Assembly: GCF_000741295.1 (NCBI RefSeq)
Contig: NZ_JGZG01000005.1
Coordinates: forward strand, 310,001 to 374,000
Length of the DNA: 64,000 nt
Source: Bifidobacterium pseudolongum subsp. globosum
GTDB lineage: Bacteria; Actinomycetota; Actinomycetes; Actinomycetales; Bifidobacteriaceae
Direction of reading: 5' to 3'
Part shown: positions 1-64,000 of the stretch, piece after piece
Layout of the letters: each line of letters begins with the position of its first letter
How positions within the stretch are numbered: position 1 is the stretch's first letter
The notes under the pieces: generated by a model
Told to the model about the DNA's origin: nothing
The model's database searches: none
What the model saw: only the letters and a program-made list of their open reading frames with translations
Position numbers and translations under genes: made by a program

Positions 1-30
1 TTCGCGCAGGCGCCACGTCCGCTCGCCTGA
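1..30 (+). CDS. Possible 3' end of an upstream gene
   Basis: In frame 1 the first ten codons read FAQAPRPLA followed by TGA at 28-30, just before the large palindrome at 34-75. This would fit the tail of a plus-strand gene converging on thrC, with the palindrome as a shared terminator. Only nine residues are visible, so nothing can be said about function, and the reading frame may be chance. Confidence 0.3.
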   Translation, partial: FAQAPRPLA

Positions 31-33
31 ACA

Positions 34-75
34 ATGTGTTGGCCCCATCGCCATATGGCGATGGGGCCAACACAT
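34..75. terminator. 42-bp perfect palindrome, bidirectional terminator-like
   Basis: Bases 34-54 are exactly complementary to 55-75 with the axis at CCAT/ATGG, giving a hairpin core TGTTGGCCCC / GGGGCCAACA. It lies 16 bases beyond the thrC stop. There is no T tract on either side, as in many hairpins in this window, so termination is inferred from position and symmetry. Confidence 0.65.
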
Positions 76-91
76 GCTGGTGCGCGTTATG

Positions 92-1579
92 TTACAGACG
101 GTCGGCGCACTGCTCCACGTAGTGGGCCATGTCGCTGACCTCCACGCAGTCACGGAACCGCACGTCGGCGCTTTCCAGGCCGCGCAGCATGGCGGGCACC
201 TCGGTGCCGGTGGCGGCCGCGAGCTCGTCCATGCATTCGAAATCGGTGCCGTCGGCCTTGAGCCCCAGCGCCTCGTTGACCACGCGCGGGAACTTGTAGG
301 GGCTCGCGGTGCTCAGCAGCACACGCGGCGTGCCCGGGTCGGCCGGCATCTGCCGCATCACGAAATAGCCGCATGCGGTGTGCGGGTCGATCACATAATG
401 GTTGTCGCGCCAGCATTCGGCGATCATCTGGCGCACCTGGTCCTCGTCGGCCCAGCCGGTGGCGAACAGTCGGCGGATCTGCGCGAGCAGCTGCGGCGGC
501 ACCTCATAGGCGCCGTACTGCGCCAGGTCGTTCATCAGGTAGGTGATCAGGCGCGGATCCTTCTCCGCCATGTAATACAGCATGCGTTCGAGGTTCGAGG
601 AGATGAGGATGTCCATCGACGGCGAGATCGTCTCGTAGAACGGGCGGTTGCGGTTGTAGGTGCCGGTCGTCAGGAAGTCGAACAGCACGTTGTTCTTGTC
701 GGAGGCCACGACGAGTTGGCGTACCGGCAGGCCAAGCATCTTCGCGTAGTAGCCGGCGAGCACATCGCCGAAATTGCCGGTCGGCACCACGAAGTCGACC
801 TCGTCGCCCACATTGATCACCTGCTGTTCGAGCAGCTGCGCGTACGCCGAGAAATAGTAGACGACCTGCGGCACCAAGCGGCCCACGTTGATCGAGTTCG
901 CCGACGAGAGCACCACATGGTCGTCCGCGGCGAGGCGTTCGGCGAGCTCCTGGTCGCCGAAGATCTCCTTGACCGTGGACTGCGCATCGTCGAAATTGCC
1001 GTTGACGGCGCACACATGCACATTGGAGCCGGTCTGCGTGGTCATCTGCAGCTCCTGCACGCGGCTCACCCGGCCCTGCGGGTAGAACACGGTGATGCCG
1101 GTGCCCGCGGCGTCGGCGAACCCGGCCAGTGCGGCCTTGCCCGTGTCGCCCGAAGTGGCGGTCACGATCATGATCTTCTCGTCCGCGTCGCCGTCGGCCG
1201 GCGTGGTGCGGGCCATGAAGCGCGGCAGGATCTGCAGCGCCACATCCTTGAACGCGCATGTGGGGCCGTTGAACAGTTCCATCACATAGTCGTCGCCGAG
1301 CGGCTTGACCGGGGTGATGCGCTCATCGGACCACTGGCTGCCGTACGCCTCGGCGATGCACTGCTTCAACTCGTCCTCGCCGAAGTCGGGCAGCAGCACG
1401 CTGAGCACGTCGAACGCGATCTGCTGGTACGACTTGCCGGCGAGCGCGGAGATGTCGACCGTGGTCTCGCCGAGTTGATCGGTCACAAAAAGGCCGCCGT
1501 CGTCGGCGATGCCCTTGCGGATGGCCTGCTTGGAGGTGAGCGCGTCGGCGCTGCTGCGCGTGCTGTGGAAAGTAGTCAC
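92..1579 (-). CDS. thrC: Threonine synthase
   Basis: PLP enzyme converting O-phospho-L-homoserine to threonine, the last step of threonine synthesis, in the cytoplasm. The protein is 495 residues from a GTG start that reads MTTFHSTRSSADALTS, the usual N terminus of the fungal/actinobacterial long form. The PLP lysine is K111 in CAFKDVALQ; the phosphate-binding TSGDTGKAA lies at 142-150 and a later PTGNFGDVL motif is also present. The open frame extends to 1738 but those extra residues look like translated promoter sequence; AAGGA about 11 bases ahead of the GTG supports 1579. It is divergent from proA. Recognition is secure; only the start is in some doubt. Confidence 0.95.
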   Translation of the reverse strand: MTTFHSTRSSADALTSKQAIRKGIADDGGLFVTDQLGETTVDISALAGKSYQQIAFDVLSVLLPDFGEDELKQCIAEAYGSQWSDERITPVKPLGDDYVMELFNGPTCAFKDVALQILPRFMARTTPADGDADEKIMIVTATSGDTGKAALAGFADAAGTGITVFYPQGRVSRVQELQMTTQTGSNVHVCAVNGNFDDAQSTVKEIFGDQELAERLAADDHVVLSSANSINVGRLVPQVVYYFSAYAQLLEQQVINVGDEVDFVVPTGNFGDVLAGYYAKMLGLPVRQLVVASDKNNVLFDFLTTGTYNRNRPFYETISPSMDILISSNLERMLYYMAEKDPRLITYLMNDLAQYGAYEVPPQLLAQIRRLFATGWADEDQVRQMIAECWRDNHYVIDPHTACGYFVMRQMPADPGTPRVLLSTASPYKFPRVVNEALGLKADGTDFECMDELAAATGTEVPAMLRGLESADVRFRDCVEVSDMAHYVEQCADRL

Positions 1580-1720
1580 TTTGCGAATGGTCCTTACCGA
1601 ACTAGAAGTGTGCCGGATTGCTTGCGCAGCCCAGTCTAGCCGCATCAGTGGGCAGCGCGGGCCCGCACGTCCGTGCTGTGGGACGCGCCCGGCAAGCGTT
1701 TCACGTTCCGCGCCGCCATA

Positions 1721-1748
1721 TGCGACTGTATGGCTCATCCACTATCCT
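1721..1748 (+). promoter_or_regulatory. Candidate proA promoter, leaderless geometry
   Basis: TATCCT at 1743-1748 resembles a -10 box and ends 7 bases before the proA ATG at 1756, so transcription would begin at or next to the start codon. TGCGAC at 1721-1726 is a weak -35 candidate with a 16-base spacer. No Shine-Dalgarno lies ahead of the ATG, which agrees with a leaderless message. Confidence 0.4.
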
Positions 1749-1755
1749 CGCAGAT

Positions 1756-3072
1756 ATGACGACTACAGCGATGGAAGAGACGAATCAGGTGTCCGGCGGC
1801 GTGTTCGACGCGGTGTGCGCGATGGCCGACCGCGCCGCCGAGGCGCAACGCGCCCTGGCGAAATCCACGACCGACGTGAAGAACGGCCTGCTCGCGGCGA
1901 TCGCCGACGCGCTCGACGCGCGTGCCGACGAGATCGCCGCGGCGAACGCGCTCGACATGAGCCAGGCCTTCGACGAAGGCATGGACGCGGGCAAGCTCGA
2001 CCGGCTCAAATTCGACGTGCCGCGCATCGCGGCCTCGGCCCAGGACATGCGCCATGTGGCCACGCTGCCCGACCCGGTGGGGCAGGTCGTGCGCGGCTTC
2101 GAGGCCCCCAACGGTCTGCGCCTGCAGCAGGTGCGCGTGCCGATGGGTGTGATCGGCATGATCTACGAGGCGCGTCCCAATGTCACCGTGGACGTGGTGT
2201 CGTTGTGCATCAAATCCGGCAACGCGGCCCTGCTGCGCGGCGGCCACGCGGCCGAGCGCACCAACGCGGCCACGCTCGCGATCGTCAAGGACGTGCTCGC
2301 CGAGCTGCATTTCGACGCGGCCCTCGTCGACACCGTGGACCCGTACGGGCGCGAAGGCGCCACCGCGCTCATGGAGGCGCGAGGGCATGTCGACCTGCTC
2401 GTGCCCCGCGGCAGCGCGCGCCTCATCCAGGCCGTGGTGCGCAACTCCAAGGTGCCCGTCATCGAGACCGGTGCCGGCAACGTGCACATCTACGTGGACC
2501 GTTCCGCCGACCTGACCAAGGCCATCCCGATCCTGCTCAACGCCAAGACGCAGCGTGTCGGCGTGTGCAACGCGGCCGAAAAGCTCATCGTGCACCGCGA
2601 CGTGGCCGAGGCGTTCCTGCCGATGGCGGCGCAGGCGCTCGCCAACGCGCATGTGGCGATCCACGCCGACGAGGTCTCGTACCGCATCATCGGCGAAGCG
2701 AACATCCGCGACATCGAACTGCTTGAGGCCGACGCATCCGATTGGGGCACCGAATACCTCGCCCTCGAGATCGGCGTGCGCGTCGTCGACTCGATCGACG
2801 ACGCGATCGCGCACATCAACACGTATTCGACCCACCACACCGAGTCGATCCTCGCCGAGGACTACGGCGCGGTCGAACGCTTCACGAAAGACATCGACTC
2901 CGCCGTCGTCATGGTCAACGCCTCGACCCGCTTCACCGACGGCGGTGTGTTCGGCTTCGGCGCCGAACTGGGCATCTCGACGCAGAAGATGCACGCGCGC
3001 GGGCCCATGGGGCTGCAGGAGATGACCACGACCAAGTGGATCGGCTACGGCACCGGGCAGGTGCGCGCATGA
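1756..3072 (+). CDS. proA: Glutamate-5-semialdehyde dehydrogenase (gamma-glutamyl phosphate reductase)
   Basis: Second enzyme of proline synthesis: NADPH-dependent reduction of gamma-glutamyl phosphate to glutamate-5-semialdehyde. The 438-residue length matches the family. The catalytic cysteine is C271 in [11 protein letters not shown], and the [12 protein letters not shown] segment typical of ProA is present. The start is placed at ATG 1756 because upstream in-frame codons lie in the thrC/proA promoter region and because of the -10 box 7 bases away; ATG 1771 is an alternative. The stop overlaps the next gene's start (ATGA), implying co-translation with the unknown gene and nadD. proB is not in the window. 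Confidence 0.96.
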
Positions 3073-3659
3073 GCGGCGCAGGGCAGTCGGGTCCGTCGCC
3101 CGTCGTGCGTGTCAACGACCATGTGCTCCCCAACCCGTGGGGCGTCGACCTGGCGCAGCGCGCGAGCGTGCTCAAGATCGTCTCCGAACGGCTCAGCCTC
3201 GTGCGTTACGTGTTCCTTGTGCAGATCGAGGACGGCATCGCCACCGCCACCCAGCGCGCGTCGCTCGAATACGCGGACGCGGTGCTGATCGGCTGGCCCG
3301 AGGAGGATGCGCCGGACCTCATCGCCGTCACCGACGAGCAATACCAGGAGGCGCTCGGCCAAGTCACCCTCATGGAGGAGTACATCGACCGCTTCCGCAC
3401 GATGGAACAGCACGCCGACATCGATGGCATGACCGACACCCTCATCCGTATCACGGAACGCGTGGCGCACGTGCGGCGCACGTTCCAGCCGAAGTTCCTG
3501 CTGCCGACCTTCGCGGAGATCCGCCGCGTCGTGCAGGACGAATGGGACGAGGACATGGGGCGCATCGACTCCGAAGGCGAATCGGACGCCGACACGATTC
3601 GCTCGCTGCAGGGAGAATTCGACGCGCTCGGCGACGAATCCGGGGCCTCCGGTGAGTGA
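3069..3659 (+). CDS. Conserved actinobacterial protein of unknown function between proA and nadD
   Basis: A 196-residue acidic, soluble protein starting at the ATG that overlaps the proA stop by four bases. I see no signal peptide, membrane segment or known catalytic motif. The middle (about residues 70-160) is predicted helical, including [18 protein letters not shown], and the C terminus is rich in D, E, G and S. It is translationally coupled on both sides: proA upstream (ATGA) and nadD downstream (GTG inside its last codons). I do not recognise the family, though a gene in this position is, as I recall, usual in bifidobacteria. Function is unknown. Confidence 0.85.
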
Positions 3660-4347
3660 GCAGGGCCAGCCGCGGCGTATGGCGGAACTGTCGGCGGCAC
3701 AGACTGCCACCGCGCACATCATTTCGGCGCCAGGCAAGCGTTCCGCCCGCGGCAATTGGCATGAGCGTTCACGCATCGGCATCATGGGCGGCACGTTCGA
3801 CCCGATCCACAACGGCCATCTTGTGGCCGCGTCGGAAGTGGCGTGGGTCTATGACCTCGACGAGGTCATCTTCGTGCCGACGGGCCGGCCGGTGTTCAAG
3901 CTCGACAAACATGTGACGAACGCCGAGGACCGGTACCTGATGACGGTCATCGCCACCGCGTCGAACCCGAAGTTCACCGTGTCGCGTGTCGATATCGACC
4001 GTCCCGGCGTCACGTACACGATCGACACGTTGCGTGACCTGCGGGCGCTGTACCCGGACGCGGACCTGTTCTTCATCACCGGCGCCGACGCCGTGGCCGA
4101 GATCATGCAATGGAAGGATGTCGAACAGATGTTCGATATCGCGCATTTCGTGGCGGTCACGCGTCCCGGCTATGCGGCGTCGAGCCCCCTGCCTGAAGGC
4201 AAGGTCGACATGCTTGAAATCCCCGCATTGGCCATTTCGAGCACCGATGTGCGCCGGCGCGCCACCCATGGCGAACCGGTGTGGTACCTCGTGCCCGACG
4301 GCGTGGTGCAATATATCGGCAAGCATGGCCTCTACCACGCCTCGTAG
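3652..4347 (+). CDS. nadD: Nicotinate-nucleotide adenylyltransferase
   Basis: Transfers AMP from ATP to nicotinate mononucleotide, giving deamido-NAD in NAD synthesis. The nucleotidyltransferase signature [11 protein letters not shown] spans residues 46-56, with HNGH as the HxGH motif; the C-terminal ISSTDVR motif is also present. From GTG 3652 the protein has 231 residues with about 40 residues ahead of the Rossmann core, which is longer than the usual NadD, so an internal start is possible. The start overlaps the end of the preceding gene by eight bases, so the two are probably coupled. Confidence 0.92.
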
Positions 4348-4394
4348 TGGGTTTTCGACGCGCGTAAGCGCCCGCGCCGGTCAGATGGCGCCAT

Positions 4395-4400
4395 TACTAT
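4395..4400 (+). promoter_or_regulatory. Candidate -10 box for prs
   Basis: TACTAT at 4395-4400 would place the transcript start near 4407, leaving a leader of about 30 bases that contains TTGGAG just before GTG 4438. It overlaps the alternative ATG at 4399, which argues against that ATG being the real start. No convincing -35 is visible. Confidence 0.35.
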
Positions 4401-4437
4401 GGGACACGTCCACAACGAACTGACGTTTGGAGATACG

Positions 4438-5457
4438 GTGAGCGCAATCCTCGAAGGCAAACCTGATAAGAACCTCATTCTCGTTACCGGCAGGGCCCAT
4501 CCCAAGCTCGCCACGGATGTGGCGCAGCAGCTCGGCATCGATGTTCTGGAGACCACGGCGTACGATTTTGCCAATGGCGAGATGTATGTGCGGTACACCG
4601 AATCCGTGCGTGGCGCGGACGTGTTCGTCCTGCAAAGCCACAGCGACCCCGTCAATGACGCGATCATGGAACAGCTCATCATGATCGACGCGCTCAAGCG
4701 CGCGTCCGCGCGCTCCATCACCGCGGTGAGCCCGTTGCTGGGCTATTCACGCCAGGACAAGAAGCACCGCGGCCGTGAACCCATCTCGTGCCGCCTGGTG
4801 TTCGACCTGCTCAAGACGGCAGGCGCCGACCGCATCATGAGCGTCGACCTGCATGCCGCACAATCCCAGGGCTTTTTCGACGGCCCCGTCGACCATCTCA
4901 TCGCCATGCCGGTGCTCGTCGACTACATCCGCGACCGCTTCGCGAACAATCTGGACAACGTCACGGTCGTATCCCCGGACGCCGGCCGCATCCGCGTGGC
5001 CGAGCAGTGGGCGCAGCGCCTCGGCGGTGGCCCGCTCGCGTTCGTGCACAAGACACGCGACATCACCCGTCCCAACCAGGCCGTGGCCAACCGCGTCGTC
5101 GGCGACGTCAAGGGCAAGGACTGCGTGCTCGTCGACGACCTGATCGACACCGCCGGCACGATCGCCGGCGCCTGCAAGGTGCTGCAGGAGTCCGGCGCCA
5201 AGTCGGTGACCGTCGTCGCCACGCACGGCGTGCTCTCAGGCCCCGCCGTCGAACGCCTCAAGAACTGCGGCGCCCGCGAAGTGGTGCTGACCGACACCGT
5301 GCCGATTCCCGAAGAGAAGCGCTGGGACGGCCTGACCGTGCTGTCGATCGCGCCGTTGCTGGCGAGCGCCATCAAGGCCGTGTTCGAAGACGGGTCCGTC
5401 GCCGAACTGTTCGACACCTACCCCGAACACCATGGCAAGGGGTTCCTGTTCGCCTGA
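4438..5457 (+). CDS. prs: Ribose-phosphate pyrophosphokinase (PRPP synthetase)
   Basis: Makes 5-phosphoribosyl-1-pyrophosphate from ribose-5-phosphate and ATP, feeding purine, pyrimidine, NAD, histidine and tryptophan synthesis; hisG and the trp genes lie in the same window. The PRPP-binding loop VDDLIDTAGT and the flexible loop YSRQDKKHRGREPIS are clear. The start chosen is GTG 4438 (339 residues, MSAILEGKPDKNL), with GGAG at good spacing; ATG 4399 would add 13 residues but overlaps the likely -10 box. It appears to be a single-gene transcript, ending before tRNA-Gln. Confidence 0.95.
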   Translation: MSAILEGKPDKNLILVTGRAHPKLATDVAQQLGIDVLETTAYDFANGEMYVRYTESVRGADVFVLQSHSDPVNDAIMEQLIMIDALKRASARSITAVSPLLGYSRQDKKHRGREPISCRLVFDLLKTAGADRIMSVDLHAAQSQGFFDGPVDHLIAMPVLVDYIRDRFANNLDNVTVVSPDAGRIRVAEQWAQRLGGGPLAFVHKTRDITRPNQAVANRVVGDVKGKDCVLVDDLIDTAGTIAGACKVLQESGAKSVTVVATHGVLSGPAVERLKNCGAREVVLTDTVPIPEEKRWDGLTVLSIAPLLASAIKAVFEDGSVAELFDTYPEHHGKGFLFA

Positions 5458-5545
5458 CGCCGTGCAGGCTCCCGCCCGACCTTGCCGTGTCGCGGGAAAG
5501 TCCGGGCGTATGGCATAATAACACTTGGCGGGTTCGCCCCGCCGT

Positions 5546-5616
5546 TCCCCCATGGTGTAATGGCAGCACACGGGTCTTTGGAACCCTTTGTCTTGGTTCG
5601 AGTCCAGGTGGGGGAG
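5546..5616 (+). tRNA. tRNA-Gln (TTG)
   Basis: The acceptor stem TCCCCCA pairs with TGGGGGA, followed by discriminator G at 5616. The anticodon loop is CTTTGGA, giving anticodon TTG, and the T loop is GGTTCGAGTCC. CCA is not encoded. A hairpin terminator follows within ten bases. Confidence 0.95.
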
Positions 5617-5623
5617 CGAGCCT

Positions 5624-5670
5624 AGCGCCCGCATTCCACGGTTCTTCCACCGTGGGAGCGGGCGCTTTTT
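5624..5670 (+). terminator. Rho-independent terminator after tRNA-Gln
   Basis: AGCGCCCGC at 5624-5632 pairs with GCGGGCGCT at 5658-5666; an inner CCACGG/CCGTGG stem extends the hairpin, and five T residues follow (5666-5670). It separates the tRNA from glmU. Confidence 0.85.
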
Positions 5671-5691
5671 CTATCATGTTTGGAGGATTCC

Positions 5692-7083
5692 ATGACAGTC
5701 ACCGCCGCGATTGTGCTGGCTGCGGGCGAAGGCACGCGCATGCGTTCGGCCACGCCCAAGGTACTGCACCCCTTTGCCGGCAAGACGTTCCTCGCACGCG
5801 TCATGGCGTCGGTCGCCGCGCTCGACCCGGCCACCCTCGCCGTGGTCGTGCGCTACCAGGCCGAACGCGTGGCGCAGGCCGCGCGCGACTATGATCCGCG
5901 CGTGCGCATCGTGCAGCAGGATGAGATTCCCGGCACCGGCCGTGCCGTGCAATGCGCGATGGACCAGTTGCAGCACGACGGCCCGCTGGAGGGGCCGGTG
6001 CTCATCGCGGCGTCCGACATGCCGTTGCTCGACACCGCCACACTCAGCGCATTGCTCGACTACCATGTGGCGAGCGGCGACGGCGCGACTGTGCTCACGA
6101 CCGAACTCGACGACCCGACCGGGTACGGGCGCATCATCCGCGGCCCCAACGGCGACGTGCTCAAGATCGTGGAGCAGAAGGACGCCAACAAGAGTGAACT
6201 GGCCGTGCACGAGGTGAACACGTCGGTCTATGTGTTCGACGCGCAGGTGCTGACCCGGGCGATCGCGCATCTGGACGCGAATAACGCGCAGGGCGAGTTC
6301 TATCTGACCGACGCGTTGAAGGAGGCGAAGGCATTCGGCAAGGTCGGCGCGTTCGCCGCCCCCGACCCGTTGAGCGTCGAAGGCGTGAACGATCGCGTGC
6401 AGCTCGCCGCGCTCGCCAAGGCGCACAACACGCGCGTCTGCGAGCATTGGATGCGCGAAGGGGTAACGATCCTCGACCCGCAGACCACATGGATCGAGGA
6501 CGATGTACGCATCGCACCCGACGCGGTGATCCTGCCCGGCTGCTTCCTGCAGGGGAACACGTCGATCGGCGCCGAAGCACAGATAGGTCCGTACACGACG
6601 CTCATCGACGCCACCGTGGACGTGCAGGCGCATGTGGAGCGCTCGCGCGTGCAAGGCACACACATCGGCCGCGCCGCCATGATCGGCCCGTGGACCTATC
6701 TGCGGCCGGGCAACGAGATCGGTGAGGAAGCCAAAGCCGGCGCATTCGTCGAGATGAAGAAGGCGCACATCGGCCGTGGCACCAAGGTGCCACATCTGAG
6801 CTATGTGGGCGACGCTGACCTCGGCGAACACACCAACATCGGCGGCGGCACGATCACCGCCAACTACGACGGCGTGCACAAACACCACACCACGATCGGC
6901 TCCGACGTGCACATCGGCGCGGGCAACCTCTTCGTGGCCCCCGTCACCGTGGGCGACCACGTCACGAGCGGCGCCGGATCGGTCATCCGCCATGAGGTGC
7001 CAGACGACACCATGGTGTATTCAGAGAACACACAACACAATGTGGAGCATTGGAAACCAGCTTGGGAGCGTGAAACAGCATGA
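5692..7083 (+). CDS. glmU: Bifunctional N-acetylglucosamine-1-phosphate uridyltransferase / glucosamine-1-phosphate acetyltransferase
   Basis: Makes UDP-GlcNAc for peptidoglycan by acetylating glucosamine-1-phosphate and then attaching UMP. The N-terminal pyrophosphorylase domain carries LAAGEGTRMRS and the PKVLH motif; the C-terminal half is a left-handed beta helix of hexapeptide repeats with GGGTITANYDG. At 463 residues it is full length. ATG 5692 follows GGAGG at ideal spacing; the open frame's earlier ATG lacks this. It overlaps rsfS by four bases (ATGA). Confidence 0.96.
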   Translation: MTVTAAIVLAAGEGTRMRSATPKVLHPFAGKTFLARVMASVAALDPATLAVVVRYQAERVAQAARDYDPRVRIVQQDEIPGTGRAVQCAMDQLQHDGPLEGPVLIAASDMPLLDTATLSALLDYHVASGDGATVLTTELDDPTGYGRIIRGPNGDVLKIVEQKDANKSELAVHEVNTSVYVFDAQVLTRAIAHLDANNAQGEFYLTDALKEAKAFGKVGAFAAPDPLSVEGVNDRVQLAALAKAHNTRVCEHWMREGVTILDPQTTWIEDDVRIAPDAVILPGCFLQGNTSIGAEAQIGPYTTLIDATVDVQAHVERSRVQGTHIGRAAMIGPWTYLRPGNEIGEEAKAGAFVEMKKAHIGRGTKVPHLSYVGDADLGEHTNIGGGTITANYDGVHKHHTTIGSDVHIGAGNLFVAPVTVGDHVTSGAGSVIRHEVPDDTMVYSENTQHNVEHWKPAWERETA

Positions 7084-7475
7084 CAGCATTGGAATCGTCC
7101 ATCGCATCGATCCGCATCGCGGCCGCGGCCGCCGACCGCATGAAGGCGCATGACATCGTGGCCTATGACGTCAGTGACGCGCTCGGCATCTGCGACGGCA
7201 TGCTCATCGCGTCAGCGCCGAACGAACGCCAGGTGCTCGCCATCGCCGAAGAGGTCGAAAAGGACCTGTTCCTCAACGACGGCAAACGCCAGCCGCGCTC
7301 GCGCGAAGGCGTGCAGGAGGCCCAGTGGATCCTGCTCGACTACGGTGACTTCATCGTGCACATCATGCATGACGAGGCGCGTGACTTCTACCATCTGGAA
7401 CGCCTGTGGCGCGACTGCCCGCAGATCGAGCTGCCCCTCGAACATCCCGAGGAACCGCAGTCCACGGAGCGCTGA
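7080..7475 (+). CDS. rsfS: Ribosome silencing factor RsfS (Iojap/YbeB)
   Basis: Binds ribosomal protein L14 on the 50S subunit and blocks subunit joining when translation must be reduced. The 131-residue protein carries the family's core SAPNERQVLAIAEEVE and the WILLDYGDFIVHIMH segment followed by FYHLERLW. It overlaps glmU by ATGA and is followed by the histidine phosphatase two bases after its stop, so the three form one operon. Confidence 0.95.
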   Translation: MTALESSIASIRIAAAAADRMKAHDIVAYDVSDALGICDGMLIASAPNERQVLAIAEEVEKDLFLNDGKRQPRSREGVQEAQWILLDYGDFIVHIMHDEARDFYHLERLWRDCPQIELPLEHPEEPQSTER

Positions 7476-7477
7476 GC

Positions 7478-8182
7478 ATGCAGGTCCGTTCGATCACACT
7501 CGTGCGGCACGGGCGTACCGCATACAACAAGGCCGGCCGCATCCAAGGATGGGGCGACATCCCCCTCGACGCGACCGGCCAATGGCAGGTGGAGCAGACC
7601 GGTCGGGCGTTGCGCGACCTGTACGTCACGTCCGAATCCGCCGCACGCCAGCTCGTCGTCGCCTCCGACCTCAAGCGCGCGCAGCAGAGCGCGCACGCGT
7701 TCGCCGACCCGCTCGGACTCGACGTGCACGTCGACGGACGCCTGCGTGAACGGCACTTCGGTGACTGGGAAGGCATGTCGATGGACGAACTGCGCGCCGC
7801 GTTTCCTGACGACTTCGACCTGTGGATGCGCGGCCTGGGTGGCGAAATGCGCCACCGGGCCGAATCCCGCGCCCACGCCGGCGCACGCGGCTGGGACGCG
7901 CTGCGTGACTGGTCGCACCGCGCGGGGTCCGACACCGACTTGTTCGTCTTTTCGCATGGCGCGCTGATCGAGAACACGATCCAGGAGATGTACGGCATCG
8001 GCGAGCGCTTCCCCGACTTCGTGTCGATCACCTCAATGCGCAACGCGCACTGGGCACGCCTCGTCGACGCGCGCATCGACGAGGACGACCGGTGGATCCT
8101 CGTCGACTACAACCATGGCCCGGCGCTCGCCGACACCCCTGCATGGGACGACCCCGGCGAGGCCCGGGGCCGGGACGAGTGA
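7478..8182 (+). CDS. Histidine phosphatase superfamily protein (phosphoglycerate mutase-like)
   Basis: The 234-residue protein has the RHG phosphohistidine motif at residues 10-12 (LVRHGRTAYN), the RLRERHFGDWEG segment carrying the acid residue and a distal SHGALI motif, so the phosphatase fold is complete. GGAG eight bases ahead supports ATG 7478. It follows rsfS by two bases. Its paralogue at 10069 shares GQWQVxQ and RLRERxFGxWEGM. The substrate is not evident; a role as GpmB-like phosphatase or as a salvage phosphatase is possible. True glycolytic phosphoglycerate mutase is less likely. Confidence 0.85.
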   Translation: MQVRSITLVRHGRTAYNKAGRIQGWGDIPLDATGQWQVEQTGRALRDLYVTSESAARQLVVASDLKRAQQSAHAFADPLGLDVHVDGRLRERHFGDWEGMSMDELRAAFPDDFDLWMRGLGGEMRHRAESRAHAGARGWDALRDWSHRAGSDTDLFVFSHGALIENTIQEMYGIGERFPDFVSITSMRNAHWARLVDARIDEDDRWILVDYNHGPALADTPAWDDPGEARGRDE

Positions 8183-8198
8183 ATCGGGGCGACGCGCA

Positions 8199-9098
8199 GT
8201 GAAGAACTTTTTCAAAGGACTGTCCTTCTCCCAACTGTTCGCGGGCGCGCTCGCGGCGATCACGTCGTTTCTGCTGTCGTCGAAGATCGGCATCGCCGGT
8301 TCGGTCATCGGTGTCGCCGTGGCGTCGATCGTCTCCACGGCCGCCTCGCAGATTTATAAGAACGTCATCGACGCGTCGAGCAAGAAACTGCAGGATGCCG
8401 CGCAGAACCAGCTCGGGCTCGCCCCCGCGGACCCGCAGGCCGGCGATGCGGTGGACGGCACGGATGATGCGGAGGAGCCGACCGACAGCACCCAGCGGAT
8501 CCCCGTGGTGCAGGACGACGGTGAGGGCGAGCGCATCGGGCGCACGGTCTCCTCGTCGCACGGTTCGGCGGCGCATGACTCAGGCACCCGGCCGCCGATG
8601 AACGCGCGCGACAAACGCGTGGCCATCATCGTGGCGGTCGTCTCCGCACTGGTGGCCGTTGGCGCCACCGCGGGTATCATCCTGGCGCTGACCGACGGGC
8701 AGGGCACCGATTCCGTGGTGCGCGACATCGTGCACCCCACTGAGACGACCGACGACACGCGGCACAAGGAACCGGTGATTACGCCCAGCCCGACCGACAC
8801 GCCGACACAACCCTCGCCGCAATCGTCCACGACTCCCACGCCCACACCGCAGGCCGCCACCGAGCAACCCGATGCCACATCCGGCAATGGGCAGAGCGCC
8901 GGCGCCGATGACCCGAACGGTGGGGCGGGCACTGGCAGCAGCGATACGGATACGGGCAATGGCGCGGACTCCGGGGGCGACAATGAATCCGATACGGGGC
9001 ACAGTGGCGACTCTGGTGCCGCTGACGGCACCCAAGGCGGTGACAACGTGGATTCAGGCACCACCCAACACAAGGATGGCAGCCAAACAGGGCAGTGA
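8199..9098 (+). CDS. Membrane-anchored protein with a low-complexity extracellular tail
   Basis: A 299-residue protein from GTG 8199 (reads MKNFFKGLSFSQLF). Hydrophobic stretches at about 13-27 and 30-48 and a clear membrane helix near 141-165 flank an acidic linker; residues 166-299 are almost entirely T, P, S, D, G, N and Q, as in exposed wall-spanning tails. There is no LPXTG motif. Upstream in-frame codons overlap the histidine phosphatase, and GGGG sits about ten bases ahead of the GTG. It ends the glmU operon. The family is not recognised; a cell-envelope role is inferred only from topology. Confidence 0.75.
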   Translation: MKNFFKGLSFSQLFAGALAAITSFLLSSKIGIAGSVIGVAVASIVSTAASQIYKNVIDASSKKLQDAAQNQLGLAPADPQAGDAVDGTDDAEEPTDSTQRIPVVQDDGEGERIGRTVSSSHGSAAHDSGTRPPMNARDKRVAIIVAVVSALVAVGATAGIILALTDGQGTDSVVRDIVHPTETTDDTRHKEPVITPSPTDTPTQPSPQSSTTPTPTPQAATEQPDATSGNGQSAGADDPNGGAGTGSSDTDTGNGADSGGDNESDTGHSGDSGAADGTQGGDNVDSGTTQHKDGSQTGQ

Positions 9099-9131
9099 AC
9101 CATTGGGGCTCCATGCCTAGAACCGGATGCG

Positions 9132-9167
9132 GACGGCGTGTCGACACAGTGCGACACGCCGTCTTTT
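9132..9167 (+). terminator. Rho-independent terminator of the glmU operon
   Basis: GACGGCGTGTCG (9132-9143) pairs perfectly with CGACACGCCGTC (9152-9163) around an 8-base loop, followed by TCTTTTG. Its stem core GGCGTGTCG recurs in the hairpin at 22935-22975. Confidence 0.85.
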
Positions 9168-9194
9168 GCGTCCCGGGAGTAAATGATGTAACCT
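9166..9194 (+). promoter_or_regulatory. Candidate promoter of the tRNA-Ala pair
   Basis: TTGCGT at 9166-9171 and TAACCT at 9189-9194 are separated by 17 bases, placing transcription start about 20 bases before the first tRNA. The -35 overlaps the T tract of the preceding terminator. Confidence 0.5.
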
Positions 9195-9222
9195 GTCTCA
9201 GGTTCGATTGAGCAAGTCGAAT

Positions 9223-9295
9223 GGGGCTATGGCGCAGCTGGTAGCGCATCTCCATGGCATGGAGAGGGTCAGGGGTTCGAATCCCCTTAGCTCCA
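9223..9295 (+). tRNA. tRNA-Ala (GGC), copy 1
   Basis: Acceptor GGGGCTA pairs with TAGCTCC (one G-T), discriminator A at 9295, no encoded CCA. The anticodon stem TCTCC/GGAGA closes the loop ATGGCAT, giving anticodon GGC. Identical to the second copy 34 bases downstream. Confidence 0.95.
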
Positions 9296-9329
9296 CGAAG
9301 CGGCTGGTGGTACACCGGTCGTCCCATTC

Positions 9330-9402
9330 GGGGCTATGGCGCAGCTGGTAGCGCATCTCCATGGCATGGAGAGGGTCAGGGGTTCGAATCCCCTTAGCTC
9401 CA
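9330..9402 (+). tRNA. tRNA-Ala (GGC), copy 2
   Basis: Same 73-base sequence and anticodon GGC as the copy at 9223. Presumably co-transcribed with it, since no terminator lies between them and one follows this copy. Confidence 0.95.
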
Positions 9403-9409
9403 CGACTTG

Positions 9410-9439
9410 AGGCCTTCGCATGATTGCGGAGGCCTTTTT
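9410..9439 (+). terminator. Rho-independent terminator after the tRNA-Ala pair
   Basis: GGCCTTCGCA (9411-9420) pairs with TGCGGAGGCC (9425-9434), one wobble, loop TGAT, followed by five T residues. Confidence 0.85.
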
Positions 9440-9535
9440 GCATAGATGTGGCACTATGTCCTTGAGAGCGTAAACAGCGCCGGCGGTGGCGCCGTTCGCG
9501 TACAGTGGGCACTACACCCCTGTGAAAGGATTCCC

Positions 9536-9940
9536 ATGGCAACACTTACCGAAGACATGAAGCAGTTCATCAACGACAACCTGGCGTTCGTCGCCACCGT
9601 CAGCGCCGATGGCGTGCCGGACCTCGGCCCCAAGATGTCGATGTTTGCGCTCGACGACAACCATCTGGCCTATCACGAGCGCACCGGCGGCCAGACCTAC
9701 CGCAATCTCGAAAACGGCAGCCCGCTCGTCGTGGCCTTCGTCAATTTCGAGCAGAAGAAGGGCTACCGCTTCCGCGGCGAGGTCGTGCTGCACACCGACG
9801 ACGCAATCTACGACGAGCAGGTCAAGCTCGCCGAACAGCGCGGCACGAAGAAGCCCGCCTGCGTGCCGGTCATGGAGATCGACCAGATCGAGGACCTGTC
9901 CGCCGGCGCCCATGCCGGCACCACGATCGCCAAGGACTGA
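9536..9940 (+). CDS. Pyridoxamine 5'-phosphate oxidase-like flavin split-barrel protein
   Basis: A 134-residue protein with the order of the FMN-binding split barrel: FVATVSADGVPDLGP near the N terminus, then SMFALDDNHLAYHERTGGQTYRNLEN, then GYRFRGEV. Related proteins are FMN- or F420-dependent oxidoreductases, or heme- or flavin-binding proteins; true PdxH is longer and has extra motifs not seen here. GAAAGGA five bases ahead fixes ATG 9536. It stands alone between the tRNA terminator and a GC hairpin. Fold assignment is good; the substrate is unknown. Confidence 0.8.
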   Translation: MATLTEDMKQFINDNLAFVATVSADGVPDLGPKMSMFALDDNHLAYHERTGGQTYRNLENGSPLVVAFVNFEQKKGYRFRGEVVLHTDDAIYDEQVKLAEQRGTKKPACVPVMEIDQIEDLSAGAHAGTTIAKD

Positions 9941-9960
9941 CCGCACCGGCAGGTTGGCGC

Positions 9961-9996
9961 ATGGGCCGGCCGGTCGTCTTCGACCGGCCGGCCCAT
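9961..9996 (+). terminator. Perfect 16-bp stem hairpin after the split-barrel gene
   Basis: ATGGGCCGGCCGGTCG (9961-9976) pairs perfectly with CGACCGGCCGGCCCAT (9981-9996) around TCTT. There is no T tract; the termination role is inferred from position 20 bases after a stop codon. Confidence 0.6.
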
Positions 9997-10068
9997 GCCT
10001 ATGTCATGGTGGCGCGGAGCCACCACTTCCATGCACGGTAACCACAGCAACAAGGAGCTGTACAACCC

Positions 10069-10905
10069 ATGATCGACGAAGTCATCTTCCTGCGCCATGG
10101 GCGCACTGGATTCAACCTCCAACGGCGATTGCAAGGGCAGATCGACATCCCGCTCGATATCGTCGGCCAATGGCAGGTGGACCAGAGCGCCCACAGCCTG
10201 GCGCAACGCTTCTACTGGGCCAAGGTGAGCAACATCGCCACCCACCCCGACCTGTTGCCGCACAGCGCCGACCCATCCGTGCGCCGCATGGATGTGGACG
10301 AATACCGCAAGGCCCCCGCTTCGGGGCGTACGATGCGTGTGGTCAGCTCCGACCTGTTCCGCGCCCAGCAGACGGCGCACGCGTTCGCCGACATCCTGGG
10401 CCTCGACGTGCACCTCGACGCACGCCTGCGCGAGCGCAGCTTCGGCCAGTGGGAAGGCATGACCCGCGAAGAGATTCGCGAACGCTTCCCCGAAGGGTTC
10501 CGTTCGTGGACCGCACACACCGGCGGCGAACTTGACTACGGCGTCGAAAGCCGCACCGACCTCGGGGCGCGCGGCGCCACGACGATCGCCGACTACGTGC
10601 GCACCCATGCCCAGGACCCCACGCCCACAACCCTGTTCGTCGTCTCCCACGGTTCATGGATCGCCGCCACCATCGGCACGCTGCTCGACATGGACATGGA
10701 CAACCTCAACACACTCGACGGCATCCGCAACGCGTTCTGGTCCACGATGGGCGTCAGCGCCGACGCGACAGGCACGCATTGGGTGCTCACCGAATTCAAC
10801 CAAGGCCCCGCCATCGCCGCAGCCGGCGACTGGGAAAACGGACCCGCGGCATTGCGCAACCCCGACATGGGGGTATGGAAGCCGGTCAAAGGCGCCAAAG
10901 CGTAA
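10069..10905 (+). CDS. Histidine phosphatase superfamily protein, second paralogue
   Basis: A 278-residue phosphoglycerate mutase-like protein with the RHG motif in FLRHGRTGFN, RLRERSFGQWEGM and a distal VVSHGSWIAA. It is 44 residues longer than the paralogue at 7478, mainly from an insert around residues 50-85 (between SLAQRFYW and RTMRVVSSDLFRAQQ). AAGGAG lies 12 bases ahead of the ATG. It appears to be a single-gene unit. All catalytic motifs are present; the substrate cannot be read from sequence. Confidence 0.85.
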   Translation: MIDEVIFLRHGRTGFNLQRRLQGQIDIPLDIVGQWQVDQSAHSLAQRFYWAKVSNIATHPDLLPHSADPSVRRMDVDEYRKAPASGRTMRVVSSDLFRAQQTAHAFADILGLDVHLDARLRERSFGQWEGMTREEIRERFPEGFRSWTAHTGGELDYGVESRTDLGARGATTIADYVRTHAQDPTPTTLFVVSHGSWIAATIGTLLDMDMDNLNTLDGIRNAFWSTMGVSADATGTHWVLTEFNQGPAIAAAGDWENGPAALRNPDMGVWKPVKGAKA

Positions 10906-11041
10906 CACGGGCGCCCCTGTCGCACCGTTGCGACTAAGCTGGGTGAGGTTTTTCGCGCGCGAACCGGCGCCATGCCGCCGTCCGTGACGCACACGCCCGT
11001 CATGCACCGCACGGCGTCGACCGAGAGGCAGGTGAAATCCC

Positions 11042-11992
11042 ATGTTACGCATGTTCAGCACGGTAAACGGCCAGATCGAACAGATCGACAAACCCGAAAG
11101 CGGATCGTGGCTCGCACTGTCCGACCCCACTGACGTGGAACTCACGACCGTCTCACAGGAGACCGGCGTCGACCTCGCCGACCTGCGTGCCCCGCTCGAC
11201 GACGAGGAACGCTCGCGCGTCGACGTTGAAGACGACTACACGATGATCATCGTCGACATCCCCACCGTGGGTGAGCGCGCCGGCCGCAACTGGTATGAGA
11301 CGATCCCATTGTCGATCATCGTCACCAAAACACTCATCATCACCGTCTGCATGCAGGATACCCCCGTGCTCCATCCGTTCATGGAGGGCACCATCCGCGG
11401 ATTCAACACGTTCATGCGCTCGCGGTTCATCCTGCAGATCCTCTACCGCAACGCCACCATGTACCTGCGCTACCTGCGCATCATCGACGGCGAGACCGAC
11501 AAGCTCGAACTGCACCTGCGCCATTCGATGCAGAACCGCGAGATCCTCATGCTGCTCGAACTGAGCAAGACGCTCGTCTATTTCAACACATCGCTCAAGT
11601 CCAACGAAATCGTGATGGAGAAACTCACCACGCTGTCGCGCATCAAGCAATACCCCGAGGACGAGGACCTGCTCGACGACGTCATCACCGAAAACAAGCA
11701 GGCCATCGAAATGGCCAACATCTACAGTGGCGTCCTCGCGAACATGACCGACGCGTTCTCGTCGGTCGTGTCGAACAACCTGAGCAACGTGATGCGTATC
11801 TTCACGATCATCTCGATCACGCTGTCCATCCCCACACTCATCTTCTCGATGTATGGCATGAACTTCCAACAGGGGATGCTCGGCATGCCATTCACCGATT
11901 CACGATGGGGGTTCCTCGTCATCATCGTGTTGGCCATCGCGCTGTCGCTGGCCGTACTGTGGTTCCTGACCCGTTCTCGACTATTCAAGTGA
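11042..11992 (+). CDS. corA: CorA-family divalent cation transporter
   Basis: A 316-residue protein with a long cytoplasmic N-terminal domain and two C-terminal membrane helices (about 255-275 and 290-310). The first helix ends in YGMNF, the family's selectivity signature. Members form pentameric Mg2+ (or Co2+/Zn2+) channels in the inner membrane. The gene is followed four bases later by the solute-binding lipoprotein, perhaps on the same transcript. A variant specificity cannot be excluded, since only the GMN core is diagnostic. Confidence 0.9.
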   Translation: MLRMFSTVNGQIEQIDKPESGSWLALSDPTDVELTTVSQETGVDLADLRAPLDDEERSRVDVEDDYTMIIVDIPTVGERAGRNWYETIPLSIIVTKTLIITVCMQDTPVLHPFMEGTIRGFNTFMRSRFILQILYRNATMYLRYLRIIDGETDKLELHLRHSMQNREILMLLELSKTLVYFNTSLKSNEIVMEKLTTLSRIKQYPEDEDLLDDVITENKQAIEMANIYSGVLANMTDAFSSVVSNNLSNVMRIFTIISITLSIPTLIFSMYGMNFQQGMLGMPFTDSRWGFLVIIVLAIALSLAVLWFLTRSRLFK

Positions 11993-11999
11993 GGCCATG

Positions 12000-12848
12000 A
12001 TGAGCACACGACACACCATCGGCGCGGCCCTGTGCACGCTGGCGCTCGCCGGCGTGGCGGGCTGCGGCACATCCATCGAGGTGAGCGTGCCCGGTCAGGC
12101 CGACGGCCCTGTGCTGTCGATCGGTGTGGCCCTCGACGAACCGGGCATGAGCTGGTACCACAACGGTGCCTATTCGGGCTTCAGCGTGCAGGTGGCGCAG
12201 TATGTGGCCAAGGTGCTCGGCTATGCCAACAAGCAGATCGTGTTCCGCAACGTGCCGCTCGACGAGCGCGCGCAACGGCTCGCCGACGGCACTGTGGACC
12301 TCGTCGTGGGCTCATACGGCGGCCAGGAAGCCGACGGCACGCAGATCGACTATGCCGGCCCGTACCTCAACACGTCACAAGGCCTGCTGGTGCGCGACCA
12401 CGATGACAGCGAGCGCGAGGTCGCCGGTGCCGGCGACCTCGCGGGGCGCACCGCGTGCATCGTGCAGGGCAGCGATTCCGGACAGGCATTGCGCGCGCAG
12501 GTGGGCTCGGTCAGCGTCGAGGAACGCGACACCTACCAGCAGTGCGTCTCATCGTTGCTCGCAGGCCAATCCGACGCGGTGGTCGGCCCCGAACCGATCC
12601 TGTACGGATTGCGCGACCAAGGCGGCAGCGCTTACCTCGCTGTGCTCGGCGACTCGTACGGCAGCGCGCGGTTCGGCGTGGGCGTGCGCTCGGGCCAACC
12701 AAAGCTGGTCGCGCAGATCGATGCGGCATTGCGTCAGATGGTCGCGGACGGCTCGTGGCGGCAGGCGGCCGACGGCCTGCAATCGAGCGTGGGGTACCGC
12801 GTGGACACGGGCTCCAACCCTCCCCGGCTCGTCGAAGCCAAGCAATGA
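12000..12848 (+). CDS. Family 3 (polar amino acid-type) solute-binding lipoprotein
   Basis: A 282-residue secreted lipoprotein with a short positive N terminus, a hydrophobic stretch and lipobox VAGC (C22). The mature part has the ABC-amino-acid binding fold: LSIGVALDEPGMSWY, then GFSVQVAQYVAKVLGY, DGTVDLVVGSY and QGSDSGQALRAQVG. GAGG five bases ahead of ATG 12000 favours it over ATG 11997. No permease or ATPase is adjacent; the gene sits between corA and leuS. Ligand unknown; glutamate or a similar amino acid is a guess by family. Confidence 0.85.
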   Translation: MSTRHTIGAALCTLALAGVAGCGTSIEVSVPGQADGPVLSIGVALDEPGMSWYHNGAYSGFSVQVAQYVAKVLGYANKQIVFRNVPLDERAQRLADGTVDLVVGSYGGQEADGTQIDYAGPYLNTSQGLLVRDHDDSEREVAGAGDLAGRTACIVQGSDSGQALRAQVGSVSVEERDTYQQCVSSLLAGQSDAVVGPEPILYGLRDQGGSAYLAVLGDSYGSARFGVGVRSGQPKLVAQIDAALRQMVADGSWRQAADGLQSSVGYRVDTGSNPPRLVEAKQ

Positions 12849-12873
12849 CGCACGCCGTGTCCAGTTACATGGT

Positions 12874-12879
12874 GATAAT
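12874..12879 (+). promoter_or_regulatory. Candidate -10 box of leuS, leaderless geometry
   Basis: GATAAT at 12874-12879 ends 8 bases before ATG 12888, so the message would start at or near the start codon. No Shine-Dalgarno is visible ahead of the ATG, in keeping with this. Confidence 0.45.
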
Positions 12880-12887
12880 CGTTGCCT

Positions 12888-15860
12888 ATGAGTGACAACC
12901 AGTCGGGCGCGCACAGCCCAGTCAATGAGCCGGAAACCGCACGGTTCCGCTATAACGCCGCCATGGCGCAGCAGATTGAAGAGAAATGGCAGGACACCTG
13001 GGAGGGCCAGGGCACGTTCTGGGCCGCGAATGTCAGCGGCAGCCTCACCGACGGCGAGGGCCGCCATGCGGACGGACGCACGTCGTTCTTCGCGATGGAC
13101 ATGTTCCCGTACCCGTCGGGCAAAGGCTTGCACGTGGGGCATCCGCTCGGCTATCTGGCCACCGATGTGGTGAGCCGCTACCACCGCATGAAGGGTGAGA
13201 ACGTGCTGCATGCGATGGGCTATGACGCGTTCGGCCTGCCCGCCGAGCAGTTCGCCGTGCAGACCGGCCAGCATCCGCGCGTCACGACCGAACAGAACAT
13301 CGCCAACATGCGCCGCCAGTTGCGCCGCATGGGCCTGAGCTTCGACGACCGCCGTTCGTTCGCCACGATCGAACCGGGGTATGTGCGCTGGACGCAGTGG
13401 ATCTTCTCGCGCATCTTCGACTCGTGGTACGACCCGGACAAACGCAATCCGAGCGGTTCGATGGGGTGCGCCCGGCCGATCGGCGAACTCGTGGAGCAGT
13501 TCCGTTCGGGCGAACGCCCGATCGACGGCCATGAGGGCCAGGCGTGGGACGCGCTCAGTGAGGCCGAGCGTTCGGACGTGCTCAACGAATACCGCCTCGC
13601 CTACATCTCCAAGTCGCCGGTCAACTGGTGCCCCGGTCTGGGCACGGTGCTCGCCAACGAGGAGGTCACGGCCGAAGGCCGTTCCGAACGTGGCAATTTC
13701 CCGGTGTTCCAGCGCGAGCTGCGGCAATGGTCGATGCGCATCACCGCATACGGCCACCGTCTGATCGAGGACCTCAACGCAATCGACTGGCCGGAGAAGG
13801 TCAAGCTCATGCAGCGCAACTGGATCGGCGAATCGCACGGCGCGTCGGTGGACTTCACGGTGGCCACGCCGCAGGGCGAGCGCACGATGGAGATCTACAC
13901 GACGCGCCCCGACACGCTGTTCGGCACGACGTTCTGCGTCGTGTCCCCGGAACACCCGCTGCTCGCCGATGTGCCGGAGCAGTGGCCCGATGGCACACCT
14001 GAAGCATGGACGGGCGGCTATGGTTCGCCGCGCGAGGCCGTCGCCGACTACCGTGCGGCCGCGGCCGCCAAGACGGCGAAGGACCGTGTGGACGACGCCG
14101 GTGAGAAGACGGGCCTGTTCACCGGCCTGTATGCCACCAATCCGATCACGGGCGTGCAGCTGCCGGTGTTCACCGCGGACTATGTGCTGATGGATTACGG
14201 CACCGGCGCGATCATGGCGGTGCCGGGCGGCGACCAGCGTGATTATGATTTCGCCGTCAAGTTCGGCCTGCCGGTCATCTACACCGTGCAGCCGCTGCCG
14301 GACAGCGGCGAGACACTGTCCGACTATGAGGGCAAGGCGCCGTTCGTCTCGCATGACGGCGTGGTGATCAACTCGTCGGTGGACGCCACATGGAAGCGTG
14401 GCGACGCGTTGAGCATCGACGGCATGCGTGTGGATGACGCGGTGCGTGCGGTCACCGCGTGGCTTGAAGAGGCTCAGGTGGGCCACGGCACCACGAGCTA
14501 CCGTCTGCGTGACTGGCTGTTCAGCCGCCAACGCTACTGGGGCGAACCGTTCCCGGTAGTATATGACGATGAGGGTGTGCCGCATCTGGTGCCTGACAGC
14601 ATGCTGCCGATCAACCTGCCCGACGTGCCCGATTACAGCCCCAAGACCTTCGACCCCGACGATGCGCAGTCGAACCCGGAGGCGCCGTTGAGTCGCAACG
14701 CGGAATGGGTGGATGTGACGCTTGACCTGGGCGACGGTCCGAAGACCTACCACCGTGACACGAACACGATGCCGAACTGGGCCGGTTCGTGCTGGTATTA
14801 CATGCGCTATCTCGACCCGCATGACGAGCGGCACATGGTGGAACGCGACGAATACGATTACTGGATGGGCCCCAAGCACAATGCCACGGCCGGTGAGGCC
14901 GGCGGTGTGGACCTGTATATCGGCGGCGTGGAGCATGCCGTGCTGCACCTGCTGTATTCGCGCTTCTGGCACAAGGTGCTGTTCGACCTCGGGTATGTGG
15001 ATTCGTTCGAACCGTTCCACAAGCTGTTCAACCAAGGCATGATCCAGGCGTATGCGTACACCGACGACCGCGGCCAATATGTGCCGGCCGACGAGGTGGA
15101 GGAAGGGGAGCCGGACGCGTCCGGCGAACCGACGTTCACGTGGCGTGGCCAGCGGGTCAACCGTGAGTTCGGCAAGATGGGCAAGAGCCTGAAGAACATC
15201 GTGACGCCGGATTACATGTACGACCATTATGGCGCCGACACGTTCCGCCTCTATGAGATGAGCATGGGCCCGCTCGACGAGTCACGCCCGTGGAACACGC
15301 GCAACGTGGTGGGCGGTATGCGGTTCCTGCAGCGCCTGTGGCGCAATGTGGTCGACGAGCACACCGGCCAGACAGTGGTGAGCGACGAGGCGTTGGATGC
15401 GAAGACCCTCAAGCTGCTCAACAACACGATCGCCGACGTGACGGCTGAGATGGAGGGGATGCGCCCCAATACGGCCATCGCCAAGCTCATCGTGCTCAAC
15501 AACCACCTGACCGGCATGGAGCGTGCGCCCCGCGCCGCCGTGGAGCCGCTTGTGCTCATGCTCGCCCCGATCGCCCCGCACATCGCGGAGGAACTGTGGA
15601 GCCGGCTTGGCCATGACACGTCCCTCGCGCATCATCCGTGGCCGCAGGCCGATGAGCGCTATGTGGGCCAAGACAGTGTGACCGCCGTGGTGCAGATCAA
15701 GGGCAAGGTGCGCGCCAAGCTCGAGGTGAGCCCGGACATCGACCCTGATGAGCTCGAACGCATGGCATTGGAAGCGGTTGCCTCGCGTCTGGGAGGTGTG
15801 CCGCCGCGCAAGGTGATCGTGAAGGCCCCCAAGATCGTGTCGATCGTGCCAGGGCAGTGA
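12888..15860 (+). CDS. leuS: Leucyl-tRNA synthetase
   Basis: Charges tRNA-Leu. The class I signature HVGH is at residues 82-85 ([16 protein letters not shown]) and the KMSKS loop appears as KMGKS at 763-767, the serine replaced by glycine. An editing (CP1) domain with [12 protein letters not shown] lies between. At 990 residues it is longer than the E. coli enzyme (860), as in actinobacteria, with extra sequence around the CP1 region. ATG 12888 is chosen over an in-frame TTG two codons upstream because of the -10 box position. Single-gene unit, followed by a hairpin. Confidence 0.97.
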
Positions 15861-15884
15861 TCGCCTGCGGCGAATGTTCGCTCC

Positions 15885-15926
15885 GGGCCGGTGTGGATGG
15901 GCGGGTCGTCCGACCACACCGGCCCG
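15885..15926 (+). terminator. Hairpin downstream of leuS
   Basis: CGGGCCGGTGTGG (15885-15897) pairs perfectly with CCACACCGGCCCG (15914-15926) around a 16-base loop. No T tract. It lies 24 bases after the leuS stop and is presumed to be its terminator. Confidence 0.65.
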
Positions 15927-15934
15927 TCGTATTG

Positions 15935-15981
15935 GACAGGTGCCCATGGACCCACGCACAGTGAATCCATGGGCACCTGTC
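15935..15981 (+). promoter_or_regulatory. 16-bp stem hairpin enclosing the likely comEA start codon
   Basis: GACAGGTGCCCATGGA (15935-15950) is perfectly complementary to TCCATGGGCACCTGTC (15966-15981), loop 15951-15965. The second arm contains ATG 15969, the best in-frame comEA start. In RNA the stem would bury that start codon; as DNA it could be an operator palindrome or a second terminator. The role is not decided by sequence alone. Confidence 0.45.
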
Positions 15982-16742
15982 ATATCGCATCATCGAAACC
16001 GTCCCGTGGCGGCCGGTTAGCTTCCACGCGCCTCGACACCCGCGAGCGCGAACGGCCGGCGTGGATGGACGTGCCCTTGCCGCCACGGCCGAGCGGCTGT
16101 GCACAGCCGCATGGTCGGCCGCACGGGGATGGCGGCGCCATGCCGCCGCAGGACAGTCCGCCGCCCACCGCGCCATCGCCTGATGAGGACACCCAGCAGA
16201 CGGCCGCCGCGTGCACATTGCGCGCATTGGCCGCCGTGCGCCCCCAAGAGGCGGCCGAACAGGAGGCGGAACGTGACCGGCCGCGGGTGAGTGTCGAACC
16301 AGTGCATGCGCTCATCATCATCGGCGTGCTCGTCATCGCCCTCGCCACCTCATTGACACTGCTCATCCAACAGTCGATGAACCTCGCCCACGAGCAGACC
16401 GGCACCCCGGCGGCCAGCGCGGCAACGGGCGCACCTGCCGCCCAGGCGCCGCAATCCGCCCCAGCCGCGTCCGAACCCGCTAGAGCCTCGCCGGACGCCC
16501 CGGCTGAATCCACCGTGGCCGAGTCCACCACGACCGCACCCACGTTCACGCCGGTCGACCTCAACACCGCCAGCCTGGCGCAGCTCGAAAGCATCAAAGG
16601 CATCGGCCCGGTCACCGCCGCCAACATCATCGCATACCGCGCCAGCGCAGGCCGGTTCACGAGCGTCGACGAATTGCTCAACGTACAGGGCATCGGCGCG
16701 AAAACCCTCGAGAAGATCCGGCCCTACGTGGGGGTGCGGTAA
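15969..16742 (+). CDS. comEA: ComEA-like DNA-binding protein with helix-hairpin-helix domain
   Basis: In competence systems ComEA is the membrane-tethered receptor that binds incoming double-stranded DNA outside the membrane. This protein has an N-terminal cytoplasmic part, one membrane helix near residues 112-135, a linker rich in A, P, S and T, and a C-terminal tandem helix-hairpin-helix domain (about 196-257) starting VDLNTASLAQLESIKGIGP. The start is uncertain: ATG 15969 (257 residues) lies in a hairpin arm, and ATG 16065 is an alternative. It is followed one base later by comEC. Whether the organism is transformable is not known. Confidence 0.85.
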   Translation: MGTCHIASSKPSRGGRLASTRLDTRERERPAWMDVPLPPRPSGCAQPHGRPHGDGGAMPPQDSPPPTAPSPDEDTQQTAAACTLRALAAVRPQEAAEQEAERDRPRVSVEPVHALIIIGVLVIALATSLTLLIQQSMNLAHEQTGTPAASAATGAPAAQAPQSAPAASEPARASPDAPAESTVAESTTTAPTFTPVDLNTASLAQLESIKGIGPVTAANIIAYRASAGRFTSVDELLNVQGIGAKTLEKIRPYVGVR

Positions 16743-16743
16743 G

Positions 16744-18438
16744 ATGCGCGCACCATGGACGGACCGGGAACACGGCGGCCGTGACATGCGTCTGCTGCCG
16801 GCGGCCGCAGGCATGTGGACGGCCGCGCTCGCCGCCGCACCGCTCATGCAGCCCCACAACACGCGCACCCTGATCACGGTGGCGGCCGTCCTCGTGTGCT
16901 CGGTGGGTGGCATGGCGCTCGCGGCATGGATGGCGCATGTGACCCGCAACCATGCCGCCTTCGCACGCCGCGCCGCGACCGTCCTGATGCTCGCACTCGC
17001 AGGCCTGCTGCTCGGCGCCATGGCCGCTGTGACCCACACGGCCATGCGCGCCGCCGACCCGGTGTATGCGGCGAGCGCACAGGGAGTGGCCCTGGGCATC
17101 TACCGTGTGCGCACCACCGCACCCGCCCTGCGCGCCAATGACCGCGAGGCCGATTGTGCCGTCGACGTGACGGTCGAACAAGCGGTGTTGGACGGCGTGC
17201 AACAGTCCGCGCACGCATCAGCGACACTGCAGGCGAGCGGGCGCGTGTGCGCCATGATCGAACAAGGCGCGCGCTACACCGTGCGTGGCGCCGCACGGCG
17301 CGCCGCCTGGGACACGACCCGCATCATCCTCACCGCGCACACGGCCACCTTACATGGGGCGGCGCCCCCATGGTGGCATGGCGTCGAAACACTCCGCGCA
17401 CGTTTCTTCGCCGTCACCGCCCGCTTGGACGACCAGGGCCGTGTGCTCGTGCCTGGCGTCACCCTCGGCCTGCTCGGACAGGACATCCCCACCGGCGCCA
17501 GCGTCGACGAGACCTACACACGCCAACTGGAAGAGCGTTGCAAGCAAGCGGGCATCATGCACGTCATGGCCGTGTCGGGCGGCCACTACGCGCTCATCGC
17601 ACGCCTGTGCACCATCATCGGCGCCTTGGCGCGCCTGCCGCGTGGGGTGCTCGCCATGCTACGCCTCGCCACCGCCGGAATATTGACAATGCTGCTCGTG
17701 CCCGGGCAGTCGGTCACGCGCGCACTGGCCATGAGCGTGTTCGCCGTCGGCTATGCACTGTGCAAACGCCCGTGCCAGACGATGCACGCGCTGTGCTGGA
17801 CCACCATGTTCGCGTTGTTGACCGACCCCACGCGCGCCGCGAACTTCGGCTTCGCCCTGTCATGCTCCGCTGTGTGCGGCATTGCCATGATGATGCCACG
17901 CATCCAGGCATGGTGTGCACGGTGGATGCCACGTGGCGCCGCGCAGGCGCTCGCAATGACGGTGAGCGCGCAGGTGTTCACCCTGCCGGTACAGATCCTC
18001 ATCAGCCCGCAGGTGCCCCTCTGGTCCATCCCGGCGAACCTCATGGTGGCGCCGTTCACCGATCTGGCCACCATCACCGGTCTGCTCGCCTGCCTCTGCG
18101 CCACAGTGTGCCCGCCAGTCGCCCCCATGTTCGCCACGGTCGCCTCATGGTGCACACGTCCAATCGCTGTGGCGGCCGGCCTGTTCGGCACGGCGGACGA
18201 TGGATGCATCCCGTGGGCGCAAGGGGCCCCGGGTATGCTGCTCATGCTCGGCGCGCTCACCGTCGGCACTGCCCTGCTCATCGCACTGCACCACCTGCAC
18301 GCCATCATCCTCCTGGTCCGCCGCCGGGGCCGGCGCGGGAGGCTGCACGCCATGCATCCAGTGGACGCTGCACGCCGGTGGTGGCGGCAGACGGCCACCA
18401 TGCTCATGGACATACCATGGAGCCACAGCAAGGAGTGA
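16744..18438 (+). CDS. comEC: ComEC/Rec2-type DNA-uptake channel, competence domain only
   Basis: A 564-residue polytopic membrane protein. It has two or three N-terminal helices, an exported soluble region with paired cysteines (residues about 135-200) and then the competence domain with HVMAVSGGHYALIARL, the counterpart of the ComEC VSGLH motif. It stops after the last membrane helices: the C-terminal metallo-beta-lactamase domain of long ComEC proteins is absent. It begins one base after the comEA stop and is followed by holA, the usual actinobacterial comEA-comEC-holA order. It would pass single-stranded DNA across the membrane. Confidence 0.88.
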   Translation: MRAPWTDREHGGRDMRLLPAAAGMWTAALAAAPLMQPHNTRTLITVAAVLVCSVGGMALAAWMAHVTRNHAAFARRAATVLMLALAGLLLGAMAAVTHTAMRAADPVYAASAQGVALGIYRVRTTAPALRANDREADCAVDVTVEQAVLDGVQQSAHASATLQASGRVCAMIEQGARYTVRGAARRAAWDTTRIILTAHTATLHGAAPPWWHGVETLRARFFAVTARLDDQGRVLVPGVTLGLLGQDIPTGASVDETYTRQLEERCKQAGIMHVMAVSGGHYALIARLCTIIGALARLPRGVLAMLRLATAGILTMLLVPGQSVTRALAMSVFAVGYALCKRPCQTMHALCWTTMFALLTDPTRAANFGFALSCSAVCGIAMMMPRIQAWCARWMPRGAAQALAMTVSAQVFTLPVQILISPQVPLWSIPANLMVAPFTDLATITGLLACLCATVCPPVAPMFATVASWCTRPIAVAAGLFGTADDGCIPWAQGAPGMLLMLGALTVGTALLIALHHLHAIILLVRRRGRRGRLHAMHPVDAARRWWRQTATMLMDIPWSHSKE

Positions 18439-18444
18439 ACACGC

Positions 18445-19449
18445 ATGCGGATTGTCCAACGATACGGCGACATTGAACATATGGCAGCACACCACACACC
18501 CCGCTGCGTCATCATCCGCGGCGGCGACGAATACCTCAACCGCCTCGCCGCACGGCGCCACGCCCGTCAATGGCTTGACGCCCACGCGGACAGCGAATTG
18601 ATCGAACTGGAAGCCAAAGACAGCAACCGATACGATTTCGAGGAAGCCACAAGCCCCTCGCTGCTCAGCCCCAGCGCCGCCGTCATCGTCAACCACGCCG
18701 AAGACTGCGACGAACCACTCGCGCAAGCCATCACCGACCATTGCCGCAACCCCCACGGCGAAGCCGACGGCTCCCTCGTCATCGTCAGCCACAACGGGTC
18801 AGCCAAAGGCAAACGGCTGATCGACAGCCTCACCCGCCTGCACGCTGTCCTCGAGGACATCCCCAAACTTGACAAACCACAGGCACGCCTCAACTTCACC
18901 CTCCAAGGCTTCGAACAACGCGGCCGCACCGTGGAACCACAAGCAGCCCAACAGCTCGCCAGCGTGCTCGGCGAACGCCCGGGCGAACTCGCCGCCATGA
19001 TCGAACAGCTCTGCTTCGACTTCGACACCAACCCCATCACCCTGAGCCAAGTCAACCAATACCTGATATCCGACCCTCAGGTCACCGGATTCGCCATGGC
19101 CGACCAGGCGCTCGCCGGCCATGGCGCCCAAGCCGTCATCATGATGCGCTCCGCCATCAGCCAAGGCACCGAACCCATCGCGCTCATCGGCGCGCTCGCG
19201 ATGAAACTGCGCTCCATGGCCAAAGCCTCGGCCGTACGCGCCGGAACCATCACACAAGCCGAATCGAACATGGCGCCATGGATGCTGCGCAACGCGTCCA
19301 AACAGCTGCCCGGATGGACATCCGCGGGCATGGCGCAATGCTTCAGCCAGCTCGCATGGGCGGACGAACAATGCAAAACCAACGGTTCGGACCCCATCTA
19401 CGCACTCGAACACGTCATCGAACTCATCAGCCGCAAAGGCATCGCATAA
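18445..19449 (+). CDS. holA: DNA polymerase III, delta subunit
   Basis: Clamp-loader subunit that opens the beta sliding clamp. The 334-residue length fits. The N terminus has RCVIIRGGDEYLNRLAARR, where the degenerate P-loop region sits, and the C-terminal collar domain includes ALIGALAMKLRSM and the terminal YALEHVIELI. AAGGAG sits ten bases ahead of ATG 18445; ATG 18481 is possible. The gene is C-rich and G-poor on this strand, as are the next three. Confidence 0.9.
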   Translation: MRIVQRYGDIEHMAAHHTPRCVIIRGGDEYLNRLAARRHARQWLDAHADSELIELEAKDSNRYDFEEATSPSLLSPSAAVIVNHAEDCDEPLAQAITDHCRNPHGEADGSLVIVSHNGSAKGKRLIDSLTRLHAVLEDIPKLDKPQARLNFTLQGFEQRGRTVEPQAAQQLASVLGERPGELAAMIEQLCFDFDTNPITLSQVNQYLISDPQVTGFAMADQALAGHGAQAVIMMRSAISQGTEPIALIGALAMKLRSMAKASAVRAGTITQAESNMAPWMLRNASKQLPGWTSAGMAQCFSQLAWADEQCKTNGSDPIYALEHVIELISRKGIA

Positions 19450-19458
19450 GGACACCGC

Positions 19459-20064
19459 ATGCACACCACCATCACCGCTGCAACCGCCACCGACATGCGC
19501 GCATTGGGCGCCCATCTCGCCAACCACATGCACGGGGGAGAAGTCATCCTCCTGTCGGGGCCATTGGGCGCCGGCAAAACCACCTTCGCCCAGGGATTCG
19601 GCGCCGGGCTGGGCATTGACGAGCCAATCGTCTCGCCCACCTTCACCATCGCCCGCGAACTCGACGGCCACTTCGCCGATGGCACGCCCGCACACCTGAT
19701 CCATGTGGACGCCTACCGGCTCGGCGGCACCGACTACGCGCCCGGGCAAGACAGCGTGAACCGCCTCCTCGACGAACTCGAAAGCCTCGGCCTCGATGAG
19801 GAACTCGAAGAACCCGGCACCCATACCGTCATCCTCATGGAATGGGGCGAGCAAATGGCCGCGGCGCTCGCCGACGAACGACTCGAAGTGCATATCGACC
19901 GGCCCTTCCGCGCAACGGCGCCAGATGCTACGGCGGCGGACATCGCCGTGGAACCCACAAGCGCGGGCGAACGCATCGTCACGCTCACGCCCATCGGCCC
20001 CTACTGGGACCGGTTCATGCACGATCTTCCCGACATGCCAGTCACGGGGGAGCGGCAGGCGTAA
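19459..20064 (+). CDS. tsaE: tRNA t6A37 threonylcarbamoyladenosine biosynthesis ATPase TsaE
   Basis: ATPase that works with TsaB and TsaD in making N6-threonylcarbamoyladenosine at position 37 of ANN-decoding tRNAs. The P-loop GPLGAGKTT is at residues 34-42, followed by SPTFTIARE and HVDAYRLGG. At 201 residues it is longer than E. coli TsaE (153), through an insert rich in D, E and L around residues 95-120. It starts nine bases after holA and precedes tsaB, rimI and tsaD. Confidence 0.93.
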   Translation: MHTTITAATATDMRALGAHLANHMHGGEVILLSGPLGAGKTTFAQGFGAGLGIDEPIVSPTFTIARELDGHFADGTPAHLIHVDAYRLGGTDYAPGQDSVNRLLDELESLGLDEELEEPGTHTVILMEWGEQMAAALADERLEVHIDRPFRATAPDATAADIAVEPTSAGERIVTLTPIGPYWDRFMHDLPDMPVTGERQA

Positions 20065-20122
20065 CGCCCCACCCGCCACCAGCAACCAACCACACCAGTT
20101 ACACAACCGCAGGGAACCCACC

Positions 20123-20938
20123 ATGCACACACTCGTCATCGACACCGCATACGGATCCACGGTCGGCATCGTCGGCCACGAACCCATCCAGGAACAGAAC
20201 TCACGCACCCACGTCGAACGCCTCCAAGTGGACATCGCCGCCGCCTGCGCGCAAGCCGGCATCACCCCGCAGGATCTGGACCGCATCGTCGTCGGCACCG
20301 GTCCGGCGCCCTTCACCGGCCTGCGCGCCGGAATCGTCACCGCACGGGCCATCGCCTTCGCCACCGGAGCCGAGCTGCTCGGCCAAGACGACCTCGAACC
20401 CTGCGCCGCGGCCATGGACGCCGCACGCCGCCACAACCCCCGAATCACCACGCTGTTGCCAGCGCAGGCCATGGCAGCCATCGACGCGACCGCCACATGC
20501 ACACCCCTCACCCTCGCCGTCAACGACGCGCGCCGCAAACAGCTCTACTTCGCGCTCTACAGCCACACCAGCGGCGCACCAACCACAGTGATTCCCATGG
20601 ACATCGACTACCCCGAGCACATCGCCATACGCGTCAACCACGCCATACGAGACCTCCAACAGCACCACCCTGGCACCCAATACACCATCGACATCATGGG
20701 CCACGGCGCCCACACCTACACGCAACACTGGGCCGCCCTGCACAACCCCGGCGCCATCCTCGACCTCACCGCGCTCGACCTCGGCGCCACCGGGCTCGCT
20801 CTCTTCGCTCACCTCGCCGAGAACCGCACCACCGCGCAACCCGTCGAGCCCCTCTACCTGCGCCGCCCAGACGTCAGCGTACCCAACCCACTCAAACACG
20901 TCCTCAACCACGCGCCAGCCACCAAGGACGCCGCATGA
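20123..20938 (+). CDS. tsaB: tRNA t6A37 biosynthesis protein TsaB
   Basis: Non-catalytic partner that scaffolds TsaD and TsaE. The ASKHA-fold N terminus reads HTLVIDTAYGSTVGIV and is followed by VVGTGPAPFTGLRAG, the family's diagnostic GPGSFTGLR equivalent. Length 271 residues. The open frame continues far upstream as an out-of-frame shadow of tsaE; ATG 20123 has CAGGGA upstream. It overlaps rimI by four bases (ATGA). The first 100 residues are well conserved and the C-terminal half is divergent, as usual for TsaB. Confidence 0.92.
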   Translation: MHTLVIDTAYGSTVGIVGHEPIQEQNSRTHVERLQVDIAAACAQAGITPQDLDRIVVGTGPAPFTGLRAGIVTARAIAFATGAELLGQDDLEPCAAAMDAARRHNPRITTLLPAQAMAAIDATATCTPLTLAVNDARRKQLYFALYSHTSGAPTTVIPMDIDYPEHIAIRVNHAIRDLQQHHPGTQYTIDIMGHGAHTYTQHWAALHNPGAILDLTALDLGATGLALFAHLAENRTTAQPVEPLYLRRPDVSVPNPLKHVLNHAPATKDAA

Positions 20939-21435
20939 TCGTCGACCTCGCCACCCTCGACCAAGACCAGGCCATCACGCAGATCAGCCAACTCGAATCC
21001 CAACTCTTCGGCCCCAGCGCATGGAGCCCCAACGCCATCCGTCAGGAACTCAACGCGCCGGCACGCGCCTACTGGGCCGACATCGACCCCGCAACCACCA
21101 CCGGCATTCCCGCCATACGCGGATACGCCGGCACTTGGTTCGACGGCTACGACACCCAGATCATGACCATAGGGGTGGCGCCACAACACCAACACCACGG
21201 CATCGGCCAGGCACTCCTCCGACAGATCATCGACCAGGCCAACGCCGACCACGCCGAACGCATCCTCCTTGAAGTGCGCGTCGACAACACGCCGGCACTC
21301 GCCCTCTACGCCAACAACGGATTCACGCGCCTCGGCCTGCGCAAACGCTACTACCAGCCCGAAGGCATAGACGCGTACACCATGAGCCTCGACCTCAACC
21401 CCCGTACCATCGGATTCCAACCCACCCACGCCTGA
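20935..21435 (+). CDS. rimI: GNAT N-acetyltransferase, RimI type
   Basis: In E. coli RimI acetylates the N-terminal alanine of ribosomal protein S18. The 166-residue protein has the GNAT acetyl-CoA loop QHQHHGIGQALL, then LLEVRVDNTPALALYANNGF, the RimI hallmark, and ends in a YYQPEGIDAYTM segment. It starts at the ATG overlapping the tsaB stop and lies 18 bases ahead of tsaD, the common actinobacterial order. The ribosomal target is by family analogy. Confidence 0.92.
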   Translation: MIVDLATLDQDQAITQISQLESQLFGPSAWSPNAIRQELNAPARAYWADIDPATTTGIPAIRGYAGTWFDGYDTQIMTIGVAPQHQHHGIGQALLRQIIDQANADHAERILLEVRVDNTPALALYANNGFTRLGLRKRYYQPEGIDAYTMSLDLNPRTIGFQPTHA

Positions 21436-21453
21436 CCACCACACGGAGCCACC

Positions 21454-22497
21454 ATGAGCCAACCAACCATCCTCGGCATCGAATCAACATGCGACGAAAC
21501 TGCAGCCGCCGTCGTCACCGGACACACCCTGCGATCCAACGTCGTCGCCTCATCCATGGACGAACACGCACGCTACGGCGGCGTCATCCCCGAAATCGCC
21601 TCACGCGCCCACGCCCAGGCCTTCACCCCGGTCGTAAGCAAAGCACTCTCCGACGCCGGTCTCGACCTGGCCGACATCGACGCCATTGCGGTCTCCGCCG
21701 GACCAGGGCTGGCCGGATGCCTCGCCGTCGGCGTCTCCGGCGCCAAGGCGCTCGCATGGGCGGCCGGCAAACCCATCTACGGCGTCAACCACGTCATCGG
21801 TCATGTGGCTGTCACACAGTTGCAGTTCGGTGCGCTACCCGCCAACACGATGGCGCTCATCGTCTCCGGCGGCCATACGTCATTGCTGCATGCCGATGAC
21901 ATCGCACGGCATATCGACGTGGTGGGCACCACGCTCGACGACGCCGCGGGCGAATGCTTCGACAAGGTGGCACGACTGCTTGGTTTCCCCTATCCGGGCG
22001 GCCCGCACATCGATGAGCACGCGCGCCGGGGCGACCCCCATGCGATCCGTGTGCCGCAGGGGCTGACCCAAGGCAACGCCGGCAAACGCCACCCTTACGA
22101 TTTCAGTTTCTCAGGCGTCAAGACAGCCGTGGCGCGGTGGATCGAACAACGTCAAGCCGCGGGTGAAGCGGTGCCGGTCGACGACGTGTGCGCCTCGCTC
22201 GCCGCATCGGTGGCCGATGTGCTCGCCACGAAGGCGATGCGGGGGTGTGAACAGTACGGTTCGGACACGCTCATCGTCGGCGGCGGGTTCTCCGCGAACT
22301 CGCAATTGCGTGTGGCGCTGCTCGAGCAAGGGGAACGGCACGGTGTGGATGTGCGCTTGCCCGAGCGCGCGCTGTGCACCGACAACGGCGCCATGGTCGC
22401 CATGCTCGGTGTGAACCTTGTGGAAGCCGGTGTGCACCCGTCACCGTTGGATTTCCCGATTGATTCGGCGATGCCCCTTACCCGAATCTCCATGTAA
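21454..22497 (+). CDS. tsaD: tRNA N6-adenosine threonylcarbamoyltransferase TsaD
   Basis: Catalytic subunit that transfers the threonylcarbamoyl group to A37 of tRNA. The 347-residue protein carries GIESTCDETAAAV at the N terminus, the metal-binding HVIGH motif at 113-117, IVSGGHTSL and a late GGGFSANSQLR. Oddly, codon usage changes at about residue 115: before it, third positions are mostly C and G is rare on this strand, as in tsaE, tsaB and rimI; after it, G and T endings are common. The protein itself looks intact across that point. Confidence 0.96.
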   Translation: MSQPTILGIESTCDETAAAVVTGHTLRSNVVASSMDEHARYGGVIPEIASRAHAQAFTPVVSKALSDAGLDLADIDAIAVSAGPGLAGCLAVGVSGAKALAWAAGKPIYGVNHVIGHVAVTQLQFGALPANTMALIVSGGHTSLLHADDIARHIDVVGTTLDDAAGECFDKVARLLGFPYPGGPHIDEHARRGDPHAIRVPQGLTQGNAGKRHPYDFSFSGVKTAVARWIEQRQAAGEAVPVDDVCASLAASVADVLATKAMRGCEQYGSDTLIVGGGFSANSQLRVALLEQGERHGVDVRLPERALCTDNGAMVAMLGVNLVEAGVHPSPLDFPIDSAMPLTRISM

Positions 22498-22518
22498 GAC
22501 GCGGTGGGACACGCCGAG

Positions 22519-22546
22519 TTGCATTCATTGGATTTGCGTGTATACT
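22519..22546 (+). promoter_or_regulatory. Promoter of tRNA-Asn copy 1
   Basis: TTGCAT (22519-22524) and TATACT (22541-22546), spacer 16 bases. The same elements recur 459-460 bases downstream before copy 2 with small changes. Confidence 0.65.
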
Positions 22547-22584
22547 ATTTTTCTTGTGCGCTGAAGTGATTCGGCGTGCAGTAT

Positions 22585-22660
<76 letters not shown>

Positions 22661-22663
22661 CCA

Positions 22664-22686
22664 AGCCGCCTCCGGGCGGCTTTTTT
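22664..22686 (+). terminator. Rho-independent terminator of tRNA-Asn copy 1
   Basis: AGCCGCC/GGCGGCT stem with loop TCCG, followed by six T residues (22681-22686). Confidence 0.9.
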
Positions 22687-22687
22687 G

Positions 22688-22977
22688 CATATCGCGATAT
22701 GAGTGAACATGCGTGGGTTGTGCGGATATTCGAAGGAATTGTATGGGTTTGCGATTCCGCGGCCGCCCGTGGATGCGCAGGCGGTAGAGTGGGATCCATC
22801 GACCGGACCTGTGGAGCATCGGCTGGTATGACAGCGATCGGCAGGCACAGCCAGCCCTGAGGGAGTGTAGTGGAGGAGCCTCATCCACCCTAATGGGGAC
22901 GGGTCGTCAAGGTCGACAGGAAGAGAGGAGCGGTCGGCGTGTCGCAACGCGCATGGAGCCCGTTGCGACACGCCGAT
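22688..22977 (+). other. Structured intergenic region between the tRNA-Asn copies, no gene recognised
   Basis: About 290 bases with no credible protein on either strand. It ends in a perfect 15-bp hairpin, CGGCGTGTCGCAACG (22935-22949) with CGTTGCGACACGCCG (22961-22975), of terminator type without a T tract. Upstream, GGCTGG/CCAGCC could pair (about 22821-22856). I looked for conserved elements of SRP RNA, RNase P RNA and tmRNA and found none. A small RNA ending at the hairpin is possible but not shown; no good promoter is seen. Confidence 0.4.
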
Positions 22978-23006
22978 TTGCTTTGTATGCATGAAGCATG
23001 TATATT
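22978..23006 (+). promoter_or_regulatory. Promoter of tRNA-Asn copy 2
   Basis: TTGCTT (22978-22983) and TATATT (23001-23006), spacer 17 bases, one base longer than for copy 1. The -35 begins directly after the hairpin at 22935-22975. Confidence 0.65.
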
Positions 23007-23044
23007 GTCTTTTCGTTGCGCTGAAGTGATTCGGCGTGCAGTAT

Positions 23045-23120
<76 letters not shown>

Positions 23121-23123
23121 CCA

Positions 23124-23146
23124 AGCCGCCTTCGGGCGGCTTTTTT
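23124..23146 (+). terminator. Rho-independent terminator of tRNA-Asn copy 2
   Basis: AGCCGCC/GGCGGCT stem with a stable TTCG tetraloop, followed by six T residues. Confidence 0.9.
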
Positions 23147-23162
23147 GTATGCCTGTCCAGCT

Positions 23163-23957
23163 TTACGAGGCTGCCTGTTCCACGCAACGGGACAGATTGC
23201 GCGCCAGCTGTGCGATGGTGCTGTCGAGCTTCGCGGTGTCGGTGAACATCGATGCGAACAGTGTGTCGAAACTGGAACGGAAATCCTCCGGCAACACGCG
23301 GCAATCGCGTTCGGCGATGCCCAGCTGCCGCTTTTCGCCCGGATGCGTCATGCCATTGATCGCGAACAGCACGTCGAAATACGAAGCGAGGAATGCGGCC
23401 ACGCGGTGATTGACGCTCACCAGGTCGCCACGGGAGGCGGCTTTATGGATCTGCGCGTCGTATGCCGGCAGTGCGCCGTGGAGCAAGGGCATGTTGGCGT
23501 GGATGATTGCGTCGCGCAGCGCGTCCGGGTACGGCACATCGAAGCGCCGTTGGAGGGCCTCGAGGCGGCTGTGGCGGTCGAACACCACCTTGCAAGTGCG
23601 TAGATTGTGCCACATGCACGTTGTATAGCCCAGTGAGGCCTCGTGCCCTTCGACCACGCGGCGCACGTCGGCCGCGAACCCATCCAGGTCGCGGTGCAGC
23701 AGGTCCAGATCCACACCGTCGCGGAACGTGCAGTTGTCTTCGTGCTCCCAGTAGTGGTTGCCGATCTCCATGACCGTGCAATAGCGGGCGAGCAATGCCC
23801 TGCGCGCCTCTTCGTCAATCGGTGCGGTGCAGTAGAGATACACGTCGTAGTCGGAACGGGCGTCGTGTAGGCCCGATGCCCGTGATCCGCCGAGTGCGAT
23901 CGCCTCGACTTGTGGCAGTTCCTGAAGCTGGGCGAACAGTTGGTGTGCGAGGTCCAT
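23163..23957 (-). CDS. DUF4037-type nucleotidyltransferase domain protein
   Basis: A 264-residue protein whose N terminus has the minimal nucleotidyltransferase pattern: GGSRASG from residue 23 followed by SDYDVYLY, with D36 and D38 as the metal-binding pair. The rest is helical, with MWHNLRTCKVVFDRHSRLEALQRRF and a C-terminal region resembling DUF4037. Relatives include aminoglycoside adenylyltransferases and stand-alone transferases of unknown substrate. ATG 23957 follows AAGGAG at six bases. It converges on tRNA-Asn copy 2. No partner HEPN or antitoxin gene is adjacent, so I do not call it a MNT/HEPN toxin-antitoxin member. Confidence 0.8.
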   Translation of the reverse strand: MDLAHQLFAQLQELPQVEAIALGGSRASGLHDARSDYDVYLYCTAPIDEEARRALLARYCTVMEIGNHYWEHEDNCTFRDGVDLDLLHRDLDGFAADVRRVVEGHEASLGYTTCMWHNLRTCKVVFDRHSRLEALQRRFDVPYPDALRDAIIHANMPLLHGALPAYDAQIHKAASRGDLVSVNHRVAAFLASYFDVLFAINGMTHPGEKRQLGIAERDCRVLPEDFRSSFDTLFASMFTDTAKLDSTIAQLARNLSRCVEQAAS

Positions 23958-24172
23958 GGTGGCTCCTTTTCGTTGTGCCAGATGCGGGTTGCGCCTCCAT
24001 GTGCGCACCGCAAGCTCCAACATATCAATACTTTCCGAAAGAAAGAAAATGAGGCCGCAAAGTGGACAATCAATCTTGCGTATGATGGCCGAAGAACAAT
24101 CATGCGATATGGCGTGCGCCGGCAGTGTCGTCGTCCCGCCACGTGTGCGGCCTATGTGGGAAAGAGGTGCGT

Positions 24173-24550
24173 ATGAGTGCCAACGGCATCGACAGGAAGG
24201 CGCTTGAGCAGCTCCATGCCGAATCCATGGAAGAACAGGTCTCCTATTACCGGCGCCCGTTCATGGTGCTGTGGGCTGCGGTGCAGGAAGCATCGGTGGA
24301 ACTCGAAGAGGACTACGGCATGTCGGCCGAAGTCGCGCAGGTATGGGTCGCCGAACAGCTGCGGCAAGTGGCCGATTCGCTCGTCGACCGCCTCGCGGAG
24401 AAAGCCGTTGCGCACGGGGTCAGCAAATCCAACGTGGCGCGCGCCGCAGGAGCCGACCCCACAAACGCACTGCGCCGCTTCCCGCGCCTCACCAGTGACG
24501 CGCCACACGAACGGCTCCTCATCGACGATGTACTAGACGCCTTGGAATAA
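24173..24550 (+). CDS. Protein of unknown function with a possible C-terminal helix-turn-helix
   Basis: A 125-residue soluble, mainly helical protein. Residues about 75-105 (AEKAVAHGVSKSNVARAAGA) look like a helix-turn-helix, with VSKSNVARAAG as the turn and recognition helix. The start at ATG 24173 has AGAGGTG upstream; GTG 24125 would add 16 residues including CGLCGKE. It is divergent from the nucleotidyltransferase at 23163 and could regulate it, but that is inference from position alone. I do not recognise the family. Confidence 0.6.
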   Translation: MSANGIDRKALEQLHAESMEEQVSYYRRPFMVLWAAVQEASVELEEDYGMSAEVAQVWVAEQLRQVADSLVDRLAEKAVAHGVSKSNVARAAGADPTNALRRFPRLTSDAPHERLLIDDVLDALE

Positions 24551-24678
24551 CACGCACACCGAATCCGACACGCCGATGACAGACCGTCCGACCACATCAC
24601 CCCTTCCGCATTGGCACACGGATGCGTGACGGTGCATACTGTGCCCATCCACGGCATCGGCACAGAAAGGACGAGACC

Positions 24679-25272
24679 ATGACACCGAAATCAAGAGAAG
24701 AGCACATCGCGCGCATCCGCAGAAGGCGGAGGCTGATCCGCGCGGGAATCGCGCACCGCGAAGGAATGATGCGCCGTGCCGCAGCATTCGCGCTCTGCAG
24801 TGCGCTGATGGCGGCCTATCCGTGGGGGAAGGCCGCCATCAGCGCACAGGCGGGCGAATCGTGTACAGCCGGCATGGTGATGCCGGTGCAAGGCAGTGAG
24901 ATTATCGCGCGATTCGACGGGCCGTACCAAGCGTGGATGGCCGGGCACCGCGGCATCGACATCCGCGCACAGAAAGGGGATGAGCTCGTCGCGCCCGCCA
25001 CCGGCATCATCAGCCACGCAGGCACCGTCGCCGGCAAATCGACGGTGAGCATCCGCGTACGGTCATTTACACTCACATTCGAACCGGCGCAGACTGCACT
25101 ACCAGTCGGCACGCCGGTGCTGCGCGGCAAACCGTTCGCCAAAGTCGCCGGCGGCAGCGACCACTGCGACGACGCATGCGTGCATTGGGGCATCAAGCTG
25201 GGCAAAGGAGCCTATGAAGACCCCGAGCGGTGGCTCACCCCGCAATCGATCCGGCTTGTACCCGTGGCGTAA
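24679..25272 (+). CDS. M23-family (LytM-like) peptidase domain protein, exported
   Basis: A 197-residue protein: basic N terminus (residues 1-30, RRRRRL), one membrane or signal segment at about 33-50, then a LytM domain. H90 and D94 in GHRGIDIRA supply the usual first zinc ligands and H169 in CVHWGIK the later one; GDELVAPATGIISHAG lies between. The family cleaves peptidoglycan cross-bridges, though some members are inactive regulators. The usual HxH is here VHWG with the preceding position V, so activity needs care. AAAGGA precedes ATG 24679. It converges with the lipoprotein gene, their stops three bases apart. Confidence 0.85.
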   Translation: MTPKSREEHIARIRRRRRLIRAGIAHREGMMRRAAAFALCSALMAAYPWGKAAISAQAGESCTAGMVMPVQGSEIIARFDGPYQAWMAGHRGIDIRAQKGDELVAPATGIISHAGTVAGKSTVSIRVRSFTLTFEPAQTALPVGTPVLRGKPFAKVAGGSDHCDDACVHWGIKLGKGAYEDPERWLTPQSIRLVPVA

Positions 25273-25275
25273 GAA

Positions 25276-26790
25276 TCACAGTCCGGCTTCGGCGAGCGTG
25301 ATGTACCCCGGGTCGATGAGCTCGGTCTTCATATTGCCCGCGCTCACCGAGAGCAACGGCAGGCTCATCGTCGGCACGTTCTGGCCATAGAGGTCCTGCA
25401 CACTGACGAAGTCCAGACCGTCAAGGGAATCACCTTGGGCGAAGGCCGCACAGATCCGCGCAAGGTCGGCGGCGCTCGCGACACGGTCGACGAGGCCGGT
25501 CGCCCATTGCTTGCCGTTCACGATGTTGGGCATGGCACTGATATACGCGCCGAAGCCGGTGACGATGGGCCAGCGGTTCTGCGCCTTCTGGTTCTCCTGA
25601 CGCACCCCCTCGGGTGTGCTGAGCGAGGGGGCGCGCTTGGGGTCGGGCACGCGGTTTTTCTGCAGGTCCTGCCTGCCCGCGATGTTGCCGACGATGTCGC
25701 CGATGGTGATCGACGGGTTGACATCGGCGGCGGACCCGGTGTACTTGAGTGCGGTGAGGCCCTTGACCACGCCGTTGGCCACATAATCATTCATCGCGAT
25801 CACACCGTCGATGCGCACATGCCCTTGGCCATTGGCCGGCCGGCCCAGCCGTTGCCGGAACTCCGTCTCGATGCTGTCGGCATCGGTGGCCTTGATGGTC
25901 ACGTCACGCCAATCCTGCACCGTCGTGGATGCGGTCGTCCTCATCGACGGGCTGAGCACCACGCCCGAGCGGAAATACGACCCAATGACCTCCCATACCC
26001 CACTGAACGCCTCGCGTGCGAATGCCTCGTCGAGCTGCGGATAGTCGGAGTCCGCGTCATAAGGCAGCAGGATCTCGATGTACTTGGGGTTGTACCGGCT
26101 TGCGCTGTCCAACTGCAGTTTGCTGACGAGTTGGCGCGCCTGCAGGCGCCCTATCTCGCGGGCCGAGCACAGGCTCACAAAGGCGTCCGGGGTGAACCCT
26201 GGCAGGGGGGTGGCAATCACCACAACGTGCATGCCTGCCTTCTGCGCCAATCCGAGCGCGCGCGTCATGCGGCTGAGGGATTCATCCAACGATTCATCAG
26301 TGGCGTTTTCTTCGGCGAGTGATTGTGTGACGTAGTCGCCGTAGCGTTTCACCGTGTCGGTCATCGGTGCGGCCGGGGCGACAACGAGCGTCGTGGACTG
26401 CGCTTCGGGGTCGGCGCTTGAGCCGTCCGTGGAGCCGTCGAGCGCATCGACGACATAATCCTGAATGCGGTGGCTTTGCCGTTCCAAGTCGGAATCGGCG
26501 TGGGTCTGCATATGGTCCGCCTCGAACCCGCGGTCCTCAAGCGAATCCTTGGTGGCGTCGGCGAAGTCATGCCAGGAATTGAGCGGCACATCCTGCGAGA
26601 CGGTGAATCCGTCGTTCGGCAGGAACAGCGCCACCGACCCCGTGAGCCTTGTCTCTCCGGCCACGGTTGTGGTGCTCGTGGGGGCGGGGCTGGCTCCCGA
26701 CCCGCAGGCGGCGAGCGGCAACGCCATGCATAGGCATGCCGTTGCCGCCAAGAGTCGTCGTGCCGTTGAGCTGCTGTGGATACCCACCAT
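25276..26790 (-). CDS. Orphan periplasmic-binding-type lipoprotein, sugar-binding class
   Basis: A 504-residue lipoprotein with signal peptide and lipobox LAAC (C29). The mature part has the type 1 periplasmic-binding arrangement of the ribose/xylose class: GSVALFLPNDGFTVSQDVPLNSW at the N terminus, a TTLVVAPAAPM strand, MHVVVIATPLPG, then GVIAMNDYVANGVVKGL, the usual ligand-site DxVAANND-like motif. It is much longer than the typical 330-residue binding protein, by about 150 residues. No transporter gene adjoins it. ATG 26790 has AAGGCGG upstream. Ligand unknown. Confidence 0.8.
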   Translation of the reverse strand: MVGIHSSSTARRLLAATACLCMALPLAACGSGASPAPTSTTTVAGETRLTGSVALFLPNDGFTVSQDVPLNSWHDFADATKDSLEDRGFEADHMQTHADSDLERQSHRIQDYVVDALDGSTDGSSADPEAQSTTLVVAPAAPMTDTVKRYGDYVTQSLAEENATDESLDESLSRMTRALGLAQKAGMHVVVIATPLPGFTPDAFVSLCSAREIGRLQARQLVSKLQLDSASRYNPKYIEILLPYDADSDYPQLDEAFAREAFSGVWEVIGSYFRSGVVLSPSMRTTASTTVQDWRDVTIKATDADSIETEFRQRLGRPANGQGHVRIDGVIAMNDYVANGVVKGLTALKYTGSAADVNPSITIGDIVGNIAGRQDLQKNRVPDPKRAPSLSTPEGVRQENQKAQNRWPIVTGFGAYISAMPNIVNGKQWATGLVDRVASAADLARICAAFAQGDSLDGLDFVSVQDLYGQNVPTMSLPLLSVSAGNMKTELIDPGYITLAEAGL

Positions 26791-26850
26791 ACAACCGCCT
26801 TGTCAAGTCGAACGTGTGCATGTGCACCGCCGATTGTACCCGACATATGG

Positions 26851-26889
26851 CATAGGGCCCGCCTCCTTTCATGGTCGGCGGGCCCTATG
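26851..26889 (-). terminator. Hairpin downstream of icd
   Basis: CATAGGGCCCGCC (26851-26863) pairs perfectly with GGCGGGCCCTATG (26877-26889), loop 13 bases. On the minus strand it follows the icd stop by 13 bases and precedes the lipoprotein gene. No T tract. Confidence 0.65.
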
Positions 26890-26902
26890 GGTCGGGATTG
26901 CG

Positions 26903-28123
26903 TCAGCGTTCCTGCAGCGCGCGGCGCAGGTTCGTGTCGAGCGCGTCCATGAATCCCTCCGTATCGAGCCACTCGTGGTCGGGGGCGATGAGCATCGCGA
27001 GGTCCTTGGTCATCTGGCCGCCCTCCACGGTCGAGATGATGGTCTGCTCAAGGGTTTCGGCGAAGTCGGCCACCGCTGGGGTGCCGTCGAGCTTCGCACG
27101 GTGCTTGAGGCCGCCGGTCCACGCGTAGATCGAGGCGATCGGGTTCGTCGAGGTCTTTTCGCCCTTCTGCCAACGGCGATAATGGCGCGTCACCGTGCCG
27201 TGTGCGGCCTCGGCCTCGACCGTCTGGCCGTCCGGCGTCATCAGCACAGAGGTCATCAGGCCGAGCGATCCGAAGCCTTGGGCCACGGTGTCGGACTGCA
27301 CATCGCCGTCGTAGTTCTTGCATGCCCACACATAACCGCCGTGCCACTTGAGCGAGCTGGCCACCATGTCGTCGATCAGGCGGTGCTCGTACGTCAGGCC
27401 CTCCTGCTCGAAACGCGTCTTGTATTCGGTGTCGAACACCTCGGCGAAGATGTCCTTGAACTCGCCGTCGTATGCCTTGAGGATCGTGTTCTTCGTGGAC
27501 AGGTACACGGGGTAGCCGCGCATGAGGCCGTAGTTGAAGCATGCGCGCGCGAATCCACGGATCGACTCATCGAGGTTGTACTGCACTTGTGCCACGCCGC
27601 TGCCGGGGTAGTTGAACACGAGGTGCTCGATCGGCGCCGAGCCATCCTCGGGCGTGAACGTGACGGTGAGCGAACCGGGGCCCGGCACCTTGAAATCGGT
27701 CGCCTTGTACTGGTCGCCAAAGGCGTGGCGGGCCACCACGATCGGTTTGGTCCATCCCGGCACCAGGCGTGGGATGTTCGAAATCACGATCGGTTCGCGG
27801 AAGATCGTGCCGCCCAGGATGTTGCGGATGGTGCCGTTGGGGGATTTCCACATCTTCTTGAGGCCGAACTCCTCGACGCGCGCTTCGTCCGGGGTGATCG
27901 TGGCGCATTTGACGCCCACATGCTCGCGCTTGATGGCCTCAGCCGCGTCGATCGTCACTTGGTCGTCGGTGGCGTCGCGGTTTTCGATGCCCAGATCGTA
28001 ATAGTCAAGATTCACGTCCAGATACGGCAGGATCAGTCGGTCCTTGATGTCTTTCCAGATGACGCGGGTCATCTCGTCGCCGTCGAGTTCGACGATGGTT
28101 CCTTCGACCTTGATTTTGGCCAT
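26903..28123 (-). CDS. icd: Isocitrate dehydrogenase, NADP-dependent, eukaryotic-type homodimeric
   Basis: Oxidises isocitrate to 2-oxoglutarate; in bifidobacteria, which lack a full TCA cycle, this supplies glutamate. The 406-residue protein begins [20 protein letters not shown], characteristic of the mitochondrial/cytosolic-type IDH (not E. coli Icd). It has NYDGDVQSD and the late [14 protein letters not shown] with [21 protein letters not shown] sits ahead of ATG 28123; a longer frame to 28183 lacks support. It is divergent from the guaB3-like gene across a 147-base promoter region. Confidence 0.96.
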
Positions 28124-28270
28124 GGGCTGCTTTCCTCCATGAGTGCTGATGCGTCCAACAGATTCCCCATATGCATAACGCATCCATGTTTCCGGTCGTG
28201 CACAATGTCCAAAAACACGTGGTGCACCGTGGCCCGCGCCGTGTCACGGCGGGGCATTAGCCTTGGAGCC

Positions 28271-29392
28271 ATGTCTCAGGAAATTGAAATCGGCCTCGGA
28301 AAAAAAGGCCGCATCGCATACGGGCTCGACGACATCTCGATTGTGCCGTCGCGCCGTACGCGCGACCCACAGGATGTGTCGACCGCGTGGCAGGTGGACG
28401 CCTACGAATTCGACATCCCGGTGATCGGCGCACCGATGGATTCGGTCACCAGCCCGAGCACGGCGATTGCGATGGGCAAGCTCGGCACGCTCGGCGTGCT
28501 CGACCTTGAGGGCTTGTGGACCCGTTACGACGACCCCGAGCCGATTCTGACCAAAATCGCCGAACTGCCGATCGACGAGGCCACCGCGTACATGCAGCAG
28601 GCATATGCCGAGCCGATCAAACCGGAGCTCATCGCAGCGCGCCTGCACGAGATCCGCGACGCCGGCGTCACCGTCGCCGGCTCGCTTTCGCCGCAGCGCA
28701 CCCAGCAGTACTATTCGACCGTGCTCAACGCGGGCGTGGATTTGTTCGTGATCCGCGGCACGTCCGTCTCCGCCGAACACGTCTCCACCGACCATGAGCC
28801 GCTCAATCTGAAGAAATTCATCTACGACCTCGACGTGCCCGTCATCGTCGGCGGCGCCGCCAACTACACCGCCGCGCTGCACCTCATGCGCGCCGGCGCG
28901 GCGGGCGTGCTCGTGGGCTTCGGCGGAGCGGCCGTCTCCGCCAATCGCAACACGATCGGCGTGCACGTGCCGCTCGCCACCGCCATCTCCGACGTGGCCG
29001 AAGCGCGCCGTGACTACATGGACGAATCCGGGGGACGCTACGTGCAGGTCATCGCCGACGGCGGCATGGGCGATTCCGGCAGTTTCGTGACGGCGTTGGC
29101 CATGGGCGCCGACGCCGCGATGCTCGGCGCCCCGCTCGCCCGCGCCACAGAGGCGCCAGGGCACGGCACCCACTGGGGCGCCGAAGCGCGCCATGCAAGC
29201 CTGCCGCGCGGCATGCGCACGACCGTGGGCACTGTCGGCACACTCGAGGAAATCCTCTATGGGCCGAGCCATCTGGCCGACGGCAAGACGAATTTCATCG
29301 GTGCGCTGCGCCGCGCCATGGCGTCGACGGGATATGTCGACGTGAAGAACTTCCAGCGTTGTGATGTGGTGGTGACGCCGACCGGGCAGTGA
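28271..29392 (+). CDS. guaB3: IMP dehydrogenase-related protein (GuaB3 type)
   Basis: A 373-residue TIM-barrel protein of the actinobacterial GuaB3 family: GLDDISIVPSRRTRDP at the N terminus, GAPMDSVTSPSTAIA, then IADGGMGDSGSFVTALAMGAD and a late TVGTVGTLEEILYGP. It lacks the CBS domains of true IMP dehydrogenase. Family members have been linked to purine interconversion; a GMP reductase-like reaction is debated, and I do not assert one. A TAGCCT box ends 7 bases before the ATG, and GGAG overlaps the same space, so either leaderless or SD-led start is possible. Confidence 0.9.
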   Translation: MSQEIEIGLGKKGRIAYGLDDISIVPSRRTRDPQDVSTAWQVDAYEFDIPVIGAPMDSVTSPSTAIAMGKLGTLGVLDLEGLWTRYDDPEPILTKIAELPIDEATAYMQQAYAEPIKPELIAARLHEIRDAGVTVAGSLSPQRTQQYYSTVLNAGVDLFVIRGTSVSAEHVSTDHEPLNLKKFIYDLDVPVIVGGAANYTAALHLMRAGAAGVLVGFGGAAVSANRNTIGVHVPLATAISDVAEARRDYMDESGGRYVQVIADGGMGDSGSFVTALAMGADAAMLGAPLARATEAPGHGTHWGAEARHASLPRGMRTTVGTVGTLEEILYGPSHLADGKTNFIGALRRAMASTGYVDVKNFQRCDVVVTPTGQ

Positions 29393-29415
29393 CCGGGTCT
29401 TCCTGCGCATTGGAC

Positions 29416-29455
29416 CGTGTGGGCCGCCGTTCCCTATGGGATGGCGGCCCACACG
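29416..29455 (+). terminator. Long hairpin after the guaB3-like gene
   Basis: CGTGTGGGCCGCC (29416-29428) pairs with GGCGGCCCACACG (29443-29455), extended by a further five inner pairs including wobbles. No T tract follows. Confidence 0.65.
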
Positions 29456-29701
29456 CGTATATGCGGCGGGGGCGAACCGGGGCGTGTAGCAGGTATATAT
29501 ATCGAAATTGTGAAACATTGGATATTTATACTATACATTTTCTTTCGTCAACAATATGTGTAGAAAATAGGAATAATTTGTAAAGCTTATTGTATTCCCC
29601 CTGTTGGCGCAGTCTGTGGTTGCAATAATTGGGCACGGTTGGGCGTAATGCGACCCGACCGGTCCACGGCGATATGCCACCACAAACAGCAAAGGAGGAT
29701 A
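29456..29701 (+). other. AT-rich promoter region ahead of the Rv3235-like gene
   Basis: About 245 bases without a gene. The part at 29495-29590 is far richer in A and T than the rest of the window, with runs such as GGTATATATATCG and GGATATTTATACTATAC. TACTAT at about 29530-29535 with TTGTGA upstream is a possible promoter, which is uncertain. The region ends with AAAGGAGG, the strongest ribosome-binding site in the window, immediately before the next gene. Confidence 0.5.
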
Positions 29702-30214
29702 ATGACCGAACAGAAGATAGAGGAACTCGAACCGGTCACCCCGTTCATGATGCGAAGGCCGGAGATGCTGCCGTCGTTCGACGGCGTGATTCCACTGCAA
29801 TCGTCTTCGGAGCCCGCGCGCTACCGTGTTGTATCGTGTCTGTCGCGTACATTCAACGCGGAACAAGTCCACGAACTCGTCATGCACGTGTGCCGTGTGA
29901 CCTGCGTGGCCGTCGAGATCCTGCGCAGGCGCCAGCCGAGCCGAATCCTCGCGAAATTCGCGGAGCCGGAATGCATCGAACGGCTCGAATACATGCGTTC
30001 GCTGCTTTCCGACTACATGGAGGAACTCGCAGTGCTGCACAAGCGGCACATCTACCCGCCAGTTGAGTTCGTCTGGCTCAATGGGGTATTGACAAGCGAA
30101 TGCAAACTCGACATCTCGTTGGGTATGCGCGTCGGCGCGCAGACCCATGTGGGAGGCTTGGTGTTCGAGCGCAAACGGGGCCGTTGGATCTGCATGATGG
30201 TGGATATCGGCTGA
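29702..30214 (+). CDS. Rv3235-family (DUF6459-like) protein
   Basis: A 170-residue soluble protein. The arrangement VAVEILRRRQPSRILAKFAE (a helix with the RPxxxL pattern), then a variable middle, and the closing RGRWICMMVDIG match the actinobacterial Rv3235 family, whose C terminus ends in a W-x-C-xxxxxG motif. In other actinobacteria this family lies near secA and prfB; I see neither here. Function unknown. ATG 29702 is fixed by AAAGGAGG five bases ahead. It lies 37 bases ahead of the acyl-CoA ligase. Confidence 0.75.
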   Translation: MTEQKIEELEPVTPFMMRRPEMLPSFDGVIPLQSSSEPARYRVVSCLSRTFNAEQVHELVMHVCRVTCVAVEILRRRQPSRILAKFAEPECIERLEYMRSLLSDYMEELAVLHKRHIYPPVEFVWLNGVLTSECKLDISLGMRVGAQTHVGGLVFERKRGRWICMMVDIG

Positions 30215-30238
30215 TGGCGAGCGTGCGGGCGTGTGGGT

Positions 30239-30244
30239 TATAGT
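30239..30244 (+). promoter_or_regulatory. Candidate -10 box of the acyl-CoA ligase, leaderless geometry
   Basis: TATAGT at 30239-30244 ends 7 bases before ATG 30252. GTGGA between them could also serve as a weak ribosome-binding site. No clear -35 is seen. Confidence 0.45.
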
Positions 30245-30251
30245 GGAATGC

Positions 30252-32294
30252 ATGCTCAGGGAATATGGACTCGACAACATCTATGTCACCACTCAGAATG
30301 ACACTGTCTATGCATTGCTTTCGGACCGCGCGTTGGCGGATCCGGACGATCTGATAGCGCAGTGGAAGGATGAGCGCACACGGCAATGGAACGACGTGTA
30401 CGCCGGTGAGATGTTGGCACAGGTGCGCAGCGTGGCCAAAGGCCTCATGGCGCTTGGCGCGAAGCCGGGGAGCACCGTGGTGATCTACTCCGCCACATGC
30501 TATGAATGGGGAGTGCTCGACTTCGCCTGTGCGGCCATCGGCGCGGTCTCCGTGCCGATCTATGAGACCGATTCCATGAAACAGGCTTCCTCGATCGTGC
30601 ACGAGGTGCACCCCTCGATCGCCTTCGGCGGCGATGAGGCGCACACCCAGACGCTCGAGGCGATCGCCGAGGTTGAAGACGTGCTCACGCACGTCTTCAA
30701 CCTGAGCAACGGCGCGCTTGAGGCGTTGATCAATCTGGGCGAGGGTGTCAGCGACGATGCGCTCGATGAGGCGATCGCGCGCGTGCGTGCCGATGACCTG
30801 CTCACCATCGTCTACACATCCGGCTCCACCGGGGCCCCCAAGGGCGCCATGCTCTCCAACCGCAACTTCACGCACATCGTCAAGAACGGCTACGAAGTGC
30901 TTCCTGAGATGCTCTATGAGCCAAGCCGACTGCTGCTGTTCCTGCCCCTCGCGCATTGCTTCGCGCGCTACATCCAATACACGGCCATCGGCGGCCACGG
31001 CGTCGTGGGCTATGTGCCCGGCGCCAAGCACTTGCTCGCCGATCTGCGCGGGTTCAAACCCACCTATCTGCTCGGCGTGCCGCGTGTGTTCGAAAAGGTG
31101 TTCAACGCGGCCTCTCAGAAAGCCGGCGCCGGATTGCGCGGGCGCATCTTCGCGAATGCGGTCAGGCATTTCGAGGACTGGTCCAAGATGGAAAGCGAGC
31201 ACAAGCACCCGTCGCTGGCCATGCGCATGAAGCATTCGTTCTACATGAGCACGGTCGCCACATCGTTCCGCTCCGCGCTCGGACCGAACCTGCGCTACCT
31301 CGCGTGCGGTGGCGCTCCGATCAACACCGACCTTGTGCACTTCTTCAACGGCATGGACGACATCACGTTCATCCAGGGCTATGGTATGACCGAAACGGCC
31401 GCACCGATGATGGTGAATTGGCAGAAGGCCAACCGACCCGGCTCCGTGGGGCGCCCCGGTCCCGGTATGGCGGTGCGCACCGCCGAAGACGGGGAAATCG
31501 AAGTCAATGGCCCCAACGTGTTTCTGGGGTACTACAAGAACCGCGAGAAGACCGACGAGGTGCTCGAGCCGAGCGGCTGGCTGCATACCGGTGACCTCGG
31601 GTACATCGACGACGATGGGTTCCTCTATATCACCGGGCGCAAGAAGGACATCATCATCACCGCCGGAGGCAAGAACGTCTCGCCGGCGCCGATGGAGAAC
31701 GCGATCAACGAATGCCCGATCGTGGCGCACACGGTCGTGGTCGGCGACAACAAGCCGTTCATCGGGGCGTTGGTCACGCTCGACCCGGAGATGATCGGCA
31801 GCTGGCTCGCCGAACGTGGGCTGGACCCCCACATGCCCCTTGAGGACGTGGCGCATAGCGACGCTGTGCATGCGTACATCCAGCAATACGTGGACCAGGC
31901 CAACGCCAATGTGTCGCGTGCGGAATCGGTGCGCAAGTTCATCGTGCTGCCGCACGATTTCAGTGTCGAGGAAGGCATGATGACCGCCAGCATGAAAGTG
32001 GTCCGGCCGAAGGTGCTCGCCGCGTACGCCGGGGTCATCGAGGGCGAGCTGTACGCTCCTGTCCCGTCGAACCGTCCCGTGCCCGTGAGCGTGCAGATCC
32101 TGGAAAGCACCACGGAGACCGTCAAGCGGGCGGGTGAATCGATGCGCCACGCCTCCGAGAACGTCTCGCCGCGTGTGCGCCAGGCGATCGACACCGTGCA
32201 GGAGCGTCTCGGCGAATGGCAGCAGGACCATGCCGAGACCGCGGAAGACGCATCGGCGGCCAAGGAGCCGCCAAGCCAAGAAGAGGAGAGGTAA
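30252..32294 (+). CDS. Long-chain fatty acid-CoA ligase (AMP-forming)
   Basis: Activates fatty acids with ATP and CoA; in bifidobacteria, which lack beta-oxidation, this would serve lipid incorporation. The 680-residue ANL enzyme has the P-loop [11 protein letters not shown] at 188-198, [24 protein letters not shown] and [13 protein letters not shown] near the C-terminal domain. The last 50 residues are acidic and disordered. ATG 30252 is preferred over GTG 30231 because of the TATAGT box. def follows four bases after the stop, preceded by GAGGAGAGG, so the two are likely co-transcribed. Confidence 0.93.
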
Positions 32295-32298
32295 TACC

Positions 32299-32784
32299 GT
32301 GGCAATCCGAGACATACGAGTGGTTCCCGACCCCGTGCTACGCACGCCGTGCGATCCGATCACCGACATCACGCCGGCCATCCGGCGTCTTGTGGACGAC
32401 CTGCTCGACACGGTGAACGACCCGGGTCGTGCAGGCGTCTCCGCGAACCAGATCGGCGTAAGCCTGCGTGCGTTCTCGTACAACATCGACGGCACGATCG
32501 GATACATCCTCAACCCGGTGCTGGAAGAGACGAGCGGCGAACAATACGGTGACGAAGGTTGCCTGTCGCTTCCAGGCCTGTGGTACAAGACGCCGCGCGC
32601 GGATTATGCGCGTGTGCGAGGCATCGATCTGGACGGCAACGAGGTCGTGCTCGAAGGATCCGGACTCATGGGCCGCATGCTGCAGCATGAGACCGACCAC
32701 CTTGACGGGCACTTGTACATCGACCGTCTCGAGAAGGACGAACGCCGTGCGGCGATGCGCCGCATGCGCAGTCTGAACGCCTGA
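32299..32784 (+). CDS. def: Peptide deformylase
   Basis: Removes the formyl group from N-terminal methionine of new proteins. The 161-residue protein has all three motifs: GVSANQIG (normally GxGLAAxQ), EGCLSLP with metal ligand C88, and QHETDHLDG with H130 and H134. It starts at GTG after a strong GAGGAGAGG. It is co-transcribed with the acyl-CoA ligase and followed by a hairpin. Type is closer to the actinobacterial class than to E. coli Def, judging by the variant first motif. Confidence 0.95.
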
Positions 32785-32801
32785 GCGCATGACCACCAAG
32801 G

Positions 32802-32832
32802 CCCGCACCACGCCCACGCCGCGTGGTGCGGG
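32802..32832 (+). terminator. Hairpin downstream of def
   Basis: CCCGCACCACGC (32802-32813) pairs perfectly with GCGTGGTGCGGG (32821-32832), loop 7 bases. No T tract. Confidence 0.65.
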
Positions 32833-33034
32833 TCTCATGCTATCATGTGCAGTTGGTGCGCCAACCGGCGCCCGCCGCGTTCGCGAGCGGTGGCGCCACC
32901 CCTAATATCGTCAACCGGCGTGCCGCCAAATTCGCGCCATGTACGCGAAGGCCCGTGTCGGTCGGTCATCGCACACGATGACTGCACGCGGGAACGCATG
33001 GCCAGGCAATAACCGACAGGAAGGTAGTAATACC
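32833..33034 (+). promoter_or_regulatory. Long untranslated leader and promoter region of rpsB-tsf
   Basis: About 200 bases between the def hairpin and rpsB with no gene. TATCAT at 32841-32846 is a possible -10 box. A GTTGG/CCAAC hairpin and a pair of GGCGCC blocks follow, so the leader may be structured. Ribosomal protein leaders often carry an autoregulatory binding site, but I cannot identify one here. Confidence 0.35.
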
Positions 33035-33949
33035 ATGGCTCAGATTACGATGAGCGAAATGCTGAAGGCCGGTCTCCAGTTCGGCCACCAGACCCGCCGC
33101 TGGAACCCGAAGATGAAGCAGTACATCCTCACCCAGCGCAACGGCATCTACATCATCGACCTCTTCAAGACGCTCGACCTGATTGACGTCGCCTACGACT
33201 TCATCAAGACCACCGTGGCCCACGGCGGCACCGTGCTGTTCGTCGGCACCAAGAAGCAGGCCCAGGAGGCCATCAAGACCCAGGCCACCCGTGTGAACAT
33301 GCCTTACGTGTGCGAGCGTTGGCTCGGCGGCATGCTCACCAACTTCCAGACCGTCTCCAAGCGCGTCACCCGTCTCAAGGAACTCGAGGAGATGGACTTC
33401 TCCGACGTGCACGGCTCCGGCCTGACCAAGAAGGAGCTCCTGCTCCTTGAGCGTGAGAAGGACAAGCTGGAGAAGCAGCTTGGCGGCATTCGCAACATGA
33501 ACCGCACGCCGTCCGCGATGTTCGTCGTCGACGTCAACAAGGAAGCACTGGCTGTCGAGGAAGCCCACAAGCTGGGCATTCCGGTCGTCGCGATCATCGA
33601 CACCAACTCCGATCCGGACGTCGTCGAATACCCGATTCCGGCCAACGATGACGCTATCCGCGGCATCGAACTGCTCACCACGCTGTTCGCCGACGCCGTC
33701 GCCGATGGTCTGCTGGAGCGCTCCGGCAAGTCCACCAAGGCCGAAGGTGAATCCGATGCGCAGCCGATGGCCGCCTGGGAGAAGGAACTGCTCGAGAACG
33801 ACGAGAAGACCACCCTGCGTGAAGACGCCGTGGTCACCGAGAACGCCGTCCTCAAGGCCGACGAGAAGGAAGGCGCTTCGTCCGAAGCGGCCCGCGCCGA
33901 CGCGCAGTTTGAGGAATCCGAAGCGAAGCAGGACGAAGAGTCCAAGTGA
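33035..33949 (+). CDS. rpsB: 30S ribosomal protein S2
   Basis: The 304-residue protein starts [20 protein letters not shown], the S2 signature, with WNPKMKQYI and [13 protein letters not shown] following. The conserved core ends near residue 230 and is followed by an acidic tail rich in E, D, A and K (about 70 residues), as in other actinobacterial S2 proteins. AAGG lies 11 bases ahead of ATG 33035. It forms an operon with tsf, 72 bases downstream. Confidence 0.97.
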
Positions 33950-34021
33950 CGTTTCCCGGTGGCGCGCAAGGCGCGCCACCGCTTCCAATCGTTACACCAT
34001 TCATCAATCAAGGAGATATCA

Positions 34022-34882
34022 ATGGCAGCCATTACCGCAGCATTGATCAAGCAGGTCCGTGAAGAGACCGGCGCAGGCATGATGGACGTCAAGAAGGCGC
34101 TCACCGAAGCCGAAGGCGACGTCGCCCGCGCAAAGGAAATCATCCGCGCCAAGGGCATCCAGGCCGCCGGCAAGCGTGAAGGCCGCAAGGCCCAGGAAGG
34201 CACGATCGCCTCCACCGTCGTCGACTCGGCCAACGGCCAGACCGGCTATGCCGTCGAGCTCAACTCGGAGACCGACTTCGTGGCCAAGACCCCGAAGTTC
34301 GTCGACTTCGCCGACACCGTGCTCGCCGCGGCCGTCAAGGTCAACGCCAACGGCATCGACGATGTGCTCGCCGCCCCGAGCGACGAAGGCACCGTCAAGG
34401 AATCCGTCGAAGAAGCCGCCGCGCTGTTCGGCGAGCATGTCAAGATCGGCCAGTTCGCCAAGATCGAAGGCCCGCGCGTCGAGATCTACGCGCACAAGAA
34501 GTCCGCAGAGATGCCGCCGAGCATCGTCGCGATGATCGCCACCGATGAGGCCGGCGCAGCCGTGGCCCATGAGGCGGCCCTGCAGATTTCCGCCATGGGC
34601 GCCCAGTGGCTGTCGCGCGAGGACGTGCCGGAGGACATCGTGGAATCCGAGCGCCGCGTCGCCACCGAGAAGTCCCTCGCCGAGGGCAAGCCGGAGAAGA
34701 TCGTCCCGAAGATCGTCGAAGGCCGCCTCAACGCGTTCTTCAAGGAGAACGTGCTGCTCGAGCAGGCCTATGTCAAGGATCCGTCCAAGACGATCGGCGA
34801 CCTGTTCAAGGAAGTCGGCGGCCAAGCTCTGGCTTTCGCCCGCCTCGAGGTCGGCAAGGGCCCGGAGGCCGACGCCGAGTGA
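34022..34882 (+). CDS. tsf: Elongation factor Ts
   Basis: Nucleotide exchange factor that regenerates EF-Tu-GTP. The 286-residue protein has VREETGAGMMDVKKAL near the N terminus and ELNSETDFVAK in the core, both family signatures. AAGGAG sits seven bases ahead of the ATG. It follows rpsB and is ended by a strong terminator, so pyrH has its own promoter. Confidence 0.97.
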   Translation: MAAITAALIKQVREETGAGMMDVKKALTEAEGDVARAKEIIRAKGIQAAGKREGRKAQEGTIASTVVDSANGQTGYAVELNSETDFVAKTPKFVDFADTVLAAAVKVNANGIDDVLAAPSDEGTVKESVEEAAALFGEHVKIGQFAKIEGPRVEIYAHKKSAEMPPSIVAMIATDEAGAAVAHEAALQISAMGAQWLSREDVPEDIVESERRVATEKSLAEGKPEKIVPKIVEGRLNAFFKENVLLEQAYVKDPSKTIGDLFKEVGGQALAFARLEVGKGPEADAE

Positions 34883-34926
34883 CTTTGACGGCATAGCCTA
34901 CGCTGGGCATGCCGCCCACTGTCGTG

Positions 34927-34973
34927 ACGGGGTTGTCGACGCATGCGAGCCATGCGCCGACAACCCCGTTTTC
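34927..34973 (+). terminator. Terminator of the rpsB-tsf operon
   Basis: A 19-base arm (34927-34945, ACGGGGTTGTCG then CGCATG with one mismatch) pairs with 34951-34969, loop five bases, followed by TTTTC. One of the few long hairpins here with a T run. Confidence 0.85.
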
Positions 34974-35074
34974 GTATGCGTCCCGTGGTGTCGCGCGTCA
35001 TGGGTGCGGTGTCGCACCGGGCCGATACGCTAAACAACGGTAAGACATGAGATACATGTGCAGAAAGGTGCGGC

Positions 35075-35821
35075 ATGGCACTTGACAACACCGAGGACAA
35101 ACCTCGTAGAGTATTGCTCAAACTGTCCGGCGAGGCATTCGGCGGTGGCCATGTGGGGGTGGACACCGGCGTGGTCCGCCGCATCGCTTCGGAAATCGTA
35201 CCGGCGGTCGCCCAAGGGGTGCAGGTCGCGATCGTGACCGGCGGTGGCAACTTCTTCCGCGGTGCGGAACTGCAGCAGGCGGGCATCGACCGCTCGCGCG
35301 GCGACTACATGGGCATGCTTGGCACCGTCATGAACTGTTTGGCGTTGCAGGACTTCCTCGAGCAGGAAGGGCAGGCCACCCGCGTGCAGACCGCGATCAC
35401 GATGGGGCAGGTCGCCGAGCCGTACATTCCGCTGAAGGCCATCCGCCACTTAGAAAAGGGCCGCGTGGTCATTTTCGGCGCCGGTGCAGGCATGCCGTAT
35501 TTCTCGACCGACACGGTGTCGATCCAGCGTGCCCTCGAAATCCATTGCGACGAAGTGCTCATGGGCAAGAACGGCGTGGACGGCGTGTACACCGCCGACC
35601 CGCGCAAGGATCCGCAGGCCAAGCGCTTCTCCGCGTTGAGCTACAAGCGCGCCCTGGTTGACAACCTTGCGGTCATGGACGCTTCGGCCATGGCCATGGC
35701 GCGCGACAACAACCAGAGCATCCGCGTCTTCGGACTCGAGGAACCGGGCAACGTCACGGGAGCCCTCTTGGGCGAATCCATTGGTACGCTGGTGTCCAAT
35801 GGAGAATCGCACCTCGCCTGA
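35075..35821 (+). CDS. pyrH: Uridylate kinase
   Basis: Phosphorylates UMP to UDP. Bacterial UMP kinase of the amino-acid-kinase fold, 248 residues: [12 protein letters not shown] at the N terminus, [10 protein letters not shown], the DxxGM segment as [11 protein letters not shown], and [21 protein letters not shown] precedes ATG 35075. It lies 42 bases ahead of frr, the conserved pyrH-frr order after rpsB-tsf. Confidence 0.97.
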
Positions 35822-35863
35822 CGGCGGGCGGGCACGACCAATTCCATATCAAAGGAGAACAAC

Positions 35864-36418
35864 ATGGCAAATCTTGTGGACCAGGCCAAGGGCCAGATGG
35901 AGAAGTCCATCGAATCGACCAAGGAGAACTTCGCGGGCATCCGCACGGGCCGCGCGAACCCGGCTCTGCTCAACGGCATCACCGTCGAGTATTACGGCGC
36001 CCCGACCCTGTTGAAGGCCGTGGCGACGATCGGTGTGCCGGAGCCGCGCACGCTTTCGGTGACACCGTTCGACCCATCGCAGGCGAACGCGGTGGAAAAG
36101 GCGCTGCGTGACTCCGACCTGGGCGCAAGCCCGCGCCGCAATGGCGCGCAGATCCTGCTCACCATGCCCGAACTGACCGAGGACCGCCGCAAGGAATACG
36201 TCAAGCTCGCCAAGACCAAGGCGGAGGATGGCAAGGTCGCGGTGCGCAACATCCGCCGCAAGGCCAAGGAATCCATCGACAAGGCCGTCAAGGACGGCGA
36301 GATGGGCGAGGATGAGGGCGAGCGCCTGCTCAAGGACCTCGACAAGGTGACCAAGCAGGTCACCGACCAGCTGGATGCGCTGCTCGACAGCAAGCAGAAG
36401 GAGATCATGGAGGTGTGA
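35864..36418 (+). CDS. frr: Ribosome recycling factor
   Basis: Splits the post-termination ribosome with EF-G. The 184-residue protein has FAGIRTGRANPALLNGI and the late KVAVRNIRRKAKE segment, both typical, plus the C-terminal helix bundle. AAAGGAG lies seven bases ahead of the ATG. It is separated from cdsA by a large nested hairpin at 36431. Confidence 0.97.
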   Translation: MANLVDQAKGQMEKSIESTKENFAGIRTGRANPALLNGITVEYYGAPTLLKAVATIGVPEPRTLSVTPFDPSQANAVEKALRDSDLGASPRRNGAQILLTMPELTEDRRKEYVKLAKTKAEDGKVAVRNIRRKAKESIDKAVKDGEMGEDEGERLLKDLDKVTKQVTDQLDALLDSKQKEIMEV

Positions 36419-36430
36419 CCTCCCCATGGT

Positions 36431-36492
36431 GAACGGGTGCGCCGCATGCATGCCGCCGTCGCACGGTGGCCCTCCATGCGGCGCACCCGTTC
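36431..36492 (+). terminator. Large nested hairpin between frr and cdsA
   Basis: GAACGGGTGCGCCGCATG (36431-36448) is perfectly complementary to 36475-36492; inside the 26-base loop, GCCGCCGT and ACGGTGGC form a second stem. No T tract. It lies 12 bases beyond the frr stop. Confidence 0.7.
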
Positions 36493-36537
36493 GCATTATT
36501 CACGACGAACCGGTTTTTCGAAGACGCGAGGCACCGC

Positions 36538-37503
36538 ATGAACTCCACAACACCACCGAACCATCAGGCCGAAGAGGCGATTGACGCCATCAACAAGAAG
36601 ACGGGCCGCAACATGCCGCAGGCGATCGGCACGGCTGTGGTGCTCATCGTGCTGATCCTTGCATGCCTGCTAATCAGCCCCGCGCTGTTCGCGCTGCTTG
36701 TGGTGATCTTCATGATCCTCGGCTTGTGGGAGCTCCGGGTGGATTTCGCCGTCCGCAACCTCAACATTCCGATCGGCACGCTGTGGGTGTGTTCCACCGT
36801 CTCGTTGTGCACGGTGTATCTTGCGCCGAACCACGTGGTGGCGATGGGCGCGTGCGCGTTGGGTACGCTTGTGCTTGTGGGGATCATGGCGAGCCTGCAG
36901 ATATCGCTCAATGGCCGGGCGGGCAAGGCGTTGGCCACCAAAACGCTCACGTCGCCGTCGGCGGTGCCGTCCGACAGCACGCCCACGCACAGCAGGCTGA
37001 CGCATGTGGCGGTCTCCATGTTCACGGCGCTGTACATCCAGGTGCTCGCCTCGTGCATCATCATCCCGCTCACATTCCACGGGCACCCTGTGTCGCATGC
37101 CATCATGATCGTGTTCATCCCCGCGTTGAGCGATACCGGCGGCCTGTTCGCAGGCGCCTGGCTTGGACGGCACAAGCTGTGCCCGGGCATTTCGCCGAAG
37201 AAATCGGTCGAGGGCCTGCTTGGGTCGATCCTCTTCGCGATGGCCGGGGCCTACGCCGTGTTCGCCTGCACCTATGACCAGACCATGTGGGCTACGCGCT
37301 GGTGGGTGCCTGCGGTGGCCGGCGTCATGATCGGTGTCGTCGGCACATTCGGCGACCTGTGCGCCTCGATGATCAAACGCGATCTGGGCATCAAAGACAT
37401 GGGGCATCTGCTCAAAGGCCATGGCGGTGTGTTGGACCGCGTGGATTCCATTCTGCTGGCCGCACCGTTCACGTGCGTGCTGCTCTGGATGACGGGACTG
37501 TGA
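36538..37503 (+). CDS. cdsA: Phosphatidate cytidylyltransferase (CDP-diacylglycerol synthase)
   Basis: Makes CDP-diacylglycerol from CTP and phosphatidic acid in the inner membrane, substrate for PgsA (present at 51029). The 321-residue protein has about eight membrane helices and the C-terminal signature SMIKRDLGIKDMGHLLKGHG with DRVDS. The start is ATG 36538, which follows GCGAGG; upstream frame codons lie in the hairpin. rlmN begins one base after the stop. Confidence 0.94.
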   Translation: MNSTTPPNHQAEEAIDAINKKTGRNMPQAIGTAVVLIVLILACLLISPALFALLVVIFMILGLWELRVDFAVRNLNIPIGTLWVCSTVSLCTVYLAPNHVVAMGACALGTLVLVGIMASLQISLNGRAGKALATKTLTSPSAVPSDSTPTHSRLTHVAVSMFTALYIQVLASCIIIPLTFHGHPVSHAIMIVFIPALSDTGGLFAGAWLGRHKLCPGISPKKSVEGLLGSILFAMAGAYAVFACTYDQTMWATRWWVPAVAGVMIGVVGTFGDLCASMIKRDLGIKDMGHLLKGHGGVLDRVDSILLAAPFTCVLLWMTGL

Positions 37504-37504
37504 T

Positions 37505-38692
37505 ATGGAGATGGAAACAACCAAGACCGGTCATGCCGTGGAAAGCGGCATCACGCCGGGTGGCACGACCGGTGCGTTCCGTGACGTGCTGGCCAAGGAC
37601 CACGCGCGCCGCGGCAAGCCGCCGGTCCACTTCACCGACATGACGCCCGACGAGCGCATCGAGGCGGCGAAGGGGATGGGTCTGCCGAAGTTCCGCGTCA
37701 AGCAGCTCGCCAACCATTACTATGGCCATTTCGACACCGAGGCCGCGCAGTTCACCGATTTTCCCGCCATGGCGCGCCAAGCCGCACAGAACCTGTTCTT
37801 CCCGACATTGATCAGCGAGGTCACACGGCAGGTGGCCGATGACGGGCAGACGGTCAAGACATTGTGGAGCCTGTTCGACGGTTCGAAGATCGAATCCGTG
37901 TTGATGCGCTACCCGAACCGCACCACATTGTGCATCTCGAGCCAGGTGGGCTGCGGCATGGGATGCCCGTTCTGCGCCACCGGCAAACTCGGTTTGACCC
38001 GCAACATGTCCACTGGCGAGATCCTCGAACAGGTGCGCATCGCCGCGCGCATGATGAGCCGCGGGGAAGTGGCGGGAGGTCCGGGCAGACTCAGCAACAT
38101 CGTGTTCATGGGCATGGGAGAGCCGATGGGCAATTATCGGTCCATCATGAGCGCCGTGCGGCAGATCAGCGCCATGCCTCCTGAAGGGTTCGGCATCTCC
38201 GCGCGCAACATCACCGTGTCCACGGTGGGCGTGGTGCCGGGCATCCGCAAACTGGCGCAGGAGGGCATCCCCGTGCGCCTCGCCGTGTCGCTGCACGCCC
38301 CGAACAACGACCTGCGCGATGAGCTTGTGCCGATGAACAAACGCTTCAATGTCGAGCAGGTGCTCGACGCGGCGCACGACTATTATCTGGCGAGCAAACG
38401 CCGCGTGAGCATCGAATACGCACTCATGCGCGGCATCAACGACCAGGCCGAACATGCACGCCTCCTGGCGAAGAAACTCAACCATTACGGTGACAATTGG
38501 GCACATGTCAATCCGATTCCGCTCAACCCGATTGAAGGGTCGAAGTGGACGGCCTCGAAGCCCGAGGACGAACAACGGTTCCTTGAGATTCTCAATAACG
38601 CCGGCGTCACCGCCACACTGCGCGACACGCGCGGGCAGGACATCGACGGTGCGTGCGGCCAGCTCGCCGCGAAAACCACCGAGCGCGCATGA
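37505..38692 (+). CDS. rlmN: 23S rRNA (adenine-2503-C2)/tRNA methyltransferase RlmN
   Basis: Radical SAM methyltransferase that methylates A2503 of 23S rRNA. The CxxxCxxC cluster is GCGMGCPFCATG; GMGEPMGNY and the late RGINDQAEHA follow. The 395 residues exceed the 384 of E. coli RlmN, mainly by N-terminal sequence, so ATG 37511 is an alternative start. It is close behind cdsA. Its last four bases overlap the remnant of a TetR gene. Confidence 0.95.
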   Translation: MEMETTKTGHAVESGITPGGTTGAFRDVLAKDHARRGKPPVHFTDMTPDERIEAAKGMGLPKFRVKQLANHYYGHFDTEAAQFTDFPAMARQAAQNLFFPTLISEVTRQVADDGQTVKTLWSLFDGSKIESVLMRYPNRTTLCISSQVGCGMGCPFCATGKLGLTRNMSTGEILEQVRIAARMMSRGEVAGGPGRLSNIVFMGMGEPMGNYRSIMSAVRQISAMPPEGFGISARNITVSTVGVVPGIRKLAQEGIPVRLAVSLHAPNNDLRDELVPMNKRFNVEQVLDAAHDYYLASKRRVSIEYALMRGINDQAEHARLLAKKLNHYGDNWAHVNPIPLNPIEGSKWTASKPEDEQRFLEILNNAGVTATLRDTRGQDIDGACGQLAAKTTERA

Positions 38693-39113
38693 TGGCGCAG
38701 ATAGGGGAACAGGCGAACGCCTACTACGCGGAGACCATCTGCGCGCCAGCATGGACAGTGGACGCTGGCCACGCTACATGGCCAGCGGCATGGGGTACAT
38801 CACCTTCACGAAAACCGAACCGCACCTGTTCAGCATGCTGTTCATGTGTGACCAGAGTCGTGACCAACGCGAGCGCATGGAGCGCCAGCTGCAACCGATC
38901 ATCGAACTGATCACACGGCAGTTGGGCATGAGCGCGGACACTGCAACGGCATTCCATATGCATATGTGGATCCATGTGCACGGCATCGCGTCGATGATCG
39001 TGGCGCACTACCTCGATTGGGACGAACAGCACATCGTCGACGCGCTGAGCGTGGAGTTCCACGCGCTCAGTGCCTCCATCGCCAACCAGCAGGGAAGTGG
39101 AGGCGTGCAATGA
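38689..39113 (+). pseudogene. Remnant of a TetR-family regulator
   Basis: Two reading frames together give the C-terminal, ligand-binding part of a TetR/AcrR protein. Frame 1 reads MMAQIGEQANAYYAETI up to about 38739; then frame 2 reads RASMDSGRWPRYMASGMGY and continues ITFTKTEPHLFSMLFMC to the TGA at 39113. The shift at about 38739-38742 is a net +2 (or -1) change. The N-terminal helix-turn-helix is missing altogether, because rlmN ends where it should be. The stop overlaps the ABC remnant by ATGA, so the original operon order tetR-ABC is kept. It cannot bind DNA as read here. Confidence 0.8.
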
Positions 39114-39912
39114 CCGCGACAGACCAACAGGAAGCCATACGTGCCGAAGGGCTGACGAAGCGATTCGGCGCCACAACCGCCGTCGATGGGCTCGACCTGA
39201 CCGTGACCAACGGTGAGACCTTCGCATTGCTCGGCGTCAACGGCGCGGGGAAAAGCACCACGATCGCCATGCTCACCCAATTCGGCTTGGACCAGGTGGC
39301 GCACCAACGCGCCCACACGCTTTCGGGTGGCATGCAGCGCCGCTTGAGCATCGCGATGGGATTGATCACCAACCCGAAGATCCTGTTCCTCGACGAGCCC
39401 ACGGTCGGGCTTGATGTGCGCTCGCACGCCATGAACTGTGGCACACGCTCACCGCGCTCAAAGGCGAGGTCACCATCCTGCTCACCACGCATTACCTCGA
39501 AGAGGTCGAATCCCTCACCTTCGCATTCGCCATCCTGTTCGGCTTCCAATGGAGCGCGCGCGTCGTGGTGGGCATCGCGGTCATCCTGCCCACGGCGCTC
39601 ATGTACACCGCGATCGGATTGCTGTGCGGCACCCTCGTCAGCGATAAGGCCGTCGGTGGCATCTGCGGGGCCATGCTCACCACGGTCTCTTTCATCCTCT
39701 CCGGACTCACCATCCCGCTGACGGTCATGGGCCACGCGTTTCAGATCATCGCTCAGACCCTGCCTTTCTATCACGCGGCGCAAATGGCGAATGCGGCCAT
39801 AGCCGGAGACTATGGCCGCATCTGGCCGCACATGTGGATCGTCCTCATCTACATGGCCATATTCGCCGCGGCCGCGATCCTTACCTTCACGATGCGAGCA
39901 CGCAACCGGTAG
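39110..39912 (+). pseudogene. Decayed ABC exporter: deleted ATPase joined to the C-terminal part of an ABC-2 permease
   Basis: The ATPase starts normally (IRAEGLTKRFGATTAVDGL, Walker A LLGVNGAGKSTT) but jumps at about 39280 from AMLT to FGLDQVAHQRAHTLSGGMQ, losing roughly 85-90 residues including the Q loop. Walker B LFLDEPTVGLDV is intact. At about 39428 a net +2 (or -1) shift moves the frame: frame 1 continues ELWHTLTALKGEVTILLTTH. At about 39510, ATPase sequence (YLEEVE) passes straight into a permease (SLTFAFAILFG) whose N-terminal half is missing. The permease C terminus with four helices ends at 39912. Family: ABC-2 daunorubicin/drug-type exporter. Confidence 0.8.
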
Positions 39913-39918
39913 ACCACA

Positions 39919-40986
39919 TCAGACAATGATGTCGTCATCATGCCTGCTCCGGGACGTTTTGACCGCTTCGATGATGACCGAGGAGATGCCGCACAGCAGG
40001 CCGCCGATGACCCACGACAGCCAGAACAACCCTCCATCAAACCCGAAGAGCATCGTCAGACCGACAATCGTGGCGATCATCATGATCGTGCCGCAAATCG
40101 CGCCATTGACCTCGTCATACGAGTCATTCAGGCCCTTCGCCTCACGGTACTCCCGCTCCGCGGCCTTGTTGTATTTGGCAAGATTGAGACGGCCGAAGTG
40201 CATGCCTCCATACACGATGGCAGCCACGCCACAGGCCGCGAGCATCAGGAACGCACCAATCGGCCACCCATCCTCTGTATGCAGATACTCGTTGACGAAA
40301 ATCAACTGCGCAAGTCCGACAAGAATCAGGCCGATGCCGCCAACAAGCGCAACCGTCAACGTGCGCCGCGCCTCCGCATGATCATGCTCGGTATAGAAAT
40401 CCTCAACATAGGGATGACTGCGCATGAACGCGGAATGCCCAAGCCCGGCGGGAACCAGAAACACCAAGCCAATGATGACCCCAAGCACAATGCACAGGAA
40501 CATGAGGAAATCATTGAACGGACTCACCCCAAGGATGGAATTGTCCGCATCGAAAAACATCCCGGCGCCGACACCGAAAATGATGGCAAAGATGCCAGCC
40601 GGAATCTTCGCGTCAAAACTGCGCATATGGGCCTCATACCCCGTGATGTCCCGCGGCAATGGTGCGGGATTCTGCTGGAGCATGGACAGTGGCGGGCGCT
40701 CACTGATCGCCGCTGGGACACCCGTGTCGTCTGGCTCATCGGCGTGTCCCTGCGCGGGTGACGCGTTCCGACGTGGCCGGGCCACATCGCCGATGACAAG
40801 GTCGTCGAGCGTGACGTCGAATAGGTCGCAGATCACGAGCAGCTTGTCCATCTCCGGGTACGCCTTCTCGCTCTCCCACTTGCTGATGGCTTGGCGGGAG
40901 ACGCCCAGAAGCATCGCCAATTGCTCTTGCGTCATGTTTTGCTGCGCCCGCAGATACTGCAGGTTGGTCTTGAAATTGCTCATCAT
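39919..40986 (-). CDS. XRE-family regulator with a C-terminal membrane domain
   Basis: A 355-residue protein. Residues about 5-65 form a Cro/CI helix-turn-helix (NMTQEQLAMLLGVSRQAISKWE, split here as TQEQLAMLLGVSRQAISKWE at 20 residues), then a linker rich in P, and from about residue 125 four or more membrane helices (for instance AGIFAIIFGVGAGMFF and FLMFLCIVLGVIIGLVFLV). Such one-component membrane regulators sense envelope or lipid signals. AAGGACAGG precedes the ATG ATG start. It converges with the ABC remnant and faces a cluster of GGTTGC half-sites upstream. Target genes are unknown. Confidence 0.88.
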   Translation of the reverse strand: MMSNFKTNLQYLRAQQNMTQEQLAMLLGVSRQAISKWESEKAYPEMDKLLVICDLFDVTLDDLVIGDVARPRRNASPAQGHADEPDDTGVPAAISERPPLSMLQQNPAPLPRDITGYEAHMRSFDAKIPAGIFAIIFGVGAGMFFDADNSILGVSPFNDFLMFLCIVLGVIIGLVFLVPAGLGHSAFMRSHPYVEDFYTEHDHAEARRTLTVALVGGIGLILVGLAQLIFVNEYLHTEDGWPIGAFLMLAACGVAAIVYGGMHFGRLNLAKYNKAAEREYREAKGLNDSYDEVNGAICGTIMMIATIVGLTMLFGFDGGLFWLSWVIGGLLCGISSVIIEAVKTSRSRHDDDIIV

Positions 40987-41074
40987 CCTGTCCTTATGTT
41001 CGAGTCGCTCCCATTCGAAGAAGGAGCCATGGCCTCACTATGCAACACAACGAGACGATCCGTCCACCATCCTC

Positions 41075-41127
41075 TGGTTGCATCACACAACGCAACCGCA
41101 ATTCGGCACGCAACCGATGGTTGCATC
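41075..41127. promoter_or_regulatory. Operator-like cluster of four GGTTGC half-sites
   Basis: Half-sites lie at 41076-41081 (plus), 41092-41097 (minus), 41110-41115 (minus) and 41119-41124 (plus). Two larger repeats show the same elements: TGGTTGCATC at 41075 and 41118, ACGCAACCG at 41090 and 41108. The last pair forms the palindrome GCAACC-gat-GGTTGC. The cluster lies 89 bases upstream of the XRE regulator ATG (40986) and 168 before hisF, in the 308-base gap 40987-41294. The remainder of the gap shows no gene. Confidence 0.5.
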
Positions 41128-41294
41128 CGCGACATTCCAACGATTCCACACATACAGCACCAGCGGCGCGCACACGAACCCATTTCACGATGTGGGCGCC
41201 AAACCGTACACCAAAACCGATGTAACAGGGAATCAGTACTCTTAACACCAGCACAACCGGCTACGCGCACCCGAGTAGAGATGGAGACCCAAAC

Positions 41295-42065
41295 ATGTCG
41301 TTGGCGGTACGAGTGATCCCTTGCCTGGACGTCGATGCAGGACGCGTCGTCAAAGGCGTCCACTTCGAAAACCTCAAGGACGCCGGTGACCCCGTGGCGC
41401 TCGCTGCCGAATACTACCGCCAGGGCGCCGATGAACTCACGTTCCTCGATGTGACCGCCTCCAGCTCGCACCGGCAGACGATGGTCGACGTCGTCACGCG
41501 CACCGCCGAGCAGGTCTTCATTCCACTGACCGTGGGCGGCGGTGTGCGCACACCCGAAGACGTCGACTCGCTGCTGCGCTGTGGCGCGGACAAGGTCGGT
41601 GTCAACACGGCGGCGATCAACGACCCCACATTGATCAGCCGTGTGGCGGAACGTTTCGGCAGCCAGGTGCTCGTCCTTTCTGTCGATGCGCGCCGCGAAC
41701 AGGGGGAGTGCCACACCCAGTCGGGCTTCGAGGTCACCACCATGGGCGGCCGCAAATCCACCGGCATCGATGCGCTGTGGTGGGCCAAGCGCGCCGAGGA
41801 ATTGGGCGCCGGCGAGATCCTGCTCAATTCGATGGACGCCGACGGCACCCAGCAGGGGTTCGATTTGGAGATGATCTCGGCGATGCGGCGTGAGGTGTCC
41901 ATCCCGATCATCGCCTCAGGCGGCGCGGGCAAGGCCGAGGATTTCCCGCCGGCGATCGCTGCGGGCGCCGACGCCGTGCTCGCCGCGTCGATCTTCCACT
42001 TCGGCAAGGTCACAATCGGCGAGGTCAAGAGCGCCCTGCGTGCCGCAGGCTACACCGTGCGCTGA
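41295..42065 (+). CDS. hisF: Imidazole glycerol phosphate synthase, cyclase subunit
   Basis: Forms imidazole glycerol phosphate and AICAR, with HisH as the glutaminase partner (not in the window). The 256-residue TIM barrel has [16 protein letters not shown] with the catalytic aspartate in the first strand, [12 protein letters not shown], and [10 protein letters not shown] near the C terminus. The usual second aspartate lies in [17 protein letters not shown] is nine bases ahead. It heads hisF-hisI-trpE. Confidence 0.97.
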
Positions 42066-42098
42066 AGCCACGCACTGGCGGCGGAGGCCAAGCCCGTT

Positions 42099-42104
42099 TA
42101 CAAT
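42099..42104 (+). promoter_or_regulatory. Candidate -10 box before hisI
   Basis: TACAAT at 42099-42104 would give a start near 42111 and a leader of about 20-27 bases. TGGCGG 17 bases upstream is only a weak -35. Confidence 0.35.
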
Positions 42105-42137
42105 GCTTGGGGTAAGTGTGATATCTGGATGGAAACG

Positions 42138-42545
42138 ATGAACGACGAACAATTCGACAATGCAGTGACACTCGATCCGCGCATCAAGGCGCGGCTCAAA
42201 TACGACGGGCTCGGCCTCGTCGCCGCCGTGGTGCAGCAGTACGATTCCCGTGAGGTGCTCATGGTCGGCTACATGAACGACGAAGCCCTGCGCCGCACGC
42301 TCACCGAAGGGCGCGTGACGTTCTGGTCGCGTTCCCGGCAGGAGTATTGGCGCAAAGGCGACACGTCGGGACATGCGCAGTATGTGAAGGCCGTGCATCT
42401 GGATTGTGACGGCGACGCACTGCTCGTCCAAGTGGACCAAGTGGGCGCCGCATGCCATACCGGCAAGTATTCCTGCTTCGACGAAGGCGGCCCGCTGCCG
42501 GTCGTGGTGGGATCCCGGGACCACAGTGAGGGGGAGGCTCGATGA
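42138..42545 (+). CDS. hisI: Phosphoribosyl-AMP cyclohydrolase
   Basis: Opens the purine ring of phosphoribosyl-AMP in histidine synthesis; the partner pyrophosphatase HisE is encoded separately at 49836. The 135-residue protein has [36 protein letters not shown] and the zinc and metal-binding cysteines in [19 protein letters not shown] and SCF. ATG 42138 has GGA ahead; ATG 42129 is three codons upstream. It overlaps trpE by ATGA. Confidence 0.94.
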
Positions 42546-44098
42546 CGCAGTGCAGTGTGACCAATCTGGAGTGGGGCGAGACCTGGCCCTCGCGTGAACT
42601 GTTCCAGACGCTGGCCGATGAAGGCTACCGCATCATCCCCATCGTGCGCCGCCTGCTCGCCGATTCGATCACGCCCGTCGGATTCTACGAGCGTCTGGCG
42701 AATGGCAGGTCCGGCACCTTTATCCTCGAGTCCGCGGAATACGGCGGATCATGGAGCCGGTATAGTTTCATCGGCGTCAATGCGATGGCGCAGTTGCGTT
42801 CAGATGGAGGTCAGGCGAGCTGGCTTGGCACCGTGCCCGTGGGTGTGCCCAGCCATGGTGACGTCATCGACGTGGCCCGCGCCACGCTCGAAGTGCTCAA
42901 GGCGCCACGCGTCGAAGGATTGCCCAACCTCACCAGTGGATTGGTGGGTACCGTCGGATGGGACGCGATCCGGCATTGGGAGCCCACGTTGCGTGCCACG
43001 GCGCCAGACGAGACGGGGCAGAATGAGCTCGTGCTCGCGTTGGCGACTGACATCGCCGTCGTCGACCACGTCTCCGGTTCCGTGTGGCTCATCGCGAACG
43101 CCGTGAACGTGGACGACAAGCCCACCCGTGCCGACGAGGCGTACCGGGCTGCGGTCGCTCGCCTCGACACGATGGAGCGCGACGCCGCGACGCCGACGCC
43201 CGGCGAATTCCGCGTCAACGTGCGCGACACTTCCGTGCCCCAGCCTCAATTGCGCTTCCGCACCGCGAAGCAGGTGTATGAACAGGCGGTCGAGCGGTCG
43301 CGCCAGCACATCATCGACGGCGACGTGTTCCAGGTGGTGATCTCGCAGCGCCTCGACATCGATTCGCCGGCGGACCCGTTCGACGTCTACCGCGTGCTGC
43401 GCACGCTCAACCCCAGCCCATACATGTATTTCATGGCCCTCACCGACGCGCAGGGCCGTGATTTCAACGTCATCGGATCAAGCCCCGAAACGCTTATCAA
43501 GGTCGACGACGGGCAGGCGATGACCTTTCCAATTGCCGGGTCGCGCCCGCGCGGCGCCACACCAGAGGAAGACGAGTTGTTGGCGAAGGAATTGCTCGCC
43601 GACCCCAAGGAGACGAGCGAACATGTGATGCTCGTCGACCTATCACGCAACGACCTGAGCCGGGTGTGCCTGCCGCAGACCGTCGAGGTCGTCTCTTTCA
43701 TGGACATCAAACGGTTCAGCCACATCATGCACATCTGCTCGACGGTCACCGGAACAATCGACCCGGCGCTGTCCGCGTTCGACGTGTTCACCTCCGCATT
43801 CCCCGCGGGCACGCTGTCCGGAGCGCCCAAGCCGCGCGCGGTGGAGATCATCGACGAGCTCGAGCCCGCCGACCGTGGCATCTATGGCGGTACGATCGGC
43901 TACTTCGATTTCTCCGGCAACATGGACATGGCGATCGCGATTCGCACCGCGTTCATCCGCGACCATGAGGCCAGTGTGCAGGCCGGTGCGGGGCTTGTGC
44001 TTGATTCGGTGCCCGCTACCGAATGGCAGGAGACGCGCAACAAGGCCGAGGCGAGTGTGGAGGCCATCCAGATCGCGGCCCAGCTCAAGCGTCTGTGA
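42542..44098 (+). CDS. trpE: Anthranilate synthase component I
   Basis: Makes anthranilate from chorismate with the TrpG amidotransferase (not in the window). The 518-residue protein has the tryptophan-binding feedback motif region [10 protein letters not shown] (ILES at 61-64, usually LLES) and the C-terminal chorismate domain: [31 protein letters not shown] and [13 protein letters not shown]. It overlaps hisI by four bases, so histidine and tryptophan genes are translationally coupled. A strong hairpin follows the stop. Confidence 0.96.
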
Positions 44099-44119
44099 GC
44101 GTGCTATTGCGGTATACGG

Positions 44120-44156
44120 CAGCAGCCCGCGGAACGTTATGTTCCGCGGGCTGCTG
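44120..44156. terminator. Hairpin between convergent trpE and the 49-residue protein gene
   Basis: CAGCAGCCCGCGGAAC (44120-44135) pairs perfectly with GTTCCGCGGGCTGCTG (44141-44156), loop GTTAT. It lies between a plus-strand stop (44098) and a minus-strand stop (44180), so it can serve both. Confidence 0.8.
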
Positions 44157-44179
44157 TGTGGTGTGGGGATGGCGCTGAA

Positions 44180-44329
44180 CTACTCAGCCTTGTTTTCATG
44201 GTCCTTCTTCATTTCATCGAGCTTGGCCTCTGCCTTGCCCTTGATCTCTCCGGCCTTCATCTTGATTTCGTCGGCCTTGACTTCCGCCTTGCCCTTGAGC
44301 TCACCGATTTTTTCTGCCATATCAGCCAT
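44180..44329 (-). CDS. 49-residue lysine- and glutamate-rich CsbD-like small protein
   Basis: ATG at 44327-44329 (minus strand) follows AAAGGAG by seven bases and runs 50 codons to TAG. The protein starts MADMAEKIGELKGKAEVKAD and contains repeats of the form KGKAE-x-KADE, K-x-KAGEIKGKAEAK, all helical and highly charged. This fits the CsbD-like/stress small-protein class, though the family match is by pattern only. It is too short to appear in length-filtered ORF lists. It opens the pair of small genes that split the trp cluster. Confidence 0.75.
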   Translation of the reverse strand: MADMAEKIGELKGKAEVKADEIKMKAGEIKGKAEAKLDEMKKDHENKAE

Positions 44330-44480
44330 GATAGGCTCCTTTCGTGGTTGCCGCCGTTTGTGCGGCTCATCCCATTACACCATGCGTGGCGAGCGCGCCG
44401 GATCGGATTCCTCGTGTGGGTGAATGCCGACCGGCCCTTGAGTTGTGCTATGAGGGTGCCTTGGCGCTATGGCATAAGGA

Positions 44481-44514
44481 TGGGGGCTGCGATCTAATCG
44501 AATCGCAGCCCCCA
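44481..44514. terminator. Hairpin downstream of the 104-residue protein gene
   Basis: TGGGGGCTGCGAT (44481-44493) pairs perfectly with ATCGCAGCCCCCA (44502-44514), loop 8 bases. On the minus strand it follows the stop of the gene at 44549 by 34 bases. No T tract. Confidence 0.65.
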
Positions 44515-44548
44515 TCACACAGGCTATGCCTGAAGCCAAGCAGGCGAA

Positions 44549-44863
44549 TCAGTCATCGAGGTCCAGCTGACGGCCGAAACGCTCGTTGAGCTCCACCTGA
44601 TCCTCGGTGGCCTTGGCTTCCAGATCGGCTGCCTTGCCGGCCGCCTTGTCCTTCTTGTCGTCGGCCTTGTCGGTGATCTTCTCGAGCTTCTTCTCGGGAT
44701 CGCCGGCGGCTTCGCGGATCTTGTTGTCTTCCTTGGCGATTTCCTTGGCCGCATGCTCTTCGGCGCGCTCGGCGCGCTTCTCGTCACGGTTGGCTTCATG
44801 CTCCTCGTGACGTTCTTCCATGTGGTCCTTGAACTCTTCGAACTTTTCCTTGATATCTGCCAT
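44549..44863 (-). CDS. 104-residue highly charged helical protein
   Basis: The protein starts MADIKEKFEEFKDHMEERH and consists almost wholly of E, K, D, A, H and R, a predicted long coiled coil or disordered chain without signal peptide or membrane helix. The first residues resemble those of the 49-residue neighbour (MADMAEKIGELK), suggesting relatedness. GGGAG sits seven bases ahead of the ATG. Possibly a stress-related or chaperone-like protein; function unknown. Confidence 0.75.
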   Translation of the reverse strand: MADIKEKFEEFKDHMEERHEEHEANRDEKRAERAEEHAAKEIAKEDNKIREAAGDPEKKLEKITDKADDKKDKAAGKAADLEAKATEDQVELNERFGRQLDLDD

Positions 44864-45087
44864 AACCGGCTCCCATCTACAAATGAATGCTACGTATTCA
44901 TTAGACCACGTTTCGCATCGGTCCCCGGGTTTTTCGCCCTATAGGGGAAAACGGCGCGTCCGCATCCATGCCTCGCCCGGGTGCGGTACCGCCCCCCCCA
45001 CGGCTCACCATGCAAGACGGTGCTTCAGAGGTGTAACCCGCTTGCTTTACAGTTACGCATGTCGGCAAACTCATTGAAGGAGGACCA

Positions 45088-47172
45088 TTGTCTGTGCTTG
45101 ACGAACTGGTAGCGGGCGCGCTGGAAGACCAGCAGGCCCGTGCACGCGAAACGTCACTGGATGAGCTGAAGGCCATGGCGGCCCAGGCTCCCGCCCCCCG
45201 TGACGCCAAGCGATGGCTCAGGCACGATGACGGCATTCCGGTGATTGCGGAGATCAAACGTGCATCCCCGTCGAAAGGCCACCTCACTGACATCCAGCAT
45301 CCGGGGGAGCTTGCGGCCGAATATGCCGCCGGCGGCGCGTCCGCGATTTCCGTGCTCACCGAAGGACGTCGGTTCCTCGGTTCGCTCGCTGATCTCGACG
45401 AGGTGCGTGCGGCCGTCGACATCCCGGTGCTACGCAAGGATTTCATCACCACCGACTACCAGATCTGGGAGGCGCGCGCGCACGGCGCCGATCTGGTGCT
45501 GCTCATCGTCGCTGCGCTCGGCGATGACGAACTGGTGCACCTGCTCGCACTGACGCACGAGCTCGGCATGACCGCCCTCGTGGAGACGCATACGCGCGAA
45601 GAGATCGACCGTGCGATAGCGGCCGGTGCACAGGTGATCGGCATCAACGCGCGCAACCTGAAGAATCTCAGGGTAGATGTGGGCACATACCGCGAACTCG
45701 CGCACAATCTGCCCGATGATGTGATCAAGGTGGCGGAATCCGGCGTGTTCGGCGCAGTCGAAGTGCAGGACTACGGGCGTGCCGGTGCGGACGCCGTCCT
45801 CGTGGGCGAGGGCGTGGCCACGGCGGACGACCATGAACTCGCAGTACAACGTCTAGTAAAGGCAGGAGCAACAGTGAAAGCTTCGGAACAGACCCCGCTG
45901 AGCACGCACGAAGGGCCGTACTTCGGCGAATACGGCGGCCGGTATGTGCCGGAGGCGCTCGTCAGCGCCCTCGACGAACTCGAGCGTGTATACGCGCAGG
46001 CCAAGGCCGACCCAGAATTCCACAAGGAGCTCGCCCGTCTCAACAGGCAGTACGTCGGGCGTCCATCGCCGCTCACCGAAGCGCCGCGCTTCGCCGAGCG
46101 CATCAAAGAACGTACCGGCTTGGACGCGCGCGTCTTCCTCAAGCGTGAGGACCTCAACCATACCGGCGCGCACAAGATCAACAACGCGATCGGGCAGGCG
46201 CTGCTCGTCAAGCGCATGGGCAAGACGCGCGTCATCGCCGAGACCGGCGCGGGGCAACATGGTGTGGCCACCGCCACCGTGTGCGCGATGATGGGGCTCA
46301 AGTGCCGCATCTACATGGGACAGATCGACGCGCGCCGCCAAGCGCTCAATGTGGCCCGCATGCGCATGCTCGGCGCCGAGGTCGTGGAGGTCACCCTCGG
46401 CGACCGGATCCTCAAGGACGCGATCAACGAGGCATTGCGCGACTGGGTCACCAATGTGAAAGATACCCATTACCTGCTCGGCACCGTGGCCGGACCACAT
46501 CCGTTCCCCGCGATGGTGCGCGACTTCCAGAAGATCATCGGCGAGGAGGCCAAGGAGCAGCTGCAGGAATGGTACGGCATCGACCATCCCGACGCAATCT
46601 GCGCATGCGTGGGCGGCGGATCAAACGCGATCGGCATCATGAACGCGTTCCTCGACGACGACCGGGTGAACCTGTACGGGTTCGAAGCCGGCGGAGAGGG
46701 CCCCGAATCCGGGCGCCACGCGATCCGGTTTGCGCCGGGCACAGGCGAGCTCGGCATGTTCCAAGGCGCCAAGAGCTACCTGCTGGAGAATTCCGAAGGC
46801 CAGACGCTTGACACCTATTCCATCTCCGCCGGCCTCGACTACGCGTCCGTCGGCCCCGAGCACGCGTGGCTCAAGGACATCGGCCGCGTGACCTATTCCT
46901 GGGCCACCGACGGCGAGGCGATGAGCGCGTTCAAGGACCTGTGCGAGACCGAGGGCATCATCCCCGCTATCGAAAGCTCGCATGCCATCGCCGGCGCCTA
47001 CAAGGCGGCGCTCGACCTCAAGGCCAAGGGCTACGAGCACCCGGTGATGATCATCAACGTCTCGGGCCGCGGCGACAAAGACATGAACACGGCCGGCAAA
47101 TGGTTCGGCTATCTGACCGATGAACAGAGCAAGGCACTCGAAGCGAACGGAGCACAGGGCAACAATGCGTGA
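45088..47172 (+). CDS. trpCB: Fused indole-3-glycerol phosphate synthase / tryptophan synthase beta chain
   Basis: One 694-residue frame carries TrpC (residues about 1-255; [32 protein letters not shown]) and TrpB (from about 263; [13 protein letters not shown], the PLP lysine K363 in [18 protein letters not shown]). TrpC makes indole-3-glycerol phosphate and TrpB joins indole to serine, so the fusion links non-adjacent steps flanking TrpA. At the junction, GGAG followed by an in-frame GTG (45874) could still start a separate TrpB. The start is TTG 45088, four bases after AAGGAGG; GTG 45094 is an alternative. As I recall, this fusion is typical of bifidobacteria. Confidence 0.93.
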
Positions 47173-48061
47173 ATTCAACGAGACGATCATCGAAGTGGAA
47201 CAGGATGGCACCCCCTCGGGCCAGCCGCTGGGCATCAGCCATGCGCCGAGCCGTTGCGGCGAGCTCTTCGCCCGCTACAAAGAGCGCAACATGCCCGCCT
47301 TCATCGGCTATCTGCCCTTTGGATTCCCCGACACGGAGCTGTCACTTGAGGCCTTCCGCACTATGGTCGACAACGGCGTGGATATCGTGGAGATCGGCCT
47401 GCCGTATTCCGACCCGGTCATGGACGGCCCGGTGATCCAGGCGGCCAGCCAGATTGCGCTGCGCAACGGCGAGCGTATCGCCGACGTGTTCCGCGCCGTG
47501 GAGACGGTGGCCAATGCCGGGGGCATCCCGCTCATCATGAGCTATTGGAACCTCATCTTCCATTACGGTGTGGAACGTTTTGCCGCTGATTTCGCGAATG
47601 CGGGCGGCGCGGGCCTCATCACGCCCGACCTGATTCCGGACGAGGCGGGGGAGTGGATCGAGGCGTCCGACCGCCATGGGCTCGACCGCATCTTCCTCGT
47701 ATCGCCCGATTCCACCGACGAGCGCCTGCGCATCGTCGCGAAGAACGCGCGCGGGTTCGTCTACGCGGCATCACGCATGGGTGTGACCGGCGAGCGCGAC
47801 ACGATCAACGCGTCGCCGGAGCGTCTTGTGGCGCGTGCCCGTGCGGCCGGTGCGCAGAACGTGTGCGTCGGCATCGGCGTTTCCACCCCGCAACAGGGTG
47901 CGACCGTCGGCCAATACGCCGATGGCGTCATCGTGGGATCGGCCCTCGTGCACACGCTGCTCGATGACCAAGGCGATGTCAAGGATCCGGTACAGGGCAT
48001 GGGCGCGCTGGCCAATACGACCGCCTCCTTGGCCGAAGCCATCCACCACTGCAGGCTGTAA
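47165..48061 (+). CDS. trpA: Tryptophan synthase alpha chain
   Basis: Cleaves indole-3-glycerol phosphate and channels indole to TrpB. The 298-residue protein has the catalytic glutamate in [20 protein letters not shown], the loop-2 aspartate in the same segment, and [14 protein letters not shown] and [13 protein letters not shown]. It has about 30 extra N-terminal residues before the usual start of the barrel, at [22 protein letters not shown] 47165 overlaps the trpCB stop by eight bases. A hairpin follows the gene. Confidence 0.95.
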
Positions 48062-48079
48062 GCCGAAGCCATACGGCTG

Positions 48080-48117
48080 TTGGGCGGGGGCCACACCGCG
48101 GTGCGGCCCCCGCCCAA
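48080..48117 (+). terminator. Hairpin after trpA
   Basis: TTGGGCGGGGGCC (48080-48092) with GGCCCCCGCCCAA (48105-48117), plus inner CACC/GGTG, forms a long GC stem. TAT follows, no T tract. Confidence 0.7.
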
Positions 48118-48147
48118 TATCGTTTGCGGCCGCTACCATCGGGCAGT

Positions 48148-49083
48148 ATGAACTTCGCCTATATACCATCGCCGACCATCTCGGAGTTCCAGATCGGTCC
48201 CGTGACGATTCACATCTATGCCCTCACCATGCTCCTTGGCATCATCGCCGCGGTATGGATCACCAGCATCCGTTGGAAGCGGTACGGAGGCACATTTGAC
48301 CAGATCCTCGACACGTCGTTGGTCGCGGTGCCCTGTGGCATCATCGGCGCGCGTCTGTACCACATCATCACCACGCCGGAACGCTTCTTCGGCCCCAACG
48401 GCGATTGGGTGGAGATGTTCCGCATCTGGAACGGTGGCCTTGGCATCTGGGGTGCGATTGTGCTTGGCGCCCTTGGCGCGTGGGCGTGGATGCGGCACAA
48501 GCACTACCCGATGGCATTGCTCGCCGATGCCATCGCACCGGCGTTGCTTGTGGCCCAGGCCATTGGCCGCTTGGGTAATTGGTTCAACCAAGAGCTGTAT
48601 GGCAAGCCGACGACGCTTCCATGGGGGCTGAAACTCAACACGCAGGGCACGGCCATCGGCAACAGCGAACAATGCTACGACGGTGCCACATGTCCGACCG
48701 GCACGCTGTTCCATCCCACGTTCCTGTACGAGATGATCTGGAACCTCATCGGCGCCGCGCTCATCATCTGGATCGGACACAAGACCGTGCAACTGCTCAA
48801 GGCTGGATCGCTGTTCGCGCTGTATGTGATCTGGTATACGGCGGGCCGCACATGGATCGAGATGTTGCGCATCGATTTCTCGCACGAGATTCTCGGTTTG
48901 CGGGTCAATGTCTGGGTCTCTATCTGTGTGTTCATCGCCGGCGCCATCGCGTTCATCGTCATCCAACGGGTCGGTCGGCCCACGCTCCTGCTCGCCGAAC
49001 GGCTGCGCACATCGACCGAGCTCGAGGCACGTGAGCTCCTTGAACGGGAGCAGGAGCGCAAAGCCAAGCCTTCGCGGAACTGA
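48148..49083 (+). CDS. lgt: Prolipoprotein diacylglyceryl transferase
   Basis: Transfers diacylglycerol to the lipobox cysteine of lipoproteins (several occur in this window) in the inner membrane. The 311-residue protein has seven membrane helices, the signature GRLGNWFNQELYG at about residue 145 and the later GTLFHPTFLYEMIWN. The start is ATG 48148; TACCAT at 48134-48139 lies 8 bases upstream, giving leaderless geometry. The C-terminal tail of about 35 residues is charged (AERLRTSTELEARELLERE). Confidence 0.95.
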   Translation: MNFAYIPSPTISEFQIGPVTIHIYALTMLLGIIAAVWITSIRWKRYGGTFDQILDTSLVAVPCGIIGARLYHIITTPERFFGPNGDWVEMFRIWNGGLGIWGAIVLGALGAWAWMRHKHYPMALLADAIAPALLVAQAIGRLGNWFNQELYGKPTTLPWGLKLNTQGTAIGNSEQCYDGATCPTGTLFHPTFLYEMIWNLIGAALIIWIGHKTVQLLKAGSLFALYVIWYTAGRTWIEMLRIDFSHEILGLRVNVWVSICVFIAGAIAFIVIQRVGRPTLLLAERLRTSTELEARELLEREQERKAKPSRN

Positions 49084-49103
49084 CGTTCGTCGCCAAGCCA
49101 ATT

Positions 49104-49109
49104 TAGAAT
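49104..49109 (+). promoter_or_regulatory. Candidate -10 box of rpe, leaderless geometry
   Basis: TAGAAT at 49104-49109 ends 7 bases before ATG 49117. CTGACG at 49080-49085, with an 18-base spacer, overlaps the lgt stop codon and is a plausible -35. A GGGA between could also act as a weak ribosome-binding site. Confidence 0.5.
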
Positions 49110-49116
49110 GGGAATC

Positions 49117-49782
49117 ATGGAAATTCAAATCGCACCAAGCATCCTATCCGCGGATTTCTGCAATCTTGAGCGGGATCTTGAGAAGATCTCCAATGCCGAC
49201 ATGGTTCACGTCGACGTGATGGACCACCATTTCGTGCCGAATCTGACCATCGGTGAGCCCGTCGTCAAGCGCATCTGCGAAGTCACCGACCTGCCGGTCG
49301 ACGTACATCTGATGATCGAGGACCCGGACCGTTGGGCGCCCGGGTATGCTGAGCGCGGTGCGCATTCCGTCACCTTCCACATGGGAGCCACTCACGCTCC
49401 GGTGCGTCTGGCCCGCCAGCTGCACGACATGGGTTGCGAAGCATGGTTCGCGGTGCGTCCGGCCGAACCGGTCGAACCGATCTTCGACATCCTCGAGGAA
49501 TTCGACACAATCCTCATCATGACGGTCGAGCCGGGCTTCGGTGGCCAGAAGTTCCTCGCCAACCAGATGGCCAAGGTGCGCCGTTTGCGCGACGAGATCA
49601 CCCGCCGTGGACTCAAGACCAACATCCAGGTCGACGGCGGCGTCAGCCCCACGACCGCGCCGATTGTGGCCGAAGCCGGCGCCAATATCCTCGTGGCCGG
49701 TTCCGCCGTATACGGCGCCGAAGACCCGGCGGCGGCCATCAACCAGATTCGCGACGCGGCGGCCGCCGCTTACCGCGACTGA
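49117..49782 (+). CDS. rpe: Ribulose-phosphate 3-epimerase
   Basis: Interconverts ribulose-5-phosphate and xylulose-5-phosphate; important in the bifid shunt, where xylulose-5-phosphate is the phosphoketolase substrate. The 221-residue TIM barrel has [26 protein letters not shown] (metal-binding histidine and aspartate), [12 protein letters not shown] and QVDGGV. ATG 49117 has the better context than the earlier ATG 49108, which overlaps the -10 box. Confidence 0.96.
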
Positions 49783-49835
49783 GCGCATACGTACCGAACC
49801 AGTCCCCATTGTTGGAAAGAGAGCATCACCGCACC

Positions 49836-50099
49836 ATGAAAACGTTTGAATCGCTGTTCGAAGAGCTCAGCGCCAAGGCCGCCGCAAGCACCGAAGGGTC
49901 CAAGACCGTCGACGAGCTCGCCAAGGGTACGCATTTCATTGGCAAGAAGATTATCGAAGAGGCCGGTGAGACCTGGATTGCCGCCGAATACGAGGGCGTG
50001 GACCGCACCGCGGAAGAGATGAGCCAGCTGCTGTACCATGTGCAGGTCATGATGATTGACCGTGGCATCACGCTCGACGACATTTACAAGAATCTGTGA
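49836..50099 (+). CDS. hisE: Phosphoribosyl-ATP pyrophosphatase
   Basis: Second step of histidine synthesis: PR-ATP to PR-AMP. The 87-residue protein has the MazG-like [18 protein letters not shown] with the EExxE metal-binding glutamates and a C-terminal [17 protein letters not shown]. It stands 66 bases ahead of hisG, so enzymes 1 and 2 of the pathway are adjacent, while the partner domain HisI is 7 kb away. Confidence 0.95.
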
Positions 50100-50165
50100 G
50101 GACAGCGCCCCCGAAGGCGCCTTGCCGTTGCGCCCCCTGCACGGCACAACATCTGGAGGAACACC

Positions 50166-51017
50166 ATGCTGCGAATCGCAGTACCCAACAAAGGCATGCT
50201 CTCAGAACCGGCATGGACCATGCTTTCCGAAGCCGGCTACCGCCTGCGGAGCAACCCACGCCAACTTGTTGTGGAAGACCCCGACAACGATGTGGAGCTG
50301 TTCTACCTGCGTCCGCTCGACATCGCCGTGTATGTGGGTCGGGGCACCATCGACGTCGGTATCACCGGCCATGACCTGTTGCTGAACTCGGGCACTGACG
50401 CCGAAGAAGTGATGGACTTGGGATTCGGTGCTTCGACGTTCCGCTTCGCCGCCCCACAGGACTCCGACATCCGTGAGCTCGCTGACATCCAAGGCAAGCG
50501 CGTGGCGACCTCGTTCGACAAGCTTGTGCACGACTATCTTGTGGAGCAGGGTATCGAAGCTGAAACGATTCATCTGGATGGCGCGGTGGAATCATCGGTG
50601 CAGCTCGGTGTGGCCGACCTCATCGCCGACGTGGTGTCGACGGGCACCACGCTGCGCAATGCGGGTCTGCGCATTTTCGCCGACCCGATTGTGCATTCCG
50701 AAGCGGTGCTGATCCGGTCCCCGCGTCTGGACGCGCGGGATGACCGGCTCATTCGTCTGACGCGACGTCTGCAGGGCGTACTCACCGCCAAACGGTATGT
50801 GCTGATGGACTTCGACATCCCAGTCGAGAAGGTTTCGGCGGCAGTGTCGGTCACGCCCGGTTTTGAAAGCCCCACAATCTCCCCATTGCATGACAAGCAG
50901 TGGTCCGCGGTGCGCGTCATGGTGCCCAAGGCGCAGGTCAATCAGGTCATGGACCAACTGTACGAGGTCGGGGCGCGTGGCATCATCGTCACGGCGATCC
51001 AGGCGTCGCGCATGTAG
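50166..51017 (+). CDS. hisG: ATP phosphoribosyltransferase, long form
   Basis: First and feedback-inhibited step of histidine synthesis, joining ATP and PRPP (made by prs in this window). The 283-residue length and the C-terminal regulatory domain (from about residue 205) mark the homohexameric HisG_L form. Motifs: [20 protein letters not shown], and [16 protein letters not shown], the PRPP loop. GGAGG lies three bases ahead of the ATG region. The stop TAG forms part of the pgsA -10 box. Confidence 0.96.
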
Positions 51018-51028
51018 GCTGTGGTTGT

Positions 51029-51628
51029 ATGGCCTCTGAAGACAGCAAATACAGTCCGGAAGCCCGCGATGTGTTTGTCACGGTGCCCAACGCGATCAGC
51101 GCGCTACGCATCGTCTCGATCCCGTTCATCGCATGGCTCATCGCCGGACACCGCATGGTGGGGGCGTTGGTCCTGCTCGCCATCTCGTCGGCATCCGATG
51201 GCGTCGACGGGCTCATCGCGCGCAAATGCAATCAGGTGAGCAAGATCGGACAGATCCTCGATCCGATCGCCGACCGTCTGCTCATCCTGTGCAGCATCCT
51301 CGCACTTGCCGTGTGCAATGTGGTGCCATGGTGGATGGTTGGGCTCGTACTTGCGCGCGACGTAATCATGGGCATCCTCACCCTTGCGTTGGCCCAGCGC
51401 GATTACGGGCCGCTGCCGGTGCATTTCGTCGGCAAGACGGGCACGGCGGTGCTGCTCATCTCGATTGTCGGCCTGATGGTGGCCGATATCGACCGGTCAT
51501 TCATGCCGTTCAACTGGCTACACTTGGCTGCCATCGCCTGCGCCATCTGGGGCATTGGACTATATTGGCTTGCAGGCGTGCTGTATCTGCGCCAAGGAAT
51601 ATCGTTGCTTCGCAAGGATCGAGAATAA
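51029..51628 (+). CDS. pgsA: CDP-alcohol phosphatidyltransferase (PgsA2-like)
   Basis: Uses CDP-diacylglycerol (from cdsA) to make phosphatidylglycerol phosphate or a related phospholipid. The 199-residue protein has five membrane helices and the signature DGxxAR-8-GxxxDxxxD as DGLIARKCNQVSKIGQILDPIADR. It opens the block syntenic with Rv1822-Rv1828, so the closest relative is PgsA2. A TAGGCT box ends 8 bases before ATG 51029. Whether it is the main PG-phosphate synthase or a second enzyme is not certain. Confidence 0.88.
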   Translation: MASEDSKYSPEARDVFVTVPNAISALRIVSIPFIAWLIAGHRMVGALVLLAISSASDGVDGLIARKCNQVSKIGQILDPIADRLLILCSILALAVCNVVPWWMVGLVLARDVIMGILTLALAQRDYGPLPVHFVGKTGTAVLLISIVGLMVADIDRSFMPFNWLHLAAIACAIWGIGLYWLAGVLYLRQGISLLRKDRE

Positions 51629-51631
51629 CCA

Positions 51632-52603
51632 TTGCCACAAGAGCATTCCACACCGCCGGCGTACCCGGTTCCCCCCAATCAGGAACCGGTGCGTCGGCGC
51701 GCTGTGTTTTCGGTGGGGTTCGCCAACCTTCCTTCGCACCATGCGCAAGCACCCGATGAAGTCTCGCACGCCCCAAGGCGTAGGCGTACCGGAGCCGATT
51801 CGCTGCAACTCATCGACGATTTGATCAATCGCCCGGTTGACCAGTTGTACAGTGACGCCCGGCTGGTGAACAAGCCGGATTCCAAGATTGTGTATTGGGG
51901 CACCCGCATAGTCGTGTTCCTCATCTGCATCGCAGTCGGGTTCGCCGGCTGTCAGTTCGTGCGCCTACTCAACACCGACCCCCGAAAACAGGTGCGCGAA
52001 TCGTTGGCGAGCGAACTGACCGCGGAGAACGCCCATCTCGAATCGCTTGAATCGGAGAACATGGACCTGCGCAAGCAGATCGAAGCGCAATCGGCGGCCG
52101 CCACACAATCGGCGGCCGAACGCATCGTGAAAGAGAACGAGGCGGCGGCCGGCGCGACGTCGGTCGAGGGGGAGGGGATCGTCATGACGATCGCGAATCC
52201 GCTTGCCGCGCGCAACGATGACGCCGGATCATTGCCGAGGGAAGCCACGGCGGACCGCCTGCGCATCGTCACCGACACCGACCTGCAGTTGCTCGTCTCA
52301 TTGATGTGGCAACACGGTGCTGAGGCGATTGCGGTCAACGACAACCGTCTGGGAGTGCAGACGTCGATCCGCACCGCCGGCAACTCGATTCTCATCGGCA
52401 CCACGGCCATTGAAAGCCCATACAAAATTCAGGCGATAGGCGACAAGAACGCGCTGGCGGACGCGATGAGCGAACGGTCGCTCCCCGCGCTGTACAGTGA
52501 TTTCAACAGGTCGGGCATGCATCCGCAGATCAGCAAAACCGATTCGATGCGTCTGGAGGCGGCGCCCATCGGCAAGCTGACCTATGCACAGAAGGAGGAG
52601 TGA
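51632..52603 (+). CDS. DUF881 membrane-anchored protein, first copy
   Basis: A 323-residue protein: basic cytoplasmic N terminus of about 85 residues, one membrane helix (about 90-110, IVVFLICIAVGFAGCQFV), a coiled-coil stretch (ASELTAENAHLESLESENM) and the exported DUF881 domain with GEGIVMTIANP, QLLVSLMWQHGAEAIAVNDNRL and IGTTAIESPYKIQAIG. Start codon TTG after AAGGA. It stops one base inside the sbp start (TGATG). The mycobacterial equivalent is Rv1823; function unknown, often linked to cell division or envelope. Confidence 0.88.
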   Translation: MPQEHSTPPAYPVPPNQEPVRRRAVFSVGFANLPSHHAQAPDEVSHAPRRRRTGADSLQLIDDLINRPVDQLYSDARLVNKPDSKIVYWGTRIVVFLICIAVGFAGCQFVRLLNTDPRKQVRESLASELTAENAHLESLESENMDLRKQIEAQSAAATQSAAERIVKENEAAAGATSVEGEGIVMTIANPLAARNDDAGSLPREATADRLRIVTDTDLQLLVSLMWQHGAEAIAVNDNRLGVQTSIRTAGNSILIGTTAIESPYKIQAIGDKNALADAMSERSLPALYSDFNRSGMHPQISKTDSMRLEAAPIGKLTYAQKEE

Positions 52604-52935
52604 TGGCAGCAGTACTCGGACTCATCATCGGAGTGGTCGTGGGATTGTTCGTGCGACCGGATATCCCCATATTCCTGCAGCCGTACCTGCCGATCATGGT
52701 GGTGGCGGCGCTTGACGCGCTGCTTGGCGCCGCGCGGTCGTATTTCGAACGCAACTTCTCCGACAAGGTCTTTGTGATTTCGTTCCTTTCGAACGTCGTC
52801 ACCGCCACACTGCTCGTGCTGCTCGGCAACCAACTGGGGGTTGGTTCGCAGTTGTCCACGGCCGTGATCGTGGTGCTCGGCATCCGTATCTTCTCGAACG
52901 TCTCGGCAATCCGCCGGTTCATTTTCCAGGGGTGA
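52603..52935 (+). CDS. sbp: Small basic protein Sbp (DUF1290)
   Basis: A 110-residue membrane protein with three hydrophobic segments and PYLPIMVVAALDALLGAARSYFERNFSDKVF, here shown as PYLPIMVVAALDALLGAA plus FERNFSDKVF. It matches the Sbp/DUF1290 family (Rv1824), always found between two DUF881 genes. GGAGGAG precedes a start at ATG 52603 that overlaps the upstream stop. Function unknown; its neighbours suggest a joint envelope role. Confidence 0.9.
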   Translation: MAAVLGLIIGVVVGLFVRPDIPIFLQPYLPIMVVAALDALLGAARSYFERNFSDKVFVISFLSNVVTATLLVLLGNQLGVGSQLSTAVIVVLGIRIFSNVSAIRRFIFQG

Positions 52936-52938
52936 GGC

Positions 52939-53835
52939 ATGGGCAACGCACACACACCGCCACAGCCGCCGCGTGACGAGCCGGATGTTGGAGGCCAGCC
53001 GGCGCAGGAACCCGACCTCATCAAGAAAATCGTCTCACAGCACAACAAAGACAAGGTCAACGACAACACGCAGACTGGTGCATTCCCGGTGGTGGGCAAG
53101 CGCAAGGCCAAGGCCAAAGGCAAGGTCAAGCGGCTGTCCACGTCATCCCGTTCGCTCAAGGCGCGCTTGGGCACCGGCGTGCTCATCGCCGTGCTGTGCG
53201 CGCTGCTCGCCTACGGGTATGTGATCCAGATCAACAACAAGGACCTCACCTACGAGACGATGAGCGAGACCGAACTGACCCGCCTGATCAGCGAGAGCAA
53301 CACACAGGTGCAGCGACTCGAACAGCGCAAGGCCGAACTGACCAGGCAATTGAACTCGCTTGAGGAAGCCGCCGACAAAGAGGCACAGGCCGCGCAGATC
53401 GCGAAGGAAAACGAGGAAGCGAGCGGTATCCTGTCGGGCAGGCTGCCGGCCCACGGCAAGGGCATTGTCGTGCGCATCACGCAAGGCACCAAAGCGCCGA
53501 TTGACGCCTCGACGATGTTCAACCTCATCGAGGAGCTGCGCAACGGCGGCGCCGAGGTCATCGCCATCAACAATGTGCGCGTCGTGACGTCCACCTACGT
53601 CAGTGAGTCGGACAACGGGCTCATCTGCGACGGCAAACTGCTCGAAGCGCCCTATGTGGTCAAAGCGATCGGCGACCCGTCCAACCTGCAGAACGCGGTG
53701 AACCTCGCCGGTGGCGTCGGATCGCGGCTAACCGTGAAATACGGCGCGACCGTCACCACGGAAGTCTCGGATGACGTCAATATCACCCAGACCCAGCTGG
53801 TTGAACGGTATAAGTTCGCAAAGATTGTAGAATAG
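52939..53835 (+). CDS. DUF881 membrane-anchored protein, second copy
   Basis: A 298-residue protein with a lysine-rich cytoplasmic N terminus (KRKAKAKGKVKRL), one membrane helix (about 77-95), a coiled coil (ESNTQVQRLEQRKAELTRQL) and the DUF881 domain: GKGIVVRITQGTK, MFNLIEELRNGGAEVIAINN, APYVVKAIGDP. Equivalent of Rv1825. Its stop region contains the -10 box of the next gene (TAGAAT at 53828-53833). Confidence 0.88.
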   Translation: MGNAHTPPQPPRDEPDVGGQPAQEPDLIKKIVSQHNKDKVNDNTQTGAFPVVGKRKAKAKGKVKRLSTSSRSLKARLGTGVLIAVLCALLAYGYVIQINNKDLTYETMSETELTRLISESNTQVQRLEQRKAELTRQLNSLEEAADKEAQAAQIAKENEEASGILSGRLPAHGKGIVVRITQGTKAPIDASTMFNLIEELRNGGAEVIAINNVRVVTSTYVSESDNGLICDGKLLEAPYVVKAIGDPSNLQNAVNLAGGVGSRLTVKYGATVTTEVSDDVNITQTQLVERYKFAKIVE

Positions 53836-53841
53836 GGAATT

Positions 53842-54282
53842 ATGACAGATCCGATTCCAAGCGCAGGCGAGACGACCATCATCGGCTTGCCCGCCATTCA
53901 ATTTCCAGTAACCAGTTCAGGCGACCGCCCGCTGACGCAGGAGGACCTCGAGACCATCACGCGGCTCGCCGACAATACGGCATTGCTCATCGCCACACGT
54001 TCCGCGCTTTCCGGCTCGCGCTACCTGCTCGATGAGGACGAAGTGACAGTGGGTCGTGACCCCAAGTCGGACATCCTGCTTGACGATTCCACCGTCTCCC
54101 GCTCGCATGCGGTGTTCCGCCGCGTGAACGGGCAGTACGAGGTCGTGGACGCGGGAAGCCTCAACGGCACCTATGTCAACCGTCAACGCGTCGATCAGGC
54201 GTTGCTCAAAAACGGCGACGAAATCATGATCGGCAAATTCAGGCTCGTCTATTTCACCAATTCAGCTATCCGCGGACAATGA
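53842..54282 (+). CDS. garA: FHA-domain protein, GarA/OdhI type
   Basis: In mycobacteria and corynebacteria this protein regulates 2-oxoglutarate metabolism and binds or is phosphorylated by Ser/Thr kinases PknB/PknG. The 146-residue protein has an N-terminal ETTIIGLP (T11, T12), the counterpart of the phosphorylated ETTS motif, and an FHA domain with VGRDPKSDILL, SRSHAVF and NGTYVN. In this genus the usual target, 2-oxoglutarate dehydrogenase, is absent by known biology, so glutamate metabolism may be the target. It overlaps merR by ATGA. Position matches Rv1827. Confidence 0.92.
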   Translation: MTDPIPSAGETTIIGLPAIQFPVTSSGDRPLTQEDLETITRLADNTALLIATRSALSGSRYLLDEDEVTVGRDPKSDILLDDSTVSRSHAVFRRVNGQYEVVDAGSLNGTYVNRQRVDQALLKNGDEIMIGKFRLVYFTNSAIRGQ

Positions 54283-55043
54283 ATGCGCCGTTGACCAGAC
54301 GCCATGGGACACCCGCACACCTTGGTGATGAGGATTCACCGAAGTATGTGGATGTGCCATTGATTGATGTCGATGATGTGATGGTGCAGGGGGAGTTGTT
54401 TCCCCTACGCGACCTGCATGAACCGTTGTTCGGGTACCGCGGTACCGTCGCCTCACGTGTGGCGGGCATCACGTACCGGCAGCTCGATTATTGGGCGCGC
54501 AAACGCATCGTTGTGCCGTCCATCGCGCCATCGACCGGTTCGGGGTCGCGTCGTCTGTATGCCTTCCGCGATGTCGTCATCCTGGCCGTGTCGAAGAAAC
54601 TGCTCGATATCGGTGTGAACCTGCAGAACGTGACGAACGCGGTCGAATACCTGATGCGCCAGCCTTCAGACCGTCTTGAGCACATGACGATCCTCTGTGA
54701 CGGGCAGCAGGTCGAGGAATGCGTCGAAGGCGAGCAGATGGCGCGGATGCTCAGCAGGGGAGAGGCGGTGTTCGGCGTATCCGTTGGTGCGCTGTGGCAC
54801 CGCATCCAAGATGCCCTCGCCACGGAAGAGCATGTGGAGGTGACCGATGCCGCTGTCATTGATCGGTCACTGCCGGTCAACCGTTTGGCGGCGGAACGCC
54901 TGCGTGAGACGCTCGACAAACGGCGTGTCCCACGTGAGGCGATACTGTTCGCAACGGATTCTGGTGCCGTTTCGCCAACACTGGCCGACGTGGATCAGAC
55001 AGCGGCGGATCAGCCCATATTGAGTCAAGGAACATTGTCATGA
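54279..55043 (+). CDS. MerR-family transcriptional regulator (Rv1828-like)
   Basis: A 254-residue protein whose MerR helix-turn-helix lies at about residues 60-115: YRGTVASRVAGITYRQLDYW and the winged SGSRRLYAFRDVVILAVSKKL, cut here to SRRLYAFRDVVILAV. The N terminus of about 55 residues is acidic and the C terminus after residue 170 is divergent. Rv1828 is the mycobacterial counterpart and binds DNA of its own region. It overlaps garA by four bases and the next gene by four bases. Confidence 0.9.
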   Translation: MNAPLTRRHGTPAHLGDEDSPKYVDVPLIDVDDVMVQGELFPLRDLHEPLFGYRGTVASRVAGITYRQLDYWARKRIVVPSIAPSTGSGSRRLYAFRDVVILAVSKKLLDIGVNLQNVTNAVEYLMRQPSDRLEHMTILCDGQQVEECVEGEQMARMLSRGEAVFGVSVGALWHRIQDALATEEHVEVTDAAVIDRSLPVNRLAAERLRETLDKRRVPREAILFATDSGAVSPTLADVDQTAADQPILSQGTLS

Positions 55044-55465
55044 ACGCTTTACCAGCCATCCTGTGGATTATCGGCGCCGCCGTGGCATTGCTTGTCTGTG
55101 TGGTGACCGTGATGAGCAGTCATTACCGGGACGGCCGTGCCAATGAGGTGCGTCCGGTGACCTGGACGGTGATCGGCGGCCATGTGGCCTCATTCGTCCT
55201 ATTGGCGGCGCCATACGTGGTGTATCTGGCGAACAGTGCATCAATCGGCGCACATGCGCGGTCGTTGTACACCAAACTCGGCTGGGCATCCGCGGCTGTG
55301 GCCGTGGCGCTGGTGATGGTCGAGCTTGTGCTGATGTATCTGCAAGCACGTCGTGCAATGCTTGCACAGGAGGCACGTGCCAGCGTGCAACAGGATGTGC
55401 CAGCGCCGTCTGAGCGCTGCGGCAGTGACGGCGATGACGATGACAAACCGTCATCGCTGTGGTGA
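55040..55465 (+). CDS. Membrane protein of unknown function after merR
   Basis: A 141-residue protein with three membrane segments (about 7-25, 44-66 and 80-103) and a C-terminal tail of acidic and polar residues (SDGDDDDKP). It overlaps merR by ATGA and ends the block, followed by a hairpin. No family recognised. A comparable gene in the mycobacterial block is not obvious to me. Confidence 0.75.
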   Translation: MNALPAILWIIGAAVALLVCVVTVMSSHYRDGRANEVRPVTWTVIGGHVASFVLLAAPYVVYLANSASIGAHARSLYTKLGWASAAVAVALVMVELVLMYLQARRAMLAQEARASVQQDVPAPSERCGSDGDDDDKPSSLW

Positions 55466-55495
55466 GTCTTGTGCACAGCCAATGGGATACAAAAC

Positions 55496-55534
55496 AGCGG
55501 GTATCAATCATCGGTGGGACGATTGATACCCGCT
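55496..55534. terminator. Hairpin between convergent membrane-protein and HAD genes
   Basis: AGCGGGTATCAATC (55496-55509) pairs perfectly with GATTGATACCCGCT (55521-55534), loop 11 bases. It lies between a plus-strand stop (55465) and a minus-strand stop (55607). Confidence 0.7.
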
Positions 55535-55606
55535 GAACGGATATGCCATATATCGCTAATCTGACATAACGTACATTATCGGCTAAACGGGGATTACTGT
55601 GAATCC

Positions 55607-56338
55607 TTATGCAGTGGCCTTGCCCGCGAAGTATTCCTCCACGGCTCCGGACAGTTCGTCCACATGGTCAATCACACGGTATGCGCCGTGTTCGACCAGT
55701 TCGTTCGGCTCGGCGTAACCCCAGCCGCAGCCTAGACAATCCAATGCGCATGCCTTGGCGCCGTCCACATCGGTCCAACGGTCGCCGACCATGAGCGCAC
55801 GGTCATCGAGCTCGCGGTTGAACCCGATGTTGTCGAACGCATACCGGATCACCGAGGCCTTGTCCACGCGCGAATTGTCGGTGCTGGCGCCATAGATGCC
55901 ATCGACGAGTTCGGTGATGTGGAAATGGTCGCACACCGGCTTCGCTTGGTATTCGGGCTTGCATGTGGCCACGGCAAGGTAATAGCCGGCCTCGCGCAGC
56001 TTCGTGAGCTGTTCGGGAATGCCCGGATACAACGTGTTGTACAGCCGTCCCGGCACCTTGTGCCCGGGGTTGTTCGGGTCGTCGAACACCGCTGCGTCAC
56101 CGTAATAATGCCGGTACACACGCACGGCCTCATCGAGTTTGTTGTCGGGAATGTGGTTGCGCTTCATCGATTCGAAGATCGCCGGCCCGATGAACCGCTG
56201 CAGTTCCGCCTGATCAGGAACCGGTACACCGACCGCTTCGAACGCCTTGATCACGCAGGCGATGATGCCTGGATCAGATTTCGTCAATGTGCCGTCGAGA
56301 TCCAACAGGACCACACGTTGTGGATGAGCGAATTCCAT
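55607..56338 (-). CDS. HAD-superfamily phosphatase (phosphoglycolate phosphatase-like)
   Basis: The 243-residue protein has all HAD motifs: LLDLDGTLTKSDPG (nucleophile D in DLDGT), a motif II threonine in VATCKPEY, motif III lysine near DNSRVDKAS and motif IV in MVGDRWTDVDGAKACALD. The cap region spans about residues 20-100. The closest class is Gph/PGMB-like; the substrate is not known. AGAGG precedes the ATG. It is followed upstream by rbpA on the same strand, 72 bases away. Confidence 0.88.
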   Translation of the reverse strand: MEFAHPQRVVLLDLDGTLTKSDPGIIACVIKAFEAVGVPVPDQAELQRFIGPAIFESMKRNHIPDNKLDEAVRVYRHYYGDAAVFDDPNNPGHKVPGRLYNTLYPGIPEQLTKLREAGYYLAVATCKPEYQAKPVCDHFHITELVDGIYGASTDNSRVDKASVIRYAFDNIGFNRELDDRALMVGDRWTDVDGAKACALDCLGCGWGYAEPNELVEHGAYRVIDHVDELSGAVEEYFAGKATA

Positions 56339-56410
56339 GCCGCCTCTTCCCTAGTTCGTCAATTGGTCATTCAAAGATGCGTCCCGGCGAGGCGGGACCC
56401 ACGGCCGGAC

Positions 56411-56758
56411 TCACTCGTAGTCCGGAATCCAGCCATCCCGGTGCATTTGGAGGCGCTTGTCCAGCAGGGTCTTCAGTTCGTCCTCACTGCGGCGTTCCAG
56501 AAGCATGTCCCAGTGCGTGCGCGTCGGCTTGGCGACGTCGTCGCCGGTGTTGTCTTTGTCGTCCTCACGATGCGCGGTCGCGCCGCAACGGCACTCCCAT
56601 TCGCTCGGGATGTCGGCTCCTTCGGCGAACGGCAGAATCGTACGGTGCCCGCGTGGGCAGACATATGCGACCTCCATGCGCGCCGCGAAGTCGACGTTGT
56701 CGTCGGACTCGAGCGACTTCGCTCCAATGCTCATGCCGCGTAGGCTGCGTTCCGCCAT
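56411..56758 (-). CDS. rbpA: RNA polymerase-binding protein RbpA
   Basis: Actinobacterial transcription activator that binds RNA polymerase and group 1 sigma factors. The 115-residue protein has VAYVCPRGHRTILPFA and WECRCGATA, the central beta-barrel core with cysteines, and the C-terminal sigma-interacting helix MLLERRSEDELKTLLDKRL. GAGGAGG lies about eight bases ahead of the ATG. A lineage marker for Actinobacteria. Confidence 0.95.
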   Translation of the reverse strand: MAERSLRGMSIGAKSLESDDNVDFAARMEVAYVCPRGHRTILPFAEGADIPSEWECRCGATAHREDDKDNTGDDVAKPTRTHWDMLLERRSEDELKTLLDKRLQMHRDGWIPDYE

Positions 56759-56837
56759 ACCTGTGCCTCCTCTTGATTACACAATGATTCCACGCTACAA
56801 AACAGTTCGGACGATGGGTTTATTCCTGCACTATGCG

Positions 56838-59438
56838 TCAGTCCACACCGGAATACGCCACAATGCCGCGGTTCACCGCATCGAACGCCTCACGTGCACG
56901 GGCGGCGAGCATGGCATGCTGCTCCCCCATGTACGGTTCGGCCACGGCAATCTGCTGCAGCACGTCGGCGAGGCGCTTCGCGTTGCGCACGAAGTCACCA
57001 CCCGTCAATTCGGTGTGTTCGAGCACCTGCGCCAGACTGTCCCCGCAGGCCCAGTCGTAGATGATGTCCACAATGCCGAAATCCAGTGGCTGCAGATAGC
57101 TGTCCATGCCGGCGTCCTCACACAACACGAGCACCTGTTCGTCAAGGTACTTGAGTTCGCGCGCCCGTTGGGCGACAAGGCCATGCGGGCCACCCGGGTA
57201 GCGACGGGGTTCTCCCCCTTCGCCACGGCGCGCCTCATACAGCAACGACGAGAGCAATGCCGCGATCTGCGGGACCGACAGGTCGTCGAGCACGCCTTCG
57301 GTGATGGCCTGCGCCAACACAAGGTCGCGCTCGGAATACAGGCGGCGCAGCAACTGGCCCTGCTCGGTGAGCGTATAGTCGCGCACGCCATCGTGATCAG
57401 TGCGTTCCAAGTACCCCAGACGGTCGAGAATCTCGCAGATGCGGTCGAATTGGCGCGCCACGGAGCCGGTACGCGAATCGTACCGTTGGCGTAGGCGCTC
57501 CAGTTCACGCGTCTCGCGCATCCACCGGTGCCCCCACTTCATGTGGTCCTGGAAATCCGGGCATTGCTTGCACGGATGGTCGTGCTCAAGCTCCTTGAGT
57601 TTGGCAATCCTGGCGTCAAGGCGGCGGAAGGCGCGGGATTTGTCCGCGTTCGTGGCGAACACCTCATGCTTGAGCTTGCGGCGTTCGTTCTTCTGCAACT
57701 CGTTGAGCTGCATGCGGATGCGCAACAGGTCGGTGAAATCGCCGTATTCGCAGGTCATGGCCTCGGCATACCCGGCAAGGGCCGCGGTGAGTGCGTCGAT
57801 GCGCGCCTCGATCTGCCATGCCGACTCGTTCGCTTCCCACTGGGCGAACGAATGGTCAAGCGTGATGCGCGCCGTCTCGTAATCGCTCGTGTTGAGCAGA
57901 TTGACGGCCATGTTGAACGTCGGCTTGAAACTCGAATGCAGCGGATAGACACGCTTGCTCGACAGCGCGACCGCCGTTTCCGGAGTGAATCCACGGTGAT
58001 CCACGACGACAGCGTTGCCGATCGTATCAATGCCGCGGCGGCCGGCGCGGCCGGTCAATTGCGTGTACTCCCCCGGCGTGAGGCCCACGATGCCGGTGCC
58101 ATCGTATTTTTCGAGCTTCTCGATGACAACACTGCGTGCTGGCATGTTGATGCCGAGGGCAAGCGTCTCCGTGGCAAACACCACCTTGATGAGCCCCTCT
58201 TCGAACAGGCGCTCCACAATCTGCTTGAACAACGCCACCATGCCGGCGTGGTGCGCGGCGAAGCCCTCTTCGAGGGCGTGACGGAAGCGCGCGAAATGCA
58301 GCGTCTTCAGGTCGTCATGCGTCAGCTGGCCTTCGATCATCTCATCGACGATGCTGCGGATGCGCAGCGCCTCGTCGTCGCTTGTAAGGCGCAGGCCGGC
58401 GTCAAGGCATTGGTCGACCGCCTCGTCGCAGCCGTTGCGCGAGAATATGAAATAAATCGCCGGCAACATGCCCAGGAAATTGAGTTCGTCCACGACCGCC
58501 CAGCGTTTCGGCTGGTAGCGTTCCACCTGACGCGCCGACCGTGATTCCGGCCTGCCGTGGCGTCCGCGCCCCTTGCGTCTGTCCGGCCGTTCGGCGCCGC
58601 GCCGACGTTGCTCACGACGCATGTATTCGTCGAGTCGGTTCGTCAGGCGGGCATTGAGTTTCGTGGTGGGCCGGCCATTGTCGTCATGCCGGTACAGGTC
58701 GAACAATTCGGGTTCGGTGCGTGGATCGCGCTGAATCAGCACGTATTGCTCAAGCGGCACTGGCCGGTGTTCCGACACGACGAGCTTGGTCTCGCCACGC
58801 ACCGATGCGATCCAGTCCGCAAAATCCTCCACGTTCGAGACCGTGGCCGACAGGCCGACGATGCGCACCGACTGCGGCAGGTGGATGATGACCTCTTCCC
58901 ACACGGGGCCACGGAACCGGTCGGCCAGATAATGCACCTCGTCGAGCACGACATAGCGCAACGCCTGCAGTGTCGTGGAATGCTCGTACAGCATGTTGCG
59001 CAGCACCTCGGTCGTCATGACCACGATGTCGGCTTCGGAATTGATCGAGGTGTCACCGGTGAGCAACCCCACTTTGTCCGGGCCGTACAATGCCACGAGA
59101 TCATGGTATTTCTGGTTGCTCAACGCTTTGATCGGCGTGGTGTAGAAGGCCTTCGCGTTCTGTTGTTGCGCCAGATAGACCGCGAAGTCGGCCACCACGG
59201 TCTTGCCGGCGCCGGTCGGGGCCGCCACCAGTACATTGGACCCCTGTTCCAGTGCCTCGTTGGCATCCGTCTGGAACCGGTCGAGCTCGAACGGCAGTGT
59301 GTCGGCGAACTTGGCCGCGATGGATCGGCGTTGCCGCTTGACACGGTCGAACCGTGCATACCGTTCGGCTGGCGTCAGTTCACGCTCCTCACCCGTATCG
59401 TCTGGTGATGGTTTCCTTGACCTGTGATGACGTGCCAT
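56838..59438 (-). CDS. Ski2/Mtr4-like superfamily 2 RNA helicase (HelY-type)
   Basis: The 866-residue protein has VAAPTGAGKT (motif I), TTPIKALSNQKYHD, LDEVHYLAD (motif II, DEVH box), GLSATVSN (motif III), and in the second half VVFATETLALGINMPARSVV and QLTGRAGRRGID (motifs V and VI). A helical C-terminal region follows with CKQCPDF. HelY-type enzymes in actinobacteria are thought to take part in RNA processing. An insert rich in R and G (about residues 285-315) is present. AAGGG precedes the ATG. It lies upstream of rbpA on the same strand. Confidence 0.92.
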   Translation of the reverse strand: MARHHRSRKPSPDDTGEERELTPAERYARFDRVKRQRRSIAAKFADTLPFELDRFQTDANEALEQGSNVLVAAPTGAGKTVVADFAVYLAQQQNAKAFYTTPIKALSNQKYHDLVALYGPDKVGLLTGDTSINSEADIVVMTTEVLRNMLYEHSTTLQALRYVVLDEVHYLADRFRGPVWEEVIIHLPQSVRIVGLSATVSNVEDFADWIASVRGETKLVVSEHRPVPLEQYVLIQRDPRTEPELFDLYRHDDNGRPTTKLNARLTNRLDEYMRREQRRRGAERPDRRKGRGRHGRPESRSARQVERYQPKRWAVVDELNFLGMLPAIYFIFSRNGCDEAVDQCLDAGLRLTSDDEALRIRSIVDEMIEGQLTHDDLKTLHFARFRHALEEGFAAHHAGMVALFKQIVERLFEEGLIKVVFATETLALGINMPARSVVIEKLEKYDGTGIVGLTPGEYTQLTGRAGRRGIDTIGNAVVVDHRGFTPETAVALSSKRVYPLHSSFKPTFNMAVNLLNTSDYETARITLDHSFAQWEANESAWQIEARIDALTAALAGYAEAMTCEYGDFTDLLRIRMQLNELQKNERRKLKHEVFATNADKSRAFRRLDARIAKLKELEHDHPCKQCPDFQDHMKWGHRWMRETRELERLRQRYDSRTGSVARQFDRICEILDRLGYLERTDHDGVRDYTLTEQGQLLRRLYSERDLVLAQAITEGVLDDLSVPQIAALLSSLLYEARRGEGGEPRRYPGGPHGLVAQRARELKYLDEQVLVLCEDAGMDSYLQPLDFGIVDIIYDWACGDSLAQVLEHTELTGGDFVRNAKRLADVLQQIAVAEPYMGEQHAMLAARAREAFDAVNRGIVAYSGVD

Positions 59439-59471
59439 AACCCTTCATCTCGTCATAAACAATCGGTGGTG

Positions 59472-59789
59472 TCAGTCATTGAATGTGGACCAGCGGCTCC
59501 ATGTGCGCACATGGCGTTCCTCGCGCCGTTGACGGCGTTCGATGACCTCCGCATGGGCGTCGGAGTAGCGTTCCGCGGCCACGCGCAATGGTTCGGTGAA
59601 AATCGGGCGTTGGGGAGCCTGCACCGTGCTGTCATGTTCGCCCATGCGGCCCAGACGTTCGGAGATCTGCGCTCCGGTCTTGCTGACGTCATGCAGCGCG
59701 CGCATGCCATGCACCGCCGCATACACACAGCCGGCGATGAGCATGCCGAGCATGAACAGTGCCAGAATAAGCCAAACCCACCAAGGCAT
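59472..59789 (-). CDS. Small membrane protein of unknown function
   Basis: A 105-residue protein with one N-terminal membrane helix (MPWWVWLILALFMLGMLIAG) and a charged cytoplasmic remainder containing RLGRMGEHDST and RYSDAHAEVIERRQRREERH. ATG 59789 follows GGGGAG by about eight bases; the GTG at 59798 lies too close to that site. It stands between the WYL-domain regulator and the helicase on the same strand, so may be co-transcribed. No family recognised. Confidence 0.7.
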   Translation of the reverse strand: MPWWVWLILALFMLGMLIAGCVYAAVHGMRALHDVSKTGAQISERLGRMGEHDSTVQAPQRPIFTEPLRVAAERYSDAHAEVIERRQRREERHVRTWSRWSTFND

Positions 59790-59803
59790 AGGTGTCACTC
59801 CCC

Positions 59804-61732
59804 TCAGGATGCCGATTCTTCTGTATCTTGGGCGGTCTCCTCGGAGATGCTCAATTCACGTTGTGCGCGTGCCACCATCATCGACCGCAGCGTTTCGGGC
59901 GCCACCGCTACAATATGGCGCGCGTGCGCGATGCAGAACGCGACGAACCACGAATCGGAACGGACGAACAGATGGACCTTCTCGCCTTCGCCGCATGGTT
60001 CTACATGCGCGTCCGCAAGCGTCTTGATGAACTGCAGGTGAGGTTGGTCGGTGATGAACACCGCTGGCGTGGCAGTGTCGGTGATCCATTTGCGCAAATC
60101 GCTGACCGAGACGTCGGGCACATGCAACTCGGCGGTCGGCTCGACGATCTGCGCCTCTTCGATGCGTGAGATTGTGAGCACCTGCCAGATGCGCGGCTCG
60201 CCGGTCTCCTTGTTGATCGTCATGTCTTTGTGCACGAGTTCCTGCAGGTCCTGCGGAGCCACATCGGCCACATCGGTCCACATGGCCGCGTAATACACGC
60301 CCTCGTCCACGTAGATCTTGGATGGCGCCACCAGACGGCGCAGATTGCGTCCGGCGCCGTCTCGGTACACCATGTTGAGCAGCTTGTGCTCTTTGATGGC
60401 GTTCTTGACCGCAGTGAAGCTCCGCGGTTCGACCTCATAGCCGGTCAGGCTCAGCCACGGCGTCTCCCCCGGTGCGACATGCTTGACGAGGCGTTCGTAG
60501 AGATCCTGTGCCTGCTCACGCTGGTCGGCGGGCAGCAGCGACGCATGGGCGAGGTAGTTCACCGAGGCGGTGAGCATGCTCATGTATTGTGGCGAAATGC
60601 CGGCCAGACGTTCTAACCCCAGCGAGTTGGTGGCCGAGACGATGCCTTCGGCGTCAAGGAGCGACCAGTCGATGTCGAAGAACTGGCTACCGGCCATTTC
60701 GCCATCGTCGGAGACCGTGGTGAGCGTATTGATGTCTTTGTGGATCGTGGCCACGTATTTTTTGAGCTCATCGTCGCTTTTCGGCTCGCCGATGAATCGG
60801 GTGGCCAGCTCGGGCAGGGAGTATTCCTCGCCCAGATGCGCCGAAAGGAACAGCATGAGGCGCAACCTGCGGTCCACTTCGCTGCCGGTCTGGAACGAGC
60901 TCTTCTTGCCGTGTTTGCCGTCGGTCTCTTCCTCGTCGCCTTCGCCATCCGCTGATTCGATGGATTGGGCGCGCACTTTGGCGGCCGAGGAATTGGCGGA
61001 ATCATCGGCGAGCTGGAATTGCGTGGCTGCGTTCAGGCGCCGGCGGAAGGCGGCCACTGCCTCGGGTGGGCTCACGACCGACGAATTGGGGTGCTCCAGC
61101 ACGAACATGGCCAGATCGTCCGCATCGGTGTAGGCGACGTTGAGATGCTCCTCGCCCACGGCCACGGTGGCCGCGAACCGGCGCGAATCGACTTCCCTGA
61201 CGAGGTTCTCCGGAATGTGCTGGGTACCCAGACCCGGAGCCATCGAATCAAGGCCAAGACCCGGGATCGGCGTCTGCGGCACGCGGGGTGCGGTGCGTGA
61301 GGCATGCTGCTGCGTATGTACCGGCGCGGACGACATCGACATGGAACGGGCCAGATAGTTCGCCGCGGCGAGCACGGGCAGGTCCGCCTGCTGGAAGCGC
61401 AGGCGGATGCGCGGCTCGTCGCCGAGCTGCAGACGGTAGGAGGCGAAATCCTGACCTTCCGACTTCGAAGAATACTCGGGTTGGCGCGATTCGATCGCGA
61501 TGCCCATGGCCGCCAGTTTGGCGCGGTCTCGCTGGAATTGCTTGGCGAATGCCGCCTTTGCGGCTTGGTCGGCGAGCTCACCGTACGAATCGGCGTATGC
61601 CTTCACTCGCTGGGCGATTTGGCGGGATGTGAGCCATTGCGGGAATGCGGATGAAAGCACTGCCAGCACATCGAGCTCATGCTTGCCCCACTTGTCAGAA
61701 AAGCGACGCCTTCCGTTACTACCCTCAGCCAT
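59804..61732 (-). CDS. pafBC: PafB-PafC-type fused WYL-domain transcription regulator
   Basis: A 642-residue protein with two tandem units, each an N-terminal winged helix and a WYL-like domain: the first starts DKWGKHELDVLAVLSSAFPQ, the second starts near residue 290 with VDRRLRLMLFLSAHLGEEYS and contains LSLTGYEVEPRSF and NMVYRDGAGRNLRRL. This fits PafB and PafC, which in mycobacteria form a heterodimer controlling the LexA-independent DNA-damage response. Here both halves are one polypeptide. GAGGAC precedes the ATG. A -10-like stretch TAATGATAC lies just upstream. The association with the proteasome locus seen in mycobacteria is not seen here. Confidence 0.85.
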   Translation of the reverse strand: MAEGSNGRRRFSDKWGKHELDVLAVLSSAFPQWLTSRQIAQRVKAYADSYGELADQAAKAAFAKQFQRDRAKLAAMGIAIESRQPEYSSKSEGQDFASYRLQLGDEPRIRLRFQQADLPVLAAANYLARSMSMSSAPVHTQQHASRTAPRVPQTPIPGLGLDSMAPGLGTQHIPENLVREVDSRRFAATVAVGEEHLNVAYTDADDLAMFVLEHPNSSVVSPPEAVAAFRRRLNAATQFQLADDSANSSAAKVRAQSIESADGEGDEEETDGKHGKKSSFQTGSEVDRRLRLMLFLSAHLGEEYSLPELATRFIGEPKSDDELKKYVATIHKDINTLTTVSDDGEMAGSQFFDIDWSLLDAEGIVSATNSLGLERLAGISPQYMSMLTASVNYLAHASLLPADQREQAQDLYERLVKHVAPGETPWLSLTGYEVEPRSFTAVKNAIKEHKLLNMVYRDGAGRNLRRLVAPSKIYVDEGVYYAAMWTDVADVAPQDLQELVHKDMTINKETGEPRIWQVLTISRIEEAQIVEPTAELHVPDVSVSDLRKWITDTATPAVFITDQPHLQFIKTLADAHVEPCGEGEKVHLFVRSDSWFVAFCIAHARHIVAVAPETLRSMMVARAQRELSISEETAQDTEESAS

Positions 61733-61876
61733 TAGTCCTCACGTATCATTAAAGTTTCCAGTAAGTGTGTGCATGTGTTCATCGCGCACACCCGTTATCC
61801 ATGATAGAGGGTTTTTTGGGGAACGTTGGACAAAATCCCAAAAAAACCCTGATTTTCTTATATCGCGAACACACCA

Positions 61877-63304
61877 TCACAACCATTCATCGGGCTCTAT
61901 GCCCTGTGATCCCACATATTCACCGTTGGGCACATAGCTCGGATGCCCTTCGTCCTTCAAACGGGCGTCCCCGAACAACGAGACGTTGCGGCCAAAGGTC
62001 CAATCGCCCTGCACCTCGAACGACGCGGCCGCGGCGATGGACGGCACACCGTACGGGAACCGTTCCTCAAAATCGCGGATGTTCTTGTAGAACCGTTTGT
62101 CGAGCCTCACGTTCGGGAAATGGTAATCGCCGTCCTCCATCTCGTACGAATCGGTCAGGTGGAACCGGTCGGAACGCATGATGAACAGGTCGTCCGTCGT
62201 CTTCACCGGCAGGAACCGCATGCGGTCCACCTCGACGCAGATCGAGCCATTGAACAGGTTCACCGCGGCGCCCATCGCCGTTTCGAGCTGCACGACCTTC
62301 GTCGAAGTCGGGTCGGTGGGGTCCACCGTCTTGTAGTTGCGGATCACCGGCAGTGGGAGCACGCCGTTGTATTCGGCGAGCTTCTTGCGCAACACGTCGA
62401 TGCGCACCCAGATGTTGTTGGTGTTGAAGAACGGGTGCTTGTGGATGTCCATTGCATCGGCGCGGTCCTCGTCCGCCACCTGCGTCATCTCGCGCAGCAT
62501 CAGGCGCCCGGTCACCACGTCGCGCACGATGTGGCCGCCCTTGCGGTCGGCCTCGGTGCGGCGTGCCACCTCGATCATGAACGGGGCGCCGGTGTTCTCG
62601 AAATGCTGGGCCAGTGTGCGCGATGGACGCGCTCCGAGGTTGTCGGAATTCGAGATGAACAGATAACGGTAGCCCTGTTCCTCGAGGATGTCGAGCAGGC
62701 CGGATTCCCACAGCGTGGAATAGAGGTCGCCATGCCCCGGTGGGCACCATTCCAAATCGGGATTCGTCTCCCATGTCACCGGTTCGCCGGTGGCCACGTC
62801 GATCTTCGGCTCCACATGCTGGATGATTTCGACGGGCACGTCTTTCTGTTCGAAATGGCGGTCCTTGGCCACCGCCGCCATCGTGTCTCGCGAGGTGCGG
62901 AACGAGTCCATGAGAGTCAACGGCAACGCGACACCCAACCGCTTGCGGGCAGTGACGACCTGCCCGAGGATGATGTCGAGGAACCGCATCGGCTTGGCTT
63001 TGTGCCGGCGCACCGGCAGCAGCGACTTCGCGTAGTCGAGGCCCATCGACGTGCCCAGCCCGCCGTTGAGCTTGAGGAATGCGGTCTTGGCGAACGCATC
63101 CACGGCTTTTTCGTGATTGATTGTCTCGTAGACATCGTGGAAACTGGGGATGTCCGTGATCGGTTCCACTTCCTCTTCGCGGATCCAGCTGGTGCTCTCC
63201 TCGTTGCTCCACACCTCATACAGGTGCTCGAACTGCGCAATGGCGGTGTCGCTCATGCCATGCTCCCGCATCTTGTGTTCGGAGCGTTCAAATGCGTCGG
63301 CCAT
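61877..63304 (-). CDS. ugpA: UTP-glucose-1-phosphate uridylyltransferase, eukaryotic-type
   Basis: Makes UDP-glucose, needed in the bifidobacterial galactose/lacto-N-biose pathway. The 475-residue enzyme belongs to the UDPGP family (UGP1-like): KLNGGLGTSMG at the N terminus, LPLTLMDSFRTS, EWCPPGHGDLY, FISNSDNLG and NTNNIWV. It is unrelated to E. coli GalU. ATG 63304 is preceded by AAAGGGA at a rather long spacing; an in-frame ATG 63334 adds 10 residues. It is divergent from the tRNA-Pro gene. Confidence 0.94.
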   Translation of the reverse strand: MADAFERSEHKMREHGMSDTAIAQFEHLYEVWSNEESTSWIREEEVEPITDIPSFHDVYETINHEKAVDAFAKTAFLKLNGGLGTSMGLDYAKSLLPVRRHKAKPMRFLDIILGQVVTARKRLGVALPLTLMDSFRTSRDTMAAVAKDRHFEQKDVPVEIIQHVEPKIDVATGEPVTWETNPDLEWCPPGHGDLYSTLWESGLLDILEEQGYRYLFISNSDNLGARPSRTLAQHFENTGAPFMIEVARRTEADRKGGHIVRDVVTGRLMLREMTQVADEDRADAMDIHKHPFFNTNNIWVRIDVLRKKLAEYNGVLPLPVIRNYKTVDPTDPTSTKVVQLETAMGAAVNLFNGSICVEVDRMRFLPVKTTDDLFIMRSDRFHLTDSYEMEDGDYHFPNVRLDKRFYKNIRDFEERFPYGVPSIAAAASFEVQGDWTFGRNVSLFGDARLKDEGHPSYVPNGEYVGSQGIEPDEWL

Positions 63305-63538
63305 GGTAGTGACCAATCCCTTTCTACTTATCAATTTCGTGTACCAGTGTAGCGGCCATATTGTGTGTATGTCTAATTCTCTGCTAATACACTTACATTA
63401 TTCCGCAATGAACCATCGCAATTCACCAATCGCTGATGCAGCGAAAAGCTGAATGATTCATCTCGGGCGCCATGGAATGCTAGATGGTGTATTCGGGCAT
63501 GCAGATGCTCGATTGGCGTGTTGCGTCCACCCCTGTGC

Positions 63539-63544
63539 TATATT
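63539..63544 (+). promoter_or_regulatory. Candidate -10 box of tRNA-Pro
   Basis: TATATT at 63539-63544, 26 bases before the tRNA. TTGGCG at 63513-63518 could be a -35 but with a 20-base spacer, so the call is weak. Confidence 0.4.
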
Positions 63545-63570
63545 GTTCTCTTGGTGCACGAAGCGCCGTT

Positions 63571-63644
<74 letters not shown>

Positions 63645-63650
63645 CAAACA

Positions 63651-63684
63651 AATGCCCGCCGCATGTCACTATGCGGCGGGCATT
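63651..63684. terminator. Hairpin between tRNA-Pro and der
   Basis: AATGCCCGCCGCAT (63651-63664) pairs perfectly with ATGCGGCGGGCATT (63671-63684), loop six bases. It lies between the tRNA end and the convergent der stop at 63695, so it may serve both directions. Confidence 0.75.
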
Positions 63685-63694
63685 GATGTTTGCG

Positions 63695-64000
63695 CTACTT
63701 GCGGCGCTTCTTCTCTCGGATGTTCACCGAAATCTGGATCGGCGACCCCTCGAATCCGAATTCCTCACGCAGCGACCGTTCCAGGAACCGACGGTAGCCG
63801 TGCTCAAGGAAGCCTGTGGCGAACACCACGAACCGGGGTGGCCGGTTCGACGCCTGCGTGGCGAACAGGATGCGCGGCTGCTTGCCTCCACGCAGCGGAT
63901 GCGGGTGTGCGGCTTGGATCTTGCCCAGGAACGCATTGAGCTTGCCTGTCGGAATGCGCTTGTCCCACGATTCGAGCGCCGTGGTCATCGCGCGCGACAG
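63695..64000 (-). CDS. der: C-terminal end of GTPase Der (EngA), cut by the window
   Basis: The last 101 residues on the minus strand, open to the window edge (the frame continues LSRAM before the first internal ATG). The C-terminal KH-like domain of the ribosome-assembly GTPase Der is visible: [53 protein letters not shown] and a basic REKKRRK end. The two GTPase domains lie beyond the window. Family recognition is by the KH-like end only, which is distinctive. Confidence 0.85.

What the first reader, a model, noticed from the sequence alone, without database searches (positions are those of the whole stretch)
18445..22497. Strand-composition break inside tsaD
From holA to the middle of tsaD the plus strand is C-rich and G-poor. 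The 60 bases from 20641 contain 25 C and 10 G; the 60 bases from 22201 contain 15 C and 25 G. The change falls near 21790-21850, about residue 115, just at the metal-binding motif. A switch inside an intact gene suggests recombination between lineages or different mutational histories for the two parts.
Basis: partly seen in the sequence, partly recalled or inferred. Interest (0 to 1): 0.5.

Follow-up and report, generated by a model that had tools for sequence, protein, structure and literature searches.

The report
One-strand A+C tract ending inside tsaD
A 3.3-kilobase stretch of this bacterial chromosome has lost G and T from one DNA strand and stops abruptly inside a gene; it probably arose in place rather than being swapped in, and similar stretches arose repeatedly at the same spot in related species, which points to a local, strand-specific process that is not yet understood.

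Summary
At degenerate third positions of tsaD, A+C falls from 0.88 to 0.52 at codon 115 (support 111-117; 0 of 20,000 permutations). The left edge is the holA start. The tract (ca. 18450-21800) is the strongest A+C deviation in 584 kb of the host genome.

Import is not supported for this lineage. leuS, holA+tsaE, tsaB+rimI and tsaD 117-347 all put it in the same eight-member clade, though the nearest neighbour inside it varies. A+C-rich holA needs 7 changes on both the species-proxy and the tract tree. One common origin is rejected (AU p 9e-62, 40 chosen rows). A weaker 5' enrichment of tsaD occurs in 92 of 101 loci.

The bias follows the DNA strand, not coding sense: it covers a spacer, an inverted comEC (L070) and a minus-strand gene (L134-L136). 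Right edges differ between lineages but recur at the same homologous codons in unrelated ones, unexplained.

Best guess (0.4): asymmetric mutation or fixation along a leftward, antisense transcription unit, perhaps R-loop-reinforced, starting at the right edge. No promoter signal or transcript was found. Selection for G/U-poor RNA is the main rival.

The parts
18445..21798 (+). A+C-rich (G/T-poor) tract on the + strand, sharp at both ends
   Evidence: changepoints 18453 (18387-18501) and 21798 (21786-21804); maximum of 584 kb
21786..21804 (.). right edge of the tract, tsaD codons 111-117 (NHVIGH)
   Evidence: codon 114-115 also in L038, L039, L060, L123
18445..19449 (+). holA (DNA polymerase III delta), inside the tract
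   Evidence: PF21694; AC3 0.80
19459..20064 (+). tsaE, inside the tract
   Evidence: PF02367; AC3 0.70
20065..20122 (.). non-coding spacer tsaE-tsaB, A+C 0.83
   Evidence: pooled 0.67 in 16 of 19 tract taxa against 0.49 in 64 of 82 others (spacers of 20-160 bases only)
20123..20938 (+). tsaB, inside the tract
   Evidence: PF00814, residues 24-111, (name tsaB from gene order); AC3 0.82
20935..21435 (+). rimI-like GNAT acetyltransferase, inside the tract
   Evidence: PF00583; AC3 0.81
21454..22497 (+). tsaD, intact; codons 1-115 inside the tract, 116-347 outside
   Evidence: PF00814 over residues 26-316
16744..18438 (+). comEC, left flank, weak bias only (AC3 0.59)
   Evidence: PF03772

Best explanation
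The tract is a strand-level substitution footprint that most likely evolved in place and has evolved repeatedly at this locus in the genus. Shown: sharp edges, independence from coding sense, recurrence, and directional change G>A, G>C, T>C on the + strand of one lineage where it can be polarised. Inferred: a leftward transcript, antisense to tsaD-holA, starts at the right edge. Its non-template (minus) strand is left exposed, perhaps as an R-loop because the RNA is untranslated and G-rich and C-poor (so a poor Rho target). C and A on that strand are damaged or mutated, while the + strand is shielded by the hybrid and by template-strand repair. More G in the RNA then favours more R-loop, so the bias reinforces itself. 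In lineages where a leftward gene lies to the left, the tract runs on into that gene, as expected of a transcript that continues through it.
For: Sharp right edge and G/T loss on the + strand. Non-coding spacer biased too. In L070 comEC is inverted, lies in the tract, and its own strand is G-rich (4-fold GC skew +0.43; five other comEC -0.17 to +0.04). In L134-L136 a minus-strand gene upstream of holA (DUF6198, tested on the L136 protein) has own-strand AC3 0.17-0.38 in the first 120 codons of its open frame, higher further in. The tract's left edge is 78 bp (L136) and 240 bp (L135) from that frame's stop, about 315 bp from the inverted comEC's stop in L070, but in L134 the frame runs some 560 bp beyond. 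Third-position A+C falls leftwards in 14 of 16 taxa scored (13 at p<0.05); the taxa are not independent and the 3.4-kb span includes comEC beyond the left edge in L090 and the five loci L065, L075, L079, L088, L092. On the L134 stem (holA, tsaE, first 80 alignment columns of tsaB) GT>AC 59/73 and AC>GT 7/221, against 39/149 and 32/160 outside (p 8e-15, 2e-7).
Against: No transcript data. No sigma70-like site in 18.0-24.2 kb (0 found, 0.9 expected). Minus-strand promoter scores at the edges are not enriched: ranks 0.10 to 1.00 against random windows in 11 taxa. Rho (112 of 112) and RNase H (110 of 112) are present regardless of tract. AC>GT is suppressed more than a pure mutation bias would easily give, which suggests a fixation bias. 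In WIN/L038 recent changes are 16 AC>GT and 1 GT>AC in the tract (18 and 10 outside), so nothing building the tract is seen there now. L134 and L135 show no leftward decline within holA-tsaE. No other 1.5-kb window in 584 kb of the host exceeds 0.587 or falls below 0.40, although that stretch must hold strongly transcribed genes (not identified).
Confidence: 0.4

Rival explanations
1. Selection for G- and U-poor, unstructured RNA from the + strand, acting on synonymous sites and spacers.
For: AC>GT suppressed (7/221 against 32/160) together with raised GT>AC on the L134 stem, the mark of a fixation bias; in the five-locus group AC>GT is also lower (40/1763 against 135/3270, p 0.0005) while GT>AC is not clearly raised (9/130 against 110/2630, p 0.18). 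G and T are both avoided at 4-fold sites and G>C is as common as G>A. Sense RNA folds about a third more weakly inside the tract (300-base bins -23 to -38 against -40 to -56 kcal per 120 nt outside).
Against: The bias continues through genes on the opposite strand (L070 comEC, L134-L136), where the + strand is not the message. Edges lie in mid-gene. The bin from 21600, mostly still in the tract, folds as strongly (-45) as the outside. Recent changes in WIN/L038 erode the tract. C excess is the main Rho-target feature in the B. subtilis assay of PMC13323073 (abstract and passages seen), so such RNA should be costly.
Confidence: 0.25
2. Mosaic gene: the 5' part was imported by homologous recombination from a lineage with a different composition.
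For: Recombination occurs at the locus: L046/L049 breakpoint at tsaD codon ~60 (4-fold difference 0.03 against 0.36-0.49); L060 placement. The nearest neighbour of the window's clade differs between tsaD 117-347 and the other parts. Right edges coincide at homologous codons in unrelated lineages.
Against: Same eight-member clade for leuS, holA+tsaE, tsaB+rimI and tsaD 117-347. One-clade origin rejected. On the L134 stem the bias accrued by ordinary-scale divergence (0.40 of tsaE third positions against 0.25 outside).
Confidence: 0.07
3. A process tied to the chromosome terminus (fork convergence, over-replication, dimer resolution) leaves one strand single-stranded here.
For: tsaD lies 0.41-0.57 of a chromosome from dnaA in 21 of 24 other closed genomes, the three others not worked out; a dif-like site is 34 kb away in this genome and 124 kb away in G020.
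Against: The dif-like site and the AT-skew switch lie elsewhere (window 55559) and at different distances. In this genome and G020 the operon points towards the dif-like site, so its sense strand should be the leading, G/T-rich one, the opposite of what is seen (inference).
Confidence: 0.1
4. Codon usage or protein constraint of the tsaD 5' end and its neighbours.
For: tsaD 1-58 is A+C-richer than 117-347 at third positions in 92 of 101 loci, also in 76 of 84 non-tract loci.
Against: Explains 0.65 against 0.51, not 0.8-0.95; spacer and opposite-strand genes are biased too; mid-gene edges.
Confidence: 0.08

Closest known systems
Transcription-associated strand asymmetry (recalled)
   Same: non-template strand gains G and T; the sign fits leftward transcription
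   Different: known cases (recalled) are weaker and follow sense transcription; here it is extreme, local, antisense if the model holds, and no transcript is known
Replication-associated GC/AT skew (B. longum genometrics, PMC1285363, passages seen)
   Same: strand-level base skew
   Different: genome-scale, switches at origin and terminus; here 3 kb and of opposite sign to the inferred fork direction
Rho-driven purine bias of genes (PMC13323073, abstract and passages seen)
   Same: composition of a strand shaped over whole coding regions
   Different: that pressure avoids C excess in sense RNA; the tract has strong C excess
Composition break from horizontal transfer (recalled)
   Same: sharp change inside an intact gene
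   Different: tract genes stay in the same clade; repeated origin

Membership tests
recombination mosaic | the two parts give different trees | tested here: not met
   same eight-member clade for tract genes and tsaD 117-347; tsaD 1-116 unresolved and nearest neighbour within the clade varies
recombination mosaic | tracts trace to a common donor | tested here: not met
   AU p 9e-62, 14 of 40 rows held together; 7 changes on both trees
transcription-associated asymmetry | bias follows the DNA strand, not the reading sense | tested here: met
   L070 and L134-L136; spacer
transcription-associated asymmetry | a promoter at the sharp edge | tested here: inconclusive
   no enrichment of sigma70-like sites; weak-consensus promoters would be missed
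transcription-associated asymmetry | a leftward RNA covers the tract | not testable with these tools
   no RNA data held
replication skew | switch at origin or terminus | tested here: not met
   dif-like site and AT-skew switch about 34 kb away
gene-specific codon usage | pattern in all relatives, bounded by the gene | tested here: not met
   weak version in 92 of 101 loci, strong version (holA AC3 at least 0.74) in 17 of 101; edges in four genes

The most novel reading that the evidence does not exclude
Bacterial chromosomes can carry discrete, kilobase-scale tracts in which a self-reinforcing antisense-transcription/R-loop process rewrites one strand. Fixed sites in conserved coding sequence act as start points that different lineages use independently, so the right edges recur at the same codons.
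Probability: 0.25. Interest if true: 0.8.

Novelty: new variant of a known kind. Interest (0 to 1): 0.55.

Why it matters
It shows that a sharp composition break inside an intact gene need not mean horizontal transfer; calls of recombination from composition alone would be misled. If the mechanism holds, such tracts are DNA records of antisense transcription or R-loops, with natural replicates across species.

Tried and rejected
A common-donor import: rejected by trees. A polar repeated motif such as FtsK-orienting sequences in the minus strand: k-mers enriched in 10 tracts look like conserved coding words (judged by eye), and C runs on the + strand are below the composition expectation. A known RNA as driver: in the window and the loci scanned (nine, eight) only tRNA genes were found, those next to tsaD reading rightwards. 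Minus-strand promoter at edges: no enrichment. Loss of RNase H or Rho: present almost everywhere. Shared tract DNA between lineages with the same edge: L134 against L079 third-position identity is not clearly above what two A+C-rich sequences would give (judged by eye; tsaB 1-80 is 79% identical in protein to L079 and 74% to the sister L136, so a local transfer is not excluded). Terminus: near, but the dif-like site is elsewhere. A wider family comparison could not be made.

To read with care: the edge-coincidence probability (3 or more pairs within 5 codons 0.001, 4 or more 0 of 200,000 draws) was computed after seeing the edges, with 9 lineage edges taken as uniform over 1,160 codons; intervals of L060, L056, L136 and L070 are 13-19 codons wide, L080 wider. 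WIN and L123 may share their edge by descent. In one search the segment of L132 is an artefact of 1,316 masked bases. L121 comEC and tsaE were dropped for stops. Trees hold the 83 (82) loci with leuS found, of 101.
Full report
CHECK. The genes are, left to right on the + strand, leuS, comEA, comEC, holA (18445-19449), tsaE (19459-20064), tsaB (20123-20938), a rimI-like acetyltransferase (20935-21435) and tsaD (21454-22497) (leuS and comEA named from memory, not tested). Third-position GC/AT skews are -0.56/+0.70 in holA, -0.40/+0.40 in tsaE, -0.62/+0.73 in tsaB and -0.62/+0.68 in rimI; in tsaD 29-codon blocks the third-position GC skew is -0.55 to -0.83 over codons 1-116 and -0.40 to +0.16 after. 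At 4-fold sites G is 0.10-0.27 inside against 0.43 (tsaD 117-347) and 0.47 (leuS), T 0.02-0.05 against 0.08-0.11, C 0.60-0.70 against 0.39-0.42. The changepoint inside tsaD is codon 115 (111-117), log-likelihood gain 23.5; 0 of 20,000 permutations of either kind reach it. In 1.5-kb windows over 584 kb of the host genome A+C has mean 0.50 and sd 0.03; the tract reaches 0.663, nothing else exceeds 0.587.

RELATIVES. tsaD was found in 108 of 112 genomes of the genus, the window's own included. I took loci of up to 17 kb from 100 of the 107 others (left out: G013, G065, G077, G082, G089, G095, G109; some are cut by contig ends). A+C of third positions was tabulated for all 101. Seventeen of 101 have holA at 0.74 or more. 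In a scan for the best A+C segment, 17 of 101 had a gain of at least 45 with A+C of at least 0.595; in 13 of these the left edge is within 310 bp of the holA match start, in L134-L136 about 1 kb and in L070 2.3 kb further left. Weaker 5' enrichment of tsaD is general: codons 1-58 exceed 117-347 in 92 of 101 loci, means 0.66 and 0.51; leuS shows nothing of the kind (31 of 70).

NOT ONE IMPORT. On a leuS + tsaD 117-347 tree of 83 loci, A+C-rich holA needs 7 changes, and 7 again on the holA+tsaE tree of 82. The window, L038 and L039 form a clade with support 96-100 in all six trees, and lie in the same eight-member clade in leuS, holA+tsaE, tsaB+rimI and tsaD 117-347 (support 89-99), not in tsaD 1-116, which is short. 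Inside that clade the nearest neighbour varies: L040/L041 in tsaD 117-347 (83) and weakly in the proxy (67), not in leuS, holA+tsaE or tsaB+rimI; L123 in the careful holA+tsaE tree (93/88). Exchange among such kin is therefore open. On that IQ-TREE of 40 rows chosen by me, holding the 14 A+C-rich rows together costs 425 log-likelihood units. Two loci do show exchange. L046/L049 differ by 0.02-0.09 at 4-fold sites from leuS to tsaD codon 58 but by 0.36-0.49 after it, and L046 is L045-like there. L060 groups with L044 and L047 in leuS but not in the other gene trees. The L046 breakpoint may simply lie where homology resumes (inference).

STRAND-LEVEL. The tsaE-tsaB spacer is 0.67 A+C pooled over 16 of 19 tract taxa against 0.49 in 64 of 82 others (spacers of 20-160 bases). 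First codon positions are raised by 0.07 to 0.13 and second positions by 0.02 to 0.05. In L070 comEA-comEC are inverted; the tract runs over most of comEC, whose own strand is G-rich. In L134-L136 a gene lies upstream of holA on the minus strand, DUF6198 by the L136 protein; the first 120 codons of its frame have own-strand AC3 of 0.17-0.38, that is, A+C on the + strand. So neither codon use nor the message of the holA operon alone sets the bias.

EDGES. Third-position right edges: tsaD codon 114-115 in the window's group, L123 and L060; 60-61 in L046, L049 and L056; tsaB 80-82 in five related loci (L065, L075, L079, L088, L092) and in L134/L135; holA about 218-223 in L136 and L070; rimI in L090; L080 is broad. 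Coincidence of this degree is unlikely by chance, but the test is post hoc. Non-tract loci show no clear general step at tsaB 80 or holA 218. I cannot explain this; fixed start points are the simplest idea.

HOW IT EVOLVED. With L127 as outgroup and L136 as sister, the L134 stem changed 32 of 40 G/T third positions of tsaE to A/C and 1 of 56 A/C to G/T; outside, 39 of 149 and 32 of 160. In tsaE the changes are G>A 11, G>C 10, T>C 10, T>A 1. Raised gain with suppressed loss is what a fixation bias gives; protection of the template strand could also do it. In the five-locus group A/C loss is about half of that outside (40/1763 against 135/3270, p 0.0005), while the gain is not clearly raised (9/130 against 110/2630, p 0.18). 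In the window and L038 the last changes are 16 losses and 1 gain in the tract (p 0.0003 against equality) and 18 and 10 outside; the loss rate is not clearly below that outside (p 0.16): here the tract looks like a relic.

MECHANISM. The sign (minus strand gaining G and T) is that of the non-template strand of leftward transcription (recalled). The sharp right edge, the leftward decline in 14 of 16 taxa (not independent, and partly the left edge itself) and left edges within about 80-315 bp of the stop of a leftward gene in L136, L135 and L070 fit a leftward unit; L134 does not fit as well. R-loop reinforcement is inference. Against: no promoter enrichment, no RNA data, Rho and RNase H unrelated. 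Selection for weakly folding RNA is the main rival: sense-strand folding is about a third weaker in most of the tract, but this follows from the composition itself.

CONTEXT. In 21 of 24 other closed genomes worked out, tsaD is 0.41-0.57 of a chromosome from dnaA. A dif-like 28-mer lies at window 55559 and in G020 at 1239913, near where AT skew changes sign. G020 has further A+C tracts within 400 kb; the host genome has none in 584 kb.

LITERATURE. Five searches of the held library (listings, capped at 10 of 60) listed no account of such tracts. PMC1285363 and PMC4782308 were seen in passages, PMC13323073 in abstract and passages.

Noticed in passing
window 55559-55586: dif-like site ATCTGACATAACGTACATTATCGGCTAA; the same core is in G020 at 1239913, and AT skew changes sign near both. 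Likely the chromosome-dimer resolution site of the genus.
   Followed up: partly
window 22585-22657 and 23045-23117: Two tRNA genes (tRNA-Asn in the matching L038 locus) just right of tsaD, each followed by a near-identical terminator hairpin (22663-22682, 23123-23142); one or two tRNA-Asn copies in the nine loci scanned.
   Followed up: no
G020 1101-1104 kb (L167), 1195-1197.4 kb (L171, L172) and 1039-1041 kb (L164): Further A+C tracts in a relative, AC3 up to 0.92, over a pair that resembles a Wadjet JetC/JetD end and over a pilus-like pair (both recalled, not tested); one edge falls in mid-gene.
   Followed up: partly
L046 and L049, tsaD codon about 60: Clean synonymous-divergence breakpoint: L046 matches L049 before it and L045 after it.
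   Followed up: partly
L063 and L064: holA to tsaD nearly identical (4-fold difference 0.00-0.03) while comEC differs at 0.41 and leuS at 0.10: a recent exchange at this locus.
   Followed up: no
L134-L136 and L127, upstream of holA: A membrane-protein-like gene on the opposite strand, divergent from holA; DUF6198 by the L136 protein.
   Followed up: partly
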